A stretch of DNA of 64,000 bases from positions 1-64,000 of the forward strand of contig CAMYUM010000006.1 in the NCBI GenBank assembly GCA_947301965.1, written 5' to 3'. Position numbers and translations under genes: made by a program. Below the pieces are notes generated by a model that saw only the letters and a list, made by a program, of their open reading frames with translations, was not told the DNA's origin and did no database searches. Origin of the DNA: an uncultured Azospirillum sp. GTDB taxonomy: Bacteria > Pseudomonadota > Alphaproteobacteria > RF32 > CAG-239. Each line of letters opens with the position of its first letter. Position 1 is the first letter of the stretch. This document shows, one piece after another, positions 1 through 64,000 of this stretch.

Positions 1-20
1 GAAAGTTGTCCAAGTGGTCA

Positions 21-55
21 AGGTATACTTTTTAGGGTATAGGTATACTTTTAGG
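21..55. repeat. Short imperfect direct repeat at left edge
   Basis: Two copies of AGGTATACTTTTTAGG-like sequence lie at 21-37 and 41-55, differing mainly by one T. The 1-138 segment has no convincing coding frame: all forward frames stop early, although the first 70 bases stay open in one frame and could be the tail of a gene outside the window. No function can be assigned. Confidence 0.5.
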
Positions 56-138
56 AGCAGAACTATCTAAGCGACATCTTGGTGCATTAAAAATTGACAG
101 GGTGGAATAGTGGCTGAAACTGGGCTTTAAGCGGGTAT

Positions 139-178
139 AAAAAAAGCGGACCCTAAAAGGTATCCGTTTTTATTTTTT
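139..178 (-). terminator. Intrinsic terminator downstream of tRNA-Pro
   Basis: On the minus strand CGGATACC pairs imperfectly with GGGTCCG around a TTTTA loop, followed by a run of seven T. It lies a few bases past the 3' end of tRNA-Pro, so it probably ends that transcript. Confidence 0.6.
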
Positions 179-183
179 TATAT

Positions 184-260
184 TGGTCGGGACTATAGGA
201 TTCGAACCTACGACATCTTGCTCCCAAAGCAAGCGCTCTACCAGGCTGAGCTAAGTCCCG
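184..260 (-). tRNA. tRNA-Pro (anticodon TGG)
   Basis: The minus strand folds as a complete cloverleaf. The acceptor strand CGGGACT pairs with AGTCCCG, the D arm contains AGCTCAGCCTGGTAGAGC, and the anticodon stem CTTGC/GCAAG encloses TTTGGGA with anticodon TGG. The T arm is GTAGGTTCGAATCCTAT. The discriminator base is A and CCA is encoded (184-186). It is the only canonical tRNA I found in the window. It is transcribed away from radC and followed by a terminator. Confidence 0.95.
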
Positions 261-315
261 AAAAGTGCTTTATGATTATCATAAAAAATTTTTTTCGCAA
301 CAGTTTTTTTCTATC

Positions 316-1002
316 TTATATTAATTTATGATCTCTAAAGCTATAATATTCTGTTTTTCCCATAATAAGGTGGTCTTGCAACTTTATGTTTATACTTTCG
401 AGAGCAGTTTTGATTTGTTCCGTAACCAAAATATCAGGTCTAGACGGTGTTACCCTGCCCGACGGATGATTATGAACCATAATGAGGCTTTTCGCATGAT
501 GAAATACTGCCGATTTTACAACCTCTGCCGGATGAATGGCGACATTGTCGGTTGTACCGCGTTGTTGGGTTTCTTCACCGATAATTTGTAATTTGGCATC
601 AAGGAAAATCAACAACAATTCTTCTTGTTCTTTATGAGCCATTTTCATACGGCAATAATCCAGCATTGCATCCCAAGTAGCTATAATCGGTCGGTCAGAA
701 GCGCTCAAATTTTGCCAAGTCATACGTAAAGCTGCCTCTCTGACAATTGAAAAAATAAAAATAGTATTTTCCTTCAGACCGGAAAACTCCATAAGTCTCA
801 TATCGTCGGCATTGATTACGCCGGCAAAAGAACCGAACTCTTTGATTAAGGCTTTTGCCAAAGGTTTGGTGTCTTTACGCGGAATTGCAAGTGTCAACAA
901 TAACTCTAACAGTTCATAATCTGCCATATCGGCTCCGCGACCGCGCAAAAAGCGTTCTTTAAGACGTTGACGATGTCCGATATAATCCTTAACTTCTTCC
1001 AT
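316..1002 (-). CDS. radC: RadC family JAB-domain protein
   Basis: A 228-residue RadC/UPF0758 protein. The N-terminal half has the helix-hairpin-helix-like region of the family (YELLELLLTLAIPRKDTKPL). The C-terminal half is the JAB/MPN metallo-domain with the zinc-binding motif MVHNHPSGRVTPSRPD near residue 175. The biochemical role of RadC is unsettled; the old link to recombination repair is doubtful and the domain suggests a metal-dependent hydrolase. Its ATG overlaps the stop codon of map by one base (TAATG), so the two are translationally coupled. Length is normal for the family. Confidence 0.9.
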   Translation of the reverse strand: MEEVKDYIGHRQRLKERFLRGRGADMADYELLELLLTLAIPRKDTKPLAKALIKEFGSFAGVINADDMRLMEFSGLKENTIFIFSIVREAALRMTWQNLSASDRPIIATWDAMLDYCRMKMAHKEQEELLLIFLDAKLQIIGEETQQRGTTDNVAIHPAEVVKSAVFHHAKSLIMVHNHPSGRVTPSRPDILVTEQIKTALESINIKLQDHLIMGKTEYYSFRDHKLI

Positions 1003-1811
1003 TATATTCCTTTTTTGTACGGAGGACGATCAAGTCCTTTCGGAGAATAAGTAAATACTTCGCAGCCGTCCTTTGTTACGCCTAAAGAGTGCTCAAATTG
1101 AGCGGATAAACTTTTATCGCGAGTTACGGCTGTCCACCCGTTTGATAGAATCAGGCCGTCTTTACGTCCGATGTTAATCATCGGCTCAATAGTAAAAATC
1201 ATGCCTTCTTCAATCAGAGGACCGGTTCCTTTGATGCCGCAATGCATAACATTGGGGTTATCGTGAAATACTTTGCCGACACCGTGTCCGCAAAACATAT
1301 CTACGACCGAGTAACCGTATTTATGGGCATATTCTTCAATTACCGCGCCGATATCGCCAAAGTGTGCACCGGGTTTAACAACATCTATACCGCGCATTAA
1401 ACATTCATAAGTAACATCACACAAACGAGCGGCTTTAATCTTGGGTTTGCCTACATAGTACATACGGCTGGTATCGCCGAACCATCCGTCAACAATCACA
1501 GTAACATCAATATTGATAATGTCGCCGTTGGCAAGTTTTTGTTCAGCGCTCGGAATACCATGGCAAATGACATGGTTGGCAGAAATACAAGTGTATTTAG
1601 GATAGCCATGATAATTTATACAGGCCGATATTCCGCCGTGTGCCAAAATATACTCATTGCATAAGTTGTCCAAATATTCGGTGGAAACGCCAACATCAAC
1701 ATAATCGGTAATATAGTCCAAAACCTCAGCGGCCAAACGTCCGGCTTTGCGCATACCCTCAAAATCCGATAGTTCATAAATGGCTATTTTATCACTATTT
1801 CTCTTGGTCAA
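1002..1811 (-). CDS. map: Methionine aminopeptidase, type I
   Basis: A 269-residue type I methionine aminopeptidase that removes the initiator Met from nascent proteins in the cytoplasm. The metal ligands of the pita-bread fold are visible: the two Asp in the IINIDVTVIVDGWFGDTSRM segment, His in GHGVGKVFHDNPNV, Glu in MIFTIEPMINIG, and a final Glu in SAQFEHSLGV. The start is TTG at 1811, supported by AGGAG eight bases upstream; there is no in-frame ATG nearby. The C-terminus carries a slightly long tail ending PPYKKGI. It is co-transcribed with radC. Confidence 0.95.
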   Translation of the reverse strand: MTKRNSDKIAIYELSDFEGMRKAGRLAAEVLDYITDYVDVGVSTEYLDNLCNEYILAHGGISACINYHGYPKYTCISANHVICHGIPSAEQKLANGDIINIDVTVIVDGWFGDTSRMYYVGKPKIKAARLCDVTYECLMRGIDVVKPGAHFGDIGAVIEEYAHKYGYSVVDMFCGHGVGKVFHDNPNVMHCGIKGTGPLIEEGMIFTIEPMINIGRKDGLILSNGWTAVTRDKSLSAQFEHSLGVTKDGCEVFTYSPKGLDRPPYKKGI

Positions 1812-1982
1812 CTCAAATACTCCTCGTTCTATTGCCTTACAGGCTACACCGCGGATATAAATTTTGCAACAGCAAATCTTGATTGCAATAAAAAATTGTT
1901 GTTATTTTTCGCTTGCTATTATGGGGTTTTTGCATTAGAAATTAGGTTTAGTTTTTAGATGCAAGAGGTTTGAAAAGAAATA

Positions 1983-4613
1983 ATGACTACCACGGTAAAT
2001 CAAATAAGAAGTACTTTCCTTAACTATTTCGGCAAGAACGGACATAAGATTATCCAGTCCTCACCTTTGGTGCCGGACAATGACCCTACTCTGATGTTTA
2101 CAAACTCGGGTATGGTGCAGTTTAAAAATATTTTGGCCGGTAACGAAACCAGAGATTATACCCGTGCCGCAACCGCACAAAAATCAGTTCGTGCCGGCGG
2201 CAAACATAACGACTTGGACAGTGTAGGATATGACGTGCGTCACCACACTTTTTTTGAGATGTTAGGTAACTTCTCTTTCGGTGATTATTTTAAGGAAGGC
2301 GCAATCTCTTATGCATGGGAGTTGTTGACTAAAGAATTTGATATTCCAAAGGATAAATTGGCCGTAACCATTTATCATACTGATGATGAGGCTTATAATC
2401 TGTGGAAAAAAATTTCCGGTCTGCCCGATGAACGTATTATCCGTATTGCCACAAAAGATAACTTTTGGCAAATGGGCGATACCGGTCCCTGCGGTCCTTG
2501 TTCGGAAATCTTTTATGATCACGGTCCCGAGGTTTGGGGCGGACTTCCCGGCACTCCGGAAGAAGACGGCGACCGATTTATTGAAATTTGGAACTTGGTA
2601 TTTGATCAATTTGAAGATTTGCCGGACGGAAGCCGTATAAACCTCAAAAAGCCATCAATCGATACCGGTATGGGATTGGAACGAATTGCCGCTATTTTGC
2701 AAGGCGTACACTCCAACTTTGATATAGATTTGTTCCAAAATCTGATTAAGTCAATTGCAGACATTGCTAATTCTGATCCTAAAGGTCCGTTGCAAGCATC
2801 ACATAACGTGATTGCTGACCACATGCGTTCTGCTGCATTTTTGATTGCTGACGGCGTTTTGCCTTCAAACGAGGGGCGCGGTTATGTCCTGCGCCGTATT
2901 ATGCGCAGAGCCATGCGCCATGTTCATATGTTGGGTGTGCATGAACCGATGATGTATAAACTTTTGCCGACTTTGCAAAAAGAAATGGGCGAAGCCTATC
3001 CGGAATTGTACAGAGCTGAAGCTTTGATTACCGAAACCCTAAAGACGGAAGAAAGCAAGTTTATCAAGACACTAGAAAAAGGTCTTAAACTATTAGATGA
3101 AGAAACTTCCACTCTTTCGGAAGGCGATACTTTGAAAGGTGAAACTGCTTTCAGATTGTACGATACTTATGGTTTTCCGTTGGATTTGACTCAAGATGCT
3201 TTGAAATTGAAAAATATTAATGTTGATGTTGACGGTTTTAATCAGGCAATGGAAAAACAACGCGCCGAAGCTCGTAAGAATTGGGCCGGAAGTGGAGATG
3301 AAGGAGTTGAAAAGATTTGGTTTGAAGTCTTTGATAAATTGGGCAAAACCGAGTTTTTGGGATATACCACGACCAAGGCCGACGGAGAAATCAAGGCTTT
3401 GGTTCAGGGAGCTGAAACCGTAAACGAAATAAACAAAGGCGATTTTTATTTGGTTGCCAATCAAACTCCGTTTTATGGCGAATCAGGCGGTCAAGTCGGT
3501 GATATCGGATTGATAAAAGGCAAAAATTTCACCGCTAAAGTTGTTGATGTAAAGAAGAAAATCGACGGCATGATTGTCCATATTTGCAAAATGGTTAGCG
3601 GAACGGTCGAGGTCGGCGACTTTGCCAGCTTTGAGGTAGATGAAGAAAACCGCAATAAAATCAGAGCCAATCACTCGGTTACTCACCTGCTCCATCGTGT
3701 TTTGCGCGAGATTTTGGGCGAACATGTTACTCAAAAAGGTTCAATGGTGGCTCCGGATCGTGCGCGTTTTGATATTTCTCATCCCAAACAGGTTACGGCG
3801 GCAGAATTACGCCGGGCAGAAGATATGGTTAACGAAGCTGTACGCCATAACTACAAATGCGTTACCCGCATTATGACACCTGATGAGGCCGTAAAAACCG
3901 GAGCTATGGCTTTATTTGGCGAAAAATACGGCGAAACAGTACGCGTTGTCAGCATGGAAGATGAGCAAGGACCTTTTTCGGTCGAACTTTGCGGCGGCAC
4001 TCATGTCAGCTCGACCGGGGATATCGGGTATTTTAACATTATCTCGGAAAGTGCCGTTGCTGCCGGTATAAGACGTATTGAGTTTATGACCGGACACGCT
4101 GCGGAAAAGTTTGCTCAAGATACCGAAGATAAATTGCACAAGGTAAGCCAAATGCTCAAAACAAACGTGAATGATTTGGAAGCCCGCATTAATTTATTGT
4201 TGGAAGAAAAGAAAAAACTTGAGAGTGATATATTCAATCTCAAAAAGAGTTTTGTCAGCAATAAGAATGCCGATAACAAAGAGAAAATTGAAGAAGTTAA
4301 CGGAGTTAAATTTGTCGGTAAAAAGGTAGAAAATGTTCCGGCAAAAGAATTAAAGGCTTTTGTTGATGAAATCAAAGAGCAAATCGGAAGCGGTGTTATT
4401 GCTTTACTTGCTGTAAACGAAGGTAAAGTATCGGCGGTTATCGGTGTTACTGATGATTTGACCGGAAAATATTCCGCCAACGATTTAGTCAAAGTTATTG
4501 CACCGTTTATCAGAGCTAACGGTGGCGGCGGTCGTCCGGATATGGCTCAGACCGGTGGTACCGACATATCCCAACTTGATCAGGCTATTGACGCTCTGAG
4601 AAAAGCAATATAA
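1983..4613 (+). CDS. alaS: Alanyl-tRNA synthetase
   Basis: Charges tRNA-Ala with alanine. The 876-residue length is typical. The class II catalytic core shows [17 protein letters not shown] and [10 protein letters not shown]. The editing domain has the zinc/hydrolytic motif [11 protein letters not shown] with the distal [15 protein letters not shown]. The C-Ala domain ends with the DHH-type glycine-rich motif [19 protein letters not shown] lies 11 bases before the ATG. It is divergent from map-radC, with a 170 bp AT-rich gap between them, and ends at a strong terminator shared with the rfb operon. Confidence 0.98.
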
Positions 4614-4620
4614 ATGAAAA

Positions 4621-4652
4621 AGAAAAGCACCAGGAATGGTGCTTTTCTTTTG
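4621..4652. terminator. Bidirectional terminator between alaS and rfbB
   Basis: AGAAAAGCACCA and TGGTGCTTTTCT form a perfect stem around GGAA, flanked by A-runs and T-runs on the respective strands. It can end alaS on the plus strand and the rhamnose operon on the minus strand. Confidence 0.9.
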
Positions 4653-4661
4653 ATATATTTT

Positions 4662-5672
4662 TTATTTCTTTTGCAAATACCATTCAACGGTTTTGATAAT
4701 TCCGCTGGCAAAATTTTCATCAGCTTTCCAATGTAACTGATTAATCAGCTTGGTTGCATCAATAGCATATCGTCTGTCATGTCCCGGACGGTCTTTTACA
4801 AATACAACTAAGTCCTTATAGTGTTTGCCGTTGGCTTGCGGCTTTTTCTTGTCCAAAATTGAACAAATGGCGTCAACAATCTCAAGATTGTTCTTTTCGT
4901 TATGTCCGCCGATGTTGTAGGTTTCACCGCTTTTGCCTTTATGATAAATCAAGTCAATCGCTTTGCAATGATCCAAAACATACAACCAATCACGGACGTT
5001 TTTGCCATCACCGTAAATCGGAATATCTTTACCGCTCAAGGCGTTGGAAATAATCTTAGGTATCAGCTTTTCCGGGTGCTGTTTGGGACCATAATTGTTG
5101 GAGCAGTTAGAAACCGTAACGTTCATGCCGTAAGTACGGTTATAGGCTCTGACAATCATATCTGAAGAGGCTTTTGATGAAGAATAAGGAGAGCTTGGAT
5201 CATAAGGTGTATTTTCAGTAAAATATCCGGTATCTCCCAATGCTCCATAGACTTCATCGGTTGAAATGTGGTGAAAACGGCAATCCTCATACCCTGCTCT
5301 AAACTGATGCGGAGCGCTCATCCAATAATTACGTGCAACATCAAGAAGCGTAAATGTTCCCAAAACATTGGTTTCAATAAAAGCCTGCGGTCCGGTAATT
5401 GAGTTGTCAACATGGCTTTCAGCTGCAAAGTGAACAACCCCCCTTATGTCATTATCTTTAAACAATTTTTCTACCAATGTACGATTGCAAATATCACCTT
5501 TTACAAACTTATAATTGGTAGCATTTTCGCATTCTTTCAAATTGTCCAGATTGCCGGCATAGGTCAGCTTATCAAGATTAATGATTTTATAATTGGGATA
5601 TTTTGCGACCATATAAGGTACAAAGTTTGAGCCGATAAAACCGGCGCCGCCGGTAACCAAAATTGATTTCAT
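4662..5672 (-). CDS. rfbB: dTDP-glucose 4,6-dehydratase
   Basis: Second enzyme of dTDP-L-rhamnose synthesis: NAD-dependent dehydration of dTDP-glucose to the 4-keto-6-deoxy sugar. This is an extended short-chain dehydrogenase of 336 residues. It has a Rossmann motif TGGAGFIGSNF at residue 7, HFAAESHVDNSI, the catalytic Thr-Asp-Glu of HISTDEVYGALGD, and the YSSSKASSD Tyr-Lys pair. I start at 5672 rather than the longer in-frame upstream ATG: GGAGA lies eight bases before it, the Rossmann fold begins immediately after, and the start follows the rfbD stop by one base. It is the last gene of the rfbA-C-D-B operon. Confidence 0.96.
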   Translation of the reverse strand: MKSILVTGGAGFIGSNFVPYMVAKYPNYKIINLDKLTYAGNLDNLKECENATNYKFVKGDICNRTLVEKLFKDNDIRGVVHFAAESHVDNSITGPQAFIETNVLGTFTLLDVARNYWMSAPHQFRAGYEDCRFHHISTDEVYGALGDTGYFTENTPYDPSSPYSSSKASSDMIVRAYNRTYGMNVTVSNCSNNYGPKQHPEKLIPKIISNALSGKDIPIYGDGKNVRDWLYVLDHCKAIDLIYHKGKSGETYNIGGHNEKNNLEIVDAICSILDKKKPQANGKHYKDLVVFVKDRPGHDRRYAIDATKLINQLHWKADENFASGIIKTVEWYLQKK

Positions 5673-5673
5673 A

Positions 5674-6507
5674 TCACATATTCTCCATATTTTTGATACA
5701 TTCTTGCAATGCAGCCTGCCAATGACGGATTGCAATACTAAATTCTGCCTTAATTTTACCTTTGTTCATTACTGAATAAGAAGGACGGGTCGCTTTGGTC
5801 GGATATTGAGAACTTTCAATCGGGTTTACCTGACACGACAAATTGCTCATGCGCATTATTTCAACGGCAAAATCATACCACGAACAAACTCCTTCATTTG
5901 AAAAGTGGTAAATATCTTTGGTTCCCTGTTTTATTTGCGGCAAAATATCAACAATTGCCTGCGCTAAATCTTTGGCATAAGTGGGGGTTCCTACCTGATC
6001 AAAAACGACATTCAGGCTTTCTCGTTCTGCTCCAAGACGACGCATCGTCTTTACAAAATTGTTGCCGAACTCCGAATATAACCACGATGTGCGAATAATG
6101 ACCGCAGTATTTGCGGTATCAAGTACGAGATTTTCTCCTGCGAGTTTTGTACGCCCATAAACTGAAGTCGGATCGGCAATATCGCTTTCAATATATGGAG
6201 TACATTTTTGCCCGTCAAAAACATAATCGGTAGAAATATGAATCATCGGAACTCCGGTTAATGCCAAATTTTTTGGGCCTTCCGCATTGATTTTGTATGC
6301 CAAATCTTCATCATCTTCGGCTTTGTCTACTGCAGTATAGGCCGCACAGTTGATAACGGCTTGATATTTTTCAGGCTTTATAAAAGCTAAAACTGCCTCT
6401 TGATTTGTAATATCAAGTTCGTCTTTGTCCACATATTCAGCCTTATTTTGCAGCAATAAGCGCAGTTCATTACCAAGCTGACCGTTGGCACCAACCACTA
6501 AAAACAT
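5674..6507 (-). CDS. rfbD: dTDP-4-dehydrorhamnose reductase
   Basis: Final step of dTDP-L-rhamnose synthesis: NADPH reduction of the 4-keto group. The 277-residue SDR has an N-terminal GANGQLGNEL nucleotide-binding loop, the conserved INCAAYTAVDKAE, STDYVFDG, and the Tyr-Lys pair in TSVYGRTKLAGE. GGAGG lies seven bases before the ATG. The start overlaps the rfbC stop by 10 bp, and the stop is one base from the rfbB start. Confidence 0.95.
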   Translation of the reverse strand: MFLVVGANGQLGNELRLLLQNKAEYVDKDELDITNQEAVLAFIKPEKYQAVINCAAYTAVDKAEDDEDLAYKINAEGPKNLALTGVPMIHISTDYVFDGQKCTPYIESDIADPTSVYGRTKLAGENLVLDTANTAVIIRTSWLYSEFGNNFVKTMRRLGAERESLNVVFDQVGTPTYAKDLAQAIVDILPQIKQGTKDIYHFSNEGVCSWYDFAVEIMRMSNLSCQVNPIESSQYPTKATRPSYSVMNKGKIKAEFSIAIRHWQAALQECIKNMENM

Positions 6508-7043
6508 TCAACTTCCTCCAATAAAAGATTGTGTTTGTCTTTTTCCGACAAAATAGCCTTGTCGGTATCTATTTTCCAATCGATATTCAAAGTCGGATCA
6601 TTGTAACGAATACCACATTCAGAGGCTTTGTTATAAACATTGTCGCATTTATAAGCAAAAACCGCCGTCTCGCTCAATACTGAAAATCCGTGTCCAAAAC
6701 CACGAGGTATCATAAGCTGGCGTTTGTTTTCCGCGGAAAGTTCTACTGCTACATGTTTACCGAAAGTAGGAGAGTTTTTACGCAAATCGACAGCGACATC
6801 AAGCACGGTTCCTTCCAATACACGCACCAATTTGGCCTGTGAAAATTCACCCTTTTGGAAGTGAATTCCTCTGATTGTTCCATATTTTGATTTTGATTGG
6901 TTATCCTGGATAAAGTTATAATCAACACCTTGTCTTTTCAGGTCGGCCTGATTATAGCTTTCAAAAAAATAACCGCGCTCATCTTCAAACACTATCGGCT
7001 CAATGATGAATACGCCGTCTATATCTGTTTTAATAACCTTCAT
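6498..7043 (-). CDS. rfbC: dTDP-4-dehydrorhamnose 3,5-epimerase
   Basis: Epimerises C3 and C5 of dTDP-4-keto-6-deoxyglucose. The 181-residue cupin shows [31 protein letters not shown] with the catalytic His, [12 protein letters not shown] and [14 protein letters not shown]. The ATG lies inside the rfbA 3' end (14 bp overlap) with GAGGAT as ribosome binding site. The length is that of the family. Confidence 0.95.
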
Positions 7044-7914
7044 GGTAATCCTCGTAAACTCTGGTTAAGTATGCTTTATAGTCCGTACCTTCTTTGAGGT
7101 GTTTGATTATGTCAAGTAACTGTTGGTCGTTGATAAATTCTCGTCGATAGGCAATCTCTTCAATGCAGGCAATCTTTAAATCCTGGCGTTTTTCAATAAT
7201 ACCGATAAAATTGGAGGCTTCCAGCAAAGACTGCGGAGTACCGGCATCAAGCCAGGCGTTTCCCCTCTTCATCGGAACAACGTTTAATCTGCCCTCTTCC
7301 AAATACATACGGTTAAGGTCAGTGATTTCAAGTTCTCCGCGGGCAGACGGTTTCAGATTACGGGCTTTTTCGACAACATCAGATTTATAAAAATAAAGTC
7401 CGACAACCGCATAATTGGATTTTGGGTGTTGAGGTTTTTCTTCTATCGAAATTGCATGAAAGTCCTTGTCAAACTCAACCACACCAAAACGTTCGGGATC
7501 AGAAACGTGATACCCGAAAACCGTACCGCCGGGATTTTGGACGATTTCTTCACGGAAAAGTTTTAATTGTTCACCCATGTAAAAAATGTTATCACCCAGA
7601 ATCAGACAAACATCGTCATTACCGATAAAATCGGCACCGATAGTAAATGCTTGGGCAATTCCTTTGGGTTCGTTTTGAACACGATATTCAAGCTTTAAAC
7701 CCAGACGAGAACCGTCTCCGAATAATTTTTCTATGTTCGGCGTGTCCTGCGGGGTAGAAATAATTAAAATGTCTTTAATGCCGAACAGCATCAAAGTTGA
7801 CAGCGGATAATAAATCATCGGCTTGTCATATACCGGTAAAAGTTGCTTACTGATGACATTAGTCAACGGATAAAGACGTGAACCGCTGCCTCCAGCCAAA
7901 ATAATACCTTTCAT
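7030..7914 (-). CDS. rfbA: Glucose-1-phosphate thymidylyltransferase
   Basis: Makes dTDP-glucose from dTTP and glucose-1-phosphate, the entry step of dTDP-rhamnose synthesis. The 294-residue nucleotidyltransferase begins [16 protein letters not shown], the signature loop, followed by [24 protein letters not shown] and the metal-binding AWLDAGTP are present. It is the first gene of the four-gene operon. The product probably feeds the O-antigen, capsule or other surface glycans; no rhamnosyltransferase lies immediately beside it. Confidence 0.96.
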
Positions 7915-8075
7915 TTTAATGTCCTTGTTTTGATTTGTAATGCCGTTATTTTATTATGTCCCAAGTATAAATCAAGCAATTAATTATTGATGAACACATA
8001 TATTCTAAAGTTTAGCTTTAAAACCAGTCGGCTAAAAATAATATTTTGTATGCAATGTTATGTAATGAGGAAAAA

Positions 8076-8453
8076 ATGTCGGAACAGCGAGTTTTAACCG
8101 AAAAACAATATGATATACTGCACCGCAAAGGAACCGAACCGGCATTTTCCGGAAAATATTATTATTTTCATGAAATCGGAACCTATGTTTGTGCCGCATG
8201 CGGAAATCCGATATTCTCCTCTGAACAGAAGTTTGATTGCGGTTGCGGATGGCCCAGCTTTGATGCCTCACTACCGAAAGGAGTAAAGCTAATGCCGGAT
8301 TATAGCCACGGCATGAGAAGAGTGGAAGTTTTGTGTGCAAATTGTCATGCTCATTTAGGTCACGTGTTTGCTGACGGTTCCACAAAAACAAAAGCCAGAT
8401 ATTGTATAAACTCTTTGGCTATGGATTTCTGCCCTAACCCAGAAAACGAGTGA
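8076..8453 (+). CDS. msrB: Peptide-methionine (R)-S-oxide reductase
   Basis: Repairs methionine-R-sulfoxide in proteins. The 125-residue SelR domain has both zinc CxxC pairs (CAAC and CANC), CGWPSFDA, HAHLGHVF and the catalytic Cys of RYCINSLAM. I start at 8076, where GAGGAAAAA precedes ATG; an in-frame ATG 30 bases upstream has no such site. The 3' end overlaps the convergent hydrolase gene by 20 bp, so no terminator separates them. Confidence 0.95.
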   Translation: MSEQRVLTEKQYDILHRKGTEPAFSGKYYYFHEIGTYVCAACGNPIFSSEQKFDCGCGWPSFDASLPKGVKLMPDYSHGMRRVEVLCANCHAHLGHVFADGSTKTKARYCINSLAMDFCPNPENE

Positions 8454-9357
8454 TTTCTTTTTTGATGGTTTTGCGCAATAACTTGCTACTGTGACCTATA
8501 TCCGGAACAATAACCAATTTTGATTTTGGTAACTTTTTGTGCAAATCATACGCCGCTTTGAGCGGGCAAACCATATCAAGACGATTGTGCACAATCAAAG
8601 TCGGAATGTGCTTAATTATGTCTGTGTTTTGAAGTATGCAGTTATCCTCAAGCATAAAATTTTGTGCACAATAATTAATGTAAATCATGTTGGAACTTAT
8701 ATCATCCTGGGTGATTTTTCGGTTTACGAATTCTGGGGATAATTGTCCGAGCAACCGTTCATAGTTGCCGTAAGTGCTGATAGCCTTGATCTGCTGCCCG
8801 AGATTGTATGAGTTCATCATTTTGGCAAAACGTTGTGCCAAATTAAGTTTTTTGTTTTTGGGAGCCGAGGCTTCAAGTTTTTCGAGCATATCGGGATAGA
8901 AAAGACCATTGCCTTCTTCCATCCATTTTTTATTGTCAGAATCGGCAAGAAATATTTGACTGAGCAGCAGCTTTTCAACCGTATTGGGATTACGCATCGC
9001 AAATAACAAAGCGAGAGTTGAACCCCACGAACCGCCACGCACAATCAAAGGCTTTTTAATATTAAGATATTTAATCAGCCTTTCGGCATCTTCCAAAGCT
9101 GCAATCGAATCGTTGTTTTCCATCTCGCCGGCAGGCATAGACTTGCCGCAACCGCGTTGATCAAACATGATTACACGATATTTTTTGCGGTCAAATGCCG
9201 CGGCTCTGTACGCTTTTGAACAGCTGCCGGGACCACCGTGAAAAATAAGCACGGGCTTTCCGTCCGGATTGCCGAGTTCCATAAAATAGATACGATGACC
9301 TTCTTTTTCCGGCAGATACCCGGAATTAAAAACTCGAGGGGTGAATAAGTTAAACAT
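8434..9357 (-). CDS. pip: Proline iminopeptidase-like alpha/beta hydrolase
   Basis: A 307-residue S33-family peptidase that should release N-terminal proline from peptides. It shows the oxyanion motif FHGGPGSCSKAY, FDQRGCGKSMPAG, the nucleophile elbow VRGGSWGSTLALLFA (Ser), an Asp in HNRLDMVCPL and a final His in PDIGHSS. Cytoplasmic: no signal peptide. The match to proline iminopeptidase rests on the GGSWGSTLAL signature; other S33 aminopeptidases share it. It is tail-to-tail with msrB with a 20 bp overlap. Confidence 0.82.
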   Translation of the reverse strand: MFNLFTPRVFNSGYLPEKEGHRIYFMELGNPDGKPVLIFHGGPGSCSKAYRAAAFDRKKYRVIMFDQRGCGKSMPAGEMENNDSIAALEDAERLIKYLNIKKPLIVRGGSWGSTLALLFAMRNPNTVEKLLLSQIFLADSDNKKWMEEGNGLFYPDMLEKLEASAPKNKKLNLAQRFAKMMNSYNLGQQIKAISTYGNYERLLGQLSPEFVNRKITQDDISSNMIYINYCAQNFMLEDNCILQNTDIIKHIPTLIVHNRLDMVCPLKAAYDLHKKLPKSKLVIVPDIGHSSKLLRKTIKKEITRFLG

Positions 9358-9426
9358 TTTTTACCCTTTTATTTATTTGTAAATATAATGCAGTATAGAT
9401 CATAATTATGAAAAAGGAAGAACAAA

Positions 9427-10224
9427 ATGCGGATGGTAATAAATTCTGATTTTGACAAATGCTCTAATTGGGCTGCGGATTACGTGGCTTATAAGATAAA
9501 GGCAGCCAAACCTACAAAAGAAAAACCTTTTGTTATGGCTCTGCCGGCGGGTAGTTCTCCCCTCGGAATGTTTAAACGTTTAATTGATATATTCAAAAGA
9601 GGAAAAATTTCTTTCCAAAATGTTGTGTTCTTCAATATGTGCGAATATGTCGGTTTATCCAAAAACGATAAACACAGTTTTAATTATTTTTTATGGGATA
9701 AATTTTTTAATCATATCGATATAAAAAAGAAAAATATTCACCTTATGGACGGCGAAACCAAAGACTTTGCCAAAGAATGTAATGATTATGAAAAACTAAT
9801 TCGCAGCTACGGCGGCATAGATCTTTTGATTGCCGGTGTCGGCGAAGACGGGCATATCGCATTTAATGAGCCGGGGTCGTCACTGGCTTCGCGTACCAGA
9901 CTCAAGGCTCTTACCCGTGATACTATACGTACAAATGCAAAATATTTTGACAATAATGAGGATAATGTACCAAAGTTGGCAATCACTATCGGTATTGCAA
10001 CAATTATGGATGCACGCGAGGTAATGGTAATTGCCGCCGGAGATAAAAAAGCCGAGGCGTTGCAGGGAGCAGTTGAAGGCAGTGTTAATCATATGTGTCC
10101 GTTGAGTATTTTACAGATGCATCCTCACGCTATAATTGCCTGCGATGAAGAAGCCACTTCAAAGCTGAAAGCCAGTACCGTTCGTTATTTTAATGATAAT
10201 GAGGAATCAAAATACGGAAGATAA
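9427..10224 (+). CDS. nagB: Glucosamine-6-phosphate deaminase homologue with Asp72 replaced by Cys
   Basis: A 265-residue protein collinear with NagB, which converts glucosamine-6-phosphate to fructose-6-phosphate and ammonia. It has GVGEDGHIAFNEPGSSLASR with Asp141, His143 and Glu148 at the same numbers as in E. coli, and AVEGSVNHMCPLSI. The expected NMDEYVGL is NMCEYVGL: the codon for residue 72, the proton-abstracting Asp of the family, is TGC. The sugar-phosphate loop is also unusual (PAGSSPLGMF where NagB has a TGGTP-type loop). The start has AAGGAAG upstream. There is no nagA beside it; lpxA follows after about 100 bp. Activity as a deaminase is therefore uncertain. Confidence 0.85.
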   Translation: MRMVINSDFDKCSNWAADYVAYKIKAAKPTKEKPFVMALPAGSSPLGMFKRLIDIFKRGKISFQNVVFFNMCEYVGLSKNDKHSFNYFLWDKFFNHIDIKKKNIHLMDGETKDFAKECNDYEKLIRSYGGIDLLIAGVGEDGHIAFNEPGSSLASRTRLKALTRDTIRTNAKYFDNNEDNVPKLAITIGIATIMDAREVMVIAAGDKKAEALQGAVEGSVNHMCPLSILQMHPHAIIACDEEATSKLKASTVRYFNDNEESKYGR

Positions 10225-10321
10225 TCCACAGGTAACAATTTGCAATCTTTTGTGTTTTTACTTTAATTAAAGCAACGATTAAGCTTGGAGCAAAAGTGTT
10301 AATTTTAAAGAGGATTTTATT

Positions 10322-11149
10322 ATGAGCAAAATTCATCCCACAGCAATTATCGAAGACGGCGCACAAATTGCCGAAACCGCAGAAATCGGACCTTTTTGTG
10401 TAATCAGTTCCAAAGCAAAAATCGGTGAAAAAGTTCGTTTGTTATCAAATGTTACGATTATGGGCGATACCACAATCGGTGAAGGAACAGTAGTTTTTCC
10501 GGGCGCGGTTTTGGGCGCCGGACCGCAAGACCACGGTAACGAATTTCAGGAAGGAGCTCGCCTGGTTATAGGCAAACGTAATGTAATCAGAGAGAATGTT
10601 ACCATGCAATGCGGAACTCCGAAAGGACAAAACCCGATCCGCGGTGAAGAACCCGAAAAATTGATTACCCGTGTCGGAGATGACGGAATGTTTATGGTTA
10701 ACAGCCATGTGGCTCATGACTGTGTTGTCGGCAACAATGTAATTATGACCAATAATGCGGTTATCGGCGGACACACCCGTGTCGGTGACGGTGCCATTTT
10801 GGGCGGCAACTGCGCTGTTCACCAGTTCTGCCGTATCGGGCGCAAAGCAATGATCGGCGGTATGTCAGGAGTTACACGTGATGTTATTCCGTTTGCCATG
10901 GTTACCGGTGATCGTGCCAAATTGCGCGGTCTGAACCTTATCGGCATGAAGCGCAGCGGTATGGACGAAGCAACCGTAAAAAGTATTACCAGAGCTTATA
11001 TGTACATATTTAAGTCAAGCGAGGATAATTTTGAAACTCGTGTAAACAAGGCTAAAGAAAAATATAAAGACAATGCTTTGGTTATGGAGATTGTTGAATT
11101 TATTGAAGATGCAATGGTCGGAAAACGCAATATTTTAACCGCAGAATAG
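10322..11149 (+). CDS. lpxA: UDP-N-acetylglucosamine acyltransferase
   Basis: First step of lipid A synthesis: transfers a 3-hydroxyacyl chain from acyl carrier protein to UDP-GlcNAc. The 275-residue left-handed beta-helix protein has hexapeptide repeats (IHPTAIIEDGAQIAETAEIG onward), the catalytic His in MVNSHVAHDC, and GGHTRVGDGAILGGNCAVHQ, then a helical C-terminus. AGAGGA precedes the ATG. It is followed at once by lpxI and lpxB; the usual upstream partners lpxD and fabZ are not here. Confidence 0.96.
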   Translation: MSKIHPTAIIEDGAQIAETAEIGPFCVISSKAKIGEKVRLLSNVTIMGDTTIGEGTVVFPGAVLGAGPQDHGNEFQEGARLVIGKRNVIRENVTMQCGTPKGQNPIRGEEPEKLITRVGDDGMFMVNSHVAHDCVVGNNVIMTNNAVIGGHTRVGDGAILGGNCAVHQFCRIGRKAMIGGMSGVTRDVIPFAMVTGDRAKLRGLNLIGMKRSGMDEATVKSITRAYMYIFKSSEDNFETRVNKAKEKYKDNALVMEIVEFIEDAMVGKRNILTAE

Positions 11150-11157
11150 GTTTGTTG

Positions 11158-12006
11158 ATGGAAAATACACCGCAAAAAAAACTGGGAATCATCGCCGGGG
11201 GAGGAACTCTTCCCCGACGTTTGATTCGGCATTGTCAGGAAATCGGACGTGATTTTTTTGTTTTGGCAATTGAAGGAAACGCCCTGCCCGATTTGGTCGA
11301 TGATAGTATTCCTCATCTTTGGTTACGTATGGGACAGGCCGGGAGCGGTTTGAAACGTATGGAACAAGATGGTGTTGAAGAAATTGTGATGATTGGAACA
11401 ATTCGCCGTCCATCGTTAAAAGATTTGGTGCCCGACTGGCGTACAACGGCTTTTTTTGCCAAGGTTGGCCCCAAGGCTCTCGGTGATGACGGATTGTTGC
11501 GGGCAATAATTAAAGAAATTGAAGCCGAAAAGATGCGCGTGGTCGGCATTCAGGAAGTAATGAGCGATTTGTTGGCAAAACCGGGAATCTTAACTAAGAA
11601 AAAACCTTCAAAAACTGATTTGATTGATATAAAGAGAGGTATCGGAGCCGCGTTTGAACTCGGAAAACTTGATATCGGGCAATCGGTAGTCGTTCAGGAA
11701 GGTTTGGTGCTGGGCGTTGAAGCTATTGAAGGTACAGATGAACTTATAAAACGTTGTGCCGCCTATAAACGCAGAGGAAGCGGCGGTGTATTGGTAAAAT
11801 TGCGTAAACCTCAACAAGATATGAGAATTGATTTGCCGACCATCGGTACTCGCACGCTTGAGAATGCCAAGAACAGCGGTCTTAACGGGGTTGCTGTACA
11901 TGCCGGAAATACATTGATTGTTGACGAAGAAGAAGTTATCAAAACTGCCAATAAATTGGGTATGTTTATTATAGGGATTGAACCGGGAGAGTATCTTGAG
12001 CGATAA
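11158..12006 (+). CDS. lpxI: UDP-2,3-diacylglucosamine pyrophosphatase LpxI (DUF1009)
   Basis: Hydrolyses UDP-2,3-diacylglucosamine to lipid X and UMP; this family replaces LpxH in most alphaproteobacteria. The 282-residue protein has IAGGGTLPRRL near the N-terminus, GDDGLLRAIIKEIE, KKPSKTDLIDIKRG, the C-terminal VKLRKPQQDMRIDLPTIGT that holds the likely catalytic Asp, and HAGNTLIVDE. I use the ATG at 11158, spaced seven bases from AGG; two TTG codons directly upstream are alternatives. It overlaps lpxB. Confidence 0.95.
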   Translation: MENTPQKKLGIIAGGGTLPRRLIRHCQEIGRDFFVLAIEGNALPDLVDDSIPHLWLRMGQAGSGLKRMEQDGVEEIVMIGTIRRPSLKDLVPDWRTTAFFAKVGPKALGDDGLLRAIIKEIEAEKMRVVGIQEVMSDLLAKPGILTKKKPSKTDLIDIKRGIGAAFELGKLDIGQSVVVQEGLVLGVEAIEGTDELIKRCAAYKRRGSGGVLVKLRKPQQDMRIDLPTIGTRTLENAKNSGLNGVAVHAGNTLIVDEEEVIKTANKLGMFIIGIEPGEYLER

Positions 12007-13165
12007 ACTTAAAATATATCTGATTGCCGGAGAACCTTCCGGAGATGCCTTGGGCGCACGCTTGATGAAGGCGATGAAAAAGAAAACCCGTAATCAAGTT
12101 GAGTTTTTTGGTGTCGGCGGTGAAACCATGGAGACGGAAGGCTTTACTTCTCTATTTGATATATCCGATCTGGCGGTTATGGGATTGGCCGAGGTTGTCC
12201 CGAGTATTCCTAAGGTTTTAAAAAGGATTAAAGAAACCGTAAATGACATCGTAAAGATTAAGCCCGATGTAGTTATTACCATTGATTCATGGAGTTTCGG
12301 CTGTCGAGTACAGAAGGCTCTGCGTAAGAAAAAACTCGGTATTCCGCAAATGCATTATGTGGCGCCGCAAGTTTGGGCTTGGAAGAAAAAGCGCGCTCGT
12401 ACCATGCATAAATATGTTGACCACCTGTTAACATTGTTGCCGCAGGAACCGAAATATTTTATCCCTTACGGGTTAGATACGACTTTTGTCGGACATCCAG
12501 TGATTGAAAGTCCGGTTGCCAAAGGTGACACAGAGAGTTTCAGGAAAAAATATAATATATCAAAAGACAAGCGTATTATTTGTATATTGCCGGGGTCGCG
12601 GCATAATGAAGTGGCAACTCTGCTACCTATATTTATTGAAACCGCAAAAAAACTAAATGCGGTGTATAGTGACTTATTGTTTGTGATTCCGACAGTAAAG
12701 ACCGTTCAAAAACGCGTAAAAAGTTTGATGTCTGACTGCGGATTGGAAACATTAATTGTAGAAGGAAGCGAAGATCGCCATAATGCAATGTGTGCATCTT
12801 CTGCCGCTATTGCTGCTTCAGGGACTGTGGCTCTGGAATTGGCTATTGCCAATGTACCCCACATCATAGGCTATAAAGTATCTCGCCTGACCGCTTTTTT
12901 AGTCAAACGTTTGATGCATGTCCAGTTTGTTAATCTCTCTAATATTCTGCTCGGACGAGAAATTGTACCCGAGTTGTTGCAAGACGCTTGTGTGCCTGAC
13001 AACATTTTCAGATATATTAAAAGATTTTTGGAGCAAGACGACTTATACCGCCATGAAATTGATGGTTTTAAGAAAGTACGCGAGGTTCTCGGCTTGGGTG
13101 AGCAAACACCGAGTGAAAATGCCTGCGATGTCATTCTCAATATAATAAAAAAGAGTAAAAAATAA
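11996..13165 (+). CDS. lpxB: Lipid-A-disaccharide synthase
   Basis: Joins lipid X to UDP-2,3-diacylglucosamine, giving the lipid A disaccharide. The 389-residue GT19 enzyme shows IAGEPSGDALGARLMKA, FFGVGGETMETEGF, DLAVMGLAEV, MHYVAPQVWAWKKKRA, LPGSRHNEV and AASGTVALELA. The preferred start is TTG at 11996, preceded by GGGAGAG; an earlier in-frame TTG at 11978 lacks such a site. It overlaps lpxI by 11 bp. Confidence 0.94.
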   Translation: MSDKLKIYLIAGEPSGDALGARLMKAMKKKTRNQVEFFGVGGETMETEGFTSLFDISDLAVMGLAEVVPSIPKVLKRIKETVNDIVKIKPDVVITIDSWSFGCRVQKALRKKKLGIPQMHYVAPQVWAWKKKRARTMHKYVDHLLTLLPQEPKYFIPYGLDTTFVGHPVIESPVAKGDTESFRKKYNISKDKRIICILPGSRHNEVATLLPIFIETAKKLNAVYSDLLFVIPTVKTVQKRVKSLMSDCGLETLIVEGSEDRHNAMCASSAAIAASGTVALELAIANVPHIIGYKVSRLTAFLVKRLMHVQFVNLSNILLGREIVPELLQDACVPDNIFRYIKRFLEQDDLYRHEIDGFKKVREVLGLGEQTPSENACDVILNIIKKSKK

Positions 13166-13187
13166 ATTCGACTTTGTGGCGCTAAAT

Positions 13188-13904
13188 ATGACTGACGATA
13201 TAAAGAAACTATTAAAACTTAAATATGGAAACAACGTCAAAATATCGTCTCCTATTTGCGGAACTTGTAAACAAGTATACATTGTAAATGACGGATTGCA
13301 AAAGTTTGCAATATTGGTAGATAAACAAACGGCAATCACTCATCAATATCGTTTTCTACGTTCAAATTATTTTCAAAAATTTCTTTTTGATAATGGGCTA
13401 AATGTTCCCGACGTTGAGGAAATTTTTGCAGTTGATAAAAGGATTGCGGCAAGGCATACATTTATTGATGGGACAAGAGTTGAACGTTTAGATGAAAAAT
13501 CAGCATACGAGATAGGAAAAACCGTTGCTGAATTTCATCTTATAAATAGTAGTAAATTTAAGCCCCGATACCCTATAAAATACAAAATATTTGCATTGCT
13601 TGATAAAATCAAAAATGCTCTACGGTTATATAAAGAGTGTCTCTTTCACCCCGAATTTTGCAGGCTCCCTCGCGGAATTTGTCATTATGACCTGAATTTG
13701 AGAAATTTTTTCTGGCTCAATGATAAACTATTTATGATTGATTTCGATCGCTATAGGTATTGGGCTTTTGCTCATGAATTATGGCGTTTTATGAGAGGGC
13801 GGCAACTATCCAATGTTATTTTGCAAGGATATCAATCGGTACGCAAACTTGAGGAATGCGAGAAAAAATATCTCAGAACAAAAAATCCCGATCTTAAATT
13901 ATAA
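13188..13904 (+). CDS. Small kinase-fold protein (APH/choline-kinase-like) next to lpxB
   Basis: A 238-residue protein with a kinase catalytic loop of the aminoglycoside/choline kinase fold, CHYDLNLRNFF near residue 165, and a DFD-type metal motif LFMIDFDRYRYW. The N-terminal half has a probable beta-rich ATP lobe (VYIVNDGLQKFAILVDKQTA). The position 20 bp after lpxB suggests phosphorylation of an LPS component, as inner-core or Kdo kinases of this fold do, but this is inference. The start is ATG 13188; GTG 13176 is possible and neither has a clear ribosome binding site. It ends three bases before the convergent perM gene. Confidence 0.7.
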   Translation: MTDDIKKLLKLKYGNNVKISSPICGTCKQVYIVNDGLQKFAILVDKQTAITHQYRFLRSNYFQKFLFDNGLNVPDVEEIFAVDKRIAARHTFIDGTRVERLDEKSAYEIGKTVAEFHLINSSKFKPRYPIKYKIFALLDKIKNALRLYKECLFHPEFCRLPRGICHYDLNLRNFFWLNDKLFMIDFDRYRYWAFAHELWRFMRGRQLSNVILQGYQSVRKLEECEKKYLRTKNPDLKL

Positions 13905-13907
13905 CAC

Positions 13908-14975
13908 TTATTGCAGATATAGGGCACTGTTCTTATAATTTTCGATGGCATGACGAATTAATACCCCGATAACGGCGGCAACCGGAACTGCTATCATCAG
14001 CCCTAAAAAGCCCAACAATACACCTCCGGCAAGCAAGGCAAACATTACCCAAACCGGATGAAGTCCTACATTTTTGCCGACAAGTTTCGGAGTAAGAAAG
14101 TTGCCTTCCAAGAACTGTCCAATCAAAAATACGGCAATAACCGCAACAAAAGGCCCCCAAGTATTAAACTGGGCAACAGCCAAAGCCATACTCATCAAAA
14201 AGCCCGAAATACTGCCGACATACGGAATAAAAGAAATAAGACCGGCAAGGAAACCAACCATTAGACCTAAATCAAGCCCGCAGAGATGAAGTCCGACAGC
14301 ATAAAAAGTACCCAAAATTATGCAGACACTGACCTGCCCACGGATAAAACCGGCTAAAGTTCGGTCAATTTCTTTGGCCTGCACCTCAATCGTCTTTTTG
14401 TATTTGCGCGGCAAGAGTCCACGGATTTTAGCAATAAAATTATCCCAATCCCGCAGCATATAAAAAGCTACAACCGGTGTAATCAGCAGCAAAGATATAA
14501 GATTGATAAGCGCCATACCGCCGGAAACCAGACTTTTGATCAACGAGCCGAATAATTTAAGATTATTTGACATATTGGAACGGAGATAATCTTTAATCCG
14601 GTCTGCTTGTAAACTGGGAAAATCTTCCTGAAGTTTAATAAGAATCGGTTCAAACTTTTTAACTAATGATGAAACATAATTAGGCACGGTACCGATAAAA
14701 GTACTAACCTGACTATCTATCATATTAATCAGCAATATGATTGCCGGAACGGCAATAACAATAACCAGCAACATTACCAAAACCGTTGCCAATGTGCGGT
14801 TTATGCCCTTCTTTTCAAGGCGGGCGGCCAGCGGATTAAGCAAATAACCGATAACTATACCGGCAACAAACGGCAATAAAACTGAACGCAATACATAGAC
14901 TGCGGCACAAAAAAAGACAAACAGCGAAATCCAAAATACAGCGTTTGACTTAATCTCCGTTGTTGTTTTAGTCAT
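13908..14975 (-). CDS. AI-2E/PerM family membrane transporter
   Basis: A 355-residue polytopic protein of the PerM/AI-2E family (formerly UPF0118), with about eight hydrophobic segments. Typical signatures are LPFVAGIVIGYLLNPLA near the N-terminus, ISFIPYVGSISG, and the final LLGFLGLMIAVPVAAVIG. Transport substrates of the family are mostly unproven. GGGAG lies six bases before ATG 14975 (14978 is an alternative). It overlaps the DUF2066 gene by a few bases, a pairing seen in other alphaproteobacteria; hda, which often follows there, is absent here. Confidence 0.87.
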   Translation of the reverse strand: MTKTTTEIKSNAVFWISLFVFFCAAVYVLRSVLLPFVAGIVIGYLLNPLAARLEKKGINRTLATVLVMLLVIVIAVPAIILLINMIDSQVSTFIGTVPNYVSSLVKKFEPILIKLQEDFPSLQADRIKDYLRSNMSNNLKLFGSLIKSLVSGGMALINLISLLLITPVVAFYMLRDWDNFIAKIRGLLPRKYKKTIEVQAKEIDRTLAGFIRGQVSVCIILGTFYAVGLHLCGLDLGLMVGFLAGLISFIPYVGSISGFLMSMALAVAQFNTWGPFVAVIAVFLIGQFLEGNFLTPKLVGKNVGLHPVWVMFALLAGGVLLGFLGLMIAVPVAAVIGVLIRHAIENYKNSALYLQ

Positions 14976-15612
14976 CATAATCTCCCATCGGACTGTAAGA
15001 TGCTTGATAGTTTTTTAAGATATAAAGACCGTCACTGCTGTGCAAAGAAAAACCCGAGGCCTCCAAATTGCGAGTCAATTCTTCAAGAGAGCCGAGATAG
15101 TTAATTCTGAATTGAACCGTATTGTTTGACATAGCAACGGTTTCAATATTTTCAACATTTCGCGCTGACTTCAGCTGTTTTTCAACATTAAGCCATGATG
15201 ACAAGTTGGGAAAAACGTACAAGACGGCTATACTTTCGCCGGATAATTCTTCTGCTACACCCTTCTCTTCAAGATATTGGCGGAGAATGTCATCTTGAAT
15301 AGTGATTTTAAGGCTTGCAATGTAACGAATGTCAGAAGATTTTTCTTCTAAAACCGTGGCATCTTTGATAAAATATGCAATCTGCTCGTTACTGAGAGAA
15401 TTGATAAGTTCAACCCCGGCTTGAGTTGCAAGCATAGGAGCGACATTATTGAGAGCGCGGCGATTGGCATCTAACATAGCTTTTTCTTTGGCGGCGGCGG
15501 CATCAACATCTGTTACATCAACATTAACAATACTGCTGTATTCTTCGTAGGCGTTAGCCGGAAAAGCAAATAGCAATAATAAAGATAACCAAACATAACG
15601 ATAACTCATCAT
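14968..15612 (-). CDS. DUF2066-like periplasmic protein
   Basis: A 214-residue protein with a signal peptide (YVWLSLLLLFAFPANA, cleavage before YEEYSS). The mature part begins with an alternating beta segment SIVNVDVTDVDAAAAKEKAM typical of DUF2066, then NRRALNNVAPMLA. A second part carries alternating hydrophobic strands (VQFRINYLGSLEELTRNLEA). The function is unknown. Start ATG ATG follows AGAGGAGAGA. It is translationally coupled to the PerM-type gene, so the two may form an envelope system. Confidence 0.7.
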   Translation of the reverse strand: MMSYRYVWLSLLLLFAFPANAYEEYSSIVNVDVTDVDAAAAKEKAMLDANRRALNNVAPMLATQAGVELINSLSNEQIAYFIKDATVLEEKSSDIRYIASLKITIQDDILRQYLEEKGVAEELSGESIAVLYVFPNLSSWLNVEKQLKSARNVENIETVAMSNNTVQFRINYLGSLEELTRNLEASGFSLHSSDGLYILKNYQASYSPMGDYDD

Positions 15613-15764
15613 TCTCTCCTCTGTTGTGACGATTTTTACAGTTTGATTGTTCAGCTGTCGGTAATGTTAGCTTATTTCATCTTAAAAATCAAAAGTTTTT
15701 ATAGACTTTTTTATTAAATCGTTGTTTATTACCGATAGTCAAAATTTATGTTGAGGTATGTCTG

Positions 15765-16769
15765 ATGGAACAAACTCTTTTTATAAAGAAACTAATTGAA
15801 AAGGCAAAGCAAAATATCAAAACCATTGTTTTGCCGGAAGGTGAAGATGAACGAATCTTGAAAGCCGCCCATGAAGTGGCTCAGATTAAAGCGGCAAAAT
15901 TAGTTATCTTGGGCAAAGAAACTGAAATTAAAGCCTATTTTGATAATAACGGTTGGGATTTGAACGGAATTGAAATTGTTGAGCCGGAAAAATCTCCCGA
16001 TTTGCAAAAATATGCCGATATGTTTTATGAACTGCGCAAAGAAAAGGGTGTTTCTCCCGAAGATGCTTTGAAGCAGATGTATAACTACAACTATTTCGGA
16101 ACAATGATGATTAAGGCCGGTAAAGCCGACGGTTTGGTTTCTGGCGCGGCTCACTCAACAGCCGATACCGTCCGCCCTGCTTTGCAAATTATAAAATCAA
16201 AGAAAAAAGGCCGTTCAGTTTCATCGGCATTTATAATTGTTTCAAATGACAAACCTTATGTGTTCTCGGATTGCGCAATCATTATTGATCCGACGGCACA
16301 AGAATTGGCCGACATTGCCATTGATGCTGCAGAAACAGCTATCCAATTCGGAATTGAACCGAATGTGGCAATGCTTTCTTTTTCAACTAAAGGTTCGGCA
16401 AAACATGATAAGGTCAACAAAGTTGTAGAAGCAACCCAATTGGCTCTGGAACAGCTCAAGTTGCCCGAATATAAAGATTTGGGAATTAAACTTGACGGTG
16501 AATTGCAACTTGATGCCGCTGTTGATGCGGTTGTGGCAGCTAAAAAAGCTAAGGGAAGCGAAGTTGCAGGAAAGGCTAGCGTCTTAATTTTCCCGGATAT
16601 CAATGCTGGAAATATCGGTTATAAACTCTGCCAACGTCTCGGAGGAGCCGAAGCTTATGGTCCGTTCTTGCAGGGATTGAACGCTCCGGTAAATGATCTG
16701 TCACGCGGAGCCCTGGTCGAAGATATTGTCGGAATGATTGCAATTACATGCTTACAGGCACAAAAATAA
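15765..16769 (+). CDS. pta: Phosphate acetyltransferase, short form
   Basis: Converts acetyl-CoA and phosphate to acetyl phosphate. The 334-residue protein is only the PTA/PTB catalytic domain, without the N-terminal DRTGG regulatory part of the long E. coli form. Signatures: VLPEGEDERILKAA, SGAAHSTADTVRPALQII, AMLSFSTKGSA, ELQLDAAV and FPDINAGNIGYKLCQR. GAGGT precedes the ATG. With ackA 23 bp downstream it forms the acetate-generating, ATP-yielding pathway, which suggests fermentative or overflow metabolism. Confidence 0.95.
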   Translation: MEQTLFIKKLIEKAKQNIKTIVLPEGEDERILKAAHEVAQIKAAKLVILGKETEIKAYFDNNGWDLNGIEIVEPEKSPDLQKYADMFYELRKEKGVSPEDALKQMYNYNYFGTMMIKAGKADGLVSGAAHSTADTVRPALQIIKSKKKGRSVSSAFIIVSNDKPYVFSDCAIIIDPTAQELADIAIDAAETAIQFGIEPNVAMLSFSTKGSAKHDKVNKVVEATQLALEQLKLPEYKDLGIKLDGELQLDAAVDAVVAAKKAKGSEVAGKASVLIFPDINAGNIGYKLCQRLGGAEAYGPFLQGLNAPVNDLSRGALVEDIVGMIAITCLQAQK

Positions 16770-16792
16770 TTTAATAAATAAGGATAAGACAT

Positions 16793-17977
16793 ATGGATAA
16801 AATTTTGGTTTTGAACTCCGGATCTTCTTCGTTGAAGTATCAGTTGTTTGATGTAGACGGCGAAAAGTATGAAGTTGTTGCCAAAGGTTTGGCAGAACGT
16901 ATCGGAATCGAAGGCTCTTTTGTGAGTATAAAAATCGGTGACGGTGATAAAGTTGTTAAAGAAGTTGCTTTGGCTTCACACCAAGAGGCAATCAAAGAAG
17001 TCTTTGACTTGTTGTTGCAGGGACCGCTCACAAGTTTGAAAGAACTTTCCGGTGTCGGACACCGCATTGTGCATGGTGGTGAATATTTTGACCGTTCGGT
17101 ATTGGTTAATGATGAGGTTATTGATCGCATTGCCGAATTGTGCACTTTGGCTCCGTTACATAACCCTGCAGCTTTGTTGGGTATCAGAGCAGTAAGATCT
17201 CTGTTGCCTGATGTTCCTCAGGTCGTAGCTTTTGATACCGCTTTTCATCAGACCATGAAACCTGAGGCGTATATGTATGCGTTGCCTAAAGAACAATATA
17301 CAAAGTATAAAATTCGTCGCTACGGAGCGCACGGAACATCTCACCAGTTTGTGGCACGTGAAGCCAATAAACTTATCGGCAATCCAGAACACAGCAAAAT
17401 TATTACCTGCCATATCGGAAACGGCGCATCTATCACAGCTGTAAAAGACGGAAAATGTATGGATACCTCTATGGGATTTACGCCTTTGGCCGGTGTGGTT
17501 ATGGGTACCCGTTCCGGTGACGTTGATCCGTTTGTTCCTCTTTATATTATGAAGACCCAGAACAAAACCGTTGAAGAAGTTGATAATTTATTGAACAAAC
17601 AATCTGGTATGTTCGGTTTGTGCGGGTACTCTGACAACCGCGATGTTGAAACTAGATATTTTGCCGGTGAGCAAGAATCAATTATTGCCATGCAGGTTTA
17701 TTGCTACAGCATTGTCAAATATATCGGGGCTTATACAGCTTCTATGGGTGGTGTTGATGCAATTGTGTTTACTGGTGGTGTTGGCGAAAATGGTACCGAA
17801 GTGCGTAAGTTGGTTTGTGAACGCCTGGCTTTCATGGGTATTGAACTTGATGAGGAAGCCAACAAAAAACGCGGTAAAACCATTGAAATTTCTAAACCAG
17901 GATCAAAAGTCAGAGTTTTTGTTATTCCGACTAATGAAGAGCTGGTTATTGCTCAAGATACTAAAAAACTTATCTAG
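16793..17977 (+). CDS. ackA: Acetate kinase
   Basis: Makes ATP and acetate from acetyl phosphate. The 394-residue ASKHA-fold kinase has VLNSGSSSLKYQLF at the N-terminus, GHRIVHGGEYF, FDTAFHQTMKPEAYMYALP, RRYGAHGTSHQFV, CHIGNGASITAVKDG with DTSMGFTPL, TRSGDVDP and GGVGENGTEVR. It is the second gene of pta-ackA and is followed by a strong terminator. Confidence 0.97.
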   Translation: MDKILVLNSGSSSLKYQLFDVDGEKYEVVAKGLAERIGIEGSFVSIKIGDGDKVVKEVALASHQEAIKEVFDLLLQGPLTSLKELSGVGHRIVHGGEYFDRSVLVNDEVIDRIAELCTLAPLHNPAALLGIRAVRSLLPDVPQVVAFDTAFHQTMKPEAYMYALPKEQYTKYKIRRYGAHGTSHQFVAREANKLIGNPEHSKIITCHIGNGASITAVKDGKCMDTSMGFTPLAGVVMGTRSGDVDPFVPLYIMKTQNKTVEEVDNLLNKQSGMFGLCGYSDNRDVETRYFAGEQESIIAMQVYCYSIVKYIGAYTASMGGVDAIVFTGGVGENGTEVRKLVCERLAFMGIELDEEANKKRGKTIEISKPGSKVRVFVIPTNEELVIAQDTKKLI

Positions 17978-17993
17978 TTTGTTCTACAAGAGA

Positions 17994-18022
17994 AAAGCCG
18001 TCGATATTCGACGGCTTTTTTT
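17994..18022 (+). terminator. Terminator of pta-ackA
   Basis: AAAGCCGTCGA and TCGACGGCTTT form an 11 bp perfect stem with a three-base loop, followed by T's; 17 bases after the ackA stop. Confidence 0.92.
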
Positions 18023-18074
18023 GTTGCTTGAAAAGACCGAAAACAAAAATATATTTATGATAAAGGAGAAAAAA

Positions 18075-18524
18075 ATGTGGCAGTATATATTACTAACCGG
18101 TCTTACCGCTTTTGCGGCCAATGCTCAGGATATAATTGAAACTCTTGCTGATGAAAATACTGAAACGGTAGTGTTGGGAGAGGCTCATAATCCTAATGGA
18201 ACTCTAAACGAGGTTTTAATTGAACAGCCGAAGAACTCGGACAATCCTTTGGGTAACCCTATTCCTGACGATAATATGGTGCAAAATGCACAGAGTAATC
18301 AATCGGTGATAAACTTGCCGCAGGTAAACGAGGTATCACAGTTTAGTCCGCAAAACCCCACCGACAGTCAGATGACACCGCAGCAAATGAATAATGAAAT
18401 TCAAAACAAATTGTACCAGGAAGGGAACCGTGTTTATGATGTACAATCATATCCCGCCGGTGATTTGGAAACTATTAATCAAAACGGACAAGATGAGGCT
18501 GTAACCAATTATCCGGCTTATTGA
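18075..18524 (+). CDS. Small secreted Asn/Gln-rich protein, function unknown
   Basis: 149 residues. AAAGGAG precedes the ATG at 18075. The N-terminus MWQYILLTGLTAFAANAQD is a signal peptide with a probable cut after ANA. The mature chain is low-complexity, rich in Asn, Gln, Pro and acidic residues (NPLGNPIPDDNMVQNAQS, TPQQMNNEIQNKLYQEGN) and likely disordered. I recognise no family. The long open frame running from inside ackA is only an upstream extension of this frame; the terminator and the ribosome binding site argue for the short version. The 3' end overlaps uppP by 7 bp. Confidence 0.75.
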   Translation: MWQYILLTGLTAFAANAQDIIETLADENTETVVLGEAHNPNGTLNEVLIEQPKNSDNPLGNPIPDDNMVQNAQSNQSVINLPQVNEVSQFSPQNPTDSQMTPQQMNNEIQNKLYQEGNRVYDVQSYPAGDLETINQNGQDEAVTNYPAY

Positions 18525-19330
18525 ATATAGCCGTAGCTGTAGAGCAACAAAAACAGACCTAAACCAACCCGATAAATTACAAACGGCAAGAAAGTGCGGG
18601 TTTTAAGCCATTTCATCATTATACCGATAGCAAAAATCGAAGCCAAGAAGGAAAATAAGATACCTTGAGAAGCTATGGCAAAAGATACGTCCCCGCTATG
18701 TTTTATTATGCTGTAAAGAACAAGCATCCCTGCACCGGCAATAGTCGGAACCGAGAGTAGCATACAAAATTTTGCGGCTTCCCGACGCTCAATACCAAGC
18801 AGGCGGCTCATAGTAATAGTGATGCCGGAGCGAGAAGTGCCGGGGATCAGCGCAAAACATTGTGCCATACCGATAATAAGCGCGTCTTTCCAATCCATAT
18901 TATCGATTTTGCGGACTGAAGCGGCATATCTGTCGGCAACCCACAAAATTATGCCGAATGCCAGTATGTTCCAGCCGATAATCTTGGTATTGCGCAGGGC
19001 GTCAGTGCCGTGATAATGCAATGCCAAACCGATAAAAATTGCCGGAATTGTACCAATTACAATCAACCAAAACAAATGGCTGCCGGTGGTTTGCATATTG
19101 GGAATAAACTTGGTTTTGAACAAATCAACCAGAATGCGCCATATATCTTTGGCAAAATATAGCATAACCGCAATAATTGAGCCGATATGTACGGCAACGT
19201 CCATATCAAGACCTTGATCGGGAAAAGAGGTAAACTTTGATACCAAAATCAAATGCCCCGACGAGCTGACCGGCAAAAACTCTGTTAGGCCCTGCACTAT
19301 CGATAAAACTATAATCTGCAACAAGTTCAT
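18518..19330 (-). CDS. uppP: Undecaprenyl-diphosphatase
   Basis: An inner-membrane phosphatase that recycles undecaprenyl pyrophosphate, the lipid carrier for peptidoglycan and surface glycans. The 270-residue BacA/UppP protein has VQGLTEFLPVSSSGHLIL near residue 12 and the catalytic LIPGTSRSGITITMSRLLG near residue 160, in a multi-pass membrane protein. GGAGAATAAA leads into the ATG and comes from the end of the upstream M23 gene, so they are coupled. The carrier it recycles is needed by the polymer genes at 27-40 kb. Confidence 0.95.
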   Translation of the reverse strand: MNLLQIIVLSIVQGLTEFLPVSSSGHLILVSKFTSFPDQGLDMDVAVHIGSIIAVMLYFAKDIWRILVDLFKTKFIPNMQTTGSHLFWLIVIGTIPAIFIGLALHYHGTDALRNTKIIGWNILAFGIILWVADRYAASVRKIDNMDWKDALIIGMAQCFALIPGTSRSGITITMSRLLGIERREAAKFCMLLSVPTIAGAGMLVLYSIIKHSGDVSFAIASQGILFSFLASIFAIGIMMKWLKTRTFLPFVIYRVGLGLFLLLYSYGYIQ

Positions 19331-19331
19331 T

Positions 19332-20234
19332 TTATTCTCCCATATATTTTCCGGTTATTTCCCGACAGGTTTTGTTGTTTATATCCAACAATGAGTGGGG
19401 ACGAAAACGCACGTTATTGAGCGAGGCTCCCCAATGCAAATGCGGACCGGTGGCGCGCCCGGTTTGACCGACAAATCCGATAATATCGCCTTGTTTGACC
19501 TCATCGCCTTCTTTTACTTTTGCCTCTTTTAAGTGGGCATAAATGGTTTGCAGACCCTGACCATGGTCAATAATAACCATATTGCCGGTATAAAAATAAT
19601 TTTTACCGCTCAAAATTACTTTGCCGTCGCCAGAGGCTTTAACCGGTGTGCCTTCCGGTGCGGCAATATCGGTGCCGGTATGCGGACTTTTGGGTATACC
19701 GTTAAAAATCCTTTGATTACCGAACTGACCACTAATGCGCCCATCTACAGGTATAATAAAGCCATTTTGCCAATAGTTGCCGGCGGCATAATGAGTGAGA
19801 GAGCGTCCGACATCTTTTTGTTCACGCAAAATCTCGGCTTCATGGCTTTTGCCGGGGGTAACTTTTGACTGCGCTACGCCGTCAACTCTTTGGATATCCC
19901 ATTCGGTCGGCTCAATTTGTAATTCATAAAGCGTTCCGGCATCGGTAAAGGGATAGCTGCCTACGGTTACGGTTGATGGAGTATCACGATGAAAGGCCAA
20001 TAAAGCAACGCCATCTGAAGTTACCTTATAGTCTTTTTTATTTTTAGGCTTATAATCGGCAACAGACAATTTGTTTATGCTATCTCCGCTGAATAAGGTC
20101 ACGTTCCGGGCATTGGTATCTTTTATCAAAACTAATTCACCCTGCTTTAAATCCCCGCAGATTTCGAATGCAGAAGCCGTACTGGACATCAGCCCCAAAC
20201 TACAAACTATCAAACAAATCGCCTTGTAATTCAT
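19332..20234 (-). CDS. M23 family metallopeptidase, periplasmic
   Basis: A 300-residue protein with a signal peptide (IVCSLGLMSSTASA). After an N-terminal beta-rich region comes a LytM/peptidase M23 domain from about residue 165. The zinc ligands are present: HTGTDIAAPEGTPV (His, Asp) and GPHLHWGASL (His-x-His). It is probably a peptidoglycan endopeptidase or, if regulatory, an amidase activator; intact ligands favour a real enzyme. The start has GGAAAAAAAG upstream. Its 5' end overlaps the xseA 3' end by 35 bp and it is followed by uppP. Confidence 0.9.
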   Translation of the reverse strand: MNYKAICLIVCSLGLMSSTASAFEICGDLKQGELVLIKDTNARNVTLFSGDSINKLSVADYKPKNKKDYKVTSDGVALLAFHRDTPSTVTVGSYPFTDAGTLYELQIEPTEWDIQRVDGVAQSKVTPGKSHEAEILREQKDVGRSLTHYAAGNYWQNGFIIPVDGRISGQFGNQRIFNGIPKSPHTGTDIAAPEGTPVKASGDGKVILSGKNYFYTGNMVIIDHGQGLQTIYAHLKEAKVKEGDEVKQGDIIGFVGQTGRATGPHLHWGASLNNVRFRPHSLLDINNKTCREITGKYMGE

Positions 20235-21504
20235 CTTTTTTTCCTATTGGTCTGGTTTTAACAACGCCGTCCGCAAATGTAATATCCAAATCATGGCTAC
20301 GTCGGGCTGTTTCGGCGTTATATATAGTTTTGCCCTGTTGATTTTTAACCCATGCAAAGCCGCGTTTTAAGACTGATTCAACCGAAACAGAGTTAAGACG
20401 CAGGTTTAAGTTGTTAATGCAATCGGCTTGTTTTTCAATAATATTATTTATATAGATTGGCTTGATTTCGTTTAAGCCAAGTTGATTGTTTTTGACTGAT
20501 AAATAATTTTTAAATGCCAGGTTAAGGCGCTCAACCCGATCATCAAGTTTTTGAACATTGTCACTCAAAATCTGTTCCAAATTGGGAATACCTCTAGCCA
20601 GCCCATCAAGAATATTTTTATTTTCGGTATAAAGGCGATGAATAGAGTTAATCATACGGCTGCCGTGCAACATTAATGTTGACATCAGATCAGATTTTAC
20701 CGGCACGACAAATTCGGCGGCACCGGTCGGTGTAGGCGCACGGACATCGGCGACATAGTCAATCAGCATAGTATCAGTTTCGTGTCCGACTGCAGATACA
20801 ATCGGAATATCCGAATTATAAACCGCACGAACAACAATTTCTTCATTAAAACACCACAAATCTTCCAAGCTACCACCGCCACGGGCAACAATTAGGACAT
20901 CAGGACGGGGAATGGCTCCGCCGGGTACAAGCTCATTAAAACCTTTAACAGCGGCGGCTATTTGCTCGGCTGCACCCTCACCCTGCACCGCTGTCGGCCA
21001 AACAATAATCCGGCAGGGAAAACGATCGGTAACCCGATGGATAATATCACGAATGACTGCGCCGGTCGGGCTGGTAACCACGCCGATAATGGTTGGTAAA
21101 AATGGCAATGGCTTTTTATGAGCAGGATTAAATAATCCTTCTGCGGCAAATTTTTGTTTGCGTTCTTCAAGAAGTTTGAGCAAAGCACCGGTGCCGGCGA
21201 CTTCAAGTTTTTCTATAACCAGTTGATATGAGCTTTTGCCGGCAAAGGTAGTTATACGACCGGTGGCAACAACCTCAAGCCCGTCTTCGGGTTTGACGGC
21301 AAGGCTTGCTGCTACGCCTTTCCAACAAACAGCAGATAAAATAGCGTTTTCGTCTTTTAATGAAAGGTAATAATGTCCGGAATCAGCTCGTTTACAGCCA
21401 AAAATTTCACCTTTTACCCGCACCTGCGAAAAAGCAGTCTCAACCATTCTTTTGATGGCGGCAGAAATTTCGGTAACGCTAAATTCAGGAAGCTGTTCTA
21501 TCAT
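20200..21504 (-). CDS. xseA: Exodeoxyribonuclease VII large subunit
   Basis: Catalytic subunit of the ATP-independent single-strand exonuclease VII. The 434-residue protein has an N-terminal OB-fold (VRVKGEIFGCKRADSGHYYL), the catalytic domain with GVVTSPTGAVIRDIIHRV, VARGGGSLEDLWCFNEE and SAVGHETDTMLIDYVAD, then a long helical part and the usual C-terminal PIGKKDELQGDLFD. AGAGGATAACAA precedes the ATG. The small subunit xseB is not in the window. Confidence 0.96.
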   Translation of the reverse strand: MIEQLPEFSVTEISAAIKRMVETAFSQVRVKGEIFGCKRADSGHYYLSLKDENAILSAVCWKGVAASLAVKPEDGLEVVATGRITTFAGKSSYQLVIEKLEVAGTGALLKLLEERKQKFAAEGLFNPAHKKPLPFLPTIIGVVTSPTGAVIRDIIHRVTDRFPCRIIVWPTAVQGEGAAEQIAAAVKGFNELVPGGAIPRPDVLIVARGGGSLEDLWCFNEEIVVRAVYNSDIPIVSAVGHETDTMLIDYVADVRAPTPTGAAEFVVPVKSDLMSTLMLHGSRMINSIHRLYTENKNILDGLARGIPNLEQILSDNVQKLDDRVERLNLAFKNYLSVKNNQLGLNEIKPIYINNIIEKQADCINNLNLRLNSVSVESVLKRGFAWVKNQQGKTIYNAETARRSHDLDITFADGVVKTRPIGKKDELQGDLFDSL

Positions 21505-21551
21505 TTGTTATCCTCTGCCGAAAATAATAGTATATGATATAAAATACGACA

Positions 21552-21589
21552 ACAAAAAAAAAGCGTTTTCCCACGAGGGGAAAACGCTT
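21552..21589 (-). terminator. Terminator of the 357-residue orphan gene
   Basis: AAGCGTTTTCCC and GGGGAAAACGCTT form a 12 bp stem with a four-base loop. On the minus strand it is followed by nine T's. It separates the orphan gene from xseA, so xseA must have its own promoter in the short space after it. Confidence 0.9.
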
Positions 21590-21612
21590 CGTTTACTTTT
21601 TGCGCAATCATG

Positions 21613-22686
21613 CTACGCCTTGGGACGCGAACCTCTGACGTGCACGAAGACCTTAAGCAGATCCGGGTTGTTGTCAACCAGGGCCTTGACGTTCTCGTCA
21701 ACCATCCCGTAGTTGGGTTCGTTTTCGAAAATCATCTGTGCCCAGTTGAGGTCGCCGCCCTTGAGGATAGCGACAATCGTCGCTCTGTCGAGCTGGTGCC
21801 CAGTTTTGTGGAACACCAGGTACTGCCAAGGATACAGCCGAAGCTGTGCCTCATGACAGATTACCTCGTTCTGGCGACAGAAAGAGGTAAACTCGCTGCT
21901 GTAAAGAGAATAGTCGGACAGACGCTGGACAAGGGTCTTTTGACCATAGCGCCATACGGCTTCCTTGACTTTTTCCCTAAATTCCTCCGTATACTTGTTG
22001 CCTTCCAAAATGTTGTTCAACAACACCGGAGACAAGCCGTAGCGGATAACCGCTGGGATGAAAATTTTGAGAAGCATATCGTCTTTTCCCTCAGCGTCTT
22101 CCTTCTCGACAGCGTCGAGCAGGTACTTCATCTTCAGAGTCGACGGCGTGTTGTTCTCAAGGTAGGTACGAGCTGCCTTGGGAAAGCCGTGTTCAAGCAA
22201 AAACTTGAACTCGTCATCCTCGAGCCTCATACCACTTTCGGCGATCATCGCTCTGTCAGAGTACGTACCGTGTTTCCACGTGTACCTAATACCATCATTG
22301 TCCATCTCTTTGAGACATTCGTAGGTGTGTCTTTCGCGAGTAAAATACTTGAATTGGACACAACTGCTCCAGTCTCTGAGAGACGATCTCTTGATGAAAT
22401 GCTTCTTGGAGTACCAAGGAAGTGCATTCACCATCCAGCCGTTGAAGGCGACGATGATCCCGTTGAGGATGTCAAAGTCGTCATTGTAGAGGACATTCGC
22501 CGCAAAACGCGGATAAACGAGAGCCCAGAAGAGGAAGCTGACGGGGTTGAAGATGATTACGAACCCGAGGATGACCAGGATGATCACGAGTAAAATCGCG
22601 AAGAACTTCTTGATCCACTCCCAAAGGTCGTCGACGATCCATTCCCGCACGTTGCGCATGATGCGCTTGAAATTTTTGTTTGCCAT
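21613..22686 (-). CDS. Orphan membrane-anchored protein of atypical base composition
   Basis: 357 residues, family not recognised. Residues 10-60 hold an amphipathic Trp-rich helix (VREWIVDDLWEWIKKFF) and one or two hydrophobic segments (AILLVIILVILGFVIIF; PVSFLFWALVYPRF). The rest is soluble, helical and charged, with helix-turn units such as DDEFKFLLEHGFPKAARTYL resembling short alpha-solenoid repeats. The DNA is visibly richer in G and C than its neighbours, which keeps a long frame open on the opposite strand as well. There is no Shine-Dalgarno close to the ATG (AAATTAAAATT ATG). It is monocistronic with its own terminator. Possibly acquired. Confidence 0.7.
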   Translation of the reverse strand: MANKNFKRIMRNVREWIVDDLWEWIKKFFAILLVIILVILGFVIIFNPVSFLFWALVYPRFAANVLYNDDFDILNGIIVAFNGWMVNALPWYSKKHFIKRSSLRDWSSCVQFKYFTRERHTYECLKEMDNDGIRYTWKHGTYSDRAMIAESGMRLEDDEFKFLLEHGFPKAARTYLENNTPSTLKMKYLLDAVEKEDAEGKDDMLLKIFIPAVIRYGLSPVLLNNILEGNKYTEEFREKVKEAVWRYGQKTLVQRLSDYSLYSSEFTSFCRQNEVICHEAQLRLYPWQYLVFHKTGHQLDRATIVAILKGGDLNWAQMIFENEPNYGMVDENVKALVDNNPDLLKVFVHVRGSRPKA

Positions 22687-22734
22687 AATTTTAATTTAAA
22701 TGGCCTTCCTATCTCCTTCGGAATGATTTTATTA

Positions 22735-22768
22735 AGTTGTCTGGGAGACATATAAAATGCAGACAACT
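22735..22768. promoter_or_regulatory. Inverted repeat upstream of the orphan gene
   Basis: AGTTGTCTG at 22735-22743 and CAGACAACT at 22760-22768 are perfect 9-base arms with a 16-base centre, about 50 bp upstream of the orphan gene's ATG. It could be an operator or a 5' leader hairpin. No T-run follows, so it is not a plain terminator. Confidence 0.5.
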
Positions 22769-22946
22769 GCTCACCGTAGGACAATGTCGTACAGCCAAAA
22801 TCAAAACCGTTAAATTCGAGAAGGACTCAAACAACAATTTCTAATTCGACAATAATAACCATATCCATAAGTAAACAAGGTTATTATATCATTTTGTACA
22901 GGTTTTGTCAATAGCGCTTGATTATATATTTTTCAAACAGCGAATC

Positions 22947-24383
22947 CTATCTATATCTTTGACGGTTACCTACTATCGCGGCATTTTGCAATATGTCGTT
23001 GACATTTTTTAGGTGATTCGGGGTAAAAACCTCTTGTCCGCGAAGACCTGAAGCCGCATTTTGAAGCACATTGGCAAACATTTGACTGCTAAAATTGTTA
23101 TCAGATGCGAGATTGGGAGTGGTCAAAAAGGCAATATGATGCCCGTTTTCCTGGTTGGAAATGCGTTTAGGAAGATGATTTTGATCAACAATTATCAAGT
23201 CTGGCGGTAATTCATTGGCAATGATAAAATTGCGCCCGTCGGGCATAGTTGTTATTTTTGCCCTGCCCGGCTCTTCCTTGTATTTGACTTTTTCATACAT
23301 TTCGGGATTAAACATTTTGATAAATGGCTCTTTTCGACCATAATCATCTGAATAGTTGCTCATAAAATGCGCACCGGAATAAAGATTGTTCTCATTAAAC
23401 GGTAAAAAGGCATAGCTGGTAACAAAAATGTTGCTCATTGCCGGATCAATCTCTGATTGTTCATATATTTGTGAACCGAGGCTATGTATGGTATTAATCC
23501 AACGGTGAGCATGAGCCATTCCCGAACAGTAACCAAAGATATTTAAATTACGAAAGTTTTGAGTCAACTCTCCCGGATTATAAGCTTCCGCACGAATAAC
23601 TTTTCCCTGACTATCAACTTCAAGATCACGAGCAATAAAATCCTGCAGATAATAACGCACCATATGTAAATCCATCGGTTCGTAATAGTCGTTTCCGTTC
23701 TTGACGGTTTTGAGCGTTAAGGCAAATTTTTCTCCACGCGGTTGTTCAATTGGGAAATGGGCGACATATATATCAATATCTTTACCATAACTACTGCTGC
23801 TAAATGTATCGTGCATATATTCATACGTCCATTTTTGCAGTCCTTCCTGTGTAGGATTGATGTGAAAAGGCATAGACAATATCAGTGTGTGCCGATGCGG
23901 ATCCAAAGGTTCTTTGACCTCAGAAAAACTGCTGTGTGCAAGGTCTTGCGGATTATCAATGCGCCAAAAACAATAATCTTTGTGGTGTTCAAAATGATAT
24001 TTGTTGCCATTGACACGTCCGCTGCAAGCAACCGTATAATTTGCAGCAGCATGATAAAGGGTGACCAAATCTTTATCTCGGGCATAAAAGTCAGAAAGCT
24101 GATCAAGGGATTTTTGCGCATCGCGTATATAACCGCTGAGCTGAAGAGCAAAGTTGAGCAATTTTTTTTCATCGACTTCAAGCGGACTGATAACAAACAT
24201 ATTCTGCCCAGAAGCTGCAAAAAAATTGTTGAGTGATGATACAAAACGCTCCGTCCGGCGAAAACGTAGAATTTTATCTTTTTGACCTTGACCTGCCACA
24301 TAGCTGTTTATCTCGCTACAGGTTTTTACTATATCTCTCTCAAATACGCGGTGGATATCTGCCGCAAGAGGGTTGCCTAACAT
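22947..24383 (-). CDS. Uncharacterised 478-residue protein with a GYCSG motif
   Basis: I do not recognise the family. It is soluble, without a signal peptide. Features: His-rich stretches (YHFEHHKDYCFWRID, PHRHTLILSMPFHINP), and a strand-turn-helix NIFGYCSGMAHAHRW near residue 290 that resembles the nucleophile elbow of alpha/beta hydrolases (a small residue, Cys or Ser, between glycines). The region around residues 320-430 is rich in Asn and Pro. AAGGAAAAAAG precedes the ATG. It is divergent from the neighbouring esterase gene. An alpha/beta-hydrolase assignment is tentative. Confidence 0.65.
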   Translation of the reverse strand: MLGNPLAADIHRVFERDIVKTCSEINSYVAGQGQKDKILRFRRTERFVSSLNNFFAASGQNMFVISPLEVDEKKLLNFALQLSGYIRDAQKSLDQLSDFYARDKDLVTLYHAAANYTVACSGRVNGNKYHFEHHKDYCFWRIDNPQDLAHSSFSEVKEPLDPHRHTLILSMPFHINPTQEGLQKWTYEYMHDTFSSSSYGKDIDIYVAHFPIEQPRGEKFALTLKTVKNGNDYYEPMDLHMVRYYLQDFIARDLEVDSQGKVIRAEAYNPGELTQNFRNLNIFGYCSGMAHAHRWINTIHSLGSQIYEQSEIDPAMSNIFVTSYAFLPFNENNLYSGAHFMSNYSDDYGRKEPFIKMFNPEMYEKVKYKEEPGRAKITTMPDGRNFIIANELPPDLIIVDQNHLPKRISNQENGHHIAFLTTPNLASDNNFSSQMFANVLQNAASGLRGQEVFTPNHLKNVNDILQNAAIVGNRQRYR

Positions 24384-24441
24384 CTTTTTTCCTTGTTCCT
24401 TATAATATGTATTAGGTATAAAACCTCTCCGGAGAATTGTC

Positions 24442-25128
24442 TTGTCACATTTTGATAATAAATATTACAAAATCGGTGTTAATCCTCAAAAATTGATAAT
24501 TTTTATCCATGGTTACAACGGCTCGCCGGAGGCAATTGATTATGCAATACAAAGCCTTAAGGGCAAACTTGATAACACGGTGATTGTTGTTCCGAGAGCA
24601 CCATATCCGTGCGAAAAAGATGTGAACAACTTGCAATGGTTGAGCTTTTATCAGGTTGATCCCAAGGCCGAATTCCGCAATCCGGATTCGTCAGTTGAAA
24701 AGATTTTCGACATTTTTGATGCTTTAGCTCAGTCGTTTGCCGAAACAGCGGCGCAAATGAACGATTTTATTGACAGATTGCAACAACAATTTGATATCGA
24801 TGACCACAACACCTATATCGCCGGATTTTCTCAAGGAGCAATGATTGCCCTCTATACTGCATTAACTCGCAAAAGTACTTTAGCTGGATGTATCATGCTC
24901 TCGGGTATTGTTGCCGGGCGGCCATTACTTGAAAAAAATATAACAGCAAAGCCCGAACTGCTTGTTTTACATGGTGAAGACGATGCCACTGTTCAATATA
25001 AAACTTTGCCAACAACGCTAAAATGGCTTGATGAGCAAAAAATAAAATACAGTTGCTTCACATATAAGGGATTGGCGCATCGTATGAACGATGACGAAAT
25101 GCAACAACTCGCTGATTTTGCTAAATAA
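24442..25128 (+). CDS. Phospholipase/carboxylesterase-family alpha/beta hydrolase
   Basis: A 228-residue serine hydrolase of the Abhydrolase_2 (YpfH/carboxylesterase) type. It has FIHGYNGSPEAIDYA for the oxyanion region, the elbow YIAGFSQGAMIALYTAL with the nucleophile Ser, Asp in VLHGEDDATVQYK and His in KGLAHRMND. No signal peptide. Substrates of the family are small esters or acyl groups; the natural one is not evident. The start is TTG at 24442 with GGAGA seven bases upstream; no in-frame ATG fits. Confidence 0.85.
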   Translation: MSHFDNKYYKIGVNPQKLIIFIHGYNGSPEAIDYAIQSLKGKLDNTVIVVPRAPYPCEKDVNNLQWLSFYQVDPKAEFRNPDSSVEKIFDIFDALAQSFAETAAQMNDFIDRLQQQFDIDDHNTYIAGFSQGAMIALYTALTRKSTLAGCIMLSGIVAGRPLLEKNITAKPELLVLHGEDDATVQYKTLPTTLKWLDEQKIKYSCFTYKGLAHRMNDDEMQQLADFAK

Positions 25129-25213
25129 AATCATACATTAAATATTTTTTCTTGCCAATACCTCGTAAAAGTGGTAGTATTTGCGGCAATTACCAATTAT
25201 TTATTTTATACAT

Positions 25214-25552
25214 ATGTTCCAGTTGAATCCGCCGATTATGGTAATGAGCGGTATTGCTTTTATTACTACGGCATGTGTTTTTTGGGTGTGTAGGAACAGA
25301 TATTCCAAGTTTTGGAAATTTATTTTTATTATTTGTTCCATCTACGCCTTGGCGTTCGGAACGCTGACTTTGACAAGCGGTTTTGTCATTATATATCATG
25401 AACAATGGTTGTTGTCACTTCTGGGTGATTATTTCAGCTATTACATGGTGTGGTCAGCGGGACTTCTTGTCGTTTTGTGGTGGGTGCCTTGGTTCAGACG
25501 AAACTGGCGAAAGTTTATTGAAGAACTACGCAAAGCGGGATACCTTGAATAA
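25214..25552 (+). CDS. Small integral membrane protein, function unknown
   Basis: 112 residues with three predicted membrane spans (MSGIAFITTACVFWV, FIFIICSIYALAFGTLTLTS, MVWSAGLLVVLWWVPW) and a positively charged tail (RRNWRKFIEELRKAGYLE), suggesting a cytoplasmic C-terminus. I recognise no family. The ATG at 25214 has no clear ribosome binding site; the frame is open slightly further upstream. The terminator right after the stop supports a real transcription unit. Confidence 0.6.
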   Translation: MFQLNPPIMVMSGIAFITTACVFWVCRNRYSKFWKFIFIICSIYALAFGTLTLTSGFVIIYHEQWLLSLLGDYFSYYMVWSAGLLVVLWWVPWFRRNWRKFIEELRKAGYLE

Positions 25553-25555
25553 AAG

Positions 25556-25585
25556 AAGAGCTGTCGCAAGACGGCTCTTTTTTTG
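25556..25585 (+). terminator. Intrinsic terminator
   Basis: AAGAGCTGTC and GACGGCTCTT pair with one G-T wobble around GCAA, followed by seven T's, four bases after the stop of the small membrane protein. Confidence 0.85.
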
Positions 25586-25636
25586 CTTGCGAAAGAGAAT
25601 ATTTGCTTTATATTGTGGAGCAATAATGAGGAAAAA

Positions 25637-26680
25637 ATGGTAGAAGTCGTAACATTGGGCTGCCGCATAAACAGCTTTGAGTCCGAAATTTTGAAAGAAA
25701 AGTTCAAAAAGGTTGACAATTTGGTAATTGTCAACACTTGTGCCGTGACCAAAGAGGCAGAACGTCAATGCCGACAAACTGTGCGCAAGCTGCGTAAACA
25801 ATATCCCGAGGCAAGGATTGTGGTTACGGGTTGTGCAGCACAAATCAATGCTAAAGCGTTTGATAAAATGCCCGAGGTTGATTTGGTACTCGGCAACCGA
25901 GAAAAGACGGTCCTTGAGCAATATATAAACGGGAATTTGAGCGAAAAGACCATTGTCGGTGACATTATGAGCTATGATGGCTATGATGATTATATAATTA
26001 CCGGATTTGAGGGACGGCAGAGAGCTTTTGTGCAAATTCAGCAAGGGTGTAATCATCGTTGCACTTATTGCATTGTGCCGTTTGCCCGCGGAAGAAACCG
26101 TTCGGTGCCGGCTGAACAGGTCTTAAAACAAATACGCACCCTGCTCGACCAAGGTTTTGAAGAGATATGTCTGACCGGTGTTGATGTATGCTCGTATCAG
26201 CCGTCGTTCAGCGGTTTGGTGCGCCAGATTTTGGAAACATTTGATGATTTGCCGTCTTTACAGTTTGGTTCGCTTGATCCGGCGGCGATTGATGATGAGT
26301 TTGTGGAGTTAGTGGCAAAATATAAAAATGTTCACCCTTTCTTCCATTTTTCTATTCAGTCAGGAGATGATGCCATACTTAAGCGTATGGGGCGCAGACA
26401 CCGCCGGCAAGATGTGATCGATTTGTGCAACAAACTGCGCAAAGCCCGACCGGAGGCGGTGTTTGGGGCTGATTTTATTTGCGGTTTTCCAACTGAAGAA
26501 GACGAAAATTTTGCCAATACGCTAAAACTTGTTGATGAAGCCGGAATTTCTAAGCTCCATGTTTTTCCGTATTCAGAGCGACCGGGGACGGCGGCGGCAA
26601 GATTGCCTCAGGTAGATGTTGAAATAAGACGCGAAAGAGCTCGGATTTTGCGTGAAAAAGGAGATAATAGCGATGAGTAG
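25637..26680 (+). CDS. mtaB: tRNA t6A37 methylthiotransferase, lacking the TRAM domain
   Basis: A radical-SAM enzyme that adds a methylthio group to t6A at position 37 of ANN-decoding tRNAs. 347 residues. The N-terminal UPF0004 domain has Cys in TLGCRINSFES, NTCAVTKEAE and VTGCAAQ (second cluster). The radical-SAM motif CNHRCTYC lies near residue 145 in QQGCNHRCTYCIVPFARGR. MtaB proteins usually have 400-450 residues with a C-terminal TRAM domain; this one stops right after the radical-SAM domain (RRERARILREKGDNSDE). GAGGAAAAA precedes ATG 25637. It overlaps ftsY by 8 bp. Confidence 0.9.
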   Translation: MVEVVTLGCRINSFESEILKEKFKKVDNLVIVNTCAVTKEAERQCRQTVRKLRKQYPEARIVVTGCAAQINAKAFDKMPEVDLVLGNREKTVLEQYINGNLSEKTIVGDIMSYDGYDDYIITGFEGRQRAFVQIQQGCNHRCTYCIVPFARGRNRSVPAEQVLKQIRTLLDQGFEEICLTGVDVCSYQPSFSGLVRQILETFDDLPSLQFGSLDPAAIDDEFVELVAKYKNVHPFFHFSIQSGDDAILKRMGRRHRRQDVIDLCNKLRKARPEAVFGADFICGFPTEEDENFANTLKLVDEAGISKLHVFPYSERPGTAAARLPQVDVEIRRERARILREKGDNSDE

Positions 26681-27590
26681 CTGGCTGAATCGTTTGGGCT
26701 TGGGGTTGAAAAAGTCGTCTTCTAAGCTGACGGACGGAATAAGCGGGATTTTCACCAAGAGAAAACTCGATGCCTCTACTTTGGAAGAGTTGGAAGAACT
26801 ACTAATCAGCGCAGATATGGGGGTTAAGACCTCTGCCAAAATTGTTGCGGCGTTCGGAGCTAACCGGCAGGATAAGGACATAAGCGAAGAAGAAATAAAG
26901 GCAAAATTGGCTGAAGAAATTGAAAAGATTTTGCTACCATGCCAGAAATCTCTCGAAATAGACAGTAATCAAAAACCGTTTGTTATTTTAATGATAGGCG
27001 TAAATGGTGCCGGTAAGACGACGACTATCGGTAAATTGGCGCAAAAATTAAAGCTTCAGGGCAAAAAGGTTTCGCTGATTGCCGCTGACACGTTCAGAGC
27101 GGCGGCAGTTGAACAATTGCAGGTTTGGGGAGAACGTGCAGGTGTCAGAGTTTTTGCCGGTCCCAATGGTTGTGATAGTGCCGGATTGTGCTATGATGGG
27201 CTGGCTCAGGCAATAAAAGCCGGAGATGATGTTGTGTTTATTGATACGGCCGGACGTTTGCAAAACAAAAGCGGGCTGATGGACGAGCTAAAGAAAATTG
27301 ATAAAGTAATAAAGAAGATTATCCCCACAGCACCGCATGCCACGATTTTGACATTAGATGCGACCAATGGGCAAAATGCCATGGCGCAGGTGGAGATATT
27401 TGGCGAGGCGTTGAAAGTTGACGGCTTGGTCATGACAAAGCTGGACGGAACGGCAAAAGGCGGGATTTTAGCAGCAATCGCTGACGAGCACTCTACTCCG
27501 GTGTTTTATATCGGCGTGGGCGAAAGCATTGAGGACTTAAACGAGTTCAACGCAACCGAGTTTGCCAGAGGGCTGATGAATTTGGGGTAA
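26673..27590 (+). CDS. ftsY: Signal recognition particle receptor FtsY
   Basis: GTPase that docks the SRP-ribosome complex at the inner membrane. The 305-residue protein is the NG core only: N domain (LEELEELLISADMGVKT), then the G domain with GVNGAGKTTTIGKLAQ, ADTFRAAAVEQLQVW, IDTAGRLQNK and the guanine-specificity motif MTKLDGTAKGGI. The acidic N-terminal A domain of enterobacterial FtsY is absent, as in many bacteria. The ATG is set by AGGAG nine bases upstream, inside mtaB. Co-transcription of mtaB and ftsY is clear from the overlap. Confidence 0.96.
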   Translation: MSSWLNRLGLGLKKSSSKLTDGISGIFTKRKLDASTLEELEELLISADMGVKTSAKIVAAFGANRQDKDISEEEIKAKLAEEIEKILLPCQKSLEIDSNQKPFVILMIGVNGAGKTTTIGKLAQKLKLQGKKVSLIAADTFRAAAVEQLQVWGERAGVRVFAGPNGCDSAGLCYDGLAQAIKAGDDVVFIDTAGRLQNKSGLMDELKKIDKVIKKIIPTAPHATILTLDATNGQNAMAQVEIFGEALKVDGLVMTKLDGTAKGGILAAIADEHSTPVFYIGVGESIEDLNEFNATEFARGLMNLG

Positions 27591-27621
27591 AAACTATTGA
27601 TAATCTCAGTAAAATTGGTTT

Positions 27622-29256
27622 TTATTTATCCTCTATTGACAACACTGGAATAACACTAAACAACAACCATTTTTTCGTTTCCTTATCTGTTCTCGTTTTG
27701 TGATTTCTTCGCAGAAATTGCTGTAGTTGTCTCCGGTATTTTATCTTGCTAAATACACCAAAATTTTTATATTTAGATACTGGATTTTTCGTGTAGGCTT
27801 CATAATAAGCCTTTTTAATATCTTTATCAACTAGCGTTTGACGTATCAAATCAATAACCATTTGACATATTTTTATGTAATCGGAAAAATGTTTACTCCA
27901 ATTGTTTGTTATCTGCTTCGAGTGTATCCTTCTGAAATATAGAGTTTCTTTGCAAATTCCACAACGTTCAGCAGAAAGTAATGCGTGTGGAAAAAAAACA
28001 TTATCTTCAAAGAACAAATGTGGTGGAAATGTTATATTATTATCTTGCAGAAACTGTCGTCTATAACAGGTAAGACAAGAAGATATTGCCATCCTTGTAA
28101 TAAAACTTTTACATTGTTTATAAGAAAAACATCGAAACTTAAAGTTTTTCGGCAGATATTCAAATTGATAATATGCATTATATTCCTCTTGGCCAGTAGT
28201 ATCATTAACATTAACACCACCATACGATAACATGTCTAAATTATCTAACCTTAAATTGGCATACAGAATATCTAATGTATCTTCTTTAATCCAATCATCC
28301 GCATCTAAAAAGAACACATATGTACCTTTGGCTATCTGCATTGCATTGTTTCGTGAACAAGATAAACCTTGATTTTTTTGGTCTATAATTTTAATGCGCT
28401 TATCTTTTTTAGAATATTCTTTCAAAATCTCAAGTGAGCCATCTGTCGAACCATCATTAACACAAATAATTTCAATATCCTTTAATGTCTGGTTGATAAC
28501 GCTGTCTAAACATTTGGACAGGTATTTTTTGCCGTTATAACAAGCTATTACAATGCTAAATTTTAAAACATCATCTGAAAGGTAGTGACGATCTAAAACA
28601 GAAACTTTTTCTATAATGTGTTTGTTATTATTTCGCCAATCATCACTAATTCCACCTCTGTAAAAATTTGCAATCAAAAAATTTAAATATTTAAAACAAC
28701 AATTTTCTTTACAAAATACAATAAATTTTTCCCAGTCACTTGCAAAACGATAATGTTCATCATACATACCATATTTATCAAATAAACAACGTCTAATAAA
28801 AGAAGCTTGGTGACAAATTGTATTATTTTGAAAATATTTAATGTCAAGTTGGTCTGTATATTTCCGTATCACAGAGGCTCCATCCAGTTCTTTAATTCGA
28901 ACATTGCCATATAGTACATCTGCATTATATTTCCTACCTACAAACACTTTTTCTAAAACATCATTTGCCGCAAAACAATCTCCACCATTCATAAAATTGA
29001 GCCATTCCCCTGTAGCACGCTTAATACCTTTATTCATGGCATTATAAACGCCATTGTCTTTTTCTGAAATAAATATATTAATTCGATTTTTATATTTTTC
29101 TAGAACATCAAGCGTACCATCAGTCGACCCTCCGTCTACTACAATCCATTCAAAACCTTGCCAGCTTTGGTTGATGATACTTTCACATGTACGTTCAATT
29201 TCATCTTTTATATTATAGTATATAGTAATAATGCTCAGTGTGGGAGTGTTTTTCAT
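27622..29256 (-). CDS. Two-domain GT2 glycosyltransferase
   Basis: 544 residues with two consecutive GT-A glycosyltransferase family 2 domains. The first (1-225) starts TPTLSIITIYYNIKDEI and has WIVVDGGSTDGT, a WcaA-like type. The second (232-470) starts FSIVIACYNGKKYLSKCLDS and has CVNDGSTDGS with the metal-binding FFLDADDWI. The protein ends KKWLLFSVIPVLSIEDK, a tail shared with the two upstream glycosyltransferases of different fold. It should add two sugars, or one sugar twice, to a surface glycan. The ATG is at 29256 with GAGGAG upstream, beginning four bases after the preceding stop. Confidence 0.9.
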   Translation of the reverse strand: MKNTPTLSIITIYYNIKDEIERTCESIINQSWQGFEWIVVDGGSTDGTLDVLEKYKNRINIFISEKDNGVYNAMNKGIKRATGEWLNFMNGGDCFAANDVLEKVFVGRKYNADVLYGNVRIKELDGASVIRKYTDQLDIKYFQNNTICHQASFIRRCLFDKYGMYDEHYRFASDWEKFIVFCKENCCFKYLNFLIANFYRGGISDDWRNNNKHIIEKVSVLDRHYLSDDVLKFSIVIACYNGKKYLSKCLDSVINQTLKDIEIICVNDGSTDGSLEILKEYSKKDKRIKIIDQKNQGLSCSRNNAMQIAKGTYVFFLDADDWIKEDTLDILYANLRLDNLDMLSYGGVNVNDTTGQEEYNAYYQFEYLPKNFKFRCFSYKQCKSFITRMAISSCLTCYRRQFLQDNNITFPPHLFFEDNVFFPHALLSAERCGICKETLYFRRIHSKQITNNWSKHFSDYIKICQMVIDLIRQTLVDKDIKKAYYEAYTKNPVSKYKNFGVFSKIKYRRQLQQFLRRNHKTRTDKETKKWLLFSVIPVLSIEDK

Positions 29257-29260
29257 TATC

Positions 29261-30178
29261 TCATTTCTCCTCAATACTTAAAAGTGGTATAAAGCTAAAT
29301 AAAAAATATTTCTGGATTTTCTTTTGAATTATTTTGCGTGACATGTTTATTTGAAATTTATTTTCATAAATTTGAAAAACTAAATCCTTGTTCAAAACAA
29401 CCTTTTTGGGGTGCAAAAGCTTAAAAATCTGTTTTGTTTTTTTATTTAAGTCTCTGTTTCTGCCATTATAGTGTACACCTTCCTCTCCAATATTTGAAAT
29501 CAAACAATGTGCCGGATTAATACATAAACCATCATGTGCTACTATATTAAATGTCCATGGGTATGCCCAAGAATCTATTTCGCCACGTTGTAATTTCTCT
29601 AAAATTTTTCCCCAATATGCCTGCACATTAATGTCATCAGAGAATTTTGCTAATTCTTTCTTGCCGTATTTTGATAAATCTAATGAAAAATATTGCCACC
29701 TGTCAGACCAACTAGCCCAACCCCAGCAATGTTCTATTTTAGCAAAATAATAACTTTCTTTTATATTTGCATCAATCGGTGCATCACCGGCAATGTGCCA
29801 TACACGTTTGTCTTCACGATATTTATTTAACAAATTTTCACAAAATGAGAAAAATGTTAAATCAGGCACACAGTCATCTTCTAAAATAATACCTTCTGGT
29901 TCGTTGGCAAAAAACCACGATACAGCACTTGAAACTCCATACTTGCAACCACCAGAATTTACTTTTAGAAAACGTGTTTTTACATCGCATGGCCAGTTTA
30001 TATGGCTCAAAAGATATTGACGTACTTCTTCTATTTTTTCTTTCTCCCCGTCTTTTTCTGGGCGCGGACCATCAGAAGCAATATATAATCTAGGAGGTTT
30101 TGCTTTAGCAATCATTGCAAAGACGTCTTTTAAATAGTCAAGACGATTAAATGTTAACAATAAGACTGCTGTCTTCAT
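29261..30178 (-). CDS. Glycosyltransferase, HlpA/GNT-I-like GT-A type
   Basis: A 305-residue GT-A enzyme beginning AVLLLTFNRLDYLKDVFAMI, with IASDGPRPEKDGE, the metal-binding IILEDDCVPDLTFF near residue 97, and the acceptor-side CWGWASWSDRWQYF. This pattern matches the glycosyltransferases often annotated hemolytic protein HlpA-like or N-acetylglucosaminyltransferase-like. Donor and acceptor are unknown. The C-terminus QKYFLFSFIPLLSIEEK is a variant of the tail on its neighbours. The ATG directly abuts the GT8 stop codon, with GAGGAC upstream. Confidence 0.85.
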   Translation of the reverse strand: MKTAVLLLTFNRLDYLKDVFAMIAKAKPPRLYIASDGPRPEKDGEKEKIEEVRQYLLSHINWPCDVKTRFLKVNSGGCKYGVSSAVSWFFANEPEGIILEDDCVPDLTFFSFCENLLNKYREDKRVWHIAGDAPIDANIKESYYFAKIEHCWGWASWSDRWQYFSLDLSKYGKKELAKFSDDINVQAYWGKILEKLQRGEIDSWAYPWTFNIVAHDGLCINPAHCLISNIGEEGVHYNGRNRDLNKKTKQIFKLLHPKKVVLNKDLVFQIYENKFQINMSRKIIQKKIQKYFLFSFIPLLSIEEK

Positions 30179-31081
30179 TTATTTGTCCTCTATACTTAAG
30201 ATTGGTAAAATTCCTAACAACTTGTATTTTTTTAATTGGGCGGAAGATACTAAATAAGCGGAAAATTTTTGTTTTACTAGTTTGGCAAACTTTGTTTGTT
30301 GTAAAATCTCATCAAAATCCTCTGATCTTATGCTTTGGGTTTTCCAAGGTTTCTTACCTGTATAGTGTATAACCAATGGTTTTACTTCGCCTCGTTCAGG
30401 ATGTTTTTTCTTCAACATTTCAGAATGATCTGGCATAAAGTTGTAGCGATAATCTAATATCTTGAATTTTCCATCAAATAAAATATTAAAGACATCTTGG
30501 TCAGGACAGCTTAATTTATCAAATAATTGGATAGTTAGTTCTATTAGCTTTTCCTGATATTTATTTTTAATAAACTTTTGAATATCCAAAAGCATTACAC
30601 CGGCATTAAAATATTGATCCCCCCCTCTGTATTTAGGCCATATTTTTTCTTTCAGTGTTGTATAGTTCCCGACATAAAAATCTTCTAACACGGCTCCTAC
30701 CGCATATTTACCTAGATCTTCACTATATAATTCAGCAATATCGCCCTTAATTATTACATCAACATCAATATATATTACTTTACCAAGATTAGGGGCTATT
30801 TCCGGTATAAAATAGCGTGAAAACGTATTTAAGGAATAGTGTTTTAAATTTGGAAACCTGTTTAATCCAAATTTTGACATATCAATGTACCTGATATTTT
30901 TATGCTTAAATTTCTTTAAGCTCTGCATAATAAGTTTTTTGTTTTTTTTGCTTATTCCTCCGTCCATCACATAAAAATCTATGTTTGACTTTGTATGCAT
31001 CAGCATGGAATACATTGTGGTGCATAAAAAAGGTGCATAATTATCATCACATGCTAAAAATACGGGGATTGAAGAGTGCAT
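30179..31081 (-). CDS. GT8 family glycosyltransferase
   Basis: 300 residues of the LgtC/RfaJ type (retaining glucosyl- or galactosyltransferases of LPS and capsules). It starts IPVFLACDDNYAPFLCTTMYS, with the DxD metal motif VIYIDVDVII near residue 105, YFNAGVMLLDI, and the family-typical C-terminal motif VIHYTGKKPWK. It ends KKYKLLGILPILSIEDK, the shared tail. The start has AAAGGG upstream. It is the second gene of a minus-strand operon that begins with the 68-residue motif protein. Confidence 0.9.
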   Translation of the reverse strand: MHSSIPVFLACDDNYAPFLCTTMYSMLMHTKSNIDFYVMDGGISKKNKKLIMQSLKKFKHKNIRYIDMSKFGLNRFPNLKHYSLNTFSRYFIPEIAPNLGKVIYIDVDVIIKGDIAELYSEDLGKYAVGAVLEDFYVGNYTTLKEKIWPKYRGGDQYFNAGVMLLDIQKFIKNKYQEKLIELTIQLFDKLSCPDQDVFNILFDGKFKILDYRYNFMPDHSEMLKKKHPERGEVKPLVIHYTGKKPWKTQSIRSEDFDEILQQTKFAKLVKQKFSAYLVSSAQLKKYKLLGILPILSIEDK

Positions 31082-31093
31082 CAGAGTATCCCT

Positions 31094-31300
31094 TTACATC
31101 AACTTCTTACTTACTTTCATTATGGGGATACCAAGAAAATAATATTTAGTAGTGTTTCCATTGGCCTTTTTGCAACACTTTAAAACAGGAACGCCAAGAA
31201 TTCTCCATGTTTTTTTATCTTTTTTTTCTTTCCAACCATATATTGGCAAAAGTGCAAATAATTTGACTGTTCGTGAATGTATCATAGCCTTTTGTCCCAT
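31094..31300 (-). CDS. 68-residue protein built from three copies of the glycosyltransferase tail motif
   Basis: A small basic protein with no recognised domain. It is almost entirely three units of a module that elsewhere in the window sits at the ends of glycosyltransferases: VKLFALLPIYGWKEKKDK, KTWRILGVPVLKCCKK and TKYYFLGIPIMKVSKK. Each unit is aromatic/basic, then hydrophobic with Gly-Ile/Val-Pro, then basic. AGAAGATAAA precedes the ATG, a weak ribosome binding site. It is 12 bp upstream of the GT8 gene on the same strand, first in the operon. It may be a scaffold or membrane-docking peptide; it could also be the remnant of a larger enzyme. Confidence 0.65.
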   Translation of the reverse strand: MGQKAMIHSRTVKLFALLPIYGWKEKKDKKTWRILGVPVLKCCKKANGNTTKYYFLGIPIMKVSKKLM

Positions 31301-31420
31301 TTTATCTTCTAATATAATGTTTTAGAATGTTTTATCAATAAATACCAGAAAAAGCAATATTTTTTTTTGCATAAAAGAATATACACACAAATCAATTGAA
31401 ACATGCCTTTGCATAAGTGT

Positions 31421-31458
31421 ATTTAATCCTTGCATACATAATATTTACGTTATAGTAT
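31421..31458 (+). promoter_or_regulatory. Promoter region of the fused GT2/glycerophosphotransferase operon (copy 1)
   Basis: The block beginning ATTTAATCCTTGCATACA is repeated at 36853 with 35 of 38 positions identical. It includes TTGCAT and TATAGT spaced 15 bases, a possible sigma-70-type pair with a short spacer. It lies 50 bp before the gene start. Conservation of just this block before two GT2 genes supports a promoter. Confidence 0.6.
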
Positions 31459-31507
31459 CAGTGCAAAATGTTAGCTATTAATGTTGTTTTATTGAGATAG
31501 AGGATAG

Positions 31508-34186
31508 ATGATGCCTAAGGTTTCCGTAATTGTACCTGTATATAATGTCGAACAATATTTGAGGCAGTGTTTGGATAGCCTGGTTAATCAAACACTGAAT
31601 GATATCGAGATTGTCTGCATAAACGATGGCTCAACAGATGGCTCACTTGAGATTTTGAAAGAATATTCTAAAAAAGATAGTAGAATCATATTCATTGACA
31701 AAAAAAATGAAGGAGTTTCAGCGGCAAGAAATAAGGGATTGGATATTGCTAAGGGCGAATATGTTGTTTTTTGTGATGGTGATGATTATTATGAACCATC
31801 GTATTGCACAGAAATGTACGATGCAATTACCACAAATAAAGATGTTGACTTAGTTTTATGTGATATAACGGCAAAACACGAAGAAGGTGACAAGCGCGAT
31901 CCCGCAAGATACCGGCATCCTCCATATGTGGGCAAATTAAAGTTAAACGGCTATCTTAAAGCACATATAGGAAGCGTATGGCATATAATGTGTTGTATTT
32001 TTAATAAAGAAGTTATTGACAAATATAAATTAAAATTTCCAAAAGTGAGAACTGCAGAAGACACAGCATTCCTCTGTTGTTATTTAGCAGTAATAAAAAA
32101 TGCATATGGTCTAAAAAAGGCATTATATACATATAGATTAGTGCCAAATTCAACAATGGCTAATGCGTATATATCATCAGATTGTTCTTCTGAAAATCCG
32201 CTTATGGATATGATAATTGCATATAAGTATATTTCAGATTTCCTCAAAATAGAGAATAATTTGAAAAAGAATTGGATATTCGACTTGTTAGAAAGGCGTT
32301 TTTGGGTATTAGATAGGTTTAACATAAGACAAAAAAACATATATTTAGAAAATTTAAATAAAATGCTATTATCCGAAATAGATGCTAGTAGTTTGGAGGC
32401 ATACAGACAATTATATCTTTGTAAACAGCATAACTTTCCCAAACTTTATGAACTAAGAAAAAAAATTGTGCTAGGGAAAGACAAGAAGATAAGTATACTT
32501 GGAATCACCATATATCGAAAAAAAGTAAAAGCAAACAAAAAGAAGTATTATATCTTTGGAATTCGTTATTTAACAAAGAAAATAGAACAAAATATAAAAA
32601 AATATTATTTATTTGGCGTTTTAGTATATAAAAAACGTAATTCAAAAGTTAAACAAAATTCTGAAGCTTGGCCCATATTAGTGGAAAATAGGCATAAAGA
32701 ATTAACTCATTCATTAAATTATACAATATGTTTTGATAGCTTAAGAAACATCTATGTTGATAAAGACAACGCTTGGTTCTTCTTCCAATATTTACAATCT
32801 CAAAATATTCCATCAAAGTTCATTACACTTGATCCAAACTTAAAAGGACAAGATATTGTTTATGTGTCTAGCGAAGATGACTTTTTATTATCACATGTTG
32901 ATTTAATTGCAAATAGCCAAAACGTAGTAACATCTTATGGTCTTTCTGTTGAAAATGGTAGACTTCTTAAATCTCTGACTTGGTTAAAATACATTTTTAT
33001 TGAGCATGGCGTATGTTTATTTAAAAAAGGCTACTTATATAAGCCTGATAGATTTGATGCTATTGTTGCTGCCACCAAGTTAACAAAAGATTTTTATATA
33101 GAGAGAAATGTATGGCCAGAAGCTAGGATTATTCCATGCGGTTTATCTAGATGGGATATGTTAAGAGGCAACAAACAAAAAGAAAATACAATATTTGTAT
33201 TTTTTACATATCGTAGATCTGCTGAAACTAATGAAGAACAATTTGTAAAATATGAAAATTCTATCAAAAAGATTCTACTGCAATTAAAGAAAATATGTGC
33301 CGGTACTAAAATTGTCTGTTGTTTTCATCACAACTTAGCAGGAACCATAACATTTTCGGATTTTGGTGATGATATTACAATAATTTCGGAAAATGATATT
33401 CCATATTGGAAAACTCATGCTTCGATGTGTCTGACCGATTATTCATCAATGGCGTTTGAATTTATGTATCAGGATAAACCAGTAATTTTTTATCGATTTG
33501 ACTATTTTGACTCAACTCTTATACAATATGATCAAACAAATGCATATTCTGCAGCACAAGAAGATGATAAGCTTTATAATGTTTTTTATGATGAAAAATC
33601 CGCAATGGATAAAATTGAATATTATGTTAAGCACAATTTCGAATTAGAGGAAAGATATAAAAAAATTAATAAAACTATTTTTTGGGAACAAGAAAATTGT
33701 TGTTCAGACTTATATAGATTTATATGCAATTTTGATAAGGAATCTCAAAAACCTGAAAAATATTATATAGTTTCAGGAGGTTTTGATCCCATCCATGAAG
33801 GGCATATTGAAATGATAAAAGCCTCGGTGGCTGTATCAGATGGCGTAATTGTGTTAGTCAATTCTGACGAATGGCTTTGTCGAAAGAAAGGTAAAAATTT
33901 CCATACCATAAAGACGCGAAAAGCTATTTTAGAAAATCTAAAGGGCGTAATAGATGTCTTAGAATTTGATGATTCTGATAACTCAGCATGTGATGGGATT
34001 AGAAAAGTTAGAGCTAAATACCCAAATGCGCATTTAGTTTTTGCTAATGGTGGGGATAGAAAAAAAGATAATATACCTGAAGTTTCTGTCTGCGAAGAAT
34101 GTAATGTTGATTTGGCTTTTGGTGTCGGGGGGACAGGTAAAACAAATTCATCTTCATGGATATTAGAAAAATGGAATAAACAGTAA
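31508..34186 (+). CDS. Trifunctional fusion: GT2 glycosyltransferase, CDP-glycerol glycerophosphotransferase, cytidylyltransferase
   Basis: 892 residues. Residues 1-230 form a GT2 domain (VSVIVPVYNVEQYLRQCLDS, CINDGSTDGS, FCDGDDYY). Residues 321-380 hold three tandem basic/aromatic modules (KKISILGITIYRKK, KKKYYIFGIRYLTKK, IKKYYLFGVLVYKK). Residues 400-745 match the TagB/TagF-type glycerophosphotransferase (FIEHGVCLFKKGYL, CFHHNLAG, LTDYSSMAFEFMYQDKPVIF). Residues 752-892 are a nucleotidyltransferase with GGFDPIHEGH and ANGGDRKKDNIPE, near the RfaE2/TagD-like group. Inference: it activates a polyol phosphate with CTP, transfers it and adds sugar. Start ATG ATG follows GAGG; 31511 is equally likely. 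First gene of a plus-strand operon. Confidence 0.9.
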   Translation: MMPKVSVIVPVYNVEQYLRQCLDSLVNQTLNDIEIVCINDGSTDGSLEILKEYSKKDSRIIFIDKKNEGVSAARNKGLDIAKGEYVVFCDGDDYYEPSYCTEMYDAITTNKDVDLVLCDITAKHEEGDKRDPARYRHPPYVGKLKLNGYLKAHIGSVWHIMCCIFNKEVIDKYKLKFPKVRTAEDTAFLCCYLAVIKNAYGLKKALYTYRLVPNSTMANAYISSDCSSENPLMDMIIAYKYISDFLKIENNLKKNWIFDLLERRFWVLDRFNIRQKNIYLENLNKMLLSEIDASSLEAYRQLYLCKQHNFPKLYELRKKIVLGKDKKISILGITIYRKKVKANKKKYYIFGIRYLTKKIEQNIKKYYLFGVLVYKKRNSKVKQNSEAWPILVENRHKELTHSLNYTICFDSLRNIYVDKDNAWFFFQYLQSQNIPSKFITLDPNLKGQDIVYVSSEDDFLLSHVDLIANSQNVVTSYGLSVENGRLLKSLTWLKYIFIEHGVCLFKKGYLYKPDRFDAIVAATKLTKDFYIERNVWPEARIIPCGLSRWDMLRGNKQKENTIFVFFTYRRSAETNEEQFVKYENSIKKILLQLKKICAGTKIVCCFHHNLAGTITFSDFGDDITIISENDIPYWKTHASMCLTDYSSMAFEFMYQDKPVIFYRFDYFDSTLIQYDQTNAYSAAQEDDKLYNVFYDEKSAMDKIEYYVKHNFELEERYKKINKTIFWEQENCCSDLYRFICNFDKESQKPEKYYIVSGGFDPIHEGHIEMIKASVAVSDGVIVLVNSDEWLCRKKGKNFHTIKTRKAILENLKGVIDVLEFDDSDNSACDGIRKVRAKYPNAHLVFANGGDRKKDNIPEVSVCEECNVDLAFGVGGTGKTNSSSWILEKWNKQ

Positions 34187-34228
34187 GATAGTATTGTTGT
34201 TGGATATCTGTTGTAGTGAGCTGAGGGT

Positions 34229-35671
34229 ATGCTATTTAATTCATTGACATTTATACTATTATTTTTGCCAGTAGTGGTAATTATATACTATTACTTGATA
34301 GCAAAAAGAATCATAGTGGGAGCTCGAGTGTGGCTAGTCGGAGCGTCTCTGTTTTTTTATGCTTTTTGGAATGTTTATTATTTGCCATTAATTCTGATAT
34401 CAATTGCAATGAATTTTACATTAGGTTCAACAATTTCTTCGAAAGATGTACGTTTAAATAAACGTACATTATTAATCTGGGGCATTATATTGAATGTTTG
34501 TGCTCTAGGATATTTTAAATATACAGATTTTATGATTTCCAACATCAATTGGATTTTTCATATTGAAATTCCATTGCAACATATTGTATTACCATTAGCA
34601 ATATCGTTCTTTACGTTTCAGCAAATAGCTTATCTTGTTGATTGTTATAAAGGGATAACTAAAGAATATGATATTTTGCAATATGCTTTGTTTGTATCTT
34701 TCTTTCCTCAGCTTATTGCAGGTCCGATTGTTGCTCATTACGAGATGATGCCACAGTTTGTTAGAACTTCGAATTTGGTAAAAAATTATCACAATATTTT
34801 GCTTGGAATTTTAATCTTTGTTATCGGTTTATTTAAGAAAATTGTTATCGCTGATACGTGTGCCAAGTATGCTACAATAGGCTTTGACCAACTGCCTAAT
34901 TTGACATTTTGGGGAGGATGGTTTACTTCACTTTCATACACTGCACAAATTTATTTTGATTTCAGTGGTTATTGTGACATGGCCATAGGTTGCGCCCTAC
35001 TGTTTAATATCAAACTACCAATTAACTTTAATAGTCCATACAAAGCATTGAATATTCAAGATTTTTGGCGACGTTGGCATATTACATTATCACGTTTTCT
35101 GCGAGATTATCTTTATATTCCGTTGGGCGGAAATCGCAAGGGTGAAATGCGCACTTGTGCCAATGTATTTACCGTATTTTTAATTGGCGGATTGTGGCAT
35201 GGCGCCGCTTGGACTTTTGTAATTTGGGGTATGTTACATGGTGTGGCAAATATAGTATTTCGTTTGTGGTCAAAAGTTGGGTTCACACTCAATAAATTTG
35301 TAGCTTGGTTACTCACATTAAATTTTATCAACCTGAGCTGGGTATTTTTCCGCGCTAATAGTTTTGATTCCGCCTTAAAAGTTATAAAGGCAATGTTTGA
35401 CGTTTCGTCGTTTACAAACAAACCCTGGTGGCGTATGAAATATTATTTAACAGATTTTGGTGTGCGGTCAAACGCTTTCTATGCTCTTGTTATATTGATT
35501 ATTCTATGTACCATATTGCCTAATTCTGTGCAGATCTTACAAAAGTTATCACTTATCAGAAACAAGAGAATTATTATCTCGTTTTCGTTAATATTAGCTT
35601 TAATCTCATTTGCTCTGCTGATAAAAATGATAGTGATTCCGTACAGCGAGTTTATTTACTTCAATTTTTAG
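34229..35671 (+). CDS. MBOAT family O-acyltransferase (AlgI/DltB-like)
   Basis: A 480-residue polytopic membrane protein that should move acyl groups across the inner membrane to a surface polymer. Signatures: SFFPQLIAGPIVAHYEMMPQ, YFDFSGYCDMAIG, NIQDFWRRWHITLSRFLRDY, YIPLGGNRKG, and GGLWHGAAWTFVIWGMLHG with the catalytic His. About ten to eleven membrane spans. It is followed 10 bp later by an SGNH-like partner, as in algI-algJ/X and dltB-dltD pairs. O-acetylation of the island's polymer is the likely role. Confidence 0.93.
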   Translation: MLFNSLTFILLFLPVVVIIYYYLIAKRIIVGARVWLVGASLFFYAFWNVYYLPLILISIAMNFTLGSTISSKDVRLNKRTLLIWGIILNVCALGYFKYTDFMISNINWIFHIEIPLQHIVLPLAISFFTFQQIAYLVDCYKGITKEYDILQYALFVSFFPQLIAGPIVAHYEMMPQFVRTSNLVKNYHNILLGILIFVIGLFKKIVIADTCAKYATIGFDQLPNLTFWGGWFTSLSYTAQIYFDFSGYCDMAIGCALLFNIKLPINFNSPYKALNIQDFWRRWHITLSRFLRDYLYIPLGGNRKGEMRTCANVFTVFLIGGLWHGAAWTFVIWGMLHGVANIVFRLWSKVGFTLNKFVAWLLTLNFINLSWVFFRANSFDSALKVIKAMFDVSSFTNKPWWRMKYYLTDFGVRSNAFYALVILIILCTILPNSVQILQKLSLIRNKRIIISFSLILALISFALLIKMIVIPYSEFIYFNF

Positions 35672-35681
35672 GGGAAGTATA

Positions 35682-36752
35682 TTGTATAAATCTGCGATTA
35701 AAACATATCTGATAACATTATTGGTACTGATAGCCGGTTTTTATGCCATAATTTTCGTTTCTGATCCGTATATGTTGTTCCATAAGCATTGGTTTCATCA
35801 AAACAAAATGTATAATAATATGCGTATCCAAAATTACGGACTGATAAAATTCGGCAAATTTGATGGGATAATCATCGGAACATCAATGCTTGAAAATACA
35901 TCCGCAGATGAAGCAACAAAAAAATTTAATAATGTACGGTTTGCCAATCTGTCTGTTTCCGGAGGAAGCTACTACGAACGTTTTAAAATTTTGAATATGG
36001 CTCTAAAAACTAAAAAAATCAAACATGTAATTATGTCTTTTGATTATAACTTTTCTCGTTCTGGAAAAATCAACACGACTTTTGAACCTTCACTATATTC
36101 TTGGAATTCTATCATTGGAAAAGCAAAAATTTATTCTACGAATAAAGCACTGAGGTGTATATTCCTCAACAAACAATGTGATTTTATTAAATTTGATATT
36201 AATCATCCAAAAGCATGGTATGCAAAAAAAATACATAATCGACGCTTTGGTGGATTTGATAATTGGATTAAATTTTGTAAAGATGATCAAATTAAAGATG
36301 CTTTTGAACAATTAAAATCAGAAAACAATGATTACAGTGTTATGATGGCGTATTACAAAGAAGTGATTAACAAGGAAATTATACCTCTATTACAGCATGA
36401 AAAAACGACATTTTCAATCATTATTCCACCGTACAGTATGCTTTGGTGGGGGAAGCGTAAAGCTTCTCTATCCGAGCTGTTTGAACCATACGTGTATTTA
36501 ATTCAGAAAACCGCCGCTTATAAAAATGTCAAGATTTATTGGTTTTATGATGAAAATTATGTGTCTGATATCACAAAATACAAGGATTTAACACACTATC
36601 ATCATTCCATAAACTCGTTACAACTTGATGCAATAAAAAATGGTACCAACATAATCAACTCAAATAATTACCAAGAAAAGTTTACATCATTCAGAGATAA
36701 AATTAATAATTTTGATATACAATCTTACATTGATAAAATTACAAACTTCTAA
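35682..36752 (+). CDS. SGNH/AlgX-like partner of the MBOAT acyltransferase
   Basis: 356 residues with one N-terminal membrane anchor (YLITLLVLIAGFYAIIFV) and an extracytoplasmic domain. GIIIGTSMLENTSADEA resembles the GDS block of SGNH hydrolases, with Ser in GTSM. The far motif YKDLTHYHHSINSLQLDAI supplies an Asp-x-x-His as in the third block. The position after MBOAT fits the second component of polymer O-acetylation, like AlgJ/AlgX or DltD. The start is TTG with AGGGGAAG upstream. The family assignment rests on motifs and position. Confidence 0.75.
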   Translation: MYKSAIKTYLITLLVLIAGFYAIIFVSDPYMLFHKHWFHQNKMYNNMRIQNYGLIKFGKFDGIIIGTSMLENTSADEATKKFNNVRFANLSVSGGSYYERFKILNMALKTKKIKHVIMSFDYNFSRSGKINTTFEPSLYSWNSIIGKAKIYSTNKALRCIFLNKQCDFIKFDINHPKAWYAKKIHNRRFGGFDNWIKFCKDDQIKDAFEQLKSENNDYSVMMAYYKEVINKEIIPLLQHEKTTFSIIIPPYSMLWWGKRKASLSELFEPYVYLIQKTAAYKNVKIYWFYDENYVSDITKYKDLTHYHHSINSLQLDAIKNGTNIINSNNYQEKFTSFRDKINNFDIQSYIDKITNF

Positions 36753-36852
36753 TTTACATATAGTCTTTATATGAAACACCAGCATTTTACTAATAGAAAA
36801 TCATAAAAAAATATGCGTACAGATTAGCTGTTATACGCTTTTTGACGGTTTT

Positions 36853-36890
36853 ATTTAATCCTTGCATACATAATATTTTTGCTATAGTAT
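36853..36890 (+). promoter_or_regulatory. Promoter region, second copy, upstream of GT2/tagD operon
   Basis: 35 of 38 positions match 31421-31458; the first 26 bases are identical. TTGCAT and TATAGT are spaced 15 bases. The GT2 ATG follows 33 bases downstream. The 171 bp gap after the SGNH gene holds nothing else I can name. Confidence 0.6.
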
Positions 36891-36923
36891 TTGTTGCATG
36901 GTGTTGTTTTGTGGTGAGATGTT

Positions 36924-37997
36924 ATGAAGCCTAAAGTTTCGGTAATTGTGCCTGTCTACAATGTTAAAGCGTATTTGTCTCAGTGTTTGGATAGCTTGGT
37001 TAATCAGACGCTAAAAGATATAGAAATCGTATGCGTGGATGATGCTTCGACCGATGGCTCGCTACGAGTATTAGAAGAATATTCTAAAAAAGACAATCGA
37101 TTAGTTGTAATAACACAACAAATAAATCGCGGTGTCGGCGTTGCGAGAAATGTGGCTCTTGAGGCGGCTAGCGGCGATTATATTATGTTTTGCGATCCAG
37201 ATGACTGGTATGAACTCAATGCTTGCGAAGTTGCATATAATCAAATAGTAAAAAATAAAAATGATGTGGTTGTCTTTAACTTTAGGCAATATAGCGAGAA
37301 AAACAAAAATTACAGAGACTGCGATTGGAGAATTTTGCCGTTTAGAAGGCAATTTAATAATCCCAATATTATACTGAGCGATGTGCCAAATTATATGCAG
37401 GCACCATATGCATGGGCGCAAATATATTCAAGAAAATATATAAATAAAAACAATATCAGATTTGCAGATCAAAGACTTTGCGAAGATGTAATATTCTACG
37501 TAAAGGCGATGGTGAGTGCAAATAATATATCTGTAATAACAGATCCTTTGTATGTTTATAGGGCAAGAGAAGGCTCTATCTCACATAACTATAATATTTA
37601 TTGGGCTGATTTGTTTAAGGCAAGATATGACTGTCTAGCATTTTTGGAACAACAACACGATAAGAAATGTGTATACCCATTCCTGATATATTCATTCAAT
37701 ACGCTATCTAACTGGTATAACTTAATCAATAAAAAGAAACCCAAAATAGCAAAAGATTTCTATGCTGAAATTAAAAAATATTACCAGCTGTTGGTGGCAA
37801 AATATGATATCAGCTCTATAGCTCAATATATCAATAATTATGATGAAATTATGTTTATATGCAATAATTCGTGGAAACAAAAAATAATAAAAGACTTCTT
37901 CAGAGCGCTTTTTTATATAAGAGTGACAAATGACCGCAAAATCATAAGTGTGTTGGGCATAAAAATTAAGATGAAATTGCAAAAAATAACAGATTAG
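36924..37997 (+). CDS. GT2 family glycosyltransferase
   Basis: 357 residues, with its GT2 domain clearly paralogous to the N-terminus of the 892-residue fusion (KVSVIVPVYNVKAYLSQCLDS against its VSVIVPVYNVEQYLRQCLDS). It has CVDDASTDGS and MFCDPDDWYE, and FADQRLCEDVIFYVKAM as the catalytic-base region. The C-terminus RKIISVLGIKIKMKLQK is one more copy of the short module. Acceptor and donor are unknown. GGTGAG lies upstream of the ATG. The gene is AT-rich like the rest of the island and starts a three-gene operon with tagD and a glycerophosphotransferase. Confidence 0.9.
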   Translation: MKPKVSVIVPVYNVKAYLSQCLDSLVNQTLKDIEIVCVDDASTDGSLRVLEEYSKKDNRLVVITQQINRGVGVARNVALEAASGDYIMFCDPDDWYELNACEVAYNQIVKNKNDVVVFNFRQYSEKNKNYRDCDWRILPFRRQFNNPNIILSDVPNYMQAPYAWAQIYSRKYINKNNIRFADQRLCEDVIFYVKAMVSANNISVITDPLYVYRAREGSISHNYNIYWADLFKARYDCLAFLEQQHDKKCVYPFLIYSFNTLSNWYNLINKKKPKIAKDFYAEIKKYYQLLVAKYDISSIAQYINNYDEIMFICNNSWKQKIIKDFFRALFYIRVTNDRKIISVLGIKIKMKLQKITD

Positions 37998-38008
37998 AGG
38001 ACTAAATA

Positions 38009-38398
38009 ATGAAACGGGTAATTACATACGGAACATTTGATGTATTGCACTACGGCCATATAAATCTCCTTAAACGAGCAAGGGCGTTGGGAGATTATCT
38101 TATTGTGGTACTATCAACCGATGAGTTTAATAAAGTTAAAAATAAGCAATCATTTTATACGTACGAACAGCGGAAAATGATTTTGGAAGCGTGTCGTTAT
38201 GTAGATTTGGTGGTGCCAGAATATAATTGGGAACAGAAGATTGACGATGTAAAAAAATATCAGGCAGATATCTTTGTTATGGGTGATGACTGGAAAGGTA
38301 AATTCGACTTTTTGAAGGATTACTGCGAGGTTGTATATCTGCCACGAACCCCTGATGTTTGTTCGACTAAAACTAAAGAATATTTAAGAAAAAAATAG
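38009..38398 (+). CDS. tagD: Glycerol-3-phosphate cytidylyltransferase
   Basis: A 129-residue TagD/GCT-type enzyme making CDP-glycerol from CTP and sn-glycerol-3-phosphate. Signatures: TYGTFDVLHYGHINLLKRA with the HxGH nucleotide motif, FYTYEQRKMILEACRYVD, FVMGDDWKGKFD, and LPRTPDVCSTKTKEYL, where the STTKIK-type motif appears as STKTK. The length is exactly that of the family. GAGGAC precedes the ATG. CDP-glycerol synthesis implies a glycerol-phosphate-containing polymer. Confidence 0.92.
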   Translation: MKRVITYGTFDVLHYGHINLLKRARALGDYLIVVLSTDEFNKVKNKQSFYTYEQRKMILEACRYVDLVVPEYNWEQKIDDVKKYQADIFVMGDDWKGKFDFLKDYCEVVYLPRTPDVCSTKTKEYLRKK

Positions 38399-38409
38399 CA
38401 AGAGGTTCT

Positions 38410-39801
38410 ATGACTATAGCAGACATTGTTACTACACATATTGGCGATTTAACCATTACTAAATATAGATTATTTGGTTATACATTGCTCTGTCATACAA
38501 AAGATATCAAAAAACAAGAAATTAAAATATTTTGTTTCAAACTAAAATTTAAGCATTCAAATAGAGCCAAAAATGTTATTAATAAAGACGCTTTGGCTGA
38601 TGAATATCAGAACGCCATCTTAAAAATTCGCCAAAAGATTAATAATGGCAATAAAGTCAGAGTTATCTTTCTGGTAAATATGGCAAGTATGTTCCCTGCC
38701 GAAAATCTGATGAGAGAAATGCTTAAAGACAATATATTTGATGTTAAACTCTATATTATCCCCGATATAAGGTTTGGTAAAAAAGACATGGTTACCAGTA
38801 TAGAGGCAACTTATTATGAATTATCCAAGAAATATGACTTTGCAAAGATGGCTGTCAAATTTGATAGAAATAGAGAAATATCCGAGTGGGATGATGTAGT
38901 AAATAATGCAGATATAGTTTGTTACCCGTCGCCATATGATTTATCGTACTCACCTTATAATCCGTATTATGCTGCGAAAAATGGAATTTTATCGATACAT
39001 ATCGATTATGGTTTCCTGCGTTCTAAATATGACAGACTGATTTATCAAAGCGATAACTATAATAACTTTTGGAAAGTGTTTATAGAAACCGAATTAAACC
39101 GTGAAGAATATTATAATTATGGTCAATGCAAAGCTTCAAACGCCATCGTTACCGGATATGCCAAAATGGATAGTCTGGCACAGTATAAACACATAAATAC
39201 TAGCAAAAAAACTATTATTATTGCTCCTCATCACAGCGTAGAAGGGGGTACAAATCATATATTAGCGTTATCTAATTTTGAAGCATATGCTGACTTATTC
39301 TTAAAAATTCCTGAAATGTATCCTGATATTGATTTTGTTTTTCGCCCTCACCCGGTACTGTTCAAAATTTTAAGACGGAAAAAACACTGGGGAGATAAAC
39401 GTGTTGAAGAATATTTGAACAAAATGACATCTCTAAGAAATGTTACTTATAGTACTGCTGGAGATTATTTAGAAATTTTTGCTAAATCTGATGGTATAAT
39501 ACAAGATTGTGGCTCATATTTGGTAGAGTACTTCTATACGAAAAAGCCTTGCTGTTATATGCTTAAATCTCCGTCAGATATTGAAAATAAATTCTCAGGG
39601 CTCGGAAAACAATGCCTTGATAATTGTTACATTGCATACAATCAAGAAGACATTCTGGATTTCTTGAACAATGTGATTGTAAAAGGTATTGATCCTAAAA
39701 AACGAGAACGTGAGCAATTTGCCGAAGAACAAGTAATGATTAATTATCCTCATGCGTCTGCTAAGATAATTAGCGAGATTAAAAACATAGTGCTGAAATA
39801 A
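38410..39801 (+). CDS. CDP-glycerol glycerophosphotransferase-like protein
   Basis: 463 residues. The C-terminal 300 show the glycerophosphotransferase/capsule-polymerase pattern: IIAPHHSVEGG, DFVFRPHPVLFKIL, and DGIIQDCGSYLVEYFYTKKP, which corresponds to the TDYSS...EF...KP motif of TagF. The N-terminal 50 residues carry two copies of the island's module (ITKYRLFGYTLLCHTK and IKIFCFKLKFKH). It probably adds glycerol phosphate from CDP-glycerol made by the adjacent TagD-like enzyme. AGAGG precedes the ATG. Last gene of the island; it ends 8 bp before the convergent mazG-like gene. Confidence 0.85.
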   Translation: MTIADIVTTHIGDLTITKYRLFGYTLLCHTKDIKKQEIKIFCFKLKFKHSNRAKNVINKDALADEYQNAILKIRQKINNGNKVRVIFLVNMASMFPAENLMREMLKDNIFDVKLYIIPDIRFGKKDMVTSIEATYYELSKKYDFAKMAVKFDRNREISEWDDVVNNADIVCYPSPYDLSYSPYNPYYAAKNGILSIHIDYGFLRSKYDRLIYQSDNYNNFWKVFIETELNREEYYNYGQCKASNAIVTGYAKMDSLAQYKHINTSKKTIIIAPHHSVEGGTNHILALSNFEAYADLFLKIPEMYPDIDFVFRPHPVLFKILRRKKHWGDKRVEEYLNKMTSLRNVTYSTAGDYLEIFAKSDGIIQDCGSYLVEYFYTKKPCCYMLKSPSDIENKFSGLGKQCLDNCYIAYNQEDILDFLNNVIVKGIDPKKREREQFAEEQVMINYPHASAKIISEIKNIVLK

Positions 39802-39809
39802 TGTTACCG

Positions 39810-40208
39810 TTATTTCTTCTTCATGTATTCTGATGAAAAGCCATGTGGATGGCGGGCTTGAAGCTTTTCTATGTTACGGCGGATAATATCGTCAAAATCA
39901 ACGCCAAGAGCATTTGATGCATTAGCCAAGTACCAACAAATATCTCCTAATTCATCAATCATTTTTTGTCGGTTTTCTTCCGAGAGTTCTTTGCCGTGAA
40001 ACTTGAGCTTTTTCCAAAGGTCAGCACACTCCCCTGCTTCACCTGCCAAACCGGTCATAGCTGTATCCATACGTGCATAATTGCCTTTGAGCCATTTTGA
40101 CAATTCGGCAATGCGCTCATTAAAAACATCATCGTCTTTACTGGGCGTGGAAGTAACACTATCAACAAATCGGCAATATTCTTTGAAAAAATCTTTGGTT
40201 TCTGACAT
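39810..40208 (-). CDS. MazG-like nucleotide pyrophosphohydrolase
   Basis: A 132-residue all-alpha NTP pyrophosphohydrolase. The metal-binding ExxE...ExxD pattern is visible in GLAGEAGECADLWKKLK and DELGDICWYLANASNALG. The small single-domain form may clean up non-canonical nucleotides or dCTP-type substrates. It is downstream of thyA with a hairpin between, so expression may be partly separate; GGAGAG lies before the ATG. Confidence 0.85.
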   Translation of the reverse strand: MSETKDFFKEYCRFVDSVTSTPSKDDDVFNERIAELSKWLKGNYARMDTAMTGLAGEAGECADLWKKLKFHGKELSEENRQKMIDELGDICWYLANASNALGVDFDDIIRRNIEKLQARHPHGFSSEYMKKK

Positions 40209-40220
40209 TAAACTCTCCGA

Positions 40221-40250
40221 TAAAAATGCGCCTGTCGTTCGTACAGGCGC
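40221..40250 (-). terminator. Terminator or attenuator between thyA and the mazG-like gene
   Basis: GCGCCTGT and ACAGGCGC form a perfect 8 bp stem with a 7-base loop, and the minus strand continues into a T-rich tract (ATTTTTA). It sits between thyA and the mazG-like gene, just before that gene's ribosome binding site. Confidence 0.75.
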
Positions 40251-40259
40251 TGATTGGGA

Positions 40260-41048
40260 TTAAACCGCTACTTCTCCGGTCAACTTGCCATGACATTGGT
40301 AATCGACCAGTTCAAAGTCTTCATACTTAAAATCATCGATATCCTTCACTTCAGGGTTGATTTTCATCTTGGGGAGCGGATAAGGCTCACGGGTAAGCTG
40401 GATTTTTACCTGCTCAAAATGGTTGTTGTAGATGTGGGCGTTGCCGAGCGTATGAACAAACTCACCTGGTTTGAGGCCGCATACTTGGGCAATCATCATG
40501 GTCAACAGCGAATAAGAGGCAATATTAAATGGCACGCCCAGAAACATGTCACAACTGCGCTGATACAGCTGACAGTTCAACCGACCGTCAGGCGTAACAT
40601 CAAACTGGAAAAAGCAGTGACACGGGGGCAACGCCATCTTATCAATTTGTGATGGATTCCAAGCTGTAACAATCATACGACGATCGGTCGGATTGGTCTT
40701 GATGCGCTCAATTACGTCTTTAATCTGATCGATGCCCTCGGAATTCCAGTTGCGCCACTGATGACCATAAACCGGACCAAGATTGCCATCCTTGTCCGCC
40801 CACTCGTCCCAAATATGAACATTATTGTCCAGCATATATTTTATGTTGGTATTGCCCGACAAAAGCCAAATAAGCTCGTGGATTACACCTTTCAAAAACA
40901 TCTTTTTGGTAGTAACAAGCGGAAAACCTTTGCTCAAATCAAAACGCATTTGGCGCCCAAACACCTTGCGGGCATAAACACCTGTACGGTTGTCACCGTC
41001 CTGTCCATTGTCCATAATATCTTTCAGTAGATCTAAATACTGTCTCAT
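40260..41048 (-). CDS. thyA: Thymidylate synthase
   Basis: Converts dUMP to dTMP with methylenetetrahydrofolate. The 262-residue ThyA shows [31 protein letters not shown], the catalytic Cys in [29 protein letters not shown] and [24 protein letters not shown] precedes the ATG. It is followed by a mazG-like gene and preceded by folA, together a small dTMP/folate operon. Confidence 0.97.
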
Positions 41049-41064
41049 TTTTAATCCTTTTTAG

Positions 41065-41634
41065 TTAGATGTTAGTAATTGCCTGGATAATCCTTTTTAA
41101 TACCGATTGTTCGACAAACTCACCTTTGCGCACCATAACACGGGTGGTAATGTTGTCTAAATCAAAATCTGGAGCAATTTGAGTATATTTTTCATTTAAC
41201 ACATCAATACAAGGTGTTATGTTAACTTCTTGACCTTTTAGGTTAGGGTTTATTTGCCCCTTATATACACAATCGACCACAATATCGGGCATCAATTTAG
41301 GACCGCCGGTCATGAAAAGTTTGTAAATTGAAGCTCCGCCCGAAACATAAATATCTTGGTCAAAATCTTTAAAAAAGTTGACATCGTTGACTACAAAATG
41401 ATGTTCGGGGTCTGTGACCTGATAGTCGGTTTCAAAGCTCAAAATGTAGATATTGCGGTCCGGCAAGGTGCGGTTGGGAAAGCTTTCGTAAGTAGATTGT
41501 CCGGCAACCACATTCTGTCCCGTCGTAATCCGCCGAAAACGCTGAAAATCGGACTTTATGTGCCACGGGATTTCCGAGCCGATACCGATTATGTTATCGC
41601 CCTCATGGCGGCACCAGATTGCTACTTTTGTCAT
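41065..41634 (-). CDS. folA: Dihydrofolate reductase, divergent
   Basis: 189 residues. Placed directly upstream of thyA, it should regenerate tetrahydrofolate. The pattern is that of DHFR: IGIGSEIPWHIKSDFQRFRR with an Asp in place of the catalytic Asp27, NVVAGQSTYESFP where most enzymes have G-R-x-T-x-E-S, and YVSGGASIYKLFM for the NADPH loop. The start ATG at 41634 follows GAGAG; an earlier TTG is in frame. The sequence is divergent and has a long central insertion (YQVTDPEHHFVVNDVNFF), so folA rests partly on context. Confidence 0.85.
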   Translation of the reverse strand: MTKVAIWCRHEGDNIIGIGSEIPWHIKSDFQRFRRITTGQNVVAGQSTYESFPNRTLPDRNIYILSFETDYQVTDPEHHFVVNDVNFFKDFDQDIYVSGGASIYKLFMTGGPKLMPDIVVDCVYKGQINPNLKGQEVNITPCIDVLNEKYTQIAPDFDLDNITTRVMVRKGEFVEQSVLKRIIQAITNI

Positions 41635-41732
41635 TTGAAACTCTCTCAAAAGGGTTATAAACTGCTATGGATAATAAACGGCATATTCCTTCTTGGCAAG
41701 TTCAGTAACCGAGTTATCACCGTAATTTATAC

Positions 41733-41761
41733 TTGAAAAACATTATAACATGCGGTATATT
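41733..41761 (+). promoter_or_regulatory. Promoter of ssrA
   Basis: TTGAAA at 41733-41738 and TATATT at 41756-41761 are separated by 17 bases, a near-consensus sigma-70-type promoter. Transcription would start about 41768, at the beginning of the tmRNA. Confidence 0.8.
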
Positions 41762-41767
41762 GGTAGT

Positions 41768-42045
41768 GTTGAGCAATCAACTGTGACACCAGAGGCTCTG
41801 TGAAATAGAGATTTCGGACCCGAGGGCAGTACTCGGCACCTCCACCAATTCAAACTTATACGGGGGTGAAACAGGTTTGACGGGATTTAGTAAAGGCAGG
41901 TGCTGTGTTCGGTGAGATACCACCGTTATCGGTTCAAATTCAAATAGATGCTAACGATAATGAATTAGCACCAGTTGCTTTGGCTGCTTAATTGTAGTCG
42001 CAACGAACTCAAATTCTTGTAGTCTTGGTTGACAACAAGTGGGGG
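41768..42045 (+). ncRNA. ssrA: Circularly permuted two-piece tmRNA
   Basis: Rescues stalled ribosomes and tags the nascent chain. The order is permuted as in alphaproteobacteria: the acceptor piece comes first and ends in the T arm (CCGAG/CTCGG) and CACCTCCACCA at 41847. A short spacer follows, then the coding piece beginning GGGGGTGAAACAGG at 41862. GGGGGTG pairs with CACCTCC to rebuild the acceptor stem, with one G-U pair. The tag frame runs from GCT at 41950 to TAA at 41991 and reads ANDNELAPVALAA, ending in the ClpXP-type LAA. The gene lies upstream of sspB. Both outer ends are approximate; processing removes the spacer. Confidence 0.92.
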
Positions 42046-42079
42046 ATGAGCCACCCAGCAACAGAACGGCTCATTTTTA
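42046..42079 (+). terminator. Terminator of ssrA
   Basis: ATGAGCC and GGCTCAT form a 7 bp stem followed by TTTTAT, at the end of the tmRNA coding piece and 24 bases before sspB. Read-through into sspB is possible. Confidence 0.7.
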
Positions 42080-42102
42080 TGTATCGGGGGACTGAAAGTA
42101 CA

Positions 42103-42543
42103 ATGACTAAAAAAGTAAATGAAATTAATTATGACAAACTGATCGAAAAAGCCTTAAAACATGTGGTGATTGAGGCCCTAAAAATTGTCGAAAATCAAGG
42201 CCTGCCCGGCGATCAGCACTTTTACATTGCTTTTAGAACCGATCATCCAAAAACAAAAATCGACCCGTTTTTGAAAAGTCAGTACCCCAAAGAAATGACC
42301 ATTGTCCTGCAAAACCAATTTGAGGGGTTGCGAGTTACAGATGATGCCTTTTCAGTCATTTTGCATTTTAACCACGTGCCATATAGACTTGAAATACCTT
42401 TTGACGCAATAACATATTTCGGTGATCCCAGCGTGCGTTTCGGTTTGAGTTTCGGTACCGAAATCAATGATGAACATGCGGAAAATGTCCATCAAAAGGC
42501 TGAAGTTGTATCAATCGACAGTTTTAGAAAGAAAAATGCTTAA
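42103..42543 (+). CDS. sspB: SspB-type ClpXP adaptor
   Basis: A 146-residue member of the SspB family, which delivers ssrA-tagged proteins to ClpXP. The conserved core reads FYIAFRTDHPKTKID, MTIVLQNQFEGLRVTDDAF, HVPYRLEIPFDAITYFGDPS and FGLSF. A charged linker and a C-terminal VVSIDSFRKKN tail follow, which could be the ClpX-binding segment. I start at ATG 42103; the in-frame extension upstream reads through the tmRNA terminator. It lies directly after ssrA, which makes the tag and its adaptor neighbours, and overlaps an RHH gene by 8 bp. Confidence 0.9.
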   Translation: MTKKVNEINYDKLIEKALKHVVIEALKIVENQGLPGDQHFYIAFRTDHPKTKIDPFLKSQYPKEMTIVLQNQFEGLRVTDDAFSVILHFNHVPYRLEIPFDAITYFGDPSVRFGLSFGTEINDEHAENVHQKAEVVSIDSFRKKNA

Positions 42544-42748
42544 AAAGTCTGTAATTATTGCCGGAAGGCATCATACCAGCATATCAGTTGAGCCGGAGTT
42601 CTACTCCGAGCTTGAGCGAATCGCAAAGGAAAGAAATTGCAGTATAAATGCTTTGATTACACAAATTGACAGCGAGCGCGAGGAAAACAACAACTTATCC
42701 AGCGCAATCAGGCTTTTTGTTTTACGTTATATTAAGAATAGTCTCTAG
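42536..42748 (+). CDS. Ribbon-helix-helix domain protein
   Basis: 70 residues of the RHH_4-type family found in alphaproteobacteria. The protein begins KKSVIIAGRHHTSISVEPEF, a beta strand with the GRHxTSI pattern, followed by helices ELERIAKERNCSINALITQI and NLSSAIRLFVLRYI. It is presumably a DNA-binding dimer of unknown target. ATG 42536 overlaps the sspB stop by 8 bp with AGAAAG upstream. The 3' end overlaps the convergent protease gene by 17 bp. Confidence 0.85.
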   Translation: MLKKSVIIAGRHHTSISVEPEFYSELERIAKERNCSINALITQIDSEREENNNLSSAIRLFVLRYIKNSL

Positions 42749-43586
42749 TTCTGCGTCTGATTAGATTAAAATCGAGTGCAGCCTTTTGCATGTGCTTAAA
42801 GTTACCGCTTAATTCGGCAAAATGCACTTTGGCCATAGCTATACATTCAGGACACATCGGAGGTTCGCCGTGTGCGGCACGGGCCAGCCGATCGTTGGTC
42901 AAAACATTAGGTTTAGCGCGGGTATCTGTACGCATAACACATCCCGGACAGTCGCAATGTGGACCGTAACCGTCACGATTGGCCACATTATGCCGTCCCA
43001 TCACTGTGGCATCAAAAACATGTCCCAATTCATGGATGGTGATGGTTTTTATCACTTCTCTCAAATACTCGGGATTATCTCCGTACATTTGTTCAAAACG
43101 CTTGGTTGAAAGAACGAATCCTTTATCCGTTTGTCCTACTCCATAAACAAAGTTATTAGGCCTACCACCCGACATGGCAAATGCATCGTCTTTTACAATA
43201 TGAATGTCTATCTGCGGAATGTTAGCAACAGTGGGGTCACTTTCCATAAGTTCAAGTAGCATACTCGCATCTATTTGGTCAGGACGACCGTGATTAAGAG
43301 CAGAATATTTGGCTATAGCCATAGACCAGGATGTGCTTTCGTAGGGAACAAGATAATTCCCATCTGTTGTACGAATATAAAGGCTACGATCGTCTGGGGG
43401 AAGAGACATGTACCCTCGCCGATTGATGATTGCTTTTTTACTGTGCCATTGTCCGAGGTATGATATCGGATAATCATCTTCATATTCGGGGAACATAGCC
43501 ATAAAGTCTCTTACGCCGTCTTCAACAGCGGCAGCATATTCCGGTTTGGTACCGGCTTGAGAAACTATATAGATATGTTTTTGCAT
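42732..43586 (-). CDS. Archaemetzincin-like zinc metalloprotease
   Basis: 284 residues. The zincin motif HELGHVF is in VIKTITIHELGHVFDA. It is followed by HCDCPGCVM, which matches the HC-x4-C-x-M part of archaemetzincins (peptidase M54), and by a later CPEC, giving the CxxC pair. In archaemetzincins the third His lies within HExxHxxGxxHC; here about fifteen residues are inserted between HELGHVF and HC. The N-terminal part (IYIVSQAGTKPEYAAAVEDG) is not recognised. No signal peptide. ATG 43586 has GGGGGA six bases upstream; a longer start at 43604 is weaker. Confidence 0.75.
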   Translation of the reverse strand: MQKHIYIVSQAGTKPEYAAAVEDGVRDFMAMFPEYEDDYPISYLGQWHSKKAIINRRGYMSLPPDDRSLYIRTTDGNYLVPYESTSWSMAIAKYSALNHGRPDQIDASMLLELMESDPTVANIPQIDIHIVKDDAFAMSGGRPNNFVYGVGQTDKGFVLSTKRFEQMYGDNPEYLREVIKTITIHELGHVFDATVMGRHNVANRDGYGPHCDCPGCVMRTDTRAKPNVLTNDRLARAAHGEPPMCPECIAMAKVHFAELSGNFKHMQKAALDFNLIRRRTRDYS

Positions 43587-43631
43587 ATGAAGTCCCCCAT
43601 ACATGCAATATTATACCATAGTTTTAAACAA

Positions 43632-43664
43632 AAATAAAGCCCAAAAACAGGGCCTTATTTTTAT
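43632..43664. terminator. Terminator of the COG2945 hydrolase gene
   Basis: AAATAAAGCCC pairs with GGGCCTTATTT, with one mismatch, around AAAAACA. A/T runs flank it on both sides, so it may act in either direction. Confidence 0.75.
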
Positions 43665-44410
43665 TTTTTGTTTTTTTCACTACTGTCTGTCAGTTGAGGA
43701 GCACCTTCTGCCGACATATTATCAATTTCGTCCTTACGACGGCGTCCGCGGCGTTTTTTGGTCGGTTTTTTGCGGTTAACCGCCCCAATGACATAGTTGC
43801 CGACAATTTTATAAAGGTCAATCAGACGCCCGTTATACATATGGTCTCCATCCTCAACAAGCGCAAAGTCAACATTAACATTACGTTGGGTGTTAAGGCG
43901 CTTAGCCAATGTCGCAACGGTTTGAGGAACAACAATTTCGTCCTGTCCGCCCTGAACAATAAGACCCGAAGTCGGACACGGGGCTAAAAATGAAAAATCT
44001 TTCTCATTTGCGGGGGGAGAAATGGCAATAAAGTTATTAATATCCGGACGGCGCATTAAAAGCTGCAAAGCAATCCAGGCACCAAACGTATAACCGGCAA
44101 CCCAGCATTGACGAGCTTCGGGGTTCATCGTCTGCAGCCAATCCAACGCTACCGTTGCATCAGACAGCTCACCGGGACCGTCCTCAAACTCTCCCTGTGA
44201 ACGTCCGACACCGCGAAAGTTGAAGCGCAACACCGAAAAACCGAGGTCTTTGAAGCAACTGTAAAGCGTATAAACCACTTTGTTGCTCATTGTGCCGCCA
44301 TATTGCGGATGGGGGTGCAAAATCAACGCGACCGGTGCTCCCTGGCGATTACTCTGGTGGTAACGTCCTTCTATTCTACCGGCGTGTCCGTTAAACAAAA
44401 CTTCTGCCAT
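43661..44410 (-). CDS. COG2945-type alpha/beta hydrolase with Thr in place of the nucleophile Ser
   Basis: 249 residues. It matches a conserved alphaproteobacterial hydrolase family: EVLFNGHAGRIEGRYH, LILHPHPQYGGTMSNKVVYT, RFNFRGVGRSQGEF, ELSDATVALDWLQ and QLLMRRPD. The family elbow is normally G-F-S-F-G; here it reads VAGYTFGAWIAL, with ACG for Thr. The C-terminus has an extra basic tail (NRKKPTKKRRGRRRKDE) and an acidic end. ATG 44410 has GGGA eight bases upstream. Substrate unknown; the enzyme may be weak or repurposed. Confidence 0.85.
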   Translation of the reverse strand: MAEVLFNGHAGRIEGRYHQSNRQGAPVALILHPHPQYGGTMSNKVVYTLYSCFKDLGFSVLRFNFRGVGRSQGEFEDGPGELSDATVALDWLQTMNPEARQCWVAGYTFGAWIALQLLMRRPDINNFIAISPPANEKDFSFLAPCPTSGLIVQGGQDEIVVPQTVATLAKRLNTQRNVNVDFALVEDGDHMYNGRLIDLYKIVGNYVIGAVNRKKPTKKRRGRRRKDEIDNMSAEGAPQLTDSSEKNKK

Positions 44411-44447
44411 GTACATATTCCCGAATAGGTTAAACCTTGCTGTATTT

Positions 44448-44467
44448 TATAGAGAAAAATCTCTATA
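44448..44467. repeat. Short palindrome in the 44.4-44.6 kb intergenic region
   Basis: TATAGAG at 44448-44454 and CTCTATA at 44461-44467 are perfect inverted arms with a six-base A-rich centre. It lies between the divergent hydrolase and secreted-protein genes. No U-run follows. Possible operator. Confidence 0.4.
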
Positions 44468-44527
44468 AATTATTAATTTTCTGGAATATAGCACTAAAAT
44501 TATCAAAAATTCAAGTAACTTTTTTCG

Positions 44528-44546
44528 TTGTAACTGAATTGTAACT
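44528..44546 (+). promoter_or_regulatory. Direct repeat resembling an OmpR-family (ChvI-like) binding site
   Basis: TTGTAACT occurs at 44528-44535 and 44539-44546, an 11 bp period, giving GTAAC-N6-GTAAC. It is 60 bp upstream of the ATG of the secreted-protein gene and could bind a response-regulator dimer. The GTAAC spacing recalls reported ChvI sites of alphaproteobacteria; this is from memory. Confidence 0.5.
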
Positions 44547-44605
44547 ATTATTTGATATAAATCTATGATATTATGGTAATAGAGAAATTATGTGGAGGCG
44601 ATATT

Positions 44606-45208
44606 ATGAAAAATATTTCAGCCGTTTGGACTATTGTTACAGCAGTTATGTTAACTGCTACAGCCCAGGCACAACTCCCTACAAACCCTTTTAATACTAC
44701 TCCTAACGACGGCGTATTTAATGATGTTAAAGGTACGCATAGCGATAAGGAATCGGTAATGACCGCGCCGATGTATAGTGACGGCATCACCGGAGGCGAA
44801 GTTCTGCCGGTTGATCCTTGGGCTAATGCACGCGACCGTTCAGGAAAGAACACCTGGAGAGGTTCCGGTCAACACGGAAGATTGAATTATGTCGGCGAGG
44901 CTACCACCTTCAGTGACGCCCAAGGACAGGAAATGATTGCACCGGAAGTTAATCGCCACAATATGGTTGTAGGATTAGACCACTTAAGAAAATTGGGATA
45001 TAAGATTCCGGAAGAATATGATGACACCATTAAAGGAGCTCCTGCGGCTTATATGAGAAAATTGGAACAAAGCATGAACGATGTAAGCAGTTCAAAAGAT
45101 CCTTTCAGTCAAGGGTTGATGAATATGATGGGTCTGTTTGAAAAAGGAACCGGACTGGATTTGAACAATATTTTATTTAATTCTCTCCGAATTTTAGGTA
45201 CAGACTAG
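44606..45208 (+). CDS. Secreted protein of unknown function
   Basis: 200 residues. ATG 44606 is set by GGAGG seven bases upstream. The signal peptide MKNISAVWTIVTAVMLTATA is followed by QAQLPTNPF, with cleavage probably after AQA. The mature part has no recognised domain; it contains GEVLPVDPWANARDRSG, NTWRGSGQHGRLNYVGEA and a helical C-terminus (LMNMMGLFEKGTGLDLNNIL). It is followed 16 bp later by a second secreted protein gene, and a response-regulator-like direct repeat lies in its promoter region. Confidence 0.75.
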   Translation: MKNISAVWTIVTAVMLTATAQAQLPTNPFNTTPNDGVFNDVKGTHSDKESVMTAPMYSDGITGGEVLPVDPWANARDRSGKNTWRGSGQHGRLNYVGEATTFSDAQGQEMIAPEVNRHNMVVGLDHLRKLGYKIPEEYDDTIKGAPAAYMRKLEQSMNDVSSSKDPFSQGLMNMMGLFEKGTGLDLNNILFNSLRILGTD

Positions 45209-45224
45209 CGAAAGGGAAAATGTT

Positions 45225-45572
45225 ATGAAGAAATTTATTGTTTGTTTGGCCGCATTGCTGTTGCCCTCTTTTGCCGCATCAGCGCAAGAACAAGATATGA
45301 CACCAGCACAAATTCAACGCATTATTGACAGAGAAATCTTGACCGAAGAAGTTAAGACCGTTTCCGCACCGATTAAACAACATATTGATTATATGGTAAA
45401 TAATTACCAAGAAGCCGATATGCGCAAGATTATCATAAACATGGAAGAGTCTGAACAAAAAATTGCCAAACAGGAACGCCGCAGATATATTCCGTATGAC
45501 AGACGGATTAATATAAAAGATGCGGACAGCGTACAAAGATTTTTGCGCAAACGCGTGAATACCATATATTAA
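45225..45572 (+). CDS. Small periplasmic protein of unknown function
   Basis: 115 residues with a clear signal peptide (KKFIVCLAALLLPSFAASA, cut before QEQD). The mature part is helical and charged: AQIQRIIDREILTEEVKTV, then KIIINMEESEQKIAKQERRR and an Arg-rich C-terminus. Family not recognised. GAAAGGG lies before the ATG. Second gene of the pair; a terminator follows at once. Confidence 0.75.
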   Translation: MKKFIVCLAALLLPSFAASAQEQDMTPAQIQRIIDREILTEEVKTVSAPIKQHIDYMVNNYQEADMRKIIINMEESEQKIAKQERRRYIPYDRRINIKDADSVQRFLRKRVNTIY

Positions 45573-45577
45573 TTTCT

Positions 45578-45605
45578 AAAGCCTCCGAAAACGGGGGCTT
45601 TTTTG
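45578..45605 (+). terminator. Terminator of the secreted-protein pair
   Basis: AAAGCCTCCG and CGGGGGCTTT pair around AAAA (one G-T wobble), followed by T's. Confidence 0.85.
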
Positions 45606-45672
45606 TGTGTATTAACCAAAATTTAGTAAGCATTGATTAAAATGTATACTCATGATGTTTTGAGGATGGTGT

Positions 45673-47016
45673 ATGATGCATTTTTTTCAAATGTTGCAAG
45701 AGTATATGCAACAAGATACCAATAAAATTTTAGCGGTATCCGTTTTTGCAATTTGTTACGTGGTTTTGTTTTCTGAAAAAGTAAACCGCGCCATAGTTGC
45801 CATTCTCGGTGCGGGAATTATGATTTTTACGGGTGTTTTGAGCCAAACGTCAGCACTTGAGGGAATTGATTTTAACACCTTGTCATTATTAATCGGTATG
45901 ATGATTATTATCGGTACTGCCGAGCGTTCTGGCATGTTTGAATATGTTGCAATATACGGGGCAAAGGCGGTAAAAGCCAGTCCTCAGGGATTATTGGTGG
46001 TTCTGGCGCTCGTAACCGCGGTTTTTTCGGCCTTTTTGGACAATGTTACAACGGTTTTGTTGATTGCTCCGGTTACAATTCAAATTACTAAAAAACTTAA
46101 ATTAAACCCCTACCCTTATTTGATTTTAGAAATTTTTGCCTCAAATATCGGAGGAACCGCAACGCTAATCGGTGATCCGCCGAATATTTTGATTGGTTCC
46201 GCACTCAATTTGACTTTTATGGACTTTGCAAAAGAGTTAACACCGATTGTTATAACTTGTCTGGTTGTGATTGTCGGATTGTTTGAGCTGTTGTGGCACA
46301 AAGACTTACACGCCGACGAAAAAAGCCGGATAACAATTATGCAGATGAATGAAAAAGATGCCATTCGTAGTTACAGATTGCTCAAAAAATCGTTATTGGT
46401 TTTGGGAGCCGTAATTATCGGTTTTGTAACCGCGGAAAAAACCGGACTGTCAAACGGTTCAATAGCTTTGTTTGGCGCGGCTTTGTTGTTGCTGTTGTAC
46501 ACTATGGGTAAAAAGCATGCTGACCGCGACCAAAAGGTAGAACAAATATTTTCAAATATCGATTGGACGACCATTTTCTTTTTTACCGGTTTGTTTATTA
46601 TCGTCTATGGTTTGGAAGAAAACGGAATTTTGGAAATTATGGGCAATAAATTTTTGGAGATTACAAACTCTGAACTTCCAAAAATAACTTATATGACTTT
46701 GTGGATTTCGGCTATATTATCAAGCATTGTCGATAACATTCCTTTTGTGGCAACGATGATACCGATGTTAAAATCCATGGAGGAGAGTATCGGCGGACGT
46801 GAGGTTATGATGCCGGCGTGGTGGGCGCTGTCGTTGGGCGCATGTTTCGGCGGCAACGGAACAATTATCGGAGCTTCAGCCAATGTTATTATTGCCGGAA
46901 TTGCCGCCAAGGAAGGACACCCGATTAAATTTATGGCCTTTATGAAATGGTCGTTGCCGATTATGTTCCTGACCATTATTTTGGCAACCGTTTGGTTAAA
47001 GATTCAATATTTCTAA
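45673..47016 (+). CDS. ArsB/NhaD (P-protein) family ion transporter
   Basis: A 447-residue inner-membrane transporter of the IT superfamily with about eleven to twelve spans. The inverted halves carry AFLDNVTTVLLIAPVT with GGTATLIGDPPNILIGSA, and IVDNIPFVATMIPM with CFGGNGTIIGASANVIIAG. Family members export arsenite or exchange Na+/H+; ArsA, ArsC or ArsR are not nearby, so I do not assign arsenic resistance. GAGGATGGTGT precedes ATG ATG. Confidence 0.9.
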   Translation: MMHFFQMLQEYMQQDTNKILAVSVFAICYVVLFSEKVNRAIVAILGAGIMIFTGVLSQTSALEGIDFNTLSLLIGMMIIIGTAERSGMFEYVAIYGAKAVKASPQGLLVVLALVTAVFSAFLDNVTTVLLIAPVTIQITKKLKLNPYPYLILEIFASNIGGTATLIGDPPNILIGSALNLTFMDFAKELTPIVITCLVVIVGLFELLWHKDLHADEKSRITIMQMNEKDAIRSYRLLKKSLLVLGAVIIGFVTAEKTGLSNGSIALFGAALLLLLYTMGKKHADRDQKVEQIFSNIDWTTIFFFTGLFIIVYGLEENGILEIMGNKFLEITNSELPKITYMTLWISAILSSIVDNIPFVATMIPMLKSMEESIGGREVMMPAWWALSLGACFGGNGTIIGASANVIIAGIAAKEGHPIKFMAFMKWSLPIMFLTIILATVWLKIQYF

Positions 47017-47109
47017 AAAAATTGCGGATAATTTTATTTTTGGTAGCGGCGTTAACCTTTTGTTTGCAATTTACATTTAAAATGAAATGCAAAACAATTG
47101 GGGATTTAT

Positions 47110-48282
47110 ATGCAACGACTCGCTAATTATATATTCGCAGCCCTTCTGCTTGTGGGCGGAACGGCTTATGCTGCGCCAAAAACGACTTCCAGCATTGCTA
47201 TTGATATTGAAACTGGAGAAGTGCTAAGTAGCGAAAATCCTGATACGTTGCGTTATCCCGCATCGTTAACCAAGCTGATGACTTTATATCTGACTTTTGA
47301 AGCATTGGAAAACGGAAAATTAAAGTTAAGCACCCCATTAAAAGTATCACGTACAGCGGCCGGACGTTCACCTTCTAAAATAGGCGTAAAAGCAGGTCAA
47401 ACGATTACGGTCGAAAATGCAATTAAGGCTGTCATTATTAAATCGGCCAACGATTGCGCTACCGTTTTGGCGGAAGGGTTGGCAAAAGACGAGCGCGAAT
47501 TTGCCAGACTTATGACAGCAAAAGCCAAAAAACTCGGCATGAAAAAAACGACTTTCAAAAACGCATCGGGTTTGAACAACAGCCAGCAATTCAGTACAGC
47601 TCGTGATATGGCGGTTTTGGGGAGTGCCGTATATCACCATTTTCCGAAATATTATAAATGGTTTTCTATGCAAAAATTCTCCTATCAGGGCAGAACATAT
47701 TATACGCACAATCATGTGCTAAAACAGTTCAAAGGAGCCGACGGTATGAAGACCGGATATCTGGCAGCCTCAGGGTATAATATTGTTACATCGGCAAAAA
47801 GAAACGGCATTAGAGTTTTGGCTGTAACGATGGGACATAAAACTATTCAGCAGCGTGACAGAAAAGTTATGGATTTGATGGACAGAGGAATTAAGAAAAT
47901 AGCCCTCAATAAACAAAGATCTGCTCATACCGTAATGGCAAAACTTGATATGCCTATTAAAACAACCGAAAAAGTTCATAAAACTGAACTGCAAAAAACT
48001 ATTGCCAAGGGTGACTGGGGAATTCAGGTCGGTGCTTTTCGTAATTATGCCAAAGCACGCAGTTATGCTTTCCACATCAAAAAAGAAATGCCGGAGCTTA
48101 AGGCCTATCCGATTGATGTAGAAAGCGTCGAAGGCGATATGGTTGTGCTTTATCGCTCAAGGATTACAAACATCGCAAAAAAAGATGCGGAAGAATTGTG
48201 TAATCGTTTGAAAAAAGAAAACAAGTCTTGTATAGTTGTAAACACAAAGAGTAGTTCACAACTTGCAATGGCTGATAATTAA
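47110..48282 (+). CDS. D-alanyl-D-alanine carboxypeptidase with SPOR domain
   Basis: A 390-residue penicillin-binding protein of the S11 type that trims peptidoglycan pentapeptides. Signal peptide (YIFAALLLVGGTAYA). Catalytic motifs: SxxK in YPASLTKLMTLYL, SxN in IIKSANDCATVLAEGL, and KTG in GADGMKTGYLAASGYN. A C-terminal SPOR domain (WGIQVGAFRNYAKARSYA to the end) should bind denuded glycan at the division site. ATG 47110 follows GGGGATTTAT; an earlier in-frame TTG is less likely. mipZ comes next, so the locus is linked to cell division. Confidence 0.94.
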   Translation: MQRLANYIFAALLLVGGTAYAAPKTTSSIAIDIETGEVLSSENPDTLRYPASLTKLMTLYLTFEALENGKLKLSTPLKVSRTAAGRSPSKIGVKAGQTITVENAIKAVIIKSANDCATVLAEGLAKDEREFARLMTAKAKKLGMKKTTFKNASGLNNSQQFSTARDMAVLGSAVYHHFPKYYKWFSMQKFSYQGRTYYTHNHVLKQFKGADGMKTGYLAASGYNIVTSAKRNGIRVLAVTMGHKTIQQRDRKVMDLMDRGIKKIALNKQRSAHTVMAKLDMPIKTTEKVHKTELQKTIAKGDWGIQVGAFRNYAKARSYAFHIKKEMPELKAYPIDVESVEGDMVVLYRSRITNIAKKDAEELCNRLKKENKSCIVVNTKSSSQLAMADN

Positions 48283-48284
48283 CG

Positions 48285-49085
48285 ATGAAAGAAAAAAAAG
48301 CGCATATTATTACAATCAGTAATGAAAAAGGTGGAACCGGTAAATCTACCGTATCTATGCATTTGGCTGTCTTTTTGATGCAAGAGGGGTTTAAGGTTGC
48401 CGCGGTAGATATGGACGGAAGACAAGGAACACTTTCCAGATATGTTGAAAACAGAAAAAAATTTGCAATACAAAATCATATCAATTTAATTGTGCCGCAG
48501 CTGGTGACAGTTGCTCCACGTGAGAATCATCTTGAATATGACAATCATATATCCGAAATAGAACTGGCAATGAATGAATTGGTTAAACAATATGATGCCA
48601 TTATCATTGATACGCCCGGCGGAAAGAATTATTTGTTTGAAGAAGCCCACAAGCTGGCTGACACATTAATCACCCCCATCAGCGACAGTTTAATTGATTT
48701 GAATGTATTATCCGAGATTGATAAGGATAATCCCGAAAAGCACCATGCCGGACATTATTCGCAGTTTATATGGGATATAAGAAAATTCCGCGCACAACAC
48801 GGAAAACAACCGCTTAATTGGATTGTGGTCGGAAACAAAATTTCTCCCCTCAATTCGAGAAACAAAACGTTTTTCTTTGAACAACTGAATAATATTGCAA
48901 AGATATACGGTTTCAGAGTAGCTGACGGCATAAAAGACCGCGTTATATATAAAGAGTTGTTTTTACAGGGGCTGACCGTGTTGGATGTAAAATCAGAGGC
49001 ATTAAAGGGACGTTTGACAATGTCTCATCTGGCGGCAAAACAAGAAATAAGGGCTTTGGCTGAATATATATGTCCTCAAGCGTAA
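48285..49085 (+). CDS. mipZ: MipZ-type ParA-like ATPase
   Basis: Alphaproteobacterial regulator that binds ParB at the origin and inhibits FtsZ, placing the division plane at midcell. 266 residues. Deviant Walker A SNEKGGTGKSTVSMHLAVF, then VDMDGRQGTLSRYVENR and IDTPGGKNYLFEEAHKLADT are the MipZ pattern rather than that of ParA. The ATG begins three bases after the carboxypeptidase stop, so it is in the same transcript; no strong ribosome binding site is seen. Confidence 0.93.
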   Translation: MKEKKAHIITISNEKGGTGKSTVSMHLAVFLMQEGFKVAAVDMDGRQGTLSRYVENRKKFAIQNHINLIVPQLVTVAPRENHLEYDNHISEIELAMNELVKQYDAIIIDTPGGKNYLFEEAHKLADTLITPISDSLIDLNVLSEIDKDNPEKHHAGHYSQFIWDIRKFRAQHGKQPLNWIVVGNKISPLNSRNKTFFFEQLNNIAKIYGFRVADGIKDRVIYKELFLQGLTVLDVKSEALKGRLTMSHLAAKQEIRALAEYICPQA

Positions 49086-49098
49086 AGGAGTAAAACAG

Positions 49099-49644
49099 AT
49101 GAAAGAATTAAGTTTTTTGATGTTTCTGATTGCTTTAGCGGCGATTTTTATTGCTTTTTGCAACAGAGTGCTAAAACTTAATCCGCGCAAGCAAGTATAT
49201 TTTTATATTCCGGATACTGCTCGTTTTAATGTGATATGGGGCTTTGTGTTTTATGCCGCTTATGGTATATTAATTGCTAAAACGACATGGTTAAGATTAT
49301 CATTTGCAGTTTTTATTGCCCTGCTCTTTATATATTTGTTTTATTTATATGCAATGAAAGGTTTTTTGGCCGGACATTATACATCGTTGTCATCAATATT
49401 GGAAAAAATCATCATTTCCAAGTTAGATGCACAGAAAAAACTTGATATAAAAATCGGAGATACCGATTATTTATCCGTGAAATCATTGAAAATTTTAGGA
49501 CTACCCGCTTTTGCCGCGGAAAGGCCCGAGATGGTGCAGAAAAAACTCAATATGCTGAAAAAACTTCAATCTTCAATGAAAGTAAGGCATTCTTATTTGA
49601 CGACAATAATCAAAAAAATAGCAAAAAGTTTGGATTGTCAGTGA
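49099..49644 (+). CDS. Membrane protein of unknown function downstream of mipZ
   Basis: 181 residues. There are three hydrophobic segments in the first 95 residues (FLMFLIALAAIFIAF, VIWGFVFYAAYGILIA, FAVFIALLFIYLFYLYAM), then a soluble basic helical tail with VKSLKILGLPAFAAERPEMV and many Lys. No domain recognised. AAGGAG precedes the ATG, 13 bp after mipZ, so they are likely co-transcribed. The stop overlaps the convergent DUF1150 gene by 7 bp. Confidence 0.7.
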   Translation: MKELSFLMFLIALAAIFIAFCNRVLKLNPRKQVYFYIPDTARFNVIWGFVFYAAYGILIAKTTWLRLSFAVFIALLFIYLFYLYAMKGFLAGHYTSLSSILEKIIISKLDAQKKLDIKIGDTDYLSVKSLKILGLPAFAAERPEMVQKKLNMLKKLQSSMKVRHSYLTTIIKKIAKSLDCQ

Positions 49645-49862
49645 ACGCTGTAGGCGGTTAAATTGTGCTGACGAGCCATAATAAAAGCCATGTCCCGGCT
49701 GTCGGTGACGGCAAGTTCGTTTCCGTCGGCGGAACAGAGCCGCCAGACACTGTTGTTTGATACACGATCAGTCTTAACAAATACCACTGAGCGATCATTA
49801 AGAGCTAAAAACACAGAAAAGTCATCTGCTTTTGAATTATCAAACCAAAATTTATCCGACAT
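49638..49862 (-). CDS. DUF1150 family protein
   Basis: 74 residues of an alphaproteobacterial family of unknown function. The central VWRLCSADGNELAVTDSRDM and the C-terminus MARQHNLTAYSVH are diagnostic. In relatives it is often beside small heat-shock protein genes; here none is next to it. The ATG faces infA across a 155 bp intergenic region that carries the infA promoter. Confidence 0.8.
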   Translation of the reverse strand: MSDKFWFDNSKADDFSVFLALNDRSVVFVKTDRVSNNSVWRLCSADGNELAVTDSRDMAFIMARQHNLTAYSVH

Positions 49863-49953
49863 AATTTATCCTTTGTTATGCAGGAATGGTACACATTTTT
49901 GGTTAATGATTGGCTAATAATGTCTATGTTTTTATAAAAATGTAAGAAATAAT

Positions 49954-49982
49954 TTGCCAAAATAAATTTTAAGTATTATACA
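49954..49982 (+). promoter_or_regulatory. Promoter of infA
   Basis: TTGCCA at 49954-49959 and TATACA at 49977-49982 with a 17-base spacer, about 35 bp before the infA ATG. Confidence 0.7.
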
Positions 49983-50017
49983 ATACTGCATCAGTACAAA
50001 GAATTTAGGGAAAATTT

Positions 50018-50236
50018 ATGAAAGAAGAACTGTTAGAACTGACCGGAGAAGTTATTGAAAAGCTGCCCAACGCCATGTTTAGGGTAAAGCTTGAGAACGG
50101 TGTTGAGATTTTGGCAATGACTGCCGGAAAAATGCGCAAATTTCGCATCAGAGTTATGGTCGGAGACAAAGTTGATATTGAAATGACCCCTTATGATTTG
50201 ACCAAAGGGCGCATAACTTTCCGCCACAAAGACTAG
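50018..50236 (+). CDS. infA: Translation initiation factor IF-1
   Basis: The 72-residue S1/OB-fold protein occupies the ribosomal A site during initiation. Sequence features [39 protein letters not shown] and [16 protein letters not shown] are those of IF-1. AGGGAAAATTT leads into the ATG. Monocistronic, and ends two bases before a convergent gene. Confidence 0.97.
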
Positions 50237-50238
50237 TT

Positions 50239-50817
50239 TTATATATATTTCAGTAAAATAAAACCACCCACAAGCAATATAAAAAACAATATCGAAAGCA
50301 TGCCGAAATGTTTTTCGATATAGTTTTTTATGGATGGACCAAAATAATATAACAAGCCGGCAATTATAAAGAAACGTAGCCCGCGGGCAATTATTGAGGC
50401 TAGTCCGAATACCAACAAATTGAGTGATAGCGCACCGCTGGCTATAGTGATAACTTTGTAAGGGAACGGAGTAGTACCAGCCGCAAAAACTATCCAAGCG
50501 CCATATTCATTGTAGTATTCCTTAAATATTTCGAATTTATCAATGTATCCGTAGAATTCAAGCAACGGACGAGCTATCAAATCATACCCCCAAAAACCGA
50601 TGGCGTATCCGAAATATCCGCCTATAACACTCGCGATTGTTGCAATAAAAGCTATGCGCCAAGCTTTATCTCGGGCGGCAATGACCATCGGAATAAGCAT
50701 AATATCAGGAGGGATTGGGAAAAAAGAACTTTCAATAAACGATATTGCCGCCAATATCCATAAAGCGTTTTTCTTAGCTGCGGAATCAACCATCCATTGA
50801 TACATTTTTTTAGGCAT
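50239..50817 (-). CDS. DedA/YqaA-type membrane protein
   Basis: A 192-residue SNARE-associated (VTT/DedA) protein. Signatures: ISFIESSFFPIPPDIMLIPM, GGYFGYAIGFWGYDL, and AAGTTPFPYKVITIASGAL, the F/R/TPxPxKxxTIxAG pattern of the YqaA branch. About five membrane segments. Family members are proposed to flip undecaprenyl phosphate or phospholipids. GAGAGAG precedes the ATG; it overlaps the folD 3' end by 8 bp. Confidence 0.88.
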   Translation of the reverse strand: MPKKMYQWMVDSAAKKNALWILAAISFIESSFFPIPPDIMLIPMVIAARDKAWRIAFIATIASVIGGYFGYAIGFWGYDLIARPLLEFYGYIDKFEIFKEYYNEYGAWIVFAAGTTPFPYKVITIASGALSLNLLVFGLASIIARGLRFFIIAGLLYYFGPSIKNYIEKHFGMLSILFFILLVGGFILLKYI

Positions 50818-51667
50818 TTTGCTCTCTCTGATTTTGTTCTAAATAAGCCTGCAAAGTATTGTTCAACAGCATTGTTACCGTCATCGGCCCTACTCCGCCG
50901 GGAACGGGAGTAATGTATGATGCGACCTCTTTTACGTTTTCAAAATCAACATCACCGCAAAGTTTTCCGTTAACACGGTTTATGCCCACATCAATCACGG
51001 TTGCGCCGGGTTTAACCCAGTCTTTTTTAACCAACCCGGCTACACCACAAGCTGCCACCACTATGTCGGCAGAGGCAGTAATTTGCGATAAATTTACAGT
51101 CTTGCTGTGAGCAATGGTTACCGTGCAATGATGATTGAGCAGAAGAGAAGCCAGCGGACGACCGACAATGTTTGAACGTCCGATAATTACCGCATGTTTG
51201 CCGACAACATCTCCCAGGGTTTGTTGTAACATATACAGTACAGCCTGCGGAGTGGCGGCAACCATAGCGGACGAATTGTTGGAATGCAAAAGCCCTATGT
51301 TATAAATGCCGAAACCATCAACATCTTTTGTATGGTCTATACTCTCAATAATCTGTTCCGAATTCAAATGTTTGGGTAAAGGCATTTGGACAATAATACC
51401 ATTGACGGAAGAATCGGAATTGAGCTGTTTTATCAGGTCTAGAAGTTGATCTTGAGGAGTTTGTTCATCAAGATGATGAATTGTGCATTTCATACCGATT
51501 GCTTCGGCAGCTTTTTGTTTGTTGCGATCATAGATTATGCTGGCTTCATCATTGCCGACCAAAATTACTGCCAGATGAGGTACTGTCGGTAATTCGGCAA
51601 CTTTTTGAGCCAGTTGCTCCCGCAGTTGTTGAGCCATTAATTTTCCGTCGATAATCTGTGCCGTCAT
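50810..51667 (-). CDS. folD: Bifunctional methylenetetrahydrofolate dehydrogenase/cyclohydrolase
   Basis: Interconverts methylene-, methenyl- and formyl-tetrahydrofolate. 285 residues. YDRNKQKAAEAIGM holds the catalytic Tyr and Lys, GIIVQMPLPKHLN and DVDGFGIYNIG follow, the NADP site is VIGRSNIVGRPLA, and the end has TPVPGGVGPMTVTMLL. GGAGTGCATT precedes ATG 51667. The start overlaps the YggU-type gene by a few bases. Confidence 0.96.
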   Translation of the reverse strand: MTAQIIDGKLMAQQLREQLAQKVAELPTVPHLAVILVGNDEASIIYDRNKQKAAEAIGMKCTIHHLDEQTPQDQLLDLIKQLNSDSSVNGIIVQMPLPKHLNSEQIIESIDHTKDVDGFGIYNIGLLHSNNSSAMVAATPQAVLYMLQQTLGDVVGKHAVIIGRSNIVGRPLASLLLNHHCTVTIAHSKTVNLSQITASADIVVAACGVAGLVKKDWVKPGATVIDVGINRVNGKLCGDVDFENVKEVASYITPVPGGVGPMTVTMLLNNTLQAYLEQNQREQNA

Positions 51668-51972
51668 AATGCACTCCATTGTTGAAGTTTGTTAATGATG
51701 AACGGGGAGCAGGCCTTGATTTTCAATTTTTTGAAATGATTGCTCTCCCCGCTTATAATTTCGATATTGCTCTTGGCGATATCAAGTTCTTTGCTCAAAA
51801 ATTTAATCAGTTCTTTATTGGCCTTTCCTTTTTCGGGGACGCTGACAATGCTGATACGCAAAAAATCAGCTCCATCAGCAGATTTGACCACGCCTTTTAT
51901 GCTTTGTTCCGAGGCGTTGGGGGTTATTTTTACCGATAGTATGATAGAAGAATCGACTAAACTGTATATCAT
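51664..51972 (-). CDS. YggU/DUF167 family protein
   Basis: A 102-residue protein of the DUF167 family, unknown function. SVKITPNASEQSIKGV, the central RISIVSVPEKGKANKELIKFL and the ending SGESNHFKKLKIKA are typical. It sits between folD and a YggT-like gene; yggT-yggU proximity is common. Confidence 0.88.
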   Translation of the reverse strand: MIYSLVDSSIILSVKITPNASEQSIKGVVKSADGADFLRISIVSVPEKGKANKELIKFLSKELDIAKSNIEIISGESNHFKKLKIKACSPFIINKLQQWSAL

Positions 51973-51973
51973 G

Positions 51974-52001
51974 AAAAAAACAGGCGGCGAAACCGCCGCC
52001 T
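51974..52001 (-). terminator. Terminator downstream of the YggT-like gene
   Basis: AGGCGGCG and CGCCGCCT form an 8 bp GC-rich stem around AAAC; the minus strand then has seven T's. It lies between the YggT-like and YggU genes, so the latter's own promoter or read-through is needed. Confidence 0.88.
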
Positions 52002-52019
52002 TTATAAAAGTTGCAATTA

Positions 52020-52289
52020 TTACAGCATCATTTGTCCGAGTACTGCCAGAACAATGAAAATGATAATCGGTGCGCTTTCATATTCACCGAATTTGCGCCA
52101 TTTTTCCGGAAGAACTTCGGTAACTTTTTCATAAACCGGAGCAGTAAGTTTGCCGCAAAGTTCGACAACCTTTTTGGTTGTCTCATTCTTTGAAAGATCC
52201 GTAACTTTACAATTTTTGAGAACTTTAGCAATAATGTCAAACAAGACAATCAATGCGTAAATAATAAAAACTAATCCGACTAAACCCAT
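52020..52289 (-). CDS. YggT-like membrane protein
   Basis: 89 residues with an N-terminal span (GLVGLVFIIYALIVLFDII), a charged middle and a C-terminal span (APIIIFIVLAVLGQMML). KLTAPVYEKVTEVLPEKW followed by a hydrophobic PIIIF segment resembles the YggT repeat (P...P...D-x-SPI-F). The sequence is divergent, and the neighbouring yggU supports the call. AAGGAG precedes the ATG. Confidence 0.6.
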   Translation of the reverse strand: MGLVGLVFIIYALIVLFDIIAKVLKNCKVTDLSKNETTKKVVELCGKLTAPVYEKVTEVLPEKWRKFGEYESAPIIIFIVLAVLGQMML

Positions 52290-52386
52290 TTGATACTCCT
52301 TTTTATAAATTCGTGATTAATAATCTGTGTAAGATTATTATCTATTTTTTTTTAATTGTCCAGCCATTTATATGGCATGTTTACAG

Positions 52387-53466
52387 CTATCTGTCACGAG
52401 AGGCAGAAATATTTCTGAATCGCGCGGCTATAAAGGACTTAATATGTTTTTCGACGTTTGAATTAGCATCATGACGACGCAACCTCAATGCTAAAATACG
52501 GCTTTGTATATCATCCTTATTTTGGGCAGAGTTCCGCGTCTGACGCTCACGAAACTCTTCGCCGCGGCTACGTGATGCAGAATCGTTGTCTTTATCGTCC
52601 CAATGGAACAAAACAAATTCTTTCAACTTGTCCATAAAAGCAAAGCCATGGCGTTTGGGAGGATTTTTTGAGCGTTCATCATCCGGCTCATATTGTCCGT
52701 AAAAATAGTCATATTCTCCGTCAAGATCTTCATCATAGCCGCGAAACATACGTAATCTGCGCAATTCTGATTTCGGTAAATTCCAATATTGATCATGACG
52801 CTTAAACTCTTCAAGCATCAAGGCATATTGAGCAACCTTTTGAGGATCAAGCATATGAAGCATTTTTTCTTCCCGTTCGATCCTTTCGTCACTTTTGGTG
52901 CCGGTACTTTCTTTGATCGCATTACGGAGTTGGCGCAATTTTACCAACTTGTTGTAGATTTGATCATATTTTTGTCTTGCCTCCGGAAAAGTACTGTTTC
53001 TGTACAGGGCAAGACAGGTCATCAGCTCGGCTTCCCTTGTGTATGAGTTATCTATCCAATCATTACGTTCGCGCAAGTCTGCGTCGGTAACATAACCGTC
53101 GTTCATATGATGTAAAATATTCGCACAGTCCTCAAACCAGCTGAAATATTCCTGCTGTGAATTGGTTTGAGAATTTAACAGTTCAATTGATTCGGCAATT
53201 CTGAACTGCAAATCTTCAACCGGAACTTCCTGTTTGCCGATCTGAATGCGAGAGTTGTTGGGTGCCAAAACAAGCTCACGTGTTGTTTTCTGCACTTCAT
53301 CGTGTGACAAGTCGGGGTATTCGCGTTTTACGGCTTGGGACACAATCGCCCGCGGATTTGACAATTCCACACGATTGCCGTTTTGATTCAGCCGAATCGA
53401 CTGCAAATATGCAAGTCTGGCACGCTGACGTTTAATTATTTCTTCTTTAGAAGCGGTGCTGTCCAT
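52387..53466 (-). CDS. Uncharacterised charged cytoplasmic protein
   Basis: 359 residues, no recognised domain. The chain is soluble and highly charged, with long predicted helices (EIIKRQRARLAYLQSIRLNQ; KYDQIYNKLVKLRQLRNAI), an acidic patch (DEDLDGEYDYFYGQYEPDDE) and an Arg-rich C-terminal part (DIQSRILALRLRRHDANSN). AAGGAG precedes the ATG. It lies 23 bp after a TerB-fold gene on the same strand and is probably its partner. Confidence 0.7.
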   Translation of the reverse strand: MDSTASKEEIIKRQRARLAYLQSIRLNQNGNRVELSNPRAIVSQAVKREYPDLSHDEVQKTTRELVLAPNNSRIQIGKQEVPVEDLQFRIAESIELLNSQTNSQQEYFSWFEDCANILHHMNDGYVTDADLRERNDWIDNSYTREAELMTCLALYRNSTFPEARQKYDQIYNKLVKLRQLRNAIKESTGTKSDERIEREEKMLHMLDPQKVAQYALMLEEFKRHDQYWNLPKSELRRLRMFRGYDEDLDGEYDYFYGQYEPDDERSKNPPKRHGFAFMDKLKEFVLFHWDDKDNDSASRSRGEEFRERQTRNSAQNKDDIQSRILALRLRRHDANSNVEKHIKSFIAARFRNISASRDR

Positions 53467-53489
53467 AGATCGTCTCCTTATTCGAGATG

Positions 53490-53921
53490 TTATACCTCTT
53501 CAAAAATAACTTTTGCTTCTTCTGCCGAAATTATTCGGTCTATTACCCAATTGCTGATTTGTTCGATTTTTTCCAATTCAACACCCATAGCCTGACCTAT
53601 GCGCCCGATAAACAATGTTTCTTTGTCACTTAATTCATCATCGGCATGAGCAAGGAAGCAGAGTTCTTTAATCAGCTCCAGTGCCGCACGGCGGTTTTTT
53701 ATTTTAGAGACGGATTTAATTATCTCATCATCGCTTTCAAGCTTGAAGATCTCACTTATTCTTTCAGTCGGAACAGTATATTGTTCGGCCAAAGATTTTA
53801 TATAGGCTTTTTCGCTGTCATCAAACTTGCCGTCAATGGAAGCTAAGCGAGTAAACGCCTGAAGATAAGCAACCTTGGCGTCATCACTCATACTTAAGAT
53901 TGCATCAAATTGTCTGTCCAT
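53490..53921 (-). CDS. TerB-fold protein
   Basis: 143 residues with the all-helical TerB/tellurite-resistance fold. AFTRLASIDGKFDDSEKAYI and FLAHADDELSDKETLFIGRI are the two Asp-rich helix pairs of the family (D-G-x-x-D-D-x-E; A-D-D-E-L-S-x-x-E). A regulatory metal-binding role is possible; no other ter genes are nearby. ATG 53921 has GGAGG upstream, preferable to a longer in-frame start. First gene of a two-gene operon. Confidence 0.75.
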   Translation of the reverse strand: MDRQFDAILSMSDDAKVAYLQAFTRLASIDGKFDDSEKAYIKSLAEQYTVPTERISEIFKLESDDEIIKSVSKIKNRRAALELIKELCFLAHADDELSDKETLFIGRIGQAMGVELEKIEQISNWVIDRIISAEEAKVIFEEV

Positions 53922-54080
53922 TATTATCCTCCATGTTTTATCATCTTTATATATGATAACAAAACGGTATAAATTTCGCAACAAAAAACACAGAAGAAAA
54001 GCACTAAAAAATGCTTGAAAATAGCCGCAAATAGTCTAGTATGTTAAGATAATTTTAACTTTTTAAGGATGTTCATTGCC

Positions 54081-55406
54081 GTGAACTATTTTATCAAAAC
54101 TTTCGGTTGCCAGATGAATGTATATGATTCTGGGCGGATTGCCGATATTTTGGAAAATATGGGATATAAGGCCGCGTCAAAGATTGATGAAGCGGATTTA
54201 ATTATATTTAATACTTGTCATATCCGCGAAAAAGCTGCCGAAAAACTGTTCTCGGATTTGGGAAGAGCGGAAATAATAAAAAACGAGCGAGCCGAGCGCG
54301 GGCTTGAAACAATTATCGGTGTTGTCGGCTGTGTGGTTCAGGCCGAGAATGAACAGATTGCAACACGAGCTCCTTATGTTAACTTTGCAACCGGTCCCCT
54401 GACCTATCACCGAATTCCGGAAATTCTGCAACGAATTGCCCGCGGAAAAAATATTTGTATAATTGATACCGACTTTCCGGCAGAAAGTAAGTTTGATTTT
54501 TTGCCGCAAAACAAGTGTTCCGGCGGGTGTTCGTATTTGGCTATTCAAGAGGGGTGCAATAATTTTTGTACCTATTGCATTGTGCCTTACACAAGGGGGG
54601 TAGAAACTTCTCGTCCGGTCAAAGATGTGGTTGATGAAGCAAAACGTCTGGTTGAGGGCGGAACTTTAGAAATCAATCTGCTGGGGCAAAATGTTAATTC
54701 GTACCATGGGGAAGATACCAACGGCAAAGAACGCAGTCTGGCTTATTTGTTGAATAAATTGTCGGAAATCGACGGTTTAAAACGGTTGAGATACACAACA
54801 TCATATCCCGCAGATATGAACGATGAACTGATTGCCTGCCATAAAAATTTGAGCAAACTGATGCCCTACCTGCACCTTCCGCTCCAATCCGGTTCGGACA
54901 AGATTTTGAAAGCGATGAATCGTCGCCATACCAGCGGGCAATATTTGGATATTGTTGAAAAATTAAAAATTGCCAATCCTAAAATCGGTCTGTCATCAGA
55001 TTTTATCGTCGGTTTTCCGGGAGAAACCGACAAAGATTTTGAAGCTACCATGGATATGGTGGCAAAAGTCAATTATATTCAGGCATTTTCGTTTAAATAC
55101 AGCCGCCGGGCCGGTACTCCGGCTGCCGTATATCCGAACCAGGTGGCAGAAAAAGTTAAACAAGAACGTTTGGCAATCTTGCAAAATGATTTATTTTCAC
55201 GACAATTAAACTTTAATAAAGAATGTGTCGGTAAAATAATGCCGGTGCTGTTTGAAAGCAAAGGACGTAAAAACGGTGAAATTTTCGGTCGCACGCCTTA
55301 TATGCAGACTTTGGTAGCAAAGGCAGGAGATGAAAATTTGAATACGATTAAAAATGTTGAAATAATTTCCGGCGGAATGAATTCGCTGAATGGTGTAATA
55401 AAATAG
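54081..55406 (+). CDS. miaB: tRNA-2-methylthio-N6-dimethylallyladenosine synthase
   Basis: Radical-SAM methylthiotransferase modifying i6A37 in tRNAs. 441 residues: N-terminal UPF0004 domain (KTFGCQMNVYDSGRI, FNTCHIREKAAEKLF, VGCVVQAE), radical-SAM motif CNNFCTYC in QEGCNNFCTYCIVPYTRG, and a C-terminal TRAM domain (KIMPVLFESKGRKNGEIFGR). I prefer GTG 54081, just before the family N-terminus, with AAGGA 11 bases upstream; ATG 54069 overlaps that site. First gene of the conserved alphaproteobacterial block to trmB. Confidence 0.94.
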   Translation: MNYFIKTFGCQMNVYDSGRIADILENMGYKAASKIDEADLIIFNTCHIREKAAEKLFSDLGRAEIIKNERAERGLETIIGVVGCVVQAENEQIATRAPYVNFATGPLTYHRIPEILQRIARGKNICIIDTDFPAESKFDFLPQNKCSGGCSYLAIQEGCNNFCTYCIVPYTRGVETSRPVKDVVDEAKRLVEGGTLEINLLGQNVNSYHGEDTNGKERSLAYLLNKLSEIDGLKRLRYTTSYPADMNDELIACHKNLSKLMPYLHLPLQSGSDKILKAMNRRHTSGQYLDIVEKLKIANPKIGLSSDFIVGFPGETDKDFEATMDMVAKVNYIQAFSFKYSRRAGTPAAVYPNQVAEKVKQERLAILQNDLFSRQLNFNKECVGKIMPVLFESKGRKNGEIFGRTPYMQTLVAKAGDENLNTIKNVEIISGGMNSLNGVIK

Positions 55407-55419
55407 AAGGCAATAAATT

Positions 55420-56379
55420 ATGGCAGAAATAGAATTTGAACTCTTTAACAACCAGTTTCTTCAACAACTCGTCGGTGTAAACGATGAAAATCTTAAAATT
55501 ATTGAAGAAGCACTTAAGGTAGAAATAGCGACTTTCGGTAATCATGTAAAAATTAAGGGAAGCGATAAAAACTGTAAAAATGCCAAAGAGGCAATTGATG
55601 CGCTATATTCAAAAGCCAGTCGCGGAATTGATATCGGAATACAAGAGGTGAAAGCCGCAGTCAGAATGAGCGGAGCTGATTTGCCGGATAAAAAGAATGT
55701 GGACCTCAACAACATTGTTTTAAAGACCAAAAAGCGCCATATTTATCCGCGCTCACAAAATCAGGCCAAGTATATCTTGGAAATGATGGATAACGAGTTG
55801 GTGTTCGGTTTGGGACCGGCCGGTACGGGTAAAACTTATTTGGCGGTTGCTTTGGCCGTATCTATGATGTTGGAGGGTTCAATTGATAAAATTATCCTCT
55901 CTCGTCCGGCAGTAGAAGCCGGTGAAAATCTGGGCTTTTTACCGGGTGATCTCAAAGAAAAAGTTGATCCTTATCTGCGTCCTTTGTATGATGCTTTGTA
56001 TGAGATGTTGCCGGCAGAACAGGTTGATAAAAAATTGGCCGCCGGAGAAATTGAAATTGCACCTTTGGCGTTTATGCGCGGGCGCACATTGTCCAACGCT
56101 TTCGTTATTTTGGACGAGGCACAAAATACCACTCCGATGCAGATGAAAATGTTTTTAACCCGTTTGGGTGAAAACTCCCGCATGGTGGTAAACGGCGACT
56201 TGAGTCAGGTCGATTTGCCGAGAGGCACGGTTTCAGGTTTGAAAGATGCTTTGGCTACATTAAAAAATATTAAAGGCATAACCTCGGTTACTTTCGGTGC
56301 AGAAGATGTGGTTCGCCACGGTTTGGTTTCTAAAATTGTCTGCGCTTATGAAAAGAGAAGCAAGGAAGAGCATGATTAA
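55420..56379 (+). CDS. phoH: PhoH-like ATPase
   Basis: 319 residues. A small N-terminal KH-like region is followed by a P-loop ATPase with GLGPAGTGKTYLAVALA near residue 130, SRPAVEAGENLGFLPGDL, AFMRGRTLSNAFVILDEAQN (Walker B) and NGDLSQVDLPRG. It is thought to act in RNA metabolism with YbeY, whose gene follows with an 8 bp overlap. The ATG is 13 bp after miaB. Confidence 0.94.
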   Translation: MAEIEFELFNNQFLQQLVGVNDENLKIIEEALKVEIATFGNHVKIKGSDKNCKNAKEAIDALYSKASRGIDIGIQEVKAAVRMSGADLPDKKNVDLNNIVLKTKKRHIYPRSQNQAKYILEMMDNELVFGLGPAGTGKTYLAVALAVSMMLEGSIDKIILSRPAVEAGENLGFLPGDLKEKVDPYLRPLYDALYEMLPAEQVDKKLAAGEIEIAPLAFMRGRTLSNAFVILDEAQNTTPMQMKMFLTRLGENSRMVVNGDLSQVDLPRGTVSGLKDALATLKNIKGITSVTFGAEDVVRHGLVSKIVCAYEKRSKEEHD

Positions 56380-56884
56380 AACACAGCTTAATATTGATAT
56401 TGCCGATGACGGCTGGCTTAAAAAATTGCCCGAGGCAAAAAAATTATCGGCACAGGTGTTTGATAAAGTTATATCAACTCTCAATCCCGAATGGTTGAGC
56501 GATAAAAAAAACGTTATCATCAATTTGTCGTTAAATAATGATGAGGAGATCCGACTGCTAAACGCCGAATTCAGACAACTTGATAAGCCGACCAATGTTT
56601 TGTCGTTCGCTAATCTTGATGATGAGGAATTTGAAGCCTATTTGGAACGAAATGATGAAATTGAACTCGGCGATATTATTATAGCCTTGGAAACAATGGT
56701 GAAACAGAGCAAGAATCAAGAAATCAGTTTTCGTGACCATTACTGCCATATCCTTATCCACGGAATTTTGCATCTGCTCGGATATGATCACATGGAAGCC
56801 GAAGAGGCCAAAGAAATGGAAAGCGAAGAGATTAAGCTGCTTAAACTTTTTAATATTGAAAATCCCTATGAGGAAAGAGAGTAA
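56372..56884 (+). CDS. ybeY: Endoribonuclease YbeY
   Basis: 170-residue zinc-dependent RNase needed for 16S rRNA maturation and ribosome quality control. The zinc motif is HILIHGILHLLGYDHMEAEE (three His). Upstream lie RLLNAEFRQLDKPTNVLSF and ELGDIIIALETM. ATG 56372 overlaps the phoH stop by 8 bp with AAGGAAG before it; longer in-frame starts lie inside phoH and are unlikely. Confidence 0.95.
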   Translation: MIKTQLNIDIADDGWLKKLPEAKKLSAQVFDKVISTLNPEWLSDKKNVIINLSLNNDEEIRLLNAEFRQLDKPTNVLSFANLDDEEFEAYLERNDEIELGDIIIALETMVKQSKNQEISFRDHYCHILIHGILHLLGYDHMEAEEAKEMESEEIKLLKLFNIENPYEERE

Positions 56885-56887
56885 GAT

Positions 56888-57772
56888 ATGAGTGATGATA
56901 ACCAAAGTCACAATTTTTATGATTATTTGAAAAATATTTTTGCCCCTAAGGAAGAAGATGTCCGCGAAACAATCGAAGATATGATTGAAGAAGCCGTTGA
57001 TGATACCGGACACGATGAGTTTAGTGAACATGAGCAACAGTTGTTGAGTAATGTTTTGGGTATTAAAGACAAAAAGGTTTGCCGCGTAATGGTGCCGCGG
57101 GCGGATATTATTGCATTCCAAAAAGACGGAACCGTCGAAGATCTGGCAAAATTAATGGTTGAGAAAGGTCACTCAAGAATTCCGATTTATGGTGAATCAA
57201 TAGATGATATTCTCGGCGTTTTGCATATTATAGATTTGGCGACCTGTTTGCTGAAAGGTCAGGATAAAATGCCGGTTTCTCAAATAGAATACAACCCGAT
57301 TAAACTGGCATCTCAAGATGATTTCGTACTTGATCTGTTGAAAGAAATGCAACAGGGAAAAACTCATATGGCGGCGGTTGTTGACGATTACGGCGGAGTT
57401 TGCGGTTTGGTTACAATCGAAGATCTGTTGGAAGAGATTGTCGGTGATATTGAAGACGAATATGATCTGGAAGAGAATCATATCATAACCCTGCAGGGAC
57501 AAGGGGCTTTTGTTGCTGATGCCAAGGCATATCTTGATGAAGTTCGCGAAGTTACGGGCTTGTCACTCGGTGAAGAAGCCGAAGAAGAAAATGAAGTCGA
57601 TACCATCGGAGGATATGTTTTTGAGTTGGCACAACGTATTCCTAATCGCGGAGAGGTTATTGAGGGACCTGACGGTATCAAGTTTAAAATTTTAGACGTT
57701 GATCCGAGCCGAATTAAAAAAATTATGATTATTTTGCCAAACAAAAATGAGGCTGTCGCAGTAAATGAATAA
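56888..57772 (+). CDS. corC: CorC/HlyC family CBS-pair protein
   Basis: 294 residues of the soluble CorC type. After an acidic N-terminal region (DMIEEAVDDTGHDEFSEHEQ) come two CBS domains (CRVMVPRADIIAFQKDGTVE; KMPVSQIEYNPIKLASQDDF), the DDYGGVCGLVTIEDLLEEIVGDI signature in parts, and a CorC_HlyC transporter-associated domain. It is linked to Mg2+/Co2+ efflux in enterobacteria, and in this operon its ancestral partner is lnt. It overlaps lnt by 8 bp. Confidence 0.92.
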   Translation: MSDDNQSHNFYDYLKNIFAPKEEDVRETIEDMIEEAVDDTGHDEFSEHEQQLLSNVLGIKDKKVCRVMVPRADIIAFQKDGTVEDLAKLMVEKGHSRIPIYGESIDDILGVLHIIDLATCLLKGQDKMPVSQIEYNPIKLASQDDFVLDLLKEMQQGKTHMAAVVDDYGGVCGLVTIEDLLEEIVGDIEDEYDLEENHIITLQGQGAFVADAKAYLDEVREVTGLSLGEEAEEENEVDTIGGYVFELAQRIPNRGEVIEGPDGIKFKILDVDPSRIKKIMIILPNKNEAVAVNE

Positions 57773-59288
57773 ATCGTGGCTGCAATATAAAAAAACTATC
57801 TCCATCCTACTCGGTGTCGGTGCAACTTGGGCAATGCCTCCGCATTATCAAGTATGGATTTTGTTTATTTGTTTCGGATGGCTGATGAATATGCTGACTA
57901 AAGCGACAAGCGCAAAACAGGTCTTTGCTTTGGGATATTGGTTCGGGTTCGGTTTTTTTGCCATAGGATTTTCGTGGGTTGCAAATGCCTTGGCAATTGA
58001 TATAAAAAGTTTTTGGTGGTTAATACCGATTGCTTTGTCTGCATCGGGAGCCTTTTTCGGTATTTTTGTTGCCGTTCCGGCTTTGGTCAGTTACTTCTTC
58101 AGGGGAATTTGGGCTAAAATTATCGTTTTCTCGGTTCTGTGGGGATTGGGAGAATGGTTGAGGTCGTTTTTATTAACCGGTTTTCCGTGGAATTTGCTCG
58201 GTTCCGCATTGGCTTTTGATTATAGATTGTTGCAATGGGCGTCAATACTCGGAACATATGGTCTGTCGGTTATCGTCATGCTGATTGTGACTATTCCCGT
58301 TGCGGCAATAAAAGGTTCAAAAACAAATATTTTAATTGCCACATTGGTTGAAATCGTTTTGTTATCGGGAATAATCGGATTTGGTCTGTACAGAACCAAC
58401 GCGCTTGATAATAATGAGCTGTCAGACCTAAAAATAAGGTTGGTACAGCCCAGTATTCCGCAGAGCATGAAATGGGATTTCGGGGAGTTGGAACACAATT
58501 TTGCCGATTATATAGAAATGTCACAATCAGCAGGGTTTGAAACCATTGATGCCGTAATCTGGGGAGAAACGGCAAGCACTTTCCCTCTCGCCTTGGACAG
58601 AACACATTTTTATCAGGTTTTGCCGGCTGTTCCCGATGACGGTTTTTTGATTACCGGCAGTATTGATTATTATCCCGCTGACGATGACCGATGGTTGCCG
58701 ATTAATGCCGGATTAGTATTACGTCACGGTAAAGGTATTGTGGACTCTTATGCAAAATCCCATTTAGTGCCGTTCGGCGAATATATTCCGTTCAGAAAAT
58801 TTATTCCGGCAAAGTTGCGCCCCATAACCAAAGTTATTGCTGATTTTAGAGCCGGTCACGGGGTAAAGACCATTCATACCGACAAATTGCCGCCATTCGG
58901 AATTTTAATTTGCTACGAGATAATTTTTCCGCATCAGGTAGCAAACGCCAAAGACCGACCGCAATGGCTTATAAACTTGACCAATGACGGTTGGTACGGC
59001 AAAAGTTCCGGACCGTATCAACATTTGGTTACGGCTCAACTGCGGGCCGTCGAAGAGGGACTGACTGTTGTCAGAGCTGCCAATTCCGGAATTTCGGCAT
59101 TAATATCCCGCAATGGAAAAATTCTGGCTTCAATTGCTTTGCACAAAAGAGGAATTTTGGATATTGTGCTGCCCAAACAGCTTGATGTCGGCACTCTTTA
59201 TTCCCAATACGGCAATCTGATATTCGGGATTATGGCAGCATTGTTACTGGTTTTGGCCGTTTATTTTTCAAGGCTGCAAAAATCATAA
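57765..59288 (+). CDS. lnt: Apolipoprotein N-acyltransferase
   Basis: Adds the third acyl chain to lipoproteins at the inner membrane. 507 residues with about six N-terminal spans and a nitrilase-like domain. The triad is visible: Glu in VIWGETASTFPLALD, Lys in DSYAKSHLVPFGEYIPF, Cys in FGILICYEIIFP. The C-terminus returns to a membrane span. The ATG overlaps the corC stop (AATGAATAA). Confidence 0.95.
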   Translation: MNKSWLQYKKTISILLGVGATWAMPPHYQVWILFICFGWLMNMLTKATSAKQVFALGYWFGFGFFAIGFSWVANALAIDIKSFWWLIPIALSASGAFFGIFVAVPALVSYFFRGIWAKIIVFSVLWGLGEWLRSFLLTGFPWNLLGSALAFDYRLLQWASILGTYGLSVIVMLIVTIPVAAIKGSKTNILIATLVEIVLLSGIIGFGLYRTNALDNNELSDLKIRLVQPSIPQSMKWDFGELEHNFADYIEMSQSAGFETIDAVIWGETASTFPLALDRTHFYQVLPAVPDDGFLITGSIDYYPADDDRWLPINAGLVLRHGKGIVDSYAKSHLVPFGEYIPFRKFIPAKLRPITKVIADFRAGHGVKTIHTDKLPPFGILICYEIIFPHQVANAKDRPQWLINLTNDGWYGKSSGPYQHLVTAQLRAVEEGLTVVRAANSGISALISRNGKILASIALHKRGILDIVLPKQLDVGTLYSQYGNLIFGIMAALLLVLAVYFSRLQKS

Positions 59289-59343
59289 TTCATAACGTGC
59301 TTATATTACAAAATTCTGATATACAATGTTATTACAAAACATG

Positions 59344-59372
59344 TTGACAATACTACTAAAAGTAGTAATTTA
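59344..59372 (+). promoter_or_regulatory. Promoter with embedded palindrome upstream of the HTH regulator
   Basis: TTGACA at 59344-59349 is followed by TACTACT-AAA-AGTAGTA (59351-59367), a perfect 7-base inverted repeat occupying the spacer, then TAATTT as a possible -10. This is a typical place for a repressor operator, perhaps for the XRE protein encoded next. Confidence 0.65.
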
Positions 59373-59403
59373 ATTGTATTGTGTGTTGTTGGAGATGAAT
59401 AAT

Positions 59404-59904
59404 ATGGCATTGCAAAAATCAAAAAAATCAAGCCGCGGACGTACTCCGAACGGTCAGCCGAATCCGATTGACATTCATGTCGGTAATCGCATTCGCTTGC
59501 GTCGTAGCATTTTGGGGTGGAGCCAGGAAAAATTGGCCAATATGTTGGGCTTAACTTTTCAGCAGGTGCAGAAATATGAACGCGGAAGCAATCGCGTAGG
59601 TGCAAGCCGCCTGTGGGATATCGGTAATGTTATGAATGTTCCGATTAATTTCTTTTTTGAAGACATGGATAAAAATGTGGCATCGCAAAGTCCTCGCGTG
59701 TTCAGCGCGCCCGAATCTGATGTCTTAAAACTTGAAGAAATATCCGAAGATATTGATATGGACCCGATGAAAAGACAAGAAACACTGGAGCTGGTTAAGG
59801 CTTATTATAAAATCAATAATCGTAAAACAGCAAAAATTTTGTTTGATCTTATAATTGCTTTGTCAAAATCTACGGCGATGATAAAGACACCGGATAAAAA
59901 ATAG
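59404..59904 (+). CDS. XRE-family HTH transcriptional regulator
   Basis: 166 residues. A Cro/CI-type helix-turn-helix covers residues 20-80: IDIHVGNRIRLRRSILGWSQ, EKLANMLGLTFQQVQKYERG, and RVGASRLWDIGNVMNVPINF. A C-terminal acidic and helical part follows (KRQETLELVKAYYKINNRKT). It is the regulator conserved between lnt and metK in alphaproteobacteria; its target there is not clear to me. ATG 59404 has GGAG nine bases upstream. The promoter palindrome suggests autoregulation. Confidence 0.9.
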   Translation: MALQKSKKSSRGRTPNGQPNPIDIHVGNRIRLRRSILGWSQEKLANMLGLTFQQVQKYERGSNRVGASRLWDIGNVMNVPINFFFEDMDKNVASQSPRVFSAPESDVLKLEEISEDIDMDPMKRQETLELVKAYYKINNRKTAKILFDLIIALSKSTAMIKTPDKK

Positions 59905-59929
59905 AGCTCTGATTGTAAAAATTAAAAAT

Positions 59930-59957
59930 AAAGCTGGCATTTTTTAATGTCAGCTTT
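59930..59957 (+). terminator. Terminator-like hairpin before metK
   Basis: AAAGCTGGCATT and AATGTCAGCTTT pair with one G-T wobble around a T-rich loop, followed by a short AT-rich stretch. It lies between the HTH gene and metK, 26 bases before the metK ATG. I see no SAM-riboswitch consensus around it. Confidence 0.65.
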
Positions 59958-59982
59958 TATTATGCCTGTTAAGGAGATAAAA

Positions 59983-61125
59983 ATGACTTATTTGTTTACA
60001 AGTGAGGCTGTTTCTAACGGTCACCCCGACAAGATTTGCGATCAGATATCTGATGCAATTGTTGATTTGTGTTTATCCGATAACCCTGATGCTCATACTG
60101 CTATTGAGGTCTTGGCTACAACCAACCGTGTTATCGTTGCCGGTGAAACATTGGGTGCAGACGGCGTATCTGCCGATATGATAGAAAGCGCCTTGAGAAA
60201 GGTTATAAAGAACATAGGTTATGAACAGAGCGGATTTGATTGGCGTAAGGTTGAGGTTACTAACCTGCTCCATCGGCAATCAGCAAATATTGCAGAAGGA
60301 ATACAGGACTTTGGTGCCGGTGACCAGGGAATTATGTTCGGATATGCCAAGCGTGAGTTCGGGTTTGAAACAGAGTTTATGCCTTTGGCCGCGTTTTTGG
60401 CCAACAAGTTGCTGATGGATTTAAGCAATGCAAAAATTGACGGGTTGCTGCCCGATGCCAAAAGTCAGATAACAATTGAATATAATGATGCGGGACATGC
60501 CGTCGCCGTCAAAAAAATCGTGCTTTCAACCCAGCACCGAGACGATTTGCCGTTGGAAAAAGTACGTGAAATCGTACGTGATTTTATAATCAAAAATATT
60601 CCGCACGAACTTAAACCCGAACGAGCAGAAATGTTGATTAATCCCGCCGGAAAATTTGTTATCGGCGGTCCTGACGGTGATGCCGGACTGACCGGGCGCA
60701 AGATTGTGGTTGATACATACGGCGGAGCCGCACCGCATGGAGGCGGAGCCTTTTCGGGCAAAGACCCGAGCAAGGTTGACCGTTCGGCGGCTTACATGCT
60801 ACGTTGGTTGGCAAAGAATATTGTTGCCGCCGATTTGGCTGACGAATGCTTGTTGCAGGTTTCATACGCAATCGGTAAAGCCGAACCGTTATCTTTGTTT
60901 ATTGACTGCAAAGGTACGGAAAAGACCGATAAGAGCAGAATATATGACTTTATAAGTAAAAATATTGATTTGACCCCGAAAGGAATTATCAAAACTCTGC
61001 AACTGAAACGGCCTATTTATCTGCCGACCGCGGCATATGGGCATTTTGGTCGAAAATGGGATAATGAAGGTCATTTCTGTTGGGAAAAAACAAATTTGGT
61101 TGAGGATTTGCAACAATGCAAATAG
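59983..61125 (+). CDS. metK: S-adenosylmethionine synthetase
   Basis: Makes SAM from ATP and methionine. 380 residues: LFTSEAVSNGHPDKICDQIS at the N-terminus, GAGDQGIMFGYA, GGPDGDAGLTGRKIVVDTYG with GGAAPHGGGAFSGKDPSKVD, the phosphate-binding region of the family. ATG 59983 is set by AAGGAG; the longer in-frame ATG starts inside the hairpin. It overlaps trmB by 10 bp, so SAM synthesis and a SAM-using tRNA methylase are coupled. Confidence 0.97.
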   Translation: MTYLFTSEAVSNGHPDKICDQISDAIVDLCLSDNPDAHTAIEVLATTNRVIVAGETLGADGVSADMIESALRKVIKNIGYEQSGFDWRKVEVTNLLHRQSANIAEGIQDFGAGDQGIMFGYAKREFGFETEFMPLAAFLANKLLMDLSNAKIDGLLPDAKSQITIEYNDAGHAVAVKKIVLSTQHRDDLPLEKVREIVRDFIIKNIPHELKPERAEMLINPAGKFVIGGPDGDAGLTGRKIVVDTYGGAAPHGGGAFSGKDPSKVDRSAAYMLRWLAKNIVAADLADECLLQVSYAIGKAEPLSLFIDCKGTEKTDKSRIYDFISKNIDLTPKGIIKTLQLKRPIYLPTAAYGHFGRKWDNEGHFCWEKTNLVEDLQQCK

Positions 61126-61829
61126 ATGACAAACCGCATTTTTACGGGCGCAGACAAGGACGGCGATTGCGCAAGGCAAAATCAGCCTTGATGGAAAGTT
61201 TTTTGCCTAAGGTCAAAATAAACGCCGATAAACCGCTTGTTTTTCCCTTTTGTCCCAAAAAAATATATTTGGAAATCGGTTTCGGCGACGGCGATCATCT
61301 GGCCGGACATTCGGCTCAACATAAAGATATTGCTTATATCGGCGCAGAGGTTTTTAAGAATGGTATTGCAAATTTGCTGAGCCTGATGACCGGAATAAAA
61401 CAAAACGATGAAGTCAGCGACGATATAAAACTTTTGCCCGAAAGAAGTGATAATGTGCGGATTTGGGACGATGACATTCGCCTCCTCTTTCCGTTGTTGC
61501 CTGACGAATGTTTGGATATGGTGTTTTTGCTGTTTCCCGACCCTTGGCCCAAAAAGCGCCATGCTTCACGTCGGTTTGTTAATCCGGATAATTTGAAAGT
61601 ATTGGCAAGGATTTTAAAACCCAACGGAATTTTGCGAATTGCCACCGATCATATGGTTTATAAAAAATGGACGTTGGAACAGATGCGTAAATGCCCTGAT
61701 TTTGAATGGACTGCAACTTGCGGCAATGACTGGAAACATGAACCTGCAGATTGGGTTGAGACAAAATATCAACGCAAAGCCATACGTGAAGGACGCCGTC
61801 CGGTATTTTTGGATTTTATCAGAAAATAA
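61116..61829 (+). CDS. trmB: tRNA (guanine-N7)-methyltransferase
   Basis: Methylates G46 of tRNAs. The 237-residue Rossmann-fold enzyme has YGRRQGRRLRKAKSALME, the SAM motif YLEIGFGDGDHLAG, FLLFPDPWPKKRHASRRFVN with the catalytic Asp region, and TDHMVYKKWTLEQM. The ATG lies within the metK 3' end with GAGGA upstream. Last gene of the conserved block; rimP, which often follows, is not present. Confidence 0.95.
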   Translation: MQIDDKPHFYGRRQGRRLRKAKSALMESFLPKVKINADKPLVFPFCPKKIYLEIGFGDGDHLAGHSAQHKDIAYIGAEVFKNGIANLLSLMTGIKQNDEVSDDIKLLPERSDNVRIWDDDIRLLFPLLPDECLDMVFLLFPDPWPKKRHASRRFVNPDNLKVLARILKPNGILRIATDHMVYKKWTLEQMRKCPDFEWTATCGNDWKHEPADWVETKYQRKAIREGRRPVFLDFIRK

Positions 61830-61843
61830 ATCTATCTCTCACA

Positions 61844-61903
61844 TCATTGCGAGGAGGATTTTAATCCGACGTGTTAATCCTGAAGGTAAAAAGCTCGTAA
61901 TGA
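61844..61903. repeat. REP-like imperfect palindrome after trmB
   Basis: TCATTGCGAG at 61844-61853 and CTCGTAATGA at 61894-61903 are inverted arms with one mismatch. Inner complementary segments (AGGATT and AATCCT) allow a longer folded structure. This kind of TCATTGCGAG palindrome is a frequent intergenic repeat in several bacterial genomes; other copies would be outside this window. Confidence 0.55.
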
Positions 61904-61919
61904 CGAAAAAATTTGCAAC

Positions 61920-61949
61920 AAAAAACCGCCTGTTTCCAAGCGGTTTTTT
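61920..61949. terminator. Bidirectional terminator between trmB and the secreted hydrolase
   Basis: AAAAAACCGC and GCGGTTTTTT pair around CTGTTTCCAA, with A and T runs giving polar tails on both strands. Confidence 0.85.
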
Positions 61950-61953
61950 GTAA

Positions 61954-62985
61954 TTATTCCTGCGGAGGCATCGAAAGATGTTCTTTTAAGAACTTCTCAA
62001 TTGCATCAAATGGTATCAAATCCTTCTTGTCATAAAGGTCAACATAGTTTGCCTCGGGAACAGTTTGCAACTCTTTAGGATCGCCGGCAGAAATAAAGAC
62101 ATCTTCACTAAAATAACGGGCAAAAGAATTTTCTCCGACAACAAACAGCGATGGACGCGGAGAAACCATATCAAGATTCTTGAACGGACCAAAACTGATT
62201 AGCGCCGTGTCACTGGTACGAGTTATTGCCAATGATGCTCTCGGATGCTGTCCGCGTGGTGTGCGATAATAACCGTACATTTCTTTCTCAGTATCGGTAG
62301 ATTGTTCCGATACATCATAAGGGGCCAAAACAACCAACTCTTTGATGCTGTTTTGTTGTTCTGCCTGACGTTGAGCAATGTTCGCAAACAAATCTTTTTC
62401 CAAGTCGTCACTTACTTTACCGTCACCCAAACCGTTTTGACGTTCACGACTCAAGTCATAAAGGTTGATGGAAACAATGGCTTTTAAGCGCGGATCAACG
62501 GCTGCGGCACTAAAGGCATAAGGTGCTCCGCTACCAATACCCAAAATACCAACATTGTTACGATCAATAGAGCTGTTGGTCATAATAAAATCAACTGCAG
62601 AGATAATGTCTTCGATATAAGTTTCCGGAGAGGCCAAATAGCGCGGATTTCCGCCGCTTTCACCTTGATAAGACGGATCAAATGCCAAAGTGATAAAACC
62701 ACGCTCGGCCAAACTTTGAGCATAAAAACCGGAAGCCTGTTCTTTTACGGCACCAATCGGAGTGGTAACCACAACACCGGGGAATTTGTCAATAACCAGG
62801 CGTGATGCCGGCATATACAAATCGGCAACAACATTAATACCGTAACGATTGTTGAAAGAAACTTTTTGATGAGTAACTGTACTGCTCTTAGGAAAAATTT
62901 TATCCCAATGGCTTGTGTCGGCAGCGTTGGCGCAAACCGAAACAGTCATCATGCTTATAAAACAAAAAAACAATAGTTTTTTCAT
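61954..62985 (-). CDS. Secreted alpha/beta hydrolase
   Basis: 343 residues with a signal peptide (LLFFCFISMMTVSVCANA). It is an alpha/beta hydrolase of the YcjY/acetyl-xylan-esterase-like group: VVADLYMPASRLVIDKFPGV, LAFDPSYQGESGGNPRYLAS, DIISAVDFIMTNSSIDRNNV and the elbow VGILGIGSGAPYAFSAA with a Ser two positions after Gly-Ile. Location is periplasmic or outer-surface; substrate unknown. The stop lies at a bidirectional terminator. Confidence 0.85.
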   Translation of the reverse strand: MKKLLFFCFISMMTVSVCANAADTSHWDKIFPKSSTVTHQKVSFNNRYGINVVADLYMPASRLVIDKFPGVVVTTPIGAVKEQASGFYAQSLAERGFITLAFDPSYQGESGGNPRYLASPETYIEDIISAVDFIMTNSSIDRNNVGILGIGSGAPYAFSAAAVDPRLKAIVSINLYDLSRERQNGLGDGKVSDDLEKDLFANIAQRQAEQQNSIKELVVLAPYDVSEQSTDTEKEMYGYYRTPRGQHPRASLAITRTSDTALISFGPFKNLDMVSPRPSLFVVGENSFARYFSEDVFISAGDPKELQTVPEANYVDLYDKKDLIPFDAIEKFLKEHLSMPPQE

Positions 62986-63080
62986 GCCAACCTCCAGTAG
63001 TTTATATATACTAAAATATCAATTAGAGATCGCCGCAAGTCAAGCACTTTTTGCGGACAACACACATTTAGAGATTGAAA

Positions 63081-63118
63081 ATAAAAAAACAGCCTCGAAC
63101 CTTGGTGGTTCAAAGCTG
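63081..63118 (-). terminator. Terminator of the Lys-rich small protein gene
   Basis: CAGCCTCGAACC and GGTTCAAAGCTG pair with two mismatches around TTGGT; the minus strand continues with seven T's. It lies 33 bases after the stop of the 44-residue gene. Confidence 0.7.
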
Positions 63119-63150
63119 CTTGATTTTTAGCATCGTACAGAAGCGGCGGT

Positions 63151-63285
63151 CTAGTGCTTGTGCTTGCGCTTGGCACGTACCTTTTCGGCTTCTCTCGTAC
63201 GTTGATACTCGGTCTGTGCTTTCTTCTTTTTGCTCGGGGCTTTTTCTTTTTTGCCGGTACGAGCATTTTTGTTTTTCTGACCCAT
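63151..63285 (-). CDS. 44-residue Lys/Arg-rich protein
   Basis: A small open frame of 44 residues beginning MGQKNKNARTGKKEKAP and ending RAKRKHKH. About half the residues are Lys, Arg or His, with a short helix-like middle (AQTEYQRTREAEKV). Such peptides bind nucleic acid or ribosomes; nothing more can be said. There is no clear ribosome binding site (AAAGACATCATT ATG). A terminator follows, supporting a transcript. The DNA is relatively GC-rich, like the next gene. Not recognised as a ribosomal protein. Confidence 0.55.
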   Translation of the reverse strand: MGQKNKNARTGKKEKAPSKKKKAQTEYQRTREAEKVRAKRKHKH

Positions 63286-63450
63286 AATGATGTCTTTTAG
63301 TTTGGTTAATAATAATGTTAAAAATCTCAAAGAGTGTTGATGTTATATACCAAAATCGGCTTTTGTCAACCCTGAAAAGACTTGACTTTTGCCGGCTCTG
63401 CCATTAAACTGTGACCACTTAGAAATTATTAACCTTTATTTATCCATGCT

Positions 63451-63915
63451 ATGACACAAACAACTATTATGCTGCAAATGGCGCGTAACGAAGATTACGT
63501 TAATGCCATGAACGTTCTGACTGTCGTAAAAATGCGTATAGTCAACGTGACAACCGATGACCTCATGATGGCCTATTTGGTTGCAACCGAATGGTGCGAG
63601 TGGTTCAGAAATCCCGATTGCAAAGGCAGCCCTCTGGCAGGAAAAGGCATTGAAGCCGAAAGCTATTCCTGTGCTCTGGAGCTGATGGACTCAATCCGGG
63701 AAGATCTCGCCAAACAGCTTGGGGAAGAGATTGACCTCATTACCATCGTCTTTCATTCTCTCAATCCCAATCTGCTCATTGCCGGCAAGCGTTTTGACGA
63801 TCCTAACGTACCCGAGCTGGCCAAACTCCACTACAAAGCACTCAAATGCACGGCAGACCTCTTCAAGGACCGGTACTGTTGCACCGCGTTCTCCGAGATC
63901 TTGGAGGCAGAATGA
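63451..63915 (+). CDS. Orphan 154-residue protein
   Basis: Family not recognised. It is a soluble, mostly helical protein (ARNEDYVNAMNVLTVVKMRI, VATEWCEWFRNPDCKG, LELMDSIREDLAKQLGEEI) with a cluster of Cys (CKGS, SCAL, KCTAD, YCCTAF). Third codon positions are GC-richer than in neighbouring genes, and no ribosome binding site precedes the ATG (TTATCCATGCT ATG). It is divergent from the Lys-rich gene. Its own terminator follows. Possibly acquired, or expressed as a leaderless or short-leader mRNA. Confidence 0.65.
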   Translation: MTQTTIMLQMARNEDYVNAMNVLTVVKMRIVNVTTDDLMMAYLVATEWCEWFRNPDCKGSPLAGKGIEAESYSCALELMDSIREDLAKQLGEEIDLITIVFHSLNPNLLIAGKRFDDPNVPELAKLHYKALKCTADLFKDRYCCTAFSEILEAE

Positions 63916-63933
63916 CACCGGATTTTGTAGCAG

Positions 63934-63972
63934 AAATCACCATCTCCTCAAAAAGGAAATGGTGATTTTTTA
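63934..63972 (+). terminator. Terminator of the 154-residue orphan gene
   Basis: AAATCACCAT and ATGGTGATTT form a 10 bp stem followed by TTTTT, 18 bases after the stop. Nothing identifiable lies between here and the window end. Confidence 0.85.
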
Positions 63973-64000
63973 TTTGTTTTCAGCACATTGTCTTTATCAA

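Follow-up and report, generated by a model that had tools for sequence, protein, structure and literature searches.

A conserved NagB paralogue without the catalytic Asp72 has more than one origin in a family of Alphaproteobacteria

The window, by which we mean the whole 64,000-nucleotide stretch analysed here (contig CAMYUM010000006.1 of an uncultured Azospirillum sp., positions 1 to 64,000), encodes a paralogue of NagB in which the catalytic Asp72 is replaced by Cys. Such Asp72-less paralogues are real and conserved and have more than one origin, hence they are more than a curiosity, and the mechanism that we propose for them is a reading of their sequences. In E. coli NagB, Asp72 carries out the proton transfer between C2 and C1, and His143, Asp141 and Glu148 act in ring opening. 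Since the general base is lost, ordinary GlcN6P deaminase activity is unlikely for the paralogue, which agrees with the suspicion voiced in the first-pass annotation of this DNA; the alternatives named there, another reaction or a regulator, are reasonable possibilities. Our tentative proposal, to which we give somewhat less than an even chance, is that it would no longer deaminate GlcN6P and would bind a phosphosugar, most likely as a sensor or regulator. No description of NagB paralogues without Asp72, of Asp72 mutants or of NagB pseudoenzymes was found in the open literature.

The gene (9427..10224; plus strand, as are all features below unless stated otherwise) has an ATG start and an intact open reading frame of 265 amino acids. 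It matches PF01182 with 83 bits and, over its full length, the NCBIfam nagB equivalog TIGR00502 with 363.4 bits (cut-off 236.9), and would accordingly be labelled an active deaminase by automatic annotation; database labels of this kind on Asp72-less proteins are probably wrong. The alignment with residues 2-260 of E. coli NagB (1cd5) is gapless and places the Cys of NMCEYVGL (codon TGC, 9640..9642) at position 72, which establishes the replacement first noticed from the letters alone as well as the retention of the ring-opening triad Asp141, His143 and Glu148 (codons 141-148, 9847..9870). A sequencing error, already considered improbable in the first-pass annotation, is excluded by the presence of Cys72 in two separately assembled sister genomes and in a fourth member that is 75% identical (codons TGC, TGT and TGC), the next members of the clade having Asn or Val. 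Several further changes had been missed: Thr68, found in canonical copies, is replaced by Phe (TTC, 9628..9630), Tyr85 by Phe (TTT, 9679..9681), Arg172 of the lid by Lys (9940..9942; common to the window protein, its two sisters and the copies of genus g4) and Trp224 by Cys (10096..10098; throughout the paralogue clade). It can be mentioned that Cys224 also occurs in a few canonical copies from other genera. The loop PAGSSPLGMF had been called unusual, and this is true of the clade-specific Ala41 (GCG, 9547..9549), which is Thr in canonical copies, but not of Ser43, the norm of the family, or of Ser44, also present in canonical copies. Glu73, Phe174 and the phosphate-binding Lys208 (10048..10050) are retained along with the triad, as are all seven residues listed for the GlcNAc6P activator site (Tyr121, Asp141, Glu148, Ser151, Arg158, Lys160 and Tyr254; PMC4281351), of which Ser151, Arg158 and Lys160 are encoded within 9877..9906 (codons 151-160). 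A substitute for the lost acid was also sought, and among the conserved positions changed in the window's clade none has become Asp or Glu. The AlphaFold2 model (pLDDT 95.3) superimposes on the NagB structures 3hn6 and 1dea with TM scores of 0.97-0.98. In comparison with the hexameric allosteric NagB of E. coli (1dea/1cd5) and Borrelia (3hn6), the window protein is thus alike over its whole length (49-53% identity) in fold, phosphate lysine, triad and activator site, and unlike in the replacement of Asp72, Tyr85, Thr41, Thr68 and Arg172 and in not lying beside nagA.

In the genome from which the window comes (1.29 Mb, 21 contigs, 100% complete), covered by family searches and by the reading of stretches, the Pfam family has a single further member (C2:74452-75243), which is 51% identical to the window protein, has Asp72 and Tyr85 and adjoins nagA; this is the canonical second NagB whose possible presence had been raised before. 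Orthologues of the paralogue are found in 11 of 13 genomes of the same genus and are 73-92% identical; four of them have Cys at residue 72, four Asp, two Asn and one Val. The idea that Cys72 might mark a clade was therefore not borne out: position 72 is Cys, Asn, Val or Asp within the genus and Gly, Ala, Thr, Cys or Asn elsewhere, and it is Ala41 together with Cys224 that marks the clade. The members that keep Asp72 already carry Ala41 and Ile68, which indicates that some changes of the pocket preceded the loss of Asp72. We considered whether Cys72 could be a new nucleophile or base and rejected it, given the Asn or Val of orthologues and the Gly, Ala or Thr of other lineages; the position being variable once Asp is lost, no Cys chemistry is implied and the absence of Asp is what matters. 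The rumen is a known habitat of the genus, which is represented in a public collection by contigs of RUG10691, Tb.RUG.69, RUG14090 and the yak-rumen assembly RGIG10214. The motif FNM-x-EY(V/I)GL with a codon for x not starting with G was found in four stretches among 84,980 species genomes, all of the window's genus, in a scan blind to Gly, Ala and Val at position 72 and to motif variants of the g3 and g4 type; for scale, of 398 genomes that sample the phylum, 22 contain the Asp form of the motif.

The loss of Asp72 is not restricted to this genus. We aligned 107 distinct NagB-like proteins from the family to which the window's genome belongs. Of these, 69 have Asp72 as well as Tyr85, the other 38 have neither, and no protein has only one of the two; all 65 canonical copies have both residues. 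The Asp72-less copies fall into three groups: seven from the window's genus, sixteen from genus g3 (Gly, Ala, Thr or Cys at position 72, Phe85) and fifteen from genus g4 (Asn72, Cys85), so that six different residues replace Asp72 across the groups and Tyr85 is always lost as well. The tree requires three changes for the loss of Asp72, and a single origin of the 38 copies was rejected (forced clade 81 lnL units worse, p-AU 0.0027 in the AU test). Asp72 was lost at least twice independently in these related bacteria. As the tree offers only two independent pairs on well-supported branches, a sign test of the pairing between Asp72 and Tyr85 cannot reach significance, and the evidence for it amounts to two or three events instead of 38. 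The 65 canonical copies share 107 conserved columns, of which 41, 68, 72, 85 and 92 are changed in all three groups. With column 72 excluded, four parallel columns are observed where 0.36 are expected when the changed columns of each group are drawn at random (fraction 0.00026), a significance somewhat overstated because the draw assumes that all conserved columns are equally changeable; columns 41, 68 and partly 92 are also changed in the sub-clade that keeps Asp72. Pairwise dN/dS (NG86) is 0.02-0.04 in the Cys72 trio, below the 0.056-0.066 that the canonical copies in these three genomes give, and 0.006-0.04 for the g4 copies where computable, these values being approximate with synonymous sites near saturation. 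The Asp72-less genes are under strong purifying selection and are not decaying. Losing Asp72 and Tyr85 in more than one lineage under such selection amounts to a natural experiment on a NagB active site without its base.

Without Asp72 the proton transfer between C2 and C1 should fail, while ring opening could persist. The loss of the carboxylate and of the Tyr and Thr hydroxyls would leave a neutral and more hydrophobic pocket, suited to a ligand without a charged amine at C2, the group that Asp72 would face; a hexose 6-phosphate or an N-acetylhexosamine 6-phosphate would be the likely ligand. A conformational change driven by such a ligand, which is already a property of NagB itself, could then serve to sense or regulate amino-sugar flux. 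Four elements of this proposal are inferred: that deaminase activity is gone, which ligand is bound, that the protein is a sensor, and what this sensor acts on. It is in accordance with the repeated and parallel replacement of Asp72 and Tyr85 under low dN/dS, and with the retention of the fold, Lys208, the triad and the activator site. The canonical copy beside nagA leaves the paralogue free for another role, and none of the 38 Asp72-less copies adjoins nagA in the stretches read. There is also a precedent in the effector domains of the SorC family (CggR, DeoR, LsrR), which bind phosphosugars with a NagB fold and without deaminase catalysis (PMC11229326), the structural match to them being weak. 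Unlike these regulators, the window protein matched no DNA-binding or other output domain in the NCBIfam and Pfam profile search, and PF04198 (Sugar-bind) stays at 16.4 bits, below its cut-off of 27, which counts against a sensor, as does the triad, whose conservation in 37 of the 38 copies exceeds what a pure sensor requires. The trypanosomatid prozymes, paralogues that have lost catalysis and activate a partner (PMC5201418, PMC3663545), resemble the present case in being conserved without a catalytic residue in a genome that also encodes an active copy. However, no canonical NagB or nagA was found in g4 or in genome G012, which leaves a sensor there without a canonical NagB to regulate, and a regulatory subunit of canonical NagB was rejected as a general role.

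Gene neighbourhoods were compared in the window and nine other genomes of the genus. The rhamnose genes rfbABCD lie nearby in all ten, as do msrB and/or the prolyl-aminopeptidase gene; in the window these two are found at 8046..8453 (msrB, methionine sulfoxide reductase B) and, divergently, at 8434..9357 on the minus strand (prolyl-aminopeptidase-like, 233 bits, just below the family cut-off of 260). The placement before lpxA, to which attention had been drawn, holds for the window, where lpxA (10322..11149) is the next gene, but it is found in only three of the ten neighbourhoods, those of the three closest species, and is thus local; an ancestral functional link to lpxA was rejected. Across genera no constant neighbour was found, which also speaks against a sensor. 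The g4 Asn72 copies are flanked by a membrane glycosyltransferase-like gene and glyA.

A less probable but still serious possibility is that the paralogue would be a different enzyme, which would use His143, Asp141 and Glu148 to open the ring of a substrate that carries no amine at C2; it could be an anomerase, for instance, or an isomerase with another base. The triad retained in three groups under strong selection points in this direction, and the parallel remodelling at identical positions suggests a specific new function. However, the neighbourhood offers no candidate substrate, phosphoglucose isomerase is already present in the genome, and a 6-phosphogluconolactonase finds no support, as the pgl model gives 70.6 bits against a cut-off of 124.45.

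It is rather unlikely, though worth stating, that in this GlmS-poor family, which where read has lost the acetyltransferase half of GlmU, repeated rebuilding of NagB at the same few active-site positions gave rise to phosphosugar proteins of a new class, perhaps GlcN6P synthases that depend on ammonia but not on Asp72. The narrower claim, that the paralogue would replace GlmS by forming GlcN6P out of Fru6P and ammonia with a base other than Asp72, we consider unlikely. Cell wall and LPS usually draw their GlcN6P from GlmS. This enzyme exceeds the cut-off in 33 of 152 genomes of the family (a 34th has a 275-bit fragment; it is present in 14 of 14 control genomes) and was not found in the window's genome (G000), although GlmM and lpxA are present there. 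GlmM was detected in all ten genomes tested, in nine over the cut-off. GlmU was matched with only its first half in these ten. In G000, G029, G025 and G012 GlmU is a stand-alone uridylyltransferase of 243-256 amino acids (L136:2795-3529, L137:1937-2704, L138:2187-2915 and L143:2121-2855), and no acetyltransferase domain was found beside it in these four genes. The UDP-GlcNAc supply of the family looks rewired, and the scarcity of GlmS together with the absent half of GlmU leaves a biosynthetic role open. Searches of G012, G029, G067, G058, G069 and G070 gave no NagB besides the Asp72-less protein, no nagA and no GlmS. No nagA was found in 15 of the 18 g4 genomes or in G012, G010 and G025.

A GlcN6P-making role has a precedent, as a mere possibility here, in the Giardia GlcN6P deaminase, which shares the NagB fold, is not activated by GlcNAc6P and works in the aminating direction (PMC4281351); it differs in having four of the seven activator residues, all of which the window protein keeps. 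The NagB reaction, with an equilibrium constant of about 0.2 M, has been called easily reversible (PMC11593775). By microscopic reversibility, however, the base is needed in both directions, and the canonical NagB of the same genome could do the job. Furthermore, NagB, NagA and GlmS were all not found in G025, G139, G115, G169, G170 and G172 (90-99% complete), which means that the family must have another supply of amino sugars, probably salvage, so the Asp72-less protein need not be the maker of GlcN6P. Five g4 genomes hold GlmS alongside an Asn72 copy. A simple complementarity of GlmS and NagB found no support, since several near-complete genomes lack both. The source of GlcN6P in this family becomes directly testable. 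As a separate observation, no phosphoglucose isomerase (PF00342) was found in G006, a 100% complete genome of the window's genus, while the other eight genomes tested have it.

That Asp72 is dispensable and the remaining residues suffice for ordinary deamination is improbable: the window protein does pass the nagB equivalog cut-off and keeps the other named residues, but Asp72 is present in 65 of 65 canonical copies, Tyr85 and other positions change alongside it, and no copy lies beside nagA. A decaying pseudogene or an assembly error, which the missing catalytic residue and one eroded g3 copy that has additionally lost Asp141 and Lys160 might suggest, has a practically negligible probability and is refuted for the window gene by low dN/dS, intact reading frames, parallel changes and Cys72 in the sister genomes.

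Some individual copies deserve mention. The g3 copy just referred to (L104:1456-2289; Thr72, Phe85, Glu141, Thr160, Cys224) is the most eroded member and sits on a long branch. In the phosphate loop (PMGDTP) of the g4 Asn72 copies (L030, L031, L066-L081), Asp43 brings a new acid into the substrate pocket. Two copies of genus g14, beside nagA (L118:1566-2348 and L119:1502-2281), retain Asp72 and have an altered activator site (Thr151, His158 and Gln160; Glu160), and judging from these residues they are perhaps no longer allosteric.

Follow-up and report, generated by a model that had tools for sequence, protein, structure and literature searches.

Three adjoining minus-strand genes in a 64,000-nucleotide stretch of DNA from an uncultured Azospirillum sp. 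(termed here the window) encode glycosyltransferases of different folds or families that end in a common tail, and so raise the question of what such an appendage might contribute to its carriers. The genes specify a 550-residue two-domain GT2 enzyme (27622-29274, minus strand; PF00535 in two stretches), a 305-residue putative glycosyltransferase named HlpA-like in a preliminary description of the locus (29261-30178, minus strand; no Pfam match), and a 300-residue GT8 enzyme (30179-31081, minus strand; Glyco_transf_8, PF01501, E 1.5e-50, residues 7-248). Their C-terminal ends, respectively KKWLLFSVIPVLSIEDK, QKYFLFSFIPLLSIEEK and KKYKLLGILPILSIEDK, bear SIEDK, SIEEK and SIEDK tails, each a single repeat encoded on the minus strand at 27625-27690, 29264-29332 and 30182-30244. 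In whole-protein BLASTP comparisons the tail provided the top alignment for all three pairs of enzymes (E 4e-4, 8e-4 and 6e-3), in agreement with the original observation. Identical codons occur at 4/10, 5/8 and 5/8 shared tail residues in the three pairs, a paucity that rules out recent DNA duplication and bears out the earlier proposal of selection at the level of protein sequence. A profile built only from the tails of other genomes recovered the window tails at E 5e-9, 1e-7 and 2e-4; its next match (E 0.06) was a neighbouring ORF with internal copies, and its best score against reversed sequences was E 0.57. We regard it as highly probable that the module is genuine and is maintained by selection.

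Further copies, occurring in tandem, internally, at N-termini and as a stand-alone gene, identify each tail as a single copy of a mobile repeat module, about 18-20 residues in length, with the consensus K-x-[YW]-x-[LI]-[LF]-[GSD]-x-[IL]-P-[LIV]-[LF]-[SK]-[IV]-x-x-K. Interrogating the window with a profile of the tails revealed copies in the same cluster that the preliminary description had overlooked. An 892-residue protein (31508-34186, plus strand) combines, in this order, a GT2 domain, a three-repeat linker, a CDP-glycerol glycerophosphotransferase-like domain and a cytidylyltransferase-like domain; its three tandem internal repeats (32462-32647, plus strand), lying between the GT2 and Glyphos_transf domains, scored E 1.8e-5, 6.5e-7 and 2.6e-8 against a profile of which these copies themselves form part. 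A 357-residue GT2 enzyme (36924-37997, plus strand) has a more divergent C-terminal repeat, and a GT-B-like transferase (38410-39801, plus strand; weak match to NCBIfam BFO_1060) carries an N-terminal one at 38440-38508. A TagD-like cytidylyltransferase (38009-38398, plus strand), a soluble precursor enzyme, lacks the repeat and serves as an internal negative control. Also without the repeat are an MBOAT acyltransferase gene and the gene following it, itself without a Pfam match (together 34229-36752, plus strand); the two may form a pair that O-acylates the glycan of this cluster. Outside the cluster, the same genome encodes a GT2 protein ending in four repeat copies and a 1430-residue protein with N-terminal and internal copies.

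A tail that was a conserved part of each catalytic family everywhere, unrelated to genomic context, would have refuted the proposal, as the preliminary description recognised. Searched with a profile of eight rows built on the three-copy form, 106 genomes out of 153 in the order, which we take to be RF32, proved to have the module. With a 24-row profile it was found in 12 of 386 genomes sampled from the class (families f1, f53, f66, f69, f84, f85 and f110) and in one of 398 sampled from the phylum, that one being the genome described here. Since PF00535 was detected in 14/14 control genomes, the tail is not tied to its catalytic families everywhere; nor is it a conserved part of the GT2 or GT8 family, the other GT2 proteins examined in the same genome being free of the repeat. 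Among 297 genomes of Bacteroidota (the phylum of a Flavobacterium), the 24-row profile gave a single marginal match, in a 53-residue frame, which was judged to be chance. Broad dispersal over many phyla was likewise not supported: the exact pattern KYYLFGIP, sought in 84,980 species, returned 12 stretches, of which seven lie in long enzyme-like frames, five of these in records of Alphaproteobacteria or a proteobacterium. One long-frame stretch, cut by a contig end, came from Gilliamella, and a profile search of that genome gave no match. Viral contigs, phages and plasmids yielded only short chance frames or matches at E 5-9, and GT8 relatives sought in viral contigs to deepen the alignment were not found. 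As located by these searches and in the stretches around their matches, a procedure that may miss divergent copies, the module sits mostly in gut Alphaproteobacteria.

The enzymes that carry it are diverse. We picked 76 carriers by the repeat alone, independent of the catalytic domain, and scanned them against Pfam. The families retrieved, which overlap within proteins, were GT2 (38), GT8 (14), the GT4 group (7), TupA-like (4), pyruvyl transferase, GT32-like and Caps_synth (3 each), and RgpF, DUF4422 and CDP-glycerol transferase (2 each), together with a few matches to aldo-keto reductase, FrhB-like and HAD proteins; Stealth proteins and a hexapeptide acyltransferase are additional carriers within the clusters. 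Not every carrier is a transferase: one aldo-keto reductase (L038:6799-7899, plus strand) ends in two repeats. No tail was found on two cytidylyltransferases scanned from the clusters, nor on similar ones in three further genomes (G122, G107 and G111). With transferases represented so widely and cytidylyltransferases excluded, most carriers would be expected, from their family assignments, to act on the glycan chain. Among the SIEEK-type tails considered below, similarity does not depend on the enzyme that bears the tail: sequence identity is 67% between tails on the same family in other genomes, 69% between different families in other genomes, and 70% between different families within one genome. 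The repeat is mostly C-terminal, sometimes N-terminal or in a linker. In two related genomes (L092:6943-7632, minus strand, and L180) a SIEEK-type repeat occupies the N-terminus of the hexapeptide acyltransferase, encoded directly after a small gene of the kind described next; this N-terminal copy weakens the notion that a free C-terminus is what is recognised.

Directly upstream of the GT8 gene, and first in the minus-strand operon, an unannotated gene (31094-31300, minus strand) encodes a 68-residue protein consisting of three repeat copies only, a candidate hub for the tailed enzymes. Stand-alone three-copy ORFs of 68-73 residues occur in about 15 of the 153 genomes of the order, usually first in an operon and directly upstream of a tailed enzyme, while the surrounding genes vary and the wider neighbourhoods are unrelated (ftsY, clpX, glycogen genes and a valS-like gene, as named from sequence). 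Pairwise dN/dS among homologues is 0.02-0.34, indicating purifying selection (0.023 at dS 1.4 for the pair from G102 and G122), and a Shine-Dalgarno-like site precedes most of these ORFs, that of the window copy being weak. The encoded proteins are strongly basic, with net charges of +8 to +19, and contain aromatic and hydrophobic residues. Related arrangements were also encountered. In G084, of the same genus, a three-hairpin sequence that begins with an internal ATG lies in frame behind a GT8 domain (L079:7123-8415, plus strand), from which we conclude that fission or fusion has occurred. Three proteins of 140-166 residues (L083:6864-7361 and L104:645-1079, plus strand; L105:3460-3879, minus strand) consist of three repeats and, after them, a segment that looks like a coiled coil; they are possible scaffolds. 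A 112-residue protein (L107:3110-3445, minus strand), seemingly made of divergent repeats only and probably more than three of them, adjoins a repeat-bearing GT2 protein.

In the genomes of the order, one form of the tail was found beside this small gene only. Defining strong SIEEK-type tails by profile A7 at E<1e-7, we found 29 in 10 of the 153 genomes; all lie on the same contig as a three-copy ORF, all within 7.9 kb of it, at a median distance of 1.9 kb. One tail (G087:C60; E 7.7e-8, two tandem copies, in a genome without a detected three-copy ORF) was omitted because its end is not of the SIEEK form and it resembles the multi-copy tails of many other genomes; its inclusion would give 29/30. 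All ten SIEEK-type genomes fall among the 15 that have the three-copy ORF (hypergeometric 2e-12, a value that ignores kinship, eight of the ten belonging to one genus and two to another). The preliminary description had offered two functions for the tail, one of them that of a tag to which a common partner binds; the candidate for that partner is now the three-repeat protein, whose gene accompanies each of the strong SIEEK-type tails detected, its standing as partner being a prediction.

The other suggested function, an amphipathic membrane anchor, lost ground in its helical form. Helical hydrophobic moments at 100 degrees are low for the three window tails (0.10-0.17), and the model of the three-copy protein contains beta structure only; an amphipathic helix is therefore not favoured. 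AlphaFold2, given a 12-row alignment of the 68-residue protein, predicted six beta strands in three hairpins (mean pLDDT 81.7, pTM 0.60), whereas the single tail modelled with its GT2 domain fell below pLDDT 50. The hairpin form is accordingly well supported, as a model, for the three-copy protein, and for each lone tail it is extrapolated from that model. Foldseek comparison of the three-hairpin model with the PDB gave no significant match; the best by probability were several TarM entries, matched in the beta-sheet region (0.99-1.00; TM-score about 0.54 over 44 aligned columns), at E 0.38-1.1, so that the likeness may be that of any beta-meander. Eight of ten repeat-only proteins scanned matched no Pfam family at E<=1, and the remaining two gave sub-threshold chance matches to unrelated families, none of them DUF1975, the domain of TarM. 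A profile search of PDB sequences produced two chance matches (E 0.37 and 1.3) and likewise no assignment to DUF1975. No covering model was found in Pfam, NCBIfam or PHROGs, and literature searches found no paper containing the motif strings or describing such a shared tail.

We favour the interpretation, with a probability of roughly one half, that the repeat is a beta-hairpin assembly tag that mediates docking, supplemented in some clusters by a dedicated three-hairpin hub. The hairpin would act as a docking element on glycan-building enzymes, the tails of different enzymes adding edge strands to one another or to the three-hairpin protein, and could thereby keep the transferases of a given pathway assembled at the inner membrane, the site at which the lipid-linked glycan is built. 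In SIEEK-type clusters, that of the window included, the basic three-hairpin protein would serve as the dedicated hub, to which the tails may present an acidic partner surface in their S-I-E-E/D-K end. More tentatively, and at rather less than even odds, we envisage a modular assembly code, in which a tag on transferases of many folds is matched in some clusters by a cognate three-tag hub and organises glycan-assembly complexes of gut Alphaproteobacteria, in the manner of dockerins but inside the cell. Counting against docking, most of the 106 genomes with the module have no detected hub (about 15 have the stand-alone protein), so that docking cannot in general depend on a hub, and some stand-alone ORFs have no glycosyltransferase neighbour (G101:C13, G012:C38 and G122:C10).

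The absence of a hub from many genomes presents no difficulty for a second explanation, that aromatic, hydrophobic and basic hairpins lie at the membrane interface in the inner leaflet and bring otherwise soluble enzymes to a lipid-linked acceptor; the three-hairpin protein would then be either a more strongly binding form of this anchor or a landing site on the membrane. The composition and strong positive charge of the stand-alone proteins are in keeping with this, and weigh against docking in that such charge would suit membrane or polyanion binding as well; so too are the presumably lipid-linked acceptors of the carriers and the tail-free state of soluble precursor enzymes. Membrane-targeting C-terminal elements are moreover known on glycosyltransferases: TagA, of the WecB/TagA/CpsF family, requires an extra C-terminal segment for membrane association (PMC6493773). 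That appendage, however, comprises three helices, is confined to one enzyme family and completes the active site, while the repeat is predicted to be beta-structured and is common to many families. Known anchors are helices, and helical amphipathicity here is low. SIEEK-type tails are also nearly neutral (the three window tails carry net charges of 0 to +2) with conserved acidic residues at the end, which is unusual for binding to anionic membranes, and anchoring leaves their restriction to the vicinity of the small gene unexplained. We consider it a serious but somewhat unlikely alternative. The same linkage and the same acidic ends are unaccounted for if the repeat instead binds the acceptor, a basic beta-sheet that grips the lengthening chain, which may be a glycerol-phosphate polymer, and so raises processivity. 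Such a role has been proposed for extra domains of TarS and SdgB: polymer binding is suggested for the trimerisation domains of TarS (PMC5156392), and the DUF1975 of SdgB has a positive groove in which the acceptor is bound (PMC8561734); and the CDP-glycerol transferase and cytidylyltransferase domains encoded in the window cluster suggest a phosphate-containing polymer. A single tail of 17 residues is nonetheless small for a carbohydrate-binding module, and the gene sets of the carriers differ so widely in composition that their polymers presumably differ as well, which together make this improbable.

The tails might, finally, be an evolutionary residue, having spread by fusion and recombination within one family of clusters, with the small ORF as the surviving tail of a lost transferase. 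The in-frame arrangement in G084 and the apparent tendency of the clusters to move and swap genes would fit such a history. Yet the start region, length and sequence of the small ORF are kept in about a dozen genomes, at the low dN/dS values given above, most copies have ribosome-binding-like sites, and the tails are alike across families despite few common codons; purifying selection largely refutes this reading, which we judge very improbable.

An assembly tag of the kind we favour has parallels in known systems, none of them exact. In cohesin-dockerin pairs and in the docking domains of polyketide synthases, various enzymes carry one short module in common, which meets a partner with repeated or matching modules; here the setting is cytoplasmic glycan synthesis, the interaction is predicted, and the likeness drawn is one of arrangement. 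A further parallel is the DUF1975 of TarM, GtfA/GtfB and SdgA/SdgB, a beta-sheet module added to glycosyltransferases, as the repeat is predicted to be, whose insertion contributes to oligomer assembly in TarM and GtfA/GtfB (PMC8561734). It is, however, a single domain of ten strands, larger than the repeat and inserted in GT-B enzymes, where it serves homo- or hetero-oligomers, whereas the present unit is of about 18 residues, repeated, terminal, attached to many unrelated folds and found also as a stand-alone gene. Recruitment of glycan-assembly enzymes to the membrane by a gathering protein is described for WbdD-WbdA and related complexes of O-antigen assembly (PMC11231755). In that case one polymerase is brought in by one protein, a coiled coil equipped with an amphipathic helix; here a small repeat tag is common to many enzymes. 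MORN and other beta-hairpin repeats likewise form open sheets from short tandem hairpins, and MORN proteins appear among the weak structural matches of the three-hairpin model, but the present sequences match no repeat family in Pfam at E<=1.

How separate glycosyltransferases are ordered into one membrane pathway is poorly understood, and few scaffolds are known. The stand-alone gene described here is so short that gene callers may overlook it. As a sequence signature, the repeat marks glycan genes in uncultured gut bacteria, including enzymes that, like the HlpA-like protein, may have no Pfam match.

Follow-up and report, generated by a model that had tools for sequence, protein, structure and literature searches.

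A 68-residue three-module protein and a shared enzyme tag in surface-glycan operons of gut Alphaproteobacteria

The window analysed here, a 64,000-nucleotide stretch of an alphaproteobacterial genome, encodes a 68-residue protein made only of three tandem copies of a short basic module, and each enzyme of the operon that this protein heads ends in one further copy. The small protein belongs to a family that is linked to the C-terminal enzyme tag and is previously undescribed. We propose, with slightly less than even confidence, that this tail-only protein is a non-catalytic adaptor that brings the tagged enzymes together at the membrane. What holds the glycosyltransferases of surface-glycan synthesis, encoded by separate genes, together and in the right order is still largely an open question. 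If the proposal is true, a common tag and a tiny tag-only protein would make pathway assembly directly testable; the 16-residue tag would mark, by sequence alone, the enzymes of one pathway, and could serve in building enzyme assemblies.

The tail-only protein, its operon and its relatives

The gene starts with ATG and encodes MGQKAMIHSRTVKLFALLPIYGWKEKKDKKTWRILGVPVLKCCKKANGNTTKYYFLGIPIMKVSKKLM, which is made up of three similar units (TVKLFALLPIYGW, KTWRILGVPVLK, and TKYYFLGIPIMK) of the basic and aromatic type "xKYYFLGIPIMK" and contains 16 Lys/Arg against 2 Asp/Glu (Table 1). The thirds of the protein resemble one another more than do shuffles of its own residues (p ~0.001), a test that is not significant in each homologue when run singly. 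The first-pass annotation had described three tandem modules and no catalytic domain, and both statements stand: the protein has no Pfam or NCBIfam match at E<=1. A profile of 12 homologues found no sequence relative among PDB sequences, and no glycosyltransferase at E<=10. A plasmid search with a longer repeat gave no match, and a literature search for the motif letters together with glycosyltransferase returned nothing, with broader searching yielding analogies only.

Table 1. Coordinates of the tail-only gene, its modules and the module-bearing genes around it
Feature	Position	Strand	Basis or detail
Tail-only protein, 68 aa, three modules, net charge +14	31094..31300	minus	ORF translation
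Module 1, RTVKLFALLPIYGWKE, residues 10-25	31226..31273	minus	predicted strands 8-12, 21-26
Module 2, KKTWRILGVPVLKCCK, residues 29-44	31169..31216	minus	predicted strands 29-34, 37-44
Module 3, NTTKYYFLGIPIMKVS, residues 49-64	31109..31156	minus	predicted strands 50-55, 58-64
Shine-Dalgarno-like AGAAG, 5 nt before ATG of the 68-aa gene	31306..31310	minus	alignment
GT8 glycosyltransferase, 300 aa; C-terminal tag KYKLLGILPILSIEDK at 30182-30229	30179..31081	minus	Pfam, sequence
Putative glycosyltransferase, 305 aa, no Pfam match; C-terminal tag KYFLFSFIPLLSIEEK at 29264-29311	29261..30178	minus	
Double GT2, 550 aa, last gene of the operon; C-terminal tag KWLLFSVIPVLSIEDK at 27625-27672	27622..29274	minus	
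Divergent 892-aa fusion of GT2, Glyphos_transf and cytidylyltransferase; modules at residues 324-380 (32477-32647)	31508..34186	plus	
GT2, 357 aa; C-terminal module at residues 337-357	36924..37997	plus	
Transferase-like protein, 463 aa; modules near the N-terminus, residues 17-51	38410..39801	plus	

As the first-pass annotation had it, the gene begins a glycosyltransferase operon, in which the GT8 gene starts 12 nt past its stop and is followed by the 305-aa putative glycosyltransferase and the double GT2. On its other side lies a plus-strand cluster encoding the 892-aa fusion, an MBOAT protein, a GT2, a cytidylyltransferase and the 463-aa protein. Modules had been reported inside the fusion, at the N-terminus of the 463-aa protein and at the end of the 357-aa GT2, and are located there; the annotation was silent on the C-terminal module that each downstream gene of the operon carries. 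Elsewhere in the same genome, three GT2 enzymes (one on C20, two on C2) are tail-less and a further one (C13) carries three modules; the tail-less enzymes indicate that glycosyltransferases do not in general have the tail. The glycan cluster (28000-40000) has a G+C content of 29-33% against about 40-43% in its flanks, which would fit an island that is acquired or exchangeable. The window also holds, at 41755-42082, a permuted (two-piece) tmRNA with the tag ANDNELAPVALAA, as in Alphaproteobacteria.

A family-wide profile search over 152 genomes of the same rumen and gut alphaproteobacterial family found stand-alone homologues in 11 other species (G014, G181, G188, G180, G199, G184, G186, G187, G195, G185, and G134); the named relatives are metagenome-assembled genomes of ruminant-gut Alphaproteobacteria. 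These homologues are 62-73 aa long, and each has a Shine-Dalgarno-like element before its ATG, the AGAAG of the window aligning with AGGAG in G014, G181 and the fused gene of G002. Their chromosomal location varies (one follows malQ and another clpX, for example), and nearly all of the genes lie 5-50 nt upstream of a glycosyltransferase, the exception being G180:C13. The G014 and G181 orthologues are separated by 27.8 synonymous and 5.2 non-synonymous differences (dN/dS 0.02, Fisher 1.8e-18). The ratio is 0.19 between the window and G002 and 0.07-0.45 for other pairs. The stand-alone form is thus under selection as a protein, and strong purifying selection is the outcome of the check on conservation in relatives that the first-pass annotation had proposed.

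Net charge is +8 to +16 in every member of the family. The three-module profile matches 77 of the 152 genomes (E<=0.001), mostly as tails, and extends to a few other families of small-genome Alphaproteobacteria, with essentially no matches in the phylum sample searched; this distribution refers to the three-module profile, single modules being too short for such a test. In fusions the module domain is usually at or near the C-terminus and at times N-terminal or internal, and for many tailed glycosyltransferases of the family no stand-alone partner lies nearby.

Modules also occur in other proteins free of catalytic domains. G180, G181 and G186 encode proteins of 140-166 aa in which three modules, the conserved part, are followed by a C-terminal probable coiled coil, judged by eye (L080:6364-6864, plus strand; L091:5957-6379, minus; L090:645-1082, plus; these three genomes only). 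The gene sits directly after a GT2 of the 630-aa class in G186 and G181. Stand-alone module proteins of 80-84 aa with a strongly acidic C-terminus are found in G014:C10 and G198:C22 (L035:8937-9179, minus; L092:520-774, plus), the G014 copy having no adjoining glycosyltransferase.

A tag shared by enzymes of unrelated folds

The tag KYKLFGFIPLLSIEEK closes all three enzymes of the window operon and enzymes of related operons. It is found on GT8, GT2, Stealth (Stealth_CR2) and SGNH-domain proteins, that is, on unrelated folds. Its Leu, Gly, Pro and Ser residues are encoded by freely varying codons, which indicates conservation at the amino-acid level; copying or recombination of the tag as DNA was considered and set aside on the same free variation of synonymous codons. 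Only the last codons are constrained otherwise: the final ATT GAG GAA AAA TAA doubles as the Shine-Dalgarno sequence of the next gene. This overlap of protein tag and translation signal is seen at 29261-29326 of the window and in L033, L075, L076 and L081, with GAG as the Glu codon in 21 of 23 cases. The IEEK/IEDK end persists even without a closely following gene, in the 550-aa gene of the window and in G002:C2:24272, which uses GAA GAA codons.

Strong tag matches (E<=2e-8) are confined to nine of the 152 genomes, and none of the nine lacks the tail-only gene, which is fused in G002 and stand-alone in the other eight. Gene and tags lie in one cluster on one contig in eight of them; the G198 gene is divided between the ends of contigs C88 and C89. 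Among the remaining 143 genomes, five have a stand-alone gene, of a more divergent kind (9/9 versus 5/143, Fisher 2e-11, with a tag profile built from the very clusters later counted). Part of this co-occurrence could come from joint inheritance of operons that travel as units; the tagged operons differ in enzyme content and in chromosomal site. The view of a free-standing, conserved module protein free of catalysis is upheld by its presence in about a dozen species, a ribosome-binding site of its own, strong purifying selection, a place at the head of operons of tagged enzymes, and strict co-occurrence with the tag.

One bearer of the glycosyltransferase tag is an SGNH-domain protein (L079:5010-5750, minus strand; KWQLFGFISLLSIEEE), which suggests that the tag marks a pathway and not an enzyme class. 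An enzyme-sized ORF in L086 (196-888, plus strand) and the gene that follows the small ORF in L081 begin with the tag (MKKEIRWKLFGFIPLFSIKEK), so its position can be N-terminal too.

Predicted structure and proposed role

The three modules are predicted to form one basic beta-meander domain. AlphaFold2, run on 12 stand-alone sequences, returned an all-beta meander with the strands given in Table 1 and with moderate confidence (pLDDT 70.5, pTM 0.49). The model of the G002 fusion has a GT8 fold, a 26-residue helix (333-358), a low-confidence linker and then the meander, with pLDDT about 71-85 across most of residues 373-427. Its separation by the linker suggests that the meander would be an autonomous domain and not part of the catalytic fold. 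Foldseek found no significant match in the PDB (best E 0.54). VIA-align gave Z 6.2 for the single-layer sheet of OspA and 4.2-4.6 for TarM and GtfA/B, values in the tool's range for common arrangements.

In the mechanism that we propose, translation of an exchangeable surface-glycan operon would begin with the small protein, at a ribosome-binding site of its own, and the protein would be located at the inner face of the membrane. The beta-hairpins of the enzyme tags would pair edge-to-edge with its sheet, gathering the tagged enzymes, and the sugar-transfer steps of the operon might then work on one lipid-linked glycan. The tail-only protein would in this way be a docking scaffold, as suggested by the first-pass annotation, whose interpretation is supported in part. 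Several observations support an adaptor: homologues that stand alone with a Shine-Dalgarno element in 11 other species and at varied sites, purifying selection on that form, a tag common to GT8, GT2, Stealth and SGNH proteins and conserved in amino acids, the presence of the tail-only gene in every strong-tag genome, a meander predicted both alone and as a separate domain in the fusion, and the catalysis-free proteins that join modules to a probable coiled coil. It is weakened by the G180:C13 gene, which has no neighbouring glycosyltransferase, by five divergent homologues that accompany other types of tail, by the many tailed enzymes without a partner nearby, by the partial double duty of the IEEK end as a Shine-Dalgarno sequence, and by the share of the co-occurrence that joint inheritance and the origin of the tag profile may explain. 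The wider claim, of an undescribed organising system for surface glycans in which a homotypic beta-hairpin code joins one-module tags and the three-module gatherer into one membrane-side assembly, is a possibility that we hold more doubtful than the adaptor itself.

Cellulosome dockerin and cohesin and the docking domains of polyketide synthases are short docking tags with scaffold partners. The proposed arrangement resembles such systems in that unrelated enzymes bear one short tag and a separate protein repeats the module, GT8, GT2, Stealth and SGNH proteins being so tagged in operons headed by the module protein. It differs in that tag and putative partner are of the same kind of module, and in its setting of cytoplasmic glycan synthesis. 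We know of no sequence relation between the modules and dockerin, cohesin or docking domains.

The chief rival, somewhat less likely than the adaptor, is that the modules, as beta-hairpins of basic and aromatic character, bind anionic lipid or the lipid-linked glycan, with no docking of tag to protein; tags would bring enzymes singly to the membrane, and the stand-alone protein would act alone, perhaps to sequester the lipid carrier or to present it. The positive charge of all members (+8 to +16), the tailed enzymes that have no stand-alone partner nearby and the 26-residue helix modelled before the module domain of the fused GT8 are in its favour, but lipid binding alone leaves unexplained why the IEEK-type tag is found only where the stand-alone protein occurs. 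Among comparable known systems is the C-terminal helix bundle, predicted to be amphipathic, of Hib Bcs3 (PMC10299916). Like such basic or amphipathic glycosyltransferase tails, the module is a terminal extension compatible with membrane association or protein contacts; unlike them, alpha-helical and specific to one enzyme, it is predicted to be beta, is repeated and shared between folds, and is also encoded alone.

It is improbable that the meander is a glycan- or acceptor-binding module that holds the growing glycan for the enzymes of the operon, in the way that staphylococcal SdgB holds its acceptor with the DUF1975 insert (PMC8561734). The DUF1975 beta-insert both recognises acceptor and promotes oligomers, mediating dimer, trimer or heterodimer assembly, with trimers or heterodimers in TarM and GtfA/B (PMC8561734), and the meander has a weak structural likeness to the DUF1975 regions of TarM and GtfA/B. 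However, those Z scores (4.2-4.6) are at background level and below that of OspA, no sequence similarity to DUF1975 was detected with the homologue profile against PDB sequences or with Pfam on the 68-aa protein, and the tag occurs on enzymes of different chemistry, the SGNH protein included. The likeness to DUF1975 of SdgA/SdgB, TarM and GtfA/GtfB, as a beta-stranded accessory domain of glycosyltransferases, is by analogy only: DUF1975 has ten strands and is inserted within GT-B enzymes, whereas the 68-aa protein is a stand-alone ORF, and DUF1975 is not a short terminal tag across unrelated folds.

Very little weight can be given to the idea that the ORF is a leader, translated only to set how much of the downstream glycosyltransferases is made: the gene is short, first in its operon and 5-50 nt before the next, but conservation covers the amino-acid sequence, beyond the frame, and the domain recurs within larger proteins and with coiled coils.

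Truncation and the fused form

The first-pass annotation held that the same sequence fused to a catalytic domain in a related genome would show the gene in the window to be truncated. Such a fusion exists: the closest homologue (74%), in G002 of the same genus, forms the C-terminal end of a 431-aa GT8 protein. It at first favoured a truncated gene, a reading dropped on the internal Shine-Dalgarno sequence and ATG and on the free-standing homologues. The junction DNA in G002 reads AGGAGATAAAATGGCA and aligns with the Shine-Dalgarno sequence and start of the small gene in the window and in G014, and the neighbouring reading frame stops just before the internal Shine-Dalgarno sequence, one frame from the fusion. 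Judged from this alignment, the G002 fusion is probably secondary, two genes having been joined by a small frame change, and possibly retains a usable internal start. The fusions in G186:C22 and G187:C38 have a Met at the corresponding place and no Shine-Dalgarno sequence, which marks them as true fusions. Neither the relaxed selection nor the loss of an own start signal expected of a pseudogene is seen (dN/dS 0.02-0.45, Shine-Dalgarno element conserved). That the 68-aa ORF is a functionless remnant of a glycosyltransferase, as its match to the end of the G002 protein might imply, is scarcely credible given a start signal kept even within that fusion behind a neighbouring-frame stop, free-standing copies at several sites across a dozen species, and a dN/dS as low as 0.02.

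In G014 (L033:7652-8322 and 9248-10150), a GT2 gene is broken into two parts (68 + 155 aa) and a GT8 gene has an out-of-frame start, from either assembly error or decay; the adjoining small ORF is intact.
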